A stretch of DNA of 14,746 nt. Origin: an uncultured Clostridia bacterium. Its GTDB lineage: Bacteria > Bacillota > Clostridia > Oscillospirales > Ruminococcaceae. The stretch is taken from the NCBI GenBank assembly GCA_947302065.1, contig CAMYUO010000010.1, positions 1-14,746 of the forward strand. The letters run 5' to 3'. This document shows positions 1 to 14,746 of the stretch, piece after piece. Every line of letters starts with the position of its first letter. Within the stretch, counting starts at the first letter, position 1. The notes under the pieces were generated by a model. It was not told the DNA's origin. It saw only the letters and a list, made by a program, of their open reading frames with translations, and ran no database searches. The position numbers and the translations under genes are program-made.

Positions 1-540
1 GACAGCATCTACCCGTTCTCGCTGGTCGATATGCCAAAGAACAGCTCGCTTATCGACGTCGGCACGGGCGCAGGCTTTCCGTCCTGCCCTGTGAAGATAT
101 GGCGTGACGACCTGCGTCTGACGCTCGTTGACAGCCTGCAGAAAAGAATAACTTTCCTTGCGCAGCTTTCCGACTCGCTGAGTCTGGGTGCGACCTGCAT
201 ACATTCAAGGGCGGAAGACCTCGGAAACAATGCAGAGTTCAGAGAAAAGTTCGATATCGCCACCGCAAGAGCCGTCGCAAACCTCGCAGACCTGTGTGAG
301 TATTGCCTGCCGTTCGTCAAAGTCGGCGGAAAATTCGTCGCACTTAAAGGCTCGGGCGCAGAGGAAGAGCTGAAAGAGGCAAAAAATGCGATAAAAACGC
401 TCGGCGGAAAGATAGCGCAGACCACAGAGTATGCGCTGCCCAACGGCGACGGCAGAACGCTCATCGTCATTGAGAAAACGAGCGAAACACCCGACAAGTT
501 CCCGCGCTCATCAGCGCAGATAAAGAAAAAGAGCCTTTGA
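1..540 (+). CDS. rsmG: 16S rRNA (guanine-N7) methyltransferase RsmG, 5' end missing
   Basis: The reading frame is open from base 1 and ends at TGA 538-540, giving the last 179 residues; roughly 60 N-terminal residues lie outside the window. RsmG is a cytosolic SAM-dependent enzyme that methylates N7 of a guanine in the 530 loop of 16S rRNA (G527 in E. coli). Visible motifs, numbered in the fragment, are the SAM-binding DVGTGAGFP (19-27), the acidic end of strand 2 in LTLVDS (40-45), TARAVANL, and FVALKG before the C-terminal strands. The tail PRSSAQIKKKSL is typical of Firmicutes RsmG. The stop codon overlaps the -35 box of the next promoter, so the following gene is transcribed independently. 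Assignment is secure from motif order. Confidence 0.95.
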   Translation, partial: DSIYPFSLVDMPKNSSLIDVGTGAGFPSCPVKIWRDDLRLTLVDSLQKRITFLAQLSDSLSLGATCIHSRAEDLGNNAEFREKFDIATARAVANLADLCEYCLPFVKVGGKFVALKGSGAEEELKEAKNAIKTLGGKIAQTTEYALPNGDGRTLIVIEKTSETPDKFPRSSAQIKKKSL

Positions 541-565
541 CAAACGCATTGTTATGTGGTATAAT
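537..565 (+). promoter_or_regulatory. Consensus sigma-A promoter upstream of element A1 and tatD
   Basis: TTGACA (537-542) and TATAAT (560-565) are separated by exactly 17 bp, and TGG immediately before the -10 makes an extended -10. All twelve hexamer bases match consensus. The -35 overlaps the rsmG stop codon. Transcription would start near 572, about 245 nt before the tatD ATG, so the whole of repeat A1 would be in the transcript. Confidence 0.9.
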
Positions 566-580
566 ACATACTATGTTTAT

Positions 581-793
581 GTGATTGGTATTTACTGTGC
601 ATTTCTGTTATCCTCTCGATGTTGTTGAGGATATTCTCTTGGAAGTGCTATTCTCCAGACTCTCTCTTAGACTCTTACTAATTTTTCGTTACAGGGGACC
701 ATTAACTTTTCAAGTCCCCTGTGGCGAAAAATCAATAAAAGGTTTAGGAAAGGGGTCTGGGGGACAACCCTTCTCCAAAAGGGTTTCCCCCAA
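581..793 (+). repeat. Intergenic hairpin element A, copy 1 (A1), in the tatD leader
   Basis: This 213-nt stretch is homologous to 4246-4440 (opposite strand) and 4455-4676. Shared parts are a 5' segment with ATTGGT and CTCTTGGAAG-like text, a linker reading AAAAGGTTTAGGAA then GGGGTCTGGGGGA, and a terminal hairpin. Hairpin 1 has an outer stem ATTTTTCG (681-688) with CGAAAAAT (725-732) and an inner stem ACAGGGGAC (691-699) with GTCCCCTGT (714-722). Hairpin 2 pairs GGGGGA-C-AACCCTT (760s-772) with AAGGGTTTCCCCC (779-791) and has one bulged base. It starts just after a consensus promoter and ends about 9 nt before the tatD ribosome binding site. The long reading frame through it is an extension of tatD, not a separate protein. 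Confidence 0.8.
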
Positions 794-815
794 CGATACC
801 GAAAGGATAATACAA

Positions 816-1601
816 ATGAACAATATATTTGACACGCACTGTCACTATGATGACCACTGGTTTGATGAGGACAGGCAGGAGGTGCTTGACAGGGTACTTG
901 GCGACGGCTCGGTGGTTAGCTTTGTCAATCACGCAGCGACCGACGAGGCATCGGCGCTGTTCGGAATAGAAAATGCAAAAAAGTACAGAAACTACTATAC
1001 ATCTGTCGGCTTTCATCCCGAGTTTGCGAGCGTGCTGCCGCAGGACTGGGAAGCAAAGCTTGCTGAGCTTTACGAAAAGGCAAAAGCAACGGGCAAGCTC
1101 ACAGCAATAGGCGAGATAGGGCTTGACTATCACTATGATGGATACGACAGGGACAGGGAGATCGAGGTCTTTGAAAAGCAGCTCGTCTTTGCTAACGAAA
1201 AAGACCTGCCCGTCATCGTGCACTCCCGTGATGCCTCGCAGGATACGCTCGACCTGCTGAAAAAGCACGGCTCACGAGGCGTTATACATTGTTTTTCAGG
1301 CTCTGCCGAGGTCGCAAAACAGGCGCTCGCAATGGGCTTTTACATAGGCTTTACAGGTGTGCTCGCATTTAATAATGCCAAAAAAGCGCTCAAAGCGCTC
1401 GAGGTCGTGCCAATGGACAGGCTCGTGCTTGAAACGGACTGTCCGTATATGGCACCGCCGCCGTTTCGTGGTCAGCGCTGCGAAAGCCCGATGATCGCAG
1501 AGGTCGTTAAGGTCGTCGCCGCACAGAAATGTCTGACCGAACAGCAGGTTTGTGACCAGACCTGCGAGAACGCAAAGAAATTGTATGGAATAGAATTATA
1601 A
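816..1601 (+). CDS. tatD: TatD-family metal-dependent hydrolase
   Basis: The 261-aa protein has the usual TatD length. TatD-family proteins are TIM-barrel, divalent-metal nucleases (3'-5' exonuclease activity in E. coli). Metal ligands are visible in order: D6/H8/H10 in FDTHCH, E100 in GEIGLDYH, H136 in VIVHSRDA, H158 in IHCFSGS and D208 in LETDCPYMAPPPFRG; GFHP lies at 65-68. The ATG at 816 is chosen because AAAGGA (802-807) sits 8 nt upstream and the protein then begins directly with the metal-binding strand. The frame stays open back to 585, but that extension would only translate repeat A1. The gene has its own promoter at 537-565 and is followed immediately by repeat B1. Confidence 0.93.
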   Translation: MNNIFDTHCHYDDHWFDEDRQEVLDRVLGDGSVVSFVNHAATDEASALFGIENAKKYRNYYTSVGFHPEFASVLPQDWEAKLAELYEKAKATGKLTAIGEIGLDYHYDGYDRDREIEVFEKQLVFANEKDLPVIVHSRDASQDTLDLLKKHGSRGVIHCFSGSAEVAKQALAMGFYIGFTGVLAFNNAKKALKALEVVPMDRLVLETDCPYMAPPPFRGQRCESPMIAEVVKVVAAQKCLTEQQVCDQTCENAKKLYGIEL

Positions 1602-1860
1602 CAGGTTTTTTCGTCCACCTTTTTCTCGTAAAAAAGGTGGCGGGTCAAGGGCAGCGCCCTTGTCGCCGTCCGCAGACGGCGAAACGCCCCGTGCCGACAG
1701 GCGCTCCGCAAAGGGTGAATTTAAAAACAGTCCGGTGGACTGTTTTTAAAGAGGGAACGCCCTGCAAGAGAGGGCGTTCCTTTACCCTGTGGTAACGTCG
1801 GCTGCCTCAAACCCTATGGGTTTGACTTTCAAATCGCAAACCAACCGACCTCAGTCGGCA
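1602..1860 (+). repeat. Intergenic hairpin element B, copy 1 (B1)
   Basis: This region between tatD and the glycosyltransferase is homologous to 11576-11847. It is a chain of hairpins: 1615-1624/1631-1640 (loop CTCGTA), 1646-1652/1656-1662, CGCCGTC 1664-1670/1675-1681 (loop CGCA), 1721-1733/1737-1749 (13 bp, loop GGT), GGAACGCCCT 1754-1763/1771-1780 (loop GCAAGAG), CAAACCC 1808-1814/1818-1824, and CCGAC 1845-1849/1854-1858. Text conserved with B2 includes AACAGGTTTTTTCG, GCGCTCCGCAAAGGGTGAAT and ACCCTGTGGTAACGTCGG. No convincing promoter was seen inside it, so it probably forms the tatD 3' untranslated region and the leader of the next gene. Confidence 0.8.
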
Positions 1861-1884
1861 ATAATATACAAGGACAGGATAACA

Positions 1885-2838
1885 ATGCTTGAAAAACTCT
1901 ATATTGTGATACCTTGCTACAACGAGGAGGAAATGCTGCCGATAACGGCGAAAGCCCTGCTCGAAAAGATGCAGACGCTCGTTGATGAGGGCAAGGTACA
2001 CCCTGACAGCAAGGTGATGTTCGTCGATGACGGCTCAAAGGACAAAACGTGGGAAATAATCACAAAGCTCCACTCGATACCGTTTTTCACGGGCGTAAAG
2101 CTGTCACGCAACAAGGGTCACCAGAACGCCCTGCTCGCAGGAATGATGACCGCAATACAATATGCTGATCTAATAATCTCTATGGACGCCGACCTTCAGG
2201 ACGATATCGGTGCGATAGACGGATTCCTTGAGAAAAGAGCCGAGGGCTGTGAGATAGTCTACGGCGTGAGAAGCTCCCGTGAAAAGGACACCAAGTTCAA
2301 GCGTGGCACAGCACAGGGCTATTACAAAATGCTCTCCCGCATGGGCGTTGAGATAACATATAACCACGCAGATTACCGCCTTATGAGCAAGCGTGCCGTT
2401 GAAGCGCTCGCCGAGTTCAAAGAGGTCAATCTGTTCCTCAGAGGTCTTGTGCCGATGGTCGGCTTTAAAACCGACATCGTGACCTATGTGCGCAACGAGC
2501 GTCAGGCAGGCGAGTCAAAGTATCCGCTCAAAAAGATGATAGGCTTTGCTATCGAAGGCATAACCTCTATGTCGATCAAACCGATAAGATTCATCACGTT
2601 TATCGGTTTTCTGATATTCTTCGTGTCGATCGTCCTGCTGGTGAAGTTCCTTATCACTTGGGCGATAGGCAACACCGTTCCCGGCTGGTCAACGATAGTT
2701 ATCTCGATATGGGCTATCGGCGGACTGCAGCTGCTCTCTATCGGAGTCATCGGAGAGTATATCGGAAAAATATATCTTGAAACTAAGGCTCGGCCTAAGT
2801 ATATAATCGAAACTGATCTTGAAGAAAAAGGAGACTGA
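1885..2838 (+). CDS. Membrane-anchored family 2 glycosyltransferase (GtrB/CsbB/dolichol-phosphate-mannose-synthase-like)
   Basis: The 317-aa protein has an N-terminal GT2 domain and two C-terminal membrane helices (about 236-258 and 268-290). Motifs are IVIPCYNEEE (7-16), VDDGSKDKT (47-55), the metal/nucleotide-binding DADLQD (101-106), ADYRLM (162-167), NLFLRGL (182-188) and RQAGESKYPLKKM (206-218). This layout matches enzymes that transfer a sugar from a nucleotide donor to a polyprenyl phosphate on the inner membrane face for later glycan modification; the sugar cannot be read from sequence. ATG 1885 follows AAGGACAGGA and starts right at the GT2 fold; upstream in-frame codons lie in repeat B1. 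No GtrA-type flippase is adjacent. The stop is 4 nt before the SseB-domain gene, implying co-transcription. Confidence 0.9.
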   Translation: MLEKLYIVIPCYNEEEMLPITAKALLEKMQTLVDEGKVHPDSKVMFVDDGSKDKTWEIITKLHSIPFFTGVKLSRNKGHQNALLAGMMTAIQYADLIISMDADLQDDIGAIDGFLEKRAEGCEIVYGVRSSREKDTKFKRGTAQGYYKMLSRMGVEITYNHADYRLMSKRAVEALAEFKEVNLFLRGLVPMVGFKTDIVTYVRNERQAGESKYPLKKMIGFAIEGITSMSIKPIRFITFIGFLIFFVSIVLLVKFLITWAIGNTVPGWSTIVISIWAIGGLQLLSIGVIGEYIGKIYLETKARPKYIIETDLEEKGD

Positions 2839-2842
2839 AACC

Positions 2843-3388
2843 ATGCCAGAATTTAAAGTTGAAAATTTACAGGAGAGCGTTGAGAAGATCGACAACTCCG
2901 AATTTGTCAAGGCTATCGAAGCAATGAGAGCCGATTACACGGACGACAACAAGAACGACGTTATGAACAGAGCTGTTTTTGACGTTACATATTTCGTTCC
3001 CGCTTTCAGAGATGAAGGTTCATCTCTGACACAGGGCAAGGATGAAAGACTTTCTTTCTCGGAGCAGAGACAGGCAAGATTCGTTCTGCTCGAAAATCCT
3101 CAGGGCGAAAAGTATATCCCTGCTTTCACAGACCACGAGTCGCTGCTCAAATTCAGAAACGAGCAGGCTCAGGGCGCACAGGGATTCATCATGTCTTTCC
3201 CTGACCTCGCAAGCGTTGTTGAGGTTTTCCCGAACATCGCAGGCTTTGTTATCAACCCGTTCACTCACAACCTGCCGTTCGCTAAGGAATTCGTTGCAGA
3301 GATAAAGAAAAACATCGTCGCTCAGATGGAAAAGATAGAAGCAGAGCAGAAAAAAGCCAACATAACTATGTCCACAAACAACGAATAA
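2843..3388 (+). CDS. SseB N-terminal-domain protein
   Basis: This 181-aa soluble protein resembles the SseB N-terminal family (PF07179): FDVTYFVPAF (46-55), an insert, RFVLLENPQGEKYIPAFTDHESL (split 79-101), then FIMSFPDLASVV and FVINPFTHNLPF. The family name comes from an enhanced serine sensitivity phenotype in E. coli; its biochemical role is not established. ATG 2843 is preferred over ATG 2819 because AAAGGAG (2827-2833) sits 9 nt upstream of it and 2819 lies before that site and overlaps the glycosyltransferase. The C-terminus is a charged helix (about 148-172), perhaps coiled coil. No hairpin terminator follows; the next gene has its own promoter. Assigned by pattern recognition. Confidence 0.8.
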   Translation: MPEFKVENLQESVEKIDNSEFVKAIEAMRADYTDDNKNDVMNRAVFDVTYFVPAFRDEGSSLTQGKDERLSFSEQRQARFVLLENPQGEKYIPAFTDHESLLKFRNEQAQGAQGFIMSFPDLASVVEVFPNIAGFVINPFTHNLPFAKEFVAEIKKNIVAQMEKIEAEQKKANITMSTNNE

Positions 3389-3413
3389 TAATTATCTGTT
3401 CATACAGCGACTG

Positions 3414-3442
3414 TTGACAAAGTGCTTTTATCGTGTTATACT
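3414..3442 (+). promoter_or_regulatory. Sigma-A promoter for the membrane/coiled-coil gene
   Basis: TTGACA (3414-3419) and TATACT (3437-3442) are spaced by 17 bp, with TGT directly before the -10 (extended -10). The expected start is near 3449, giving a leader of about 48 nt containing AAAGGAG (3479-3485). Confidence 0.88.
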
Positions 3443-3496
3443 ATTAGTTAAAGAAAATGACCAATAGTTTTCTGTTGTAAAGGAGTCGTATCTAAA

Positions 3497-4192
3497 ATGG
3501 CGGATAAAAAGGAACTCGACCGAGTCAATCGCGTCGCTGACCTGATAGACCGATATTATCAGTTTGAAGACGCTGTTGATGTCAATAAACAGAATATTGA
3601 GTACCTCAAAACATATATCCACGACGGTGACTATGTTGAGCAGAACTTCGATATGAAGAGCAAGTTCCTGCGTGATATCGCTATTTCCGCAGGCGTGGCT
3701 GTCGTTGCGTTCGCAGTCGGCCTGTTATTCACGAACCTCATCATCGGCGGAATAATCGGCGTTGCCGCTCTGATCGTGTGCATAATCGTGTTCAAAGCGA
3801 TCGCTACGGCAAGGCTCAACGCCAAAAAGCAGGAGCAGGTCGAGGTAAACACGGGAATCACCGAGCAGATAGAGGTGCTTGAAAAGCGTACAAAGCAGAT
3901 GGAAAAACAGCGTGAAGACTATAAAAAAGGTCTCGAATCGAGGCTGGATTTCCTGTCTGTCGATTATATCGGCAATATCGGTACCGTCAAGGAGTATCTT
4001 GAAAAAGGCGAGGCAGAGACCTGCGAGGACGCTGTTGCACTGCTTGAGCAGAATATGATGATGGCAAAGCTGAGCGATGCGATGAACAAAAGTGCAAGAA
4101 AGCCGCTGGATATGGACTATAACCAGCAGAAAGAAAAGTTCGGCGACCCGCTTGCCGCTATCAAAGAAAGACGCAAAAAGAAAAGAAACTAA
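3497..4192 (+). CDS. Hypothetical membrane protein with central helical hairpin and coiled coil
   Basis: I do not recognise a family for this 231-aa protein. It has a charged helical N-terminus (1-58), two closely spaced hydrophobic helices (about 61-79 and 81-100) forming a membrane hairpin that would place both ends on the same side, a Q/E/K-rich segment likely to be coiled coil (about 106-150), and a strongly basic tail ending in ERRKKKRN. No signal peptide, cysteine motif or catalytic motif is visible, so a structural or scaffold role at the membrane is possible but not shown. The ATG follows AAAGGAG (3479-3485) at 11 nt. It is a single-gene unit, with its own promoter (3414-3442) and an intrinsic terminator directly after the stop. 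Confidence 0.85.
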   Translation: MADKKELDRVNRVADLIDRYYQFEDAVDVNKQNIEYLKTYIHDGDYVEQNFDMKSKFLRDIAISAGVAVVAFAVGLLFTNLIIGGIIGVAALIVCIIVFKAIATARLNAKKQEQVEVNTGITEQIEVLEKRTKQMEKQREDYKKGLESRLDFLSVDYIGNIGTVKEYLEKGEAETCEDAVALLEQNMMMAKLSDAMNKSARKPLDMDYNQQKEKFGDPLAAIKERRKKKRN

Positions 4193-4198
4193 TATTAA

Positions 4199-4228
4199 AA
4201 GCCTTGGATTTCACTCCAAGGCTTTTTT
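4199..4228 (+). terminator. Intrinsic terminator of the membrane/coiled-coil gene
   Basis: GCCTTGGA (4201-4208) pairs with TCCAAGGC (4215-4222) over a 6-nt loop and is followed by TTTTTT (4223-4228). It begins about 8 nt after the stop codon. Confidence 0.92.
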
Positions 4229-4245
4229 GTATGCTTGCTGCACAG

Positions 4246-4440
4246 CTGGGGGAAACCCTTTTGGAGAAGGGTTATCCCCCAGACCCCCTTCCTAAACCTT
4301 TTAAAGATTTTCGGCTGACGGGAGTTTTACTCCCGCAAGCCGAAAATGTCTAAGAGTTCAGAAAAGAGAGTGTGAGAAAAAACCTCCCAAGAGAGTGCCC
4401 TCAACAGTATAGCAGGTATACCTAAAACCAATACACATTT
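4246..4440 (-). repeat. Intergenic hairpin element A, copy 2 (A2), minus strand
   Basis: Read on the minus strand this aligns with A1 from ATTGG through GTTGAGG, CTCTTGG, AAAAGGTTTAGGAAG, GGGGTCTGGGGGA and the terminal hairpin ending CCCCCA. Hairpin 1 uses ATTTTCGGCT (4307-4316) with AGCCGAAAAT (4338-4347) around CGGGAGT (4319-4325) with ACTCCCG (4329-4335): different stem bases from A1 at the same place. Hairpin 2 is nearly identical to that of A1, including the single bulged base. A TGCTATACT extended -10-like string lies near its 5' end (minus, -10 at 4406-4411) but lacks a good -35. A2 and A3 are head to head. Confidence 0.8.
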
Positions 4441-4454
4441 GTTTACACCTTAAT

Positions 4455-4676
4455 TCTGTACGATTGGAAAGACCTCTTGAAAGTGTCATCTTCAAATCTC
4501 ACCCTGAGCCTTAGTCAAAAACAGGCATATGGGTCTATTTTTGTGCCCATATGCCTGTTTTTCATTAAAAGTTTTAGGGGTGGGGTTTGGGGATGCGACA
4601 GAGTAACCGTTACCACGGTTACTCCCGAGAGAATGGCAACGCCATTCTCGGCTTTATTCAAAAGGGTCCTCCCCAA
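4455..4676 (+). repeat. Intergenic hairpin element A, copy 3 (A3), divergent from A2
   Basis: This is homologous to A1 through GATTGG, CTCTTGAAAGTG, TTAAAAGTTTTAGGGG, GGGGTTTGGGGA and the ending CAAAAGGGTCCTCCCCAA. Hairpin 1 is replaced by an unrelated perfect 17-bp stem (4517-4533 with 4546-4562). The loop of hairpin 2 is expanded by two extra hairpins: AGTAACCG/CGGTTACT around 4593-4623, and GAGAATGGC/GCCATTCTC (4628-4650). It ends 3-4 nt from the stop codon of the minus-strand cardiolipin synthase gene. Together with A2 it fills the convergent intergenic region, and no gene is supported there. Confidence 0.75.
4517..4562. terminator. 17-bp perfect hairpin inside A3, possible bidirectional terminator
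   Basis: The stem AAAAACAGGCATATGGG (4517-4533) pairs perfectly with 4546-4562 over a 12-nt loop. Because one arm ends in T5 and the other begins with A5, either strand has a GC-containing stem ending in a U run. It could terminate the cardiolipin synthase transcript on the minus strand, about 120 nt after its stop. It also occupies the hairpin-1 position of element A, so termination may not be its origin. Confidence 0.55.
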
Positions 4677-4679
4677 TCA

Positions 4680-6263
4680 TTACAGCAATGGTGCAAATGG
4701 TTTCAAAACAGCGGAGGTGAGCTTGCTGAACAGCGAGCGTGACTCGATATCATCATAGGTTATCTCGTCGCAGCTGTTTTCAAACATATCGAGCATATCC
4801 GCCTTTATATCAGCGATACAGCTTGCATTGCGGACATAGGTCGCACACTCAAAGTGCAGATAAAGGCTTCTGAAATCGAGGTTTATCGTGCCGACAACAG
4901 CGGTGTCATCGTCAGAAACGAAAGTCTTTGCGTGGATAAAACCCGGCTGGTATTCATAAATGCGAACGCCGAGGTCCATAAGGTCTTTGTAGAACGACTT
5001 GGTGATGCAGTGAACATACCACTTATCGGGAATCCTCGGGGTGATGATGCGCACGTCAACACCGCTTTTTGCAGCGTAGCCAAGCGCAGTTATCATCTCG
5101 TTGTCCGGGATAAGATAAGGCGTGGTGATGTAAATATAATCATTTGCGTTGTTGATTATGTCCATGTAGACAAGCTCGCCGACGTTCTCGTCGTCAAGCG
5201 GAGAGTCGCCGTAAGGAATGATTATGCCGTCGGTCAGCGGGTACTGCGCCTCATCGGGTCGGTAAAGCTCGCATCTGGTGCGCTCGCCCGAAATGACGTC
5301 CCACATCTGAATGAACATCATCGTGAAATTCCACACAGCCTCGCCTCTGACGAGGATAGCGTTGTCTTTCCAGTGACCGAAACGTGTCTTCTGATTGATG
5401 TATTCGTCGGCAATGTTCACACCGCCCGTGATGCCGACGTTTCCGTCAACAACAAGTATCTTTCTGTGGTCACGGTTGTTCTGGACTGACGATATCATCG
5501 GTCTGAACGGGTTGAAAACCAGCGTTTTTATGCCTTTTTCAGCCATTTTCTGTTTGTATCTGAAAGGCAGGGTGAACTGGCTGCCCATTCCGTCATAGAT
5601 AAGGCGCACTTCAACGCCCTGCGAAACTTTTTCAAGCAGCACCTCAACGACTTCCTGCCACATCTTGCCGTCGTCAATGATGAAATACTCCATAAAGATG
5701 AACTTTTTCGCCTTGCGAAGCTCTTCGAGCATAACAGCGAATTTGGTCTCACCAAACGGCAGATAGACCGCCGATGAATTGCGGTAGGCAGGGTAGCCGC
5801 CGAAATGGTCGATGTACTTGACCATTTTTTCAAAGTCACGGTTTTCCGCAGCTATCTGCTGCAGCAGCGACCTGTCGGTCTTTAAATACTTCTTGGTCTC
5901 CTCGCATTTTTTCGAGTAGTTCATTTTAAGACGTCTTGAAGAATACTGATTGTTGAGTATCAGATAAAGCACCGACGTGAACACGGGGACTGCAATAAGC
6001 GGCACTATCCACGCCAGCTTGTATGCAGGGTTCTCGTTGGTGTTGATGATGACAAAGCCGAGGAATATCGCAAGCCACGAAAAGACGATGCGCTCATAGG
6101 TCGACATCCAGCTCAGCGTCGTAAATGTCAGCAGGATAAGCGAAAACTGCACAAGCAGCAGCATGATTATTGTTGTTTTCTTGGAAAAAGCGATACGTAT
6201 CAGCTTTTTAGGCTTTTTCTTCGGACGAGGCTGCGTCTTGTCCGCATTGTGTATAGTCTTCAC
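4680..6263 (-). CDS. cls: Cardiolipin synthase (phospholipase D superfamily)
   Basis: With the GTG start at 6263 this is 527 aa. Cls joins two phosphatidylglycerol molecules into cardiolipin plus glycerol at the cytoplasmic membrane. Hydrophobic helices lie at about 32-51, 60-74 and 82-104. Two PLD domains carry HKD motifs: HRKILVVD (H266, K268, D273) followed by GNVGITGGVNIADEY, and HAKTFVSD (H444, K446, D451) followed by DDTAVVGTINLDFRS. The frame is open to ATG 6329 and also has an ATG at 6296, but a promoter (6297-6325) overlaps or follows those codons, so they would not be transcribed. GTG 6263 has GGGGGGAG just upstream, at a short spacing of about 3 nt; this makes the exact start uncertain. 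It is divergent from the 61-aa protein gene. Confidence 0.92.
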   Translation of the reverse strand: MKTIHNADKTQPRPKKKPKKLIRIAFSKKTTIIMLLLVQFSLILLTFTTLSWMSTYERIVFSWLAIFLGFVIINTNENPAYKLAWIVPLIAVPVFTSVLYLILNNQYSSRRLKMNYSKKCEETKKYLKTDRSLLQQIAAENRDFEKMVKYIDHFGGYPAYRNSSAVYLPFGETKFAVMLEELRKAKKFIFMEYFIIDDGKMWQEVVEVLLEKVSQGVEVRLIYDGMGSQFTLPFRYKQKMAEKGIKTLVFNPFRPMISSVQNNRDHRKILVVDGNVGITGGVNIADEYINQKTRFGHWKDNAILVRGEAVWNFTMMFIQMWDVISGERTRCELYRPDEAQYPLTDGIIIPYGDSPLDDENVGELVYMDIINNANDYIYITTPYLIPDNEMITALGYAAKSGVDVRIITPRIPDKWYVHCITKSFYKDLMDLGVRIYEYQPGFIHAKTFVSDDDTAVVGTINLDFRSLYLHFECATYVRNASCIADIKADMLDMFENSCDEITYDDIESRSLFSKLTSAVLKPFAPLL

Positions 6264-6296
6264 TTTCTCCCCCCATTCTATTTTTTCTCCCACCAT

Positions 6297-6325
6297 ATTA
6301 TAACACTCAAATTGACTTTTTGCAA
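6297..6325 (-). promoter_or_regulatory. Sigma-A promoter for cardiolipin synthase
   Basis: On the minus strand TTGCAA (6320-6325) and TATAAT (6297-6302) are 17 bp apart, with TGT before the -10. Transcription should begin near 6290, which excludes the upstream ATG codons at 6329 and 6296 and supports GTG 6263. Confidence 0.85.
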
Positions 6326-6328
6326 GCA

Positions 6329-6368
6329 TTTGCGCCGTTTTCGCAGTTATATTAAGTTTTGGCGCAAA
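6329..6368. promoter_or_regulatory. Inverted repeat between divergent promoters, candidate operator
   Basis: TTTGCGCC (6329-6336) and GGCGCAAA (6361-6368) form a perfect 8-bp inverted repeat with a 24-bp spacer. The left half lies 3 bp beyond the -35 of the cardiolipin synthase promoter; the right half lies 26 bp before the -35 of the opposing promoter. A dyad in this position could bind a regulator controlling both genes, or loop as DNA. This is inference from placement. Confidence 0.45.
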
Positions 6369-6394
6369 AAGACTGTATTATTCAACAAAAACAG

Positions 6395-6423
6395 TTGCAA
6401 TCCGTAAAAAATCATTGTATAAT
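6395..6423 (+). promoter_or_regulatory. Sigma-A promoter for the 61-aa protein and xylulokinase
   Basis: TTGCAA (6395-6400) and TATAAT (6418-6423) are spaced by 17 bp. It has the same -35 variant as the divergent cardiolipin synthase promoter. The start is expected near 6430, leaving a short leader with AAAGGAG (6438-6444). Confidence 0.87.
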
Positions 6424-6452
6424 ATTCATATGCAATGAAAGGAGAAACTGCG

Positions 6453-6638
6453 ATGCAAAAAAAGTTTTACATAACAAAATGCAGTGAGAAACTCGAATCT
6501 GCGCCGCCTGTGACCGACAGATTCAAGCAGGTGGAGCATCTCAACGAACTGCTCGACCTCGGCTGGCGGATAAAAGAGCTCAAGGTCGAAAACTGCGACA
6601 CATATTTTATTCTGGAAAAAGAGGATAAGAAGGCGTAG
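6453..6638 (+). CDS. Small conserved-looking hypothetical protein, 61 aa
   Basis: The product is a small acidic/basic soluble protein beginning MQKKFYITKC and containing VEHLNELLDLGWRIKELKV and a final strand TYFILEK. The pattern of a helix, then GW-x-(I/V)-K and a terminal FIL-E-K strand recalls small DUF4177-like proteins, but I cannot confirm a family. ATG 6453 is chosen over ATG 6435 because AAAGGAG (6438-6444) lies 8 nt upstream of 6453 and downstream of 6435. It has its own promoter and ends 14 nt before xylulokinase, whose AAAGGAG overlaps this spacer, so the two genes should be co-transcribed. No functional link to xylulose metabolism can be seen. Confidence 0.8.
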   Translation: MQKKFYITKCSEKLESAPPVTDRFKQVEHLNELLDLGWRIKELKVENCDTYFILEKEDKKA

Positions 6639-6652
6639 AAAGGAGCTTTTCA

Positions 6653-8173
6653 ATGGCTTATCTGCTTGGAATAGACTGTGGAACGAGCGGAACAAAGACA
6701 GTCCTGTTTGACGAAAAAGGCGTGGTCATCGCCTCAGCATCGGCGGAATATCCGCTCTATCAGCCGCACAACGGCTATGCCGAGCAGGACACTGAGGACT
6801 GGAAAAAGGCAATGCTCAGCACGATAGGCGAGGTCATCGCAAAAAGCGGCATAGACAGCGCAGACATCGCAGGCATCGGGCTTTCGGGTCAGATGCACGG
6901 GCTTGTTATGCTCGACAGCGGCGGCAATGTCCTGCGAAAGTCAATAATCTGGTGCGACCAGCGCACGGGCGAGCAGGTCGATAAGATGAACGAGCTGTGC
7001 GGCGAAAAGATAGCCGAGATCAGCGCAAACCCTGCGCTCACAGGCTGGACAGCCGCAAAGATACTCTGGGTGCGTGACAACGAGCCACAGGTCTATGAAA
7101 AGTGCAGGCACATACTTTTGCCGAAGGACTATCTGCGCTATGTGCTCACGGGCGAGCTTGCCACAGAGGTGTCTGATGCGAGCGGAATGCAGCTGCTCGA
7201 TGTAAAAAAACGCTGCTGGTCGGGCGAGCTGTGCGAACTGCTCGGCATAGACAAGGGCTTGCTTGCGCCTGTTTACGAGTCGTGCGAGGTCACGGGCAGG
7301 GTAACAAAGCAAATTGCAGAGCAAACGGGTCTGAAAGAGGGCACGATAGTTGTGGGCGGTGCAGGCGATAACGCCGCAGCTGCGCTGGGAACGGGAGTTT
7401 GCCGGCAGGGCAGGGCGTTCACGACGATAGGCACATCGGGAGTTGTCTTTGCGCACACCGACACGCCGCTTATCGACCCTAAGGGCAGGGTTCACACCTG
7501 CTGCGCCGCTGTGCCGAACAGCTGGCACGTCATGGGCGTGACGCAGGCGGCTGGACTTTCGCTGCGCTGGTTTCGGGACAATTTCTGCGAAAGCGAGATG
7601 CTCTCGGCAAAGCAGCTCGGCGTGAGCGAATACGAGCTGATGAGCAAGCAGGCAGAGGAGATTCCCGCAGGCTGCGAACGGCTGCTGTATCTGCCGTATC
7701 TAATGGGCGAGCGCACACCGCACCTCGATGCAGACGCAAGAGGCGTGTTCTTCGGGCTATCGGCGGTGCACACCAAAAAGCATATGCTGCGTGCGGTAAT
7801 GGAGGGCGTGGCTTACTCGCTGCGTGACTGTGTTGAGGTATTCAGGGAAATGGGCGTTTCCGTTTCGGATATGGCTGCCTGCGGCGGCGGCGGAAGCTCA
7901 CCGCTTTGGCGCTCGATGCTTGCAGACCTTTACGGCTGCGGTGTCAAGACGGTCACGAGCAAAGAGGGTCCCGCACTCGGTGCGGCGATACTTGCATCTG
8001 TGGGCGCAGGCGTTTACTCATCGGTCGAGCAGGCTTGCGAGACGCTCGTACAGAGCAAGGACATGACACCGCCCGACACCGAAAGGGCAGCGGTCTATGA
8101 GCAGTATTATCAGATGTACCGCTCGCTTTACCCTGCGCTGAAAGGCAGCTATCAGGCACTCAAAAAACTATAA
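6653..8173 (+). CDS. xylB: Xylulokinase (FGGY carbohydrate kinase)
   Basis: The 506-aa protein phosphorylates D-xylulose with ATP to xylulose 5-phosphate, feeding the pentose phosphate pathway in the cytosol. N-terminal FGGY domain: GIDCGTSGTKTVLFD (6-20), the xylulokinase signature GLSGQMHGLVMLD (76-88), WCDQRT (100-105), LLPKDYLRYVLTGE (155-168), SDASGMQLLDV (174-184). The catalytic base is D239 in GGAGDNAAAALG. C-terminal domain: TIGTSGVVF, LPYLMGERTPH, GVFFGL, ACGGGGSSPLWRSMLADLYG and EGPALGAAILA. Order, length and GQMHG match XylB rather than glycerol or rhamnulose kinases. AAAGGAG lies 6 nt before ATG 6653. No xylose isomerase, transporter or regulator is adjacent, so it stands apart from a xylose operon within this window. 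Confidence 0.96.
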   Translation: MAYLLGIDCGTSGTKTVLFDEKGVVIASASAEYPLYQPHNGYAEQDTEDWKKAMLSTIGEVIAKSGIDSADIAGIGLSGQMHGLVMLDSGGNVLRKSIIWCDQRTGEQVDKMNELCGEKIAEISANPALTGWTAAKILWVRDNEPQVYEKCRHILLPKDYLRYVLTGELATEVSDASGMQLLDVKKRCWSGELCELLGIDKGLLAPVYESCEVTGRVTKQIAEQTGLKEGTIVVGGAGDNAAAALGTGVCRQGRAFTTIGTSGVVFAHTDTPLIDPKGRVHTCCAAVPNSWHVMGVTQAAGLSLRWFRDNFCESEMLSAKQLGVSEYELMSKQAEEIPAGCERLLYLPYLMGERTPHLDADARGVFFGLSAVHTKKHMLRAVMEGVAYSLRDCVEVFREMGVSVSDMAACGGGGSSPLWRSMLADLYGCGVKTVTSKEGPALGAAILASVGAGVYSSVEQACETLVQSKDMTPPDTERAAVYEQYYQMYRSLYPALKGSYQALKKL

Positions 8174-8180
8174 TACGCAC

Positions 8181-8220
8181 AAAAAAAGGCTCGGTCAGAT
8201 GACCGAGCCTCTATTATTTT
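8181..8220. terminator. Terminator between convergent xylB and zinc-ribbon gene
   Basis: GGCTCGGTC (8188-8196) pairs with GACCGAGCC (8201-8209) around AGAT. On the minus strand the stem is followed by seven T (complement of 8181-8187), a strong terminator for the zinc-ribbon gene 16 nt away. On the plus strand the tail CTATTATTTT is weaker but could also end the xylB transcript. Confidence 0.9.
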
Positions 8221-8224
8221 GCAA

Positions 8225-10213
8225 TTATGCAGCCTTTTTGGTTGTTGTGGTGGTCTCCTCGGGAGCCTTTTCAGTTTCCTTTGTGGTCTCCTCAGGCTTC
8301 TTTTCATCAGCCTTTGTCTCTGCCGGCTTTGCAGCGCCGATAGTTGTGATAGTGTAGTTCTTGCCATCGTTCTCAACAGCCTTGTCAAGAGACTCCTGCT
8401 CCTTGTACAGTGTTACTCTTGCACCGGACTCGTCAACAGCGACCTCAGAACCCTTAACGATCGGGTTTCTCAGCTTGATAAGACCGTATGCTGTAACGTT
8501 GCCCTTGTCTGTAACAACGGTAGCAACTACCTGCTTAACGATGTAGCACTTAGCTGATGAGTTAGCTGTAGCCTCGTCATACTCATAGAGCATTGTCTTA
8601 GCATCCTTGAATGCAACGCTCTTGATCTTGCCGCCTGCGCTCAGACCGGACAGATAAGTTCTGTCAACAGCCTCATCGGAAGCCTGCTTCTTGATCTTGT
8701 CGAACTCTGCATTGAACTTAGCAACGAGATCTGCGTCTGCGTCCTTGCCAAGATACTTAGGAGCGTCGTCACCAACGGTGATCTCCTTTACATAGTAGCC
8801 GTCCTCGTCAGGTGTGCCCTCAGGAACAAAACCTGCGTTTGAGAACTTGTTGCTTGCATATGCCTTAACCTTGAATGTGTCGCCTACCTTGAGCTCCTTT
8901 GAGGAATCCTCAATGTAGAATCTTACGCCGTCCTTAACTTCCTGCGAGCAGTTTTCGGTGTTGACCTTGCTTGCTCTGAGGTAAGGAACTGCGTTTCTGT
9001 ATTCGATAGTGATATCCTTGAAGATATCTACCTTTGTCATCTCTGTCAGACCCTCAACGGTGAATTCCTTCTCCATTGTTGCCTTTTCAGCGGTGTAGCA
9101 GTTTCCGTCAGAATACTCAACGAATACTGCGCCCTCAGGATCGTTAGGATCAGCATACTGAGCACCTCTGAGTCTTGCGATAACAACTACCTTGTCGCCG
9201 TTCTTGAGGTTTTTGTAGTATGTATCCTTGAATGAATATCTTACAAAGCTCTTTGCGCCGGAAGTATCAAGCTCTGCAGAGCCCTTGCCGTCGTTGCCCT
9301 CGAACTTGACAGCAACGCCGTCGAACATATCGATCTTTGTACCGCTCTTGAGTCCCTCAACGGTAACTTCATACTCAGCGTTCTCGATCTTGATGTTCTT
9401 ATCTTCGAGATAGCTCTCGTTGAACTCGAGCTTGATCGTAACGGTATCGTCGTTTTTCAGACCCTTAGCCTTATCCTCACCGTTAACAGTGATCTTCAGG
9501 CCTGCGCTCTCGCTGAGCAGTGCGTCACGCATCTCACGAGCTTCCTTGATGTTGCCAGCCTTTGTGTAAGCGTCGAGCAGTTTCTTCTCGCCTACCTCAA
9601 AGTAAGGAGACTTGGCATTTTCCTCATCATCTCCCGTAAGGGATGTGTCGCCGAGATAATCGGTCACTTCACCGAGGTTGTAAACGCTGTCGCTGTACTT
9701 ATTGAGCGTTGCGGAAGCAACTCCGCCGCCGTCTATACCGCTGAACTTGACTTTGATAAGATCCTTTGCATCTATCTTCTGGAATCTGAAGAAGATGTGC
9801 TTGATAACAAAGAAACCAACGATGCACACTACAAGCGCAACAGCGATGATGATGATGAGCTTGAGGTTCTTCTTGAAGAAGTTGTCGCCCGTCTTAACAG
9901 CTGCGCCCGGTGCACCAAAGCCCGGCTGCGGCTGACCGCCTGCATAGAAATTGTTCTGCTGCGGCTGGAAACCTGTCTGCTGCGGCTGCTGGAATGGATT
10001 CTGTGTGTTCTGGGTGTTCTGAGTGTTTACTGTATTTACTGTGTTTACAGTATTTGCAGTAGCCTGAGTGTTCACAGCTGCAGTATTCTGACCTGCGCCT
10101 GCTGCACTCTGCTGAGCCTGCATTTCAGCGATGTTTGCTCCGCACCCCAGACAGAACTTGTCATCCGGTCCTAACTGATGACCGCATTTGAGACAAAATT
10201 TGATAGTATTCAT
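8225..10213 (-). CDS. Zinc-ribbon, single-pass membrane protein with repeated extracytoplasmic modules
   Basis: About 662 aa. The N-terminus is a zinc ribbon (FCLKCG and FCLGCG; C7, C10, C21, C24), followed by a flexible N/T/Q/P/G-rich linker (about 31-110) with NTV/NTQ repeats, KKNLK and one membrane helix (about 117-138). The rest is probably outside the cell. I see three related modules starting near 146 (KIDAKDLIKVKFSGIDG), 291 (KIDMFDGVAVKFEGNDG) and 392 (KVDIFKDITIEY), two of them preceded by LK-NGD-type strands, suggesting tandem beta domains. A further domain covers about 486-625 and ends in a T/E/K-rich tail. N-terminal zinc ribbon plus one helix is a common layout of Firmicutes surface proteins of unknown role. 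Start supported by GGAGGAAGAG just upstream. Confidence 0.9.
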   Translation of the reverse strand: MNTIKFCLKCGHQLGPDDKFCLGCGANIAEMQAQQSAAGAGQNTAAVNTQATANTVNTVNTVNTQNTQNTQNPFQQPQQTGFQPQQNNFYAGGQPQPGFGAPGAAVKTGDNFFKKNLKLIIIIAVALVVCIVGFFVIKHIFFRFQKIDAKDLIKVKFSGIDGGGVASATLNKYSDSVYNLGEVTDYLGDTSLTGDDEENAKSPYFEVGEKKLLDAYTKAGNIKEAREMRDALLSESAGLKITVNGEDKAKGLKNDDTVTIKLEFNESYLEDKNIKIENAEYEVTVEGLKSGTKIDMFDGVAVKFEGNDGKGSAELDTSGAKSFVRYSFKDTYYKNLKNGDKVVVIARLRGAQYADPNDPEGAVFVEYSDGNCYTAEKATMEKEFTVEGLTEMTKVDIFKDITIEYRNAVPYLRASKVNTENCSQEVKDGVRFYIEDSSKELKVGDTFKVKAYASNKFSNAGFVPEGTPDEDGYYVKEITVGDDAPKYLGKDADADLVAKFNAEFDKIKKQASDEAVDRTYLSGLSAGGKIKSVAFKDAKTMLYEYDEATANSSAKCYIVKQVVATVVTDKGNVTAYGLIKLRNPIVKGSEVAVDESGARVTLYKEQESLDKAVENDGKNYTITTIGAAKPAETKADEKKPEETTKETEKAPEETTTTTKKAA
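9998..10075 (-). repeat. In-frame 9-nt minisatellite encoding the NTV/NTQ linker
   Basis: On the coding strand the units read approximately AACACT/CAG or AACAC(A/T)GTA, producing NTQ-AT-ANTV-NTV-NTV-NTQ-NTQ-NTQ. The period of nine keeps frame, so copy-number change would lengthen or shorten the cytoplasmic linker between zinc ribbon and membrane helix without breaking the gene. Confidence 0.75.
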
Positions 10214-10285
10214 ATCTCTTCCTCCATCAAAAAATTGTTCTTGTCATATCATATATTGTGTCTCCATAGATACTTTGACAGTATA

Positions 10286-10314
10286 ATTATATATTATACT
10301 CAAATCGTTGTCAA
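10286..10314 (-). promoter_or_regulatory. Sigma-A promoter for the zinc-ribbon membrane protein
   Basis: On the minus strand TTGACA (10309-10314) and TATAAT (10286-10291) match consensus fully with a 17-bp spacer that is very AT-rich. The start is expected near 10279, giving a leader of about 65 nt to the ATG at 10213. Confidence 0.88.
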
Positions 10315-10505
10315 TAAAAATAACGATTTTCATATAAAATACGCAATTTTGACCACCTCCCGTGCTCTTTTTTGTTTATTTGAACAAACTGTGAGACATT
10401 TATTTCACCTACCTGTCACAAAAGCAGTTTTTACGCCGTTTGCGCATAGGCTGCGGCGTTTTTGTCAACACTGTCATTGTGCAGAATTTTCAAAGAGGTG
10501 AGCAG
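10315..10505 (+). promoter_or_regulatory. Leader region of the DUF421 gene with a terminator-like hairpin
   Basis: There is no gene between 10214 and 10505. Besides the minus-strand promoter, I see an inverted repeat TTTGTT/AACAAA around 10370-10387 and a hairpin ACGCCG (10433-10438) with CGGCGT (10454-10459) followed by T5 (to 10463), which looks like a weak terminator about 40 nt before the DUF421 start. A clear plus-strand promoter was not found, so how DUF421 is expressed is unresolved. Confidence 0.4.
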
Positions 10506-11192
10506 ATGTTCATTGTATTTTTCAGGGCGGTCATACTTTATCTTATCATCGTCGGCGGTGTGCGGCTGATGGGCAAGCGCCAGCTGGGCGAGCTGCAGCC
10601 GTCGGAGCTCGTGGTCACGGTGCTTTTATCAAACATTGCGACTCTGCCTGTTGAAAACACGGGCATCCCGATGCTTATGGGCATTATCCCGATATTCACG
10701 CTGGTGAGCCTTGATGTGATACTTTCGCATCTGCTCATGCGTTTCAGACCGCTGCGCAAGGCGATGTGCGGCTGTGCAAAAATAGTTATCTCGGGCGGTC
10801 GGATAGACCAGAAAGTGCTCAGAGACCTGCGGTTCTCGGTCGATGACCTGATGCAGAGCCTGCGCAGTCAGCAGGTTTTCGACATCGCACAGGTGCAGCT
10901 TGCCGTCGTCGAAACGACAGGGCAGATAAGCGTTTATCAGAAACAGCCCTTTCAGCCTGCGACCTGCAAAGACCTGAAAATAAAAGGCGAGAGCGCCGAC
11001 CCGCCTCAGCTCGTCATCGACAGCGGCAGGGTAGTCGAGGGTGCGCTCACATCGCTCGGCTTTGATGATAAGTGGCTGCAAAGCACCCTTGCGTCAAAGG
11101 GTCTGCGCACAAAAGACGTTTTCATAATGACCTGCACCAAAGACGCACAGACGAGCATTATCCCGTTTGAAAGAAAGGCGGCAGGCAGATGA
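10506..11192 (+). CDS. DUF421 / YetF-family membrane protein
   Basis: The 228-aa protein has three predicted N-terminal membrane helices (about 3-20, 35-49, 54-78) and a cytosolic C-terminal YetF-type domain. Family marks are GVRLMGKRQLGELQPSELVV (18-37), SNIATLP, and SVDDLMQSLRSQQVFDIAQV (111-130) followed by QLAVVETTGQISV. DUF421 proteins are common in spore-forming Firmicutes; their biochemical activity is not settled. ATG 10506 follows AGAGGTGA (10494-10501); the longer frame from 10440 would translate the upstream hairpin and lacks a ribosome site. The stop overlaps the DUF4363 start by four bases (ATGA), implying translational coupling. Confidence 0.9.
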   Translation: MFIVFFRAVILYLIIVGGVRLMGKRQLGELQPSELVVTVLLSNIATLPVENTGIPMLMGIIPIFTLVSLDVILSHLLMRFRPLRKAMCGCAKIVISGGRIDQKVLRDLRFSVDDLMQSLRSQQVFDIAQVQLAVVETTGQISVYQKQPFQPATCKDLKIKGESADPPQLVIDSGRVVEGALTSLGFDDKWLQSTLASKGLRTKDVFIMTCTKDAQTSIIPFERKAAGR

Positions 11193-11560
11193 AAAGGCTT
11201 GTTATCAGCATTTGCATACTTGTGTTCATCGCAGCGCTCTCGGTCGGCTCGGTCGTTATGATAAAGCTGGGCAACGAGCAGCTCGGCGAGCTTGTGGAAA
11301 GCACCGAGCAGGCGTATCTGAGCGGCGGCGACACCAAAAAAGCGCTTGACGAGCTTGAAAGCTTCTGGGATAAGTATTATCTTGCGCTGTCGTATTTTTC
11401 TGCCGAGCCGACCATGGCGGATATGACACGGGCAGTAAAAAAGCTGCCCGACCTGTACAAAGCGGGCAGCGATGATTTTCTTGCGGAACTCAATAGTATA
11501 AAACACTGGTCAAAGCTGCTGTATGATACGCAGTTTCCCGACCTGTCGTCGATATTCTGA
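11189..11560 (+). CDS. DUF4363-family membrane-anchored protein
   Basis: This 123-aa protein has an N-terminal hydrophobic helix (about 4-26, after MKR) and a helical extracytoplasmic remainder with ESFWDKYYLALSYF and LLYDTQFPDLSSIF. I place it in DUF4363, which often sits directly behind DUF421 genes in Clostridia. It starts inside the DUF421 stop codon (ATGA at 11189-11192), so the two are made together and may act as a membrane complex; that is inference. Repeat B2 begins about 16 nt after its stop. The helix lacks a lipobox and probably stays as an anchor. Confidence 0.85.
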   Translation: MKRLVISICILVFIAALSVGSVVMIKLGNEQLGELVESTEQAYLSGGDTKKALDELESFWDKYYLALSYFSAEPTMADMTRAVKKLPDLYKAGSDDFLAELNSIKHWSKLLYDTQFPDLSSIF

Positions 11561-11575
11561 ATATTACTCAATAAT

Positions 11576-11847
11576 AACAGGTTTTTCGCCCAGCCTTTTC
11601 TCGTAAAAGAAAGGCAAATTGTCCTTCGGACAATCGGGGTCAAGGGCGGCGCCCTTGTCGCTGACCGCAGTCAGCGAAATCCCTTACCTCGTGCGCTCCG
11701 CAAAGGGTGAATTTTCAAACAGTCCTGTGGACTGTTTGAAAATGAGGTTTACCACTGCTACGCAGTGCCAAGCCCTGCAAGAGAGGGCGCTCCCTTACCC
11801 TGTGGTAACGTCGGTATCCTCAATCCGCATGCGAAAGTGCGGATTGA
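11576..11847 (+). repeat. Intergenic hairpin element B, copy 2 (B2)
   Basis: Homologous to 1602-1824. Hairpins: 11593-11598/11610-11615, CAAGGGC 11641-11647/11651-11657, CGCTGAC 11659-11665/11670-11676 (loop CGCA), 11712-11725/11729-11742 (14 bp, loop TGT), GCCCT 11772-11776/11784-11788 (loop GCAAGAG) and CAATCCGC 11821-11828/11839-11846. Two hairpins absent from B1 are inserted: ATTGTCC/GGACAAT (11618-11634, loop TTC) and CACTGC/GCAGTG (11753-11767, loop TAC). Stems differ from B1 in sequence but stay paired. It lies between convergent genes (DUF4363 plus, GH130 minus). From 11848 to 11901 I see nothing identifiable. Confidence 0.8.
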
Positions 11848-11901
11848 CTCTCCTTGTCGAGTTTATGTTTCGTGGGTTTTTCGGTCGCCAAAATAATCGC
11901 A

Positions 11902-12900
11902 TCAAATTGACGAATGATTTTTGACGTATTCCACCGTTTCATCAACTGTCGTGAACGCAAGACCGACCACGGTGTCGGCGCAGCCGTAATAGATAGCTAT
12001 GCGTCCCGTGTCGGCATCACACAGCGCAGCGCACGGGAAAGTCACGTTCGGCACGTCGCCGACGCACTCATACTGCTCCCTCGGGTTTAGCAGGTAATCT
12101 GCACAGCGGTACTTGACCTTCCACGGCTCGTCGGTGTCGAGAATGCAGGCGGAAAAGCTGTAAACAAAGCCGTTGCACGACTGCAAAACGCCGTGATAAA
12201 AGCACAGCCAGCCCTCGCTTGTCTCGATAGGGATAGGGCCTGCGCCTATCTTTGTCGATTCCCACGGCATGAACGGCGACATAACGTGGCGGTGCTCGCC
12301 CCAGTATTTCATATCGGGCGACTGCGAGATGAACATATCACCGAACGGCGTGTGACCGTCGTCCGACGGGCGTGAGAGCATAACGTATTTACCATTAATT
12401 TTTCTCGGGAAAAGCACACCGTTGCGGTTGAACGGCAGAAAAGCGTTCTCGCACTGGTAAAAAGTTTTGAAATCAAAAGTATAGCCGATGCCGATAGTCG
12501 GCTGGCGGTTAAAGGCGTTGCACCAGGTCACCCAGAACCTGTCGCCGATAAAGCACACACGGGGGTCGTAGCCGTAGAGCCAGTCGTTGACCTGCTCGGT
12601 GGACGGGTCAGCCTGCACAAAATGTATCCTTTCCTCGTCGATGCGCCAGTTTATGCCGTCATCGGAAAAGCCTGCGTGCAGCTGCATCGCACGGCGCTTA
12701 TCGTCTATCCTGAACACGCCTGCAAAGCCGCTGCCAAACGGCACGACAGCGGAATTGAATATCGAATTTGCGCACTTTACGGCATCACGGGGAATAACGG
12801 GGTTTTTGTCGTATCTCCACACGACATCGGTGCAGCCCTGCGGCTTATCCTGCCAGGGAATGTTAGGGATTGCTTGTCCATTAAGAATTTGTACGTTCAT
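11902..12900 (-). CDS. GH130 beta-mannoside phosphorylase (mannooligosaccharide-phosphorylase-like)
   Basis: The 332-aa protein is a five-bladed beta-propeller GH130 enzyme, which cleaves beta-mannosides with phosphate to release alpha-mannose 1-phosphate in the cytosol. Visible motifs: NPVIPRD (33-39), FNSAVV (48-53), the YDPRV strand (111-115) whose D112 is the likely general acid, [11 protein letters not shown] (158-168), [14 protein letters not shown] (176-188), [16 protein letters not shown] (216-231), FYHGV (234-238) and [13 protein letters not shown] (303-315). Length and these motifs fit the mannooligosaccharide-type branch better than longer mannosylglucose phosphorylases, but substrate is not proven. 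ATG 12900 has GGAGGAAAA directly upstream; extending the frame to 13086 would translate the heptamer repeat. No epimerase, mannanase or sugar transporter is adjacent. Confidence 0.9.
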
Positions 12901-12914
12901 AGTTTTCCTCCAGA

Positions 12915-12955
12915 AATAATGAATAGTGAATAGTGAATAATGAAAAGTGAATAAT
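12915..12955. repeat. Heptamer tandem repeat in the GH130 leader
   Basis: Five degenerate 7-bp units plus a partial one read AATAATG, AATAGTG, AATAGTG, AATAATG, AAAAGTG, AATAAT on the plus strand. On the minus strand this is a CATTATT/CACTATT run directly before the GH130 ribosome binding site (12907-12911). Similar TTCAYTATT arrays are familiar in intergenic DNA of Clostridia. A small hairpin ATCGCC/GGCGAT (12962-12977) lies next to it. Confidence 0.8.
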
Positions 12956-12993
12956 TGCGGTATCGCCTTGCGGCGATGATTTTGAATATAAGC

Positions 12994-13027
12994 AAAGCCA
13001 TATAGAACGCTTTGTCTATATGGCTTT
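12994..13027 (-). terminator. Hairpin after the 180-aa hypothetical gene
   Basis: AAAGCCATATAGA (12994-13006) pairs perfectly over 13 bp with 13015-13027 around an 8-nt loop, starting 7 nt beyond the stop of the minus-strand hypothetical gene. On the minus strand it ends GGCTTT followed by GCTTATATTC, so the U run is mostly within the stem. It probably ends the three-gene unit and separates it from GH130. Confidence 0.7.
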
Positions 13028-13033
13028 TGGGTT

Positions 13034-13576
13034 TCAAAGATGTTGTATTTCCCACAACCTGTACACCGCAAAATCACCGGTTTCAAGCGTCAGCGGCGGG
13101 TGGGTGCTGACGTACTTTTCCCGTTCGGCAAGATATGCTCTTATCTCGCCCTCCGTCTCAAACAGCTCGTTGTCGTTGAGCGAAAACTGCGGGAAAACGT
13201 AAGGCACCTCGTTGTACACGGCGGAATAATAATCTCCGCCCGTATAGGCGTAATCATACCCGAGGAACGTCTTTTCAAGACCTGTCGGGTCAAACTGCGG
13301 CTGCGGTATATCCGTTTCGCACAGGATAAGGCGGTACTTGATACCACGCTCCTGCGACGTTTCTATATACTTTCTGATATATTCCGTATCCGTGCAGGCG
13401 GCAACTCGGCTGCCCTCGGGAAAATCATAACAAGTCAGCTCGATATGCTCATCATAGAACTGCTCAAACTCCGGGTCATCGTAAAAATACCAGTTTTCGC
13501 CCTTTGAATCGCAGCTGTCTATGCCTTTGTATCTCTCGTCCGACTGCCGTCTGACGACAATGCCGTTGCAATACAT
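13034..13576 (-). CDS. Hypothetical cytosolic protein, 180 aa
   Basis: I do not recognise a family. The protein is acidic and rich in tyrosine and aspartate, without signal peptide or membrane helix: it starts [18 protein letters not shown], has [18 protein letters not shown], then [35 protein letters not shown] and a C-terminal region ending [13 protein letters not shown]. The alternating strand and helix pattern suggests a small alpha/beta domain of the immunity or SMI1-like size range, but no diagnostic motif was found. It starts 9 nt after the lipoprotein stop, with AGAGGA overlapping that stop region, so it is the last gene of a DUF4321-lipoprotein-hypothetical transcript. Confidence 0.82.
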
Positions 13577-13585
13577 TCTGTCCTC

Positions 13586-14254
13586 TTACTTTTTGATGAT
13601 GTTCTCTATCTCGCCGACACTGTTTTTATCCTTTATCTCGGTCTTATACGCAAGGCGGTGCTCTGTGCCGTCCTTGGTCTTATACAGCGTAGTTTCGGTG
13701 AAATACTCGAGCTTGTCGTCCTCATCGAACACAAATCTCACGGCAAAGCCCGTCGCCTCGGTGTCCTTGGGAACAGTCGGATTGACCTTTGAAACGTCAT
13801 AGACGTGGGTTATCTCTTCCTTGCCGCCGACCTTTTCCATTTTTGCATCGGTTATTGCCGACGGGATATAGGTGAGCATCGTGTCCTGAGTTTTCTTATG
13901 GGTATTGGTGCGTGTAAACTTCAGGAACTTATCGTCGCCCTTGGTGTACTGATAATACTTTTCGTTCTGATAATATACGTTGACCTCGCCGTCATTGTAC
14001 TCGATATTCTCTTTTCCGTCAACGAGCTTCCAGTCTTTATAGACAAGCACGCCGTCTTCATACTTGAACGTAAACGTCTGCTCGACCTTATCGGTATCGG
14101 TGTTTGTCATGACTATCTGCGCCGAGTCGAGCTTTTCAAAGTCCTCACGAGCCTGCATAACAAGGTTATCGCCGACTATATCGGGTTTTCCGCAGCCCGA
14201 AAGGCAGGCGAGCATACATATGCACAAAATAAGCGCAAATGCCCTTGTTTTCAT
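13586..14254 (-). CDS. Lipoprotein of unknown function, 222 aa
   Basis: The N-terminus MKTRAFALILCICMLACLSGC is a lipoprotein signal peptide; the lipobox LSGC puts the lipidated cysteine at residue 21, so the mature protein sits on the outer face of the membrane. The remainder is beta-rich: AQIVMTNTDTDKVEQTFTFKY, KENIEYNDGEVNVYYQNEKYYQYT, and later FAVRFVFDEDDKLEYFTETTLY. That spacing of strands resembles the LolA/LppX-like outer-surface lipoprotein fold, but this is a weak structural guess. Other cysteines are confined to the signal peptide. It begins 21 nt after the DUF4321 gene and lies 9 nt before the 180-aa gene. The GGAG near 14266-14269 is a slightly distant ribosome site. Confidence 0.85.
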   Translation of the reverse strand: MKTRAFALILCICMLACLSGCGKPDIVGDNLVMQAREDFEKLDSAQIVMTNTDTDKVEQTFTFKYEDGVLVYKDWKLVDGKENIEYNDGEVNVYYQNEKYYQYTKGDDKFLKFTRTNTHKKTQDTMLTYIPSAITDAKMEKVGGKEEITHVYDVSKVNPTVPKDTEATGFAVRFVFDEDDKLEYFTETTLYKTKDGTEHRLAYKTEIKDKNSVGEIENIIKK

Positions 14255-14275
14255 ATCAAACTCAACTCCAGTCTG

Positions 14276-14539
14276 TTACAGATTCTTGCAGGTCTTTGCG
14301 TAGACGATCAAAGCTGCTGCAATCGTGAATATCTGCGACACGGTCGCTCTTACCATAAGTCCTATCGAGAACTTTATGACGTAAAGGTCTATCGAGACGT
14401 TTTCAAAGCCGACGTTCTTTCCCCATGCGAGCCAGCCGACATAGTCCTTTCCGTCGCAGATGTAGGCGATGAACCCGCCAAGTATTATGCCCGCCAGCAT
14501 AAAGAATATGAAAGCGAACGTTCTTTTAAAGTTTTTCAT
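14276..14539 (-). CDS. DUF4321-like small membrane protein
   Basis: This 87-aa protein has two membrane helices (about 8-27 and 60-81) and a short loop DGKDYVGWLAWGKNVGFENVSIDLYVIKFSIGL split around residues 29-61. The helix, short loop with a LGF/VGFENVSIDL-type segment, and second helix match small DUF4321 proteins of Clostridia, whose function is unknown. The ATG at 14539 follows GGGAGAGGGAAAG. It is the first gene of the minus-strand three-gene unit. No promoter was found in the 40 nt between its start and the broken A element, so its natural promoter may have been lost at the junction near 14600 or lies beyond it. Confidence 0.75.
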   Translation of the reverse strand: MKNFKRTFAFIFFMLAGIILGGFIAYICDGKDYVGWLAWGKNVGFENVSIDLYVIKFSIGLMVRATVSQIFTIAAALIVYAKTCKNL

Positions 14540-14583
14540 TTACTTTCCCTCTCCCATTTACAAAACAGTTCCTGCCGAACAGC

Positions 14584-14603
14584 TGGGGGAAACCCTTTTG
14601 AAG
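14584..14603 (-). repeat. Truncated end of element A, copy 4 (A4)
   Basis: The first bases match the 3' end of A2 exactly: ACAGCTGGGGGAAACCCTTTTG (14579-14600, with flank), then diverge where A2 continues into the other hairpin arm. Only the outermost arm of the terminal hairpin survives; everything internal is replaced by PASTA coding sequence. Confidence 0.7.
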
Positions 14604-14746
14604 AAGCCAAAAACGGCAAATCGATCGTGCCTTACGTCATTTGGGACACACAAGAGGACGCTGTTTCAAAGTTGAAGCAAGCCGGTCTTGCAGAGCCTAA
14701 AATAGAAACAAAGAACGATGATAATGTTGAAGCAGGAAAAGTCATC
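14600..14746 (+). pseudogene. PASTA-domain fragment, probably from a Stk/PrkC-type kinase or PBP; 5' end missing
   Basis: Read from 14600, the frame gives EEAKNGKSIVPYVIWDTQED, then AVSKLKQAGLAEPKIETKND and DNVEAGKVI, running off the window. This is the PASTA signature: VP-x-V, a helix with A-x-x-x-L-x-x-AGL, two strands, and the closing G-K-V-I. PASTA domains bind peptidoglycan outside the cell in PrkC-type Ser/Thr kinases and some penicillin-binding proteins. There is no start codon or ribosome site; the frame upstream is just the antisense of the DUF4321 gene. The fragment starts exactly at the broken A element. It is either a decayed or rearranged gene remnant or an assembly join. Confidence 0.65.

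What the first reader, a model, noticed from the sequence alone, without database searches (positions are those of the whole stretch)
1602..11847. Element B: hairpin mosaic with compensatory stem changes and whole-hairpin insertions
B1 (1602-1860) and B2 (11576-11847) align along about 240 nt. In the third hairpin CGCCGTC/GACGGCG becomes CGCTGAC/GTCAGCG, two compensated pairs around an unchanged CGCA loop. CAAACCC/GGGTTTG becomes CAATCCGC/GCGGATTG; the first hairpin changes its stem but keeps a CTCGTA loop; the 13-bp stem around GGT becomes a 14-bp stem around TGT. B2 also carries two extra complete hairpins that B1 lacks, cleanly inserted. Single-stranded text such as ACCCTGTGGTAACGTCGG is conserved exactly. 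This is the same style of evolution as element A and suggests hairpins behave as modular units.
Basis: seen in the sequence. Interest (0 to 1): 0.75.

Follow-up and report, generated by a model that had tools for sequence, protein, structure and literature searches.

The report
Shuffled hairpin-cassette repeats in Ruminococcus
The two sequences are copies of a common non-coding DNA repeat in Ruminococcus-type bacteria, built from small hairpins that are added, removed and exchanged as units while both sides of each hairpin change together so that it keeps pairing.

Summary
Observation confirmed, interpretation mostly supported. B1 and B2 belong to a dispersed family: B1 has 42 matches in this 2.17-Mb partial genome and matches in 15 of 29 genomes of the genus, its own included. 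A core model hits 38 of 297 genomes, in 20 of 126 genera of the family. Stems covary: 126 and 78 double-change cells against shuffle means of 35.4 and 21.6. Hairpin presence is modular: five slots have bimodal lengths. Inserts are not perfectly clean; a neighbouring stem arm is altered. One orthologous copy pair (L110/L124) differs by two whole cassettes. Stem types reassort between copies. Many relatives are bounded by a 14-bp inverted repeat, TAAATCAGAATTTA, around very different cargo, so this looks like a MITE-like element. At 7 of 11 orthologous sites the element occurs in both orientations (3 of the 7 with both flanks matched). Mismatches favour G-U over A-C (16 to 1), hinting at RNA-level selection. 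No IS630-type transposase passed its cut-off in the genus; the mobiliser is unknown. Closest known kind: composite repeats such as pneumococcal BOX.

The parts
1597..1613 (+). B1 5' end (inner terminal repeat, TATAACAGGTTTTTTCG); the preceding gene (TatD family) stops inside it (TAA at 1599-1601)
   Evidence: gene; sites without B in other species:
1615..1640 (+). B1 hairpin H1, loop CTCGTA
1646..1662 (+). B1 hairpin H2
1663..1682 (+). B1 hairpin H3, loop CGCA
1720..1750 (+). B1 hairpin H5, 14 bp, loop GGT
   Evidence: covariance-model match 1714-1782 (B1 is in the model's own alignment)
1754..1780 (+). B1 hairpin H6, loop GCAAGAG
1784..1801 (+). B1 conserved unpaired text ACCCTGTGGTAACGTCGG (replaced by other text in many copies)
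1808..1824 (+). B1 hairpin H8 CAAACCC/GGGTTTG, last family-conserved part
11571..11588 (+). B2 5' end (inner terminal repeat, ATAATAACAGGTTTTTCG)
11593..11615 (+). B2 hairpin H1, weakened: right arm altered beside the cassette, loop CTCGTA kept
11616..11635 (+). B2 cassette in slot S1 (ATTGTCC/GGACAAT hairpin), absent from B1
11641..11657 (+). B2 hairpin H2
11658..11677 (+). B2 hairpin H3 with two compensated pairs against B1
11711..11743 (+). B2 hairpin H5, 15 bp, loop TGT
   Evidence: covariance-model match 11706-11775
11748..11771 (+). B2 cassette in slot S4 (CACTGC/GCAGTG hairpin), absent from B1; stands where the outer left arm of H6 is in B1
11772..11788 (+). B2 hairpin H6, shortened
   Evidence: and the sequence (the minimum-energy fold pairs this stretch otherwise)
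11797..11814 (+). B2 conserved unpaired text
11821..11846 (+). B2 hairpin H8 CAATCCGC/GCGGATTG
4602..4649 (+). Double-hairpin cassette (AGTAACCG..CGGTTACT plus GAGAATGGC..GCCATTCTC) in a different repeat of the window; the same cassette fills slot S0 of some B copies

Best explanation
B1 and B2 are copies of a non-coding, MITE-like interspersed repeat family. SHOWN: the family has many copies, intergenic in the cases read closely; many relatives are bounded by inverted repeats (outer TAAATCAGAATTTA, inner ATAATAACAGGTTTTT), and sites are empty in some other species; the interior is a row of hairpins; five slots between hairpins are empty or hold a whole hairpin cassette; stem types and cassettes occur in reassorted combinations; stems stay paired. 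INFERRED: copies were spread by an unidentified transposase acting on the inverted repeats. Afterwards the interior is reshuffled and sometimes inverted by short-tract recombination (ectopic gene conversion or replication template switching) between copies, anchored on the inverted repeats and on shared stem and loop text. Hairpins survive because a paired stem is selected as RNA on the B + strand and/or restored by hairpin-templated repair.
For: Copies: 42 matches, 2 of them H5 read on the opposite strand; 15 of 29 genomes; 38 of 297. Covariation. Bimodal slot lengths: (S0 filled 10 of 71, S1 5 of 66 plus one unrelated long outlier, S2 2 of 79, S3 5 of 74, S4 9 of 75). Orthologous pair with and without cassettes: (L110, L124). 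Reassortment: four-gamete violations for all 10 hairpin pairs tested, also within the own genome alone. Terminal repeats: 315 hits (up to 1 mismatch) in 5 genomes against 2 for the reversed-pattern control; 20 of 20 chosen pairs enclose 116-583 bp. At one orthologous site two species share the right-hand repeat and flank but have different interiors, and two species are empty (L117, L357, L353, L354). Flank and repeat variant kept while the interior flips: (L031 against L104; L032 against L093). G-U 16, A-C 1.
Against: No transposase was found: PF13358 gave no match over its cut-off in 29 genomes, and no repeat pair enclosing a transposase was seen in the part of the capped list shown or in the fetched loci; other transposase families were not searched. 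No orientation bias relative to flanking open frames (22, 20, 19, 13 and one undetermined of 75 entries, rough frame calls), which argues against a fixed mRNA role. G-U cells come from only 6 distinct pairs against 1 for A-C, so the RNA-level signal is modest. Site duplication was not proved. Four-gamete violations can also come from repeated change. Orientation differences at the other five inverted sites could be independent insertions, and four of the seven rest on one matched flank. B1 and B2 themselves show no 3' terminal repeat.
Confidence: 0.66

Rival explanations
1. Paired changes and even new hairpins are made by replication template switching (quasi-palindrome correction) alone, with no selection for the fold.
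For: Stem types differ by blocks with almost no intermediates: 21 non-Watson-Crick cells of 1348; H3 pairs 71/80 and 72/79 switched G-C to C-G or T-A to A-T in 20 cells with no mismatch cell. The process is described in PMC8794818 (passages read).
Against: Strand-neutral correction predicts equal G-T and A-C; 16 to 1 was seen, 34 to 9 in a wider and looser count, 3 to 1 in other genera. In the copies read by eye I saw no hairpin or loop inverted on its own. The same cassette recurs in a different repeat type, so it is shared, not made anew each time.
Confidence: 0.3
2. The element is a functional cis-acting or self-transcribed structured RNA (terminator, stabiliser, protein-binding RNA) kept in place by selection.
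For: Strong covariation, G-U bias on the + strand, H5/H6 and their loops conserved in other genera.
Against: No Rfam match in the B regions. No orientation bias; both orientations at 7 of 11 orthologous sites; orthologous sites empty in other species.
Confidence: 0.17
3. An ordinary MITE family in which old copies merely decay; hairpin differences are deletions or independent insertions, and some mosaics are metagenome assembly errors.
For: Several copies run to contig ends; B2-type inserts could be ancestral; direction was not polarised.
Against: Slot lengths are bimodal, not ragged. The two-cassette copy L124 is found letter for letter in record NZ_JHXH01000013.1, Ruminococcus sp. FC2018, which is not titled a MAG. 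Stems stay paired while differing.
Confidence: 0.2

Closest known systems
BOX elements of Streptococcus pneumoniae and S. suis (PMC3049150, passages read)
   Same: Composite intergenic repeats made of modules, one present in variable number, strongly structured if transcribed, with terminal inverted repeats; [quoted passage not shown]
   Different: No sequence link was tested; here there are at least five insertion slots, compensatory stem types in reassorted combinations, and interiors found in either orientation at orthologous sites.
MITEs of prokaryotes (review PMC10969869, passages read)
   Same: Short, terminal inverted repeats, mostly intergenic, stable transcript folds.
   Different: Source transposase unknown; cargo inside one kind of inverted-repeat pair ranges from 116-bp elements to hairpin mosaics to an open frame. 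The review's main text has no occurrence of 'Ruminococc' or 'Clostridi'.
REP/BIME and REPIN palindromes (PMC2817692, PMC3116915; search listing and abstract starts only)
   Same: Mosaic palindromic repeats in many copies.
   Different: REPs are 20-40 bp (PMC3733652, abstract start); the element here is about 240-430 nt with several distinct hairpins. REP-associated tyrosine transposases were not searched for.
Hairpin elements of mitochondria: double-hairpin elements, sponge repetitive hairpin-forming elements (PMC2800124; titles and abstract starts only)
   Same: Hairpin-forming repeats treated there as invading elements.
   Different: Organellar; no link tested.

Membership tests
MITE | terminal inverted repeats | tested here: met
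   for the long form; inner repeat at both ends of L076 and L094. Not seen at the 3' end of B1 or B2 themselves.
MITE | short, no transposase gene | tested here: met
   116-583 bp in 20 of 20 chosen pairs; one holds an open frame that has no Pfam match
MITE | target-site duplication | tested here: inconclusive
   Repeat ends in TA on both sides, and an empty site is compatible with TA, but flanks are too diverged to prove it
MITE | mobilised by a transposase with matching ends | tested here: inconclusive
   Only PF13358 was searched: none over cut-off in 29 genomes, two weak matches below it
IS630/Tc1-derived MITE | IS630-type transposase (DDE_3) in the same genomes | tested here: not met
BOX element | modular composite with variable module number | tested here: met
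BOX element | sequence homology to boxA/boxB/boxC | not tested
   BOX sequences were not fetched
Known RNA family | Rfam match | tested here: not met
   of 8 matches at E up to 5 in the window, none overlaps B1 or B2

The most novel reading that the evidence does not exclude
The hairpin cassette itself is a mobile unit: single and double hairpins move between positions and between different repeat families by taking the place of one arm of a host stem, inside inverted-repeat frames whose whole interior can be swapped or flipped in place, with RNA-level selection keeping only versions that pair.
Probability: 0.27. Interest if true: 0.82.

Novelty: new variant of a known kind. Interest (0 to 1): 0.62.

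Why it matters
It offers many natural, closely related hairpins, some at orthologous sites, in which to ask how paired stems change on both sides at once: selection, template switching or gene conversion. It also shows a high-copy repeat type in Ruminococcus-type bacteria for which my searches aimed at these organisms or at the core sequence (open-licence papers only) found no description; copies that run to contig ends suggest that it breaks assemblies.

Tried and rejected
Chance similarity: rejected by copy number and covariation. Rfam RNA family: none in B1 or B2 (the 8 matches lie elsewhere in the window, below their gathering scores). IS630 origin: no DDE_3 match over the cut-off. An autonomous element between the outer repeats: no pair enclosing a transposase in what was seen (one search shows only part of its list; one search covers the fetched loci); one 852-bp pair in L250 is degenerate and holds a 253-aa frame, not followed further. 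Orientation bias against genes: none, with rough frame calls. The first regex attempts at counting mismatches matched unrelated text and were dropped; others (17 to 3; 34 to 9) are looser and include the loci, which were chosen with a pattern that fixes part of H5. One search, on alignments A2 and A3 restricted to H2, H3 and H5 (H1 and H6 left out because of register shifts), is the one relied on. One search (13 H5 and 13 H6 stems from 40 loci of other genera) gave G-T 3, A-C 1, other 9, of which 5 come from one unrelated match (L322). The H1b flags include false positives, and its H1 column misses one stem type; one search replaces the flags. One search repeated without double entries and gave the same counts. 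The alignment was not used for counting. Notes in the notebook name sites gyrB, atpD, proB from recall; this was not tested.
Full report
What was checked. They align over about 240 nt, and each folds far more stably than shuffles (z = -9.22 for both). The named compensatory changes are in the sequence. The H5 stems are one base pair longer than stated, and B1's family-conserved part ends near 1826.

It is a high-copy family. B1 finds 42 matches in the window's own genome (2.17 Mb, 380 contigs, 70% complete), two of which are the H5 palindrome read on the opposite strand; B2 finds 45; several matches are fragments at contig ends. In the genus, 15 of 29 genomes match B1, the own one included. 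A covariance model of the H5-H6 core, built from 47 copies, hits 38 of 297 genomes of the family, in 20 of 126 genera, at E up to 1e-6 (with stricter filters that lose weak matches); several reached 17 matches, which equals the number of candidates scored.

Covariation. On 46 distinct 5' cores (H1-H3, 25 pairs), 99.7% of cells pair; 126 cells changed on both sides against 35.4 in shuffles and 0-16 when the partner is slid. On 47 distinct 3' cores (H5-H6, 25 pairs) the figures are 97.4%, 78 against 21.6, and 1-22 when slid. These shuffles do not remove relatedness. Two measures were not above shuffles: pairs with a double change (9 against 8.1) and further pair types (15 against 16.3). In one search they were (11 against 6.1 and 24 against 20.0; 0 and 8 of 500 shuffles reached them).

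Cassettes. Distances between fixed landmarks were measured in the copies of my collection (104 entries from own-genus loci) that hold both landmarks (one search found no double entries). S0: 13-15 or 66-70 nt (10 of 71 filled, double hairpin). S1: 15-17 or 35-36 (5 of 66 filled, one 85-nt outlier of another kind). S2: 9-12 or 29 (2 of 79). S3: 48-54, one 40, or 75-76 (5 of 74). S4: 18-20 or 39-41 (9 of 75). No length lies between the two groups of a slot. Copies whose landmarks had changed (for instance L090, with a hairpin in slot S1) are not in these counts. The cassettes also vary with compensation, for example CACTGC/GCAGTG, CACGGC/GCCGTG and CAAGGC/GCCTTG in S4. Read from the sequences, a filled slot goes with a changed or shortened arm of a neighbouring stem, so 'cleanly inserted' is too strong.

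Shared cassettes. The double hairpin at 4602-4649 has 18 matches in the own genome. Of the 16 readable by pattern, 4 stand directly after a B 5' end and 12 stand in other repeat text.

Orthologous copies. Matching the flanks of the fetched copies gives 11 sites with copies in two or more species, plus two doubtful ones (L023/L081 and L102/L113, one flank each). At one site L110 and L124 are the same copy by flanks on both sides and by unique text inside, yet L124 has the double-hairpin cassette and the S3 cassette and L110 has neither. L124's copy is letter for letter in the record of Ruminococcus sp. FC2018 (L165), L110's in a UBA3767 assembly (L205). Stem types reassort: all 10 pairs of hairpins break the four-gamete rule, within the own genome alone too (repeated change could also do this).

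Ends. In several relatives copies are bounded by TAAATCAGAATTTA and its inverse. In five genomes this 14-mer with up to one mismatch occurs 315 times, against 2 for the reversed-pattern control. I fetched 20 chosen pairs: all 20 have both ends (up to 2 mismatches), with 116-583 bp from end to end; by eye 4 hold B cores (2 of them joined to the other repeat type of the window), 8 hold that other type without B, 7 a short GAATAGTGAATAGT repeat, and one an open frame. So B and the other repeat of the window are cargoes of one superfamily. B1, B2 and many own-genome copies lack the outer repeat and begin at an inner one, ATAATAACAGGTTTTT, which closes both ends in L076 and L094 and lies at the 3' end of the cut-off copy at C61.

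Empty and re-used sites. B1's site is short and empty in G023, G016 and G021; in G022, G018, G006 and G008 the gap is longer and I recognise no B copy in it; G028 has an inverted remnant. B2's site is empty in four species (G021, G016, G023, G022) and holds another hairpin element in G028. At the L117 site G016 has a B element and G028 a different interior between the same outer repeats, with the same right-hand junction; G023 and G021 are empty; G022 has a decayed mosaic.

Orientation. At 7 of the 11 sites the element occurs in both orientations; in 3 of the 7 both flanks match, in 4 only one flank was available or matched. At two sites the flank and the terminal repeat next to it are shared while the interior is reversed (L031 against L104; L032 against L093, which share the variant TATAATAT), which fits inversion or replacement between the end repeats. 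For the other five, independent insertion is not excluded. The elements show no orientation preference against neighbouring frames (22, 20, 19, 13 and one undetermined of 75 entries).

Why stems stay paired. If pairing were restored at DNA level only, G-T and A-C mismatches should be equal, because one is the other on the opposite strand. In H2, H3 and H5 of alignments A2 and A3, 16 cells are G-T and 1 is A-C (binomial p 0.0003), with 4 other mismatches among 1348 cells. Copies are related and the G-T cells fall on 6 pairs, so this is a hint, not proof. It favours RNA-level selection on the B + strand. Against that stand the lack of orientation bias and the near absence of intermediates, which fit template switching as described in PMC8794818 (passages read). 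Both may act.

Mobiliser. Inverted repeats ending in TA suggested an IS630-like origin (recall), but PF13358 has no match over its cut-off in the genus (two weak ones in two genomes). Other families were not searched.

Known or new. No Rfam match overlaps B1 or B2. Paper searches for Ruminococcus with MITE, for R. flavefaciens with repetitive intergenic text, for three core sequence strings and for interspersed repeats in Ruminococcaceae found no description (listings only, open-licence papers only). The closest kind is the modular BOX repeat (PMC3049150, passages read). I therefore call it a new variant of a known kind. Gene names of flanking genes other than those are not claimed.

Noticed in passing
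window 665-800, 4245-4400, 4560-4680, 14580-14610: Other repeats of the same inverted-repeat superfamily (GGGGGAAACCCTTTTGGAGAAGGGTT type, by eye); relatives in L291-L300 lie between TAAATCAGAATTTA repeats, and in L294 and L295 this type and B are joined.
   Followed up: partly
L301 104-686: The outer repeats enclose an open frame: 191 aa from a GTG that lies 19 nt outside the repeat (130-705, -), or about 174 aa from an ATG inside it; no Pfam match for the 191-aa form. Possibly a passenger gene.
   Followed up: partly
L012, L076, L031 3' ends: The inner terminal repeat read outwards contains TGTTATTAT, with TATTAT 18-19 nt after TTGACA or TTGATA, like an outward-facing promoter; read by eye, not tested.
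   Followed up: no
L302-L306, L308, L309; window about 12918-12980: 116-197 bp elements with the same outer repeats and an internal GAATAGTGAATAGT repeat; similar text is in the window.
   Followed up: no
L204: A core copy in a 1.49-Mb contig titled Alistipes sp.; may be mislabelled or a transfer.
   Followed up: no
L291-L310 ends: The outer repeat TAAATCAGAATTTA is itself a small interrupted palindrome (TAAAT-CAGA-ATTTA), so the element begins and ends with a possible hairpin too.
   Followed up: no
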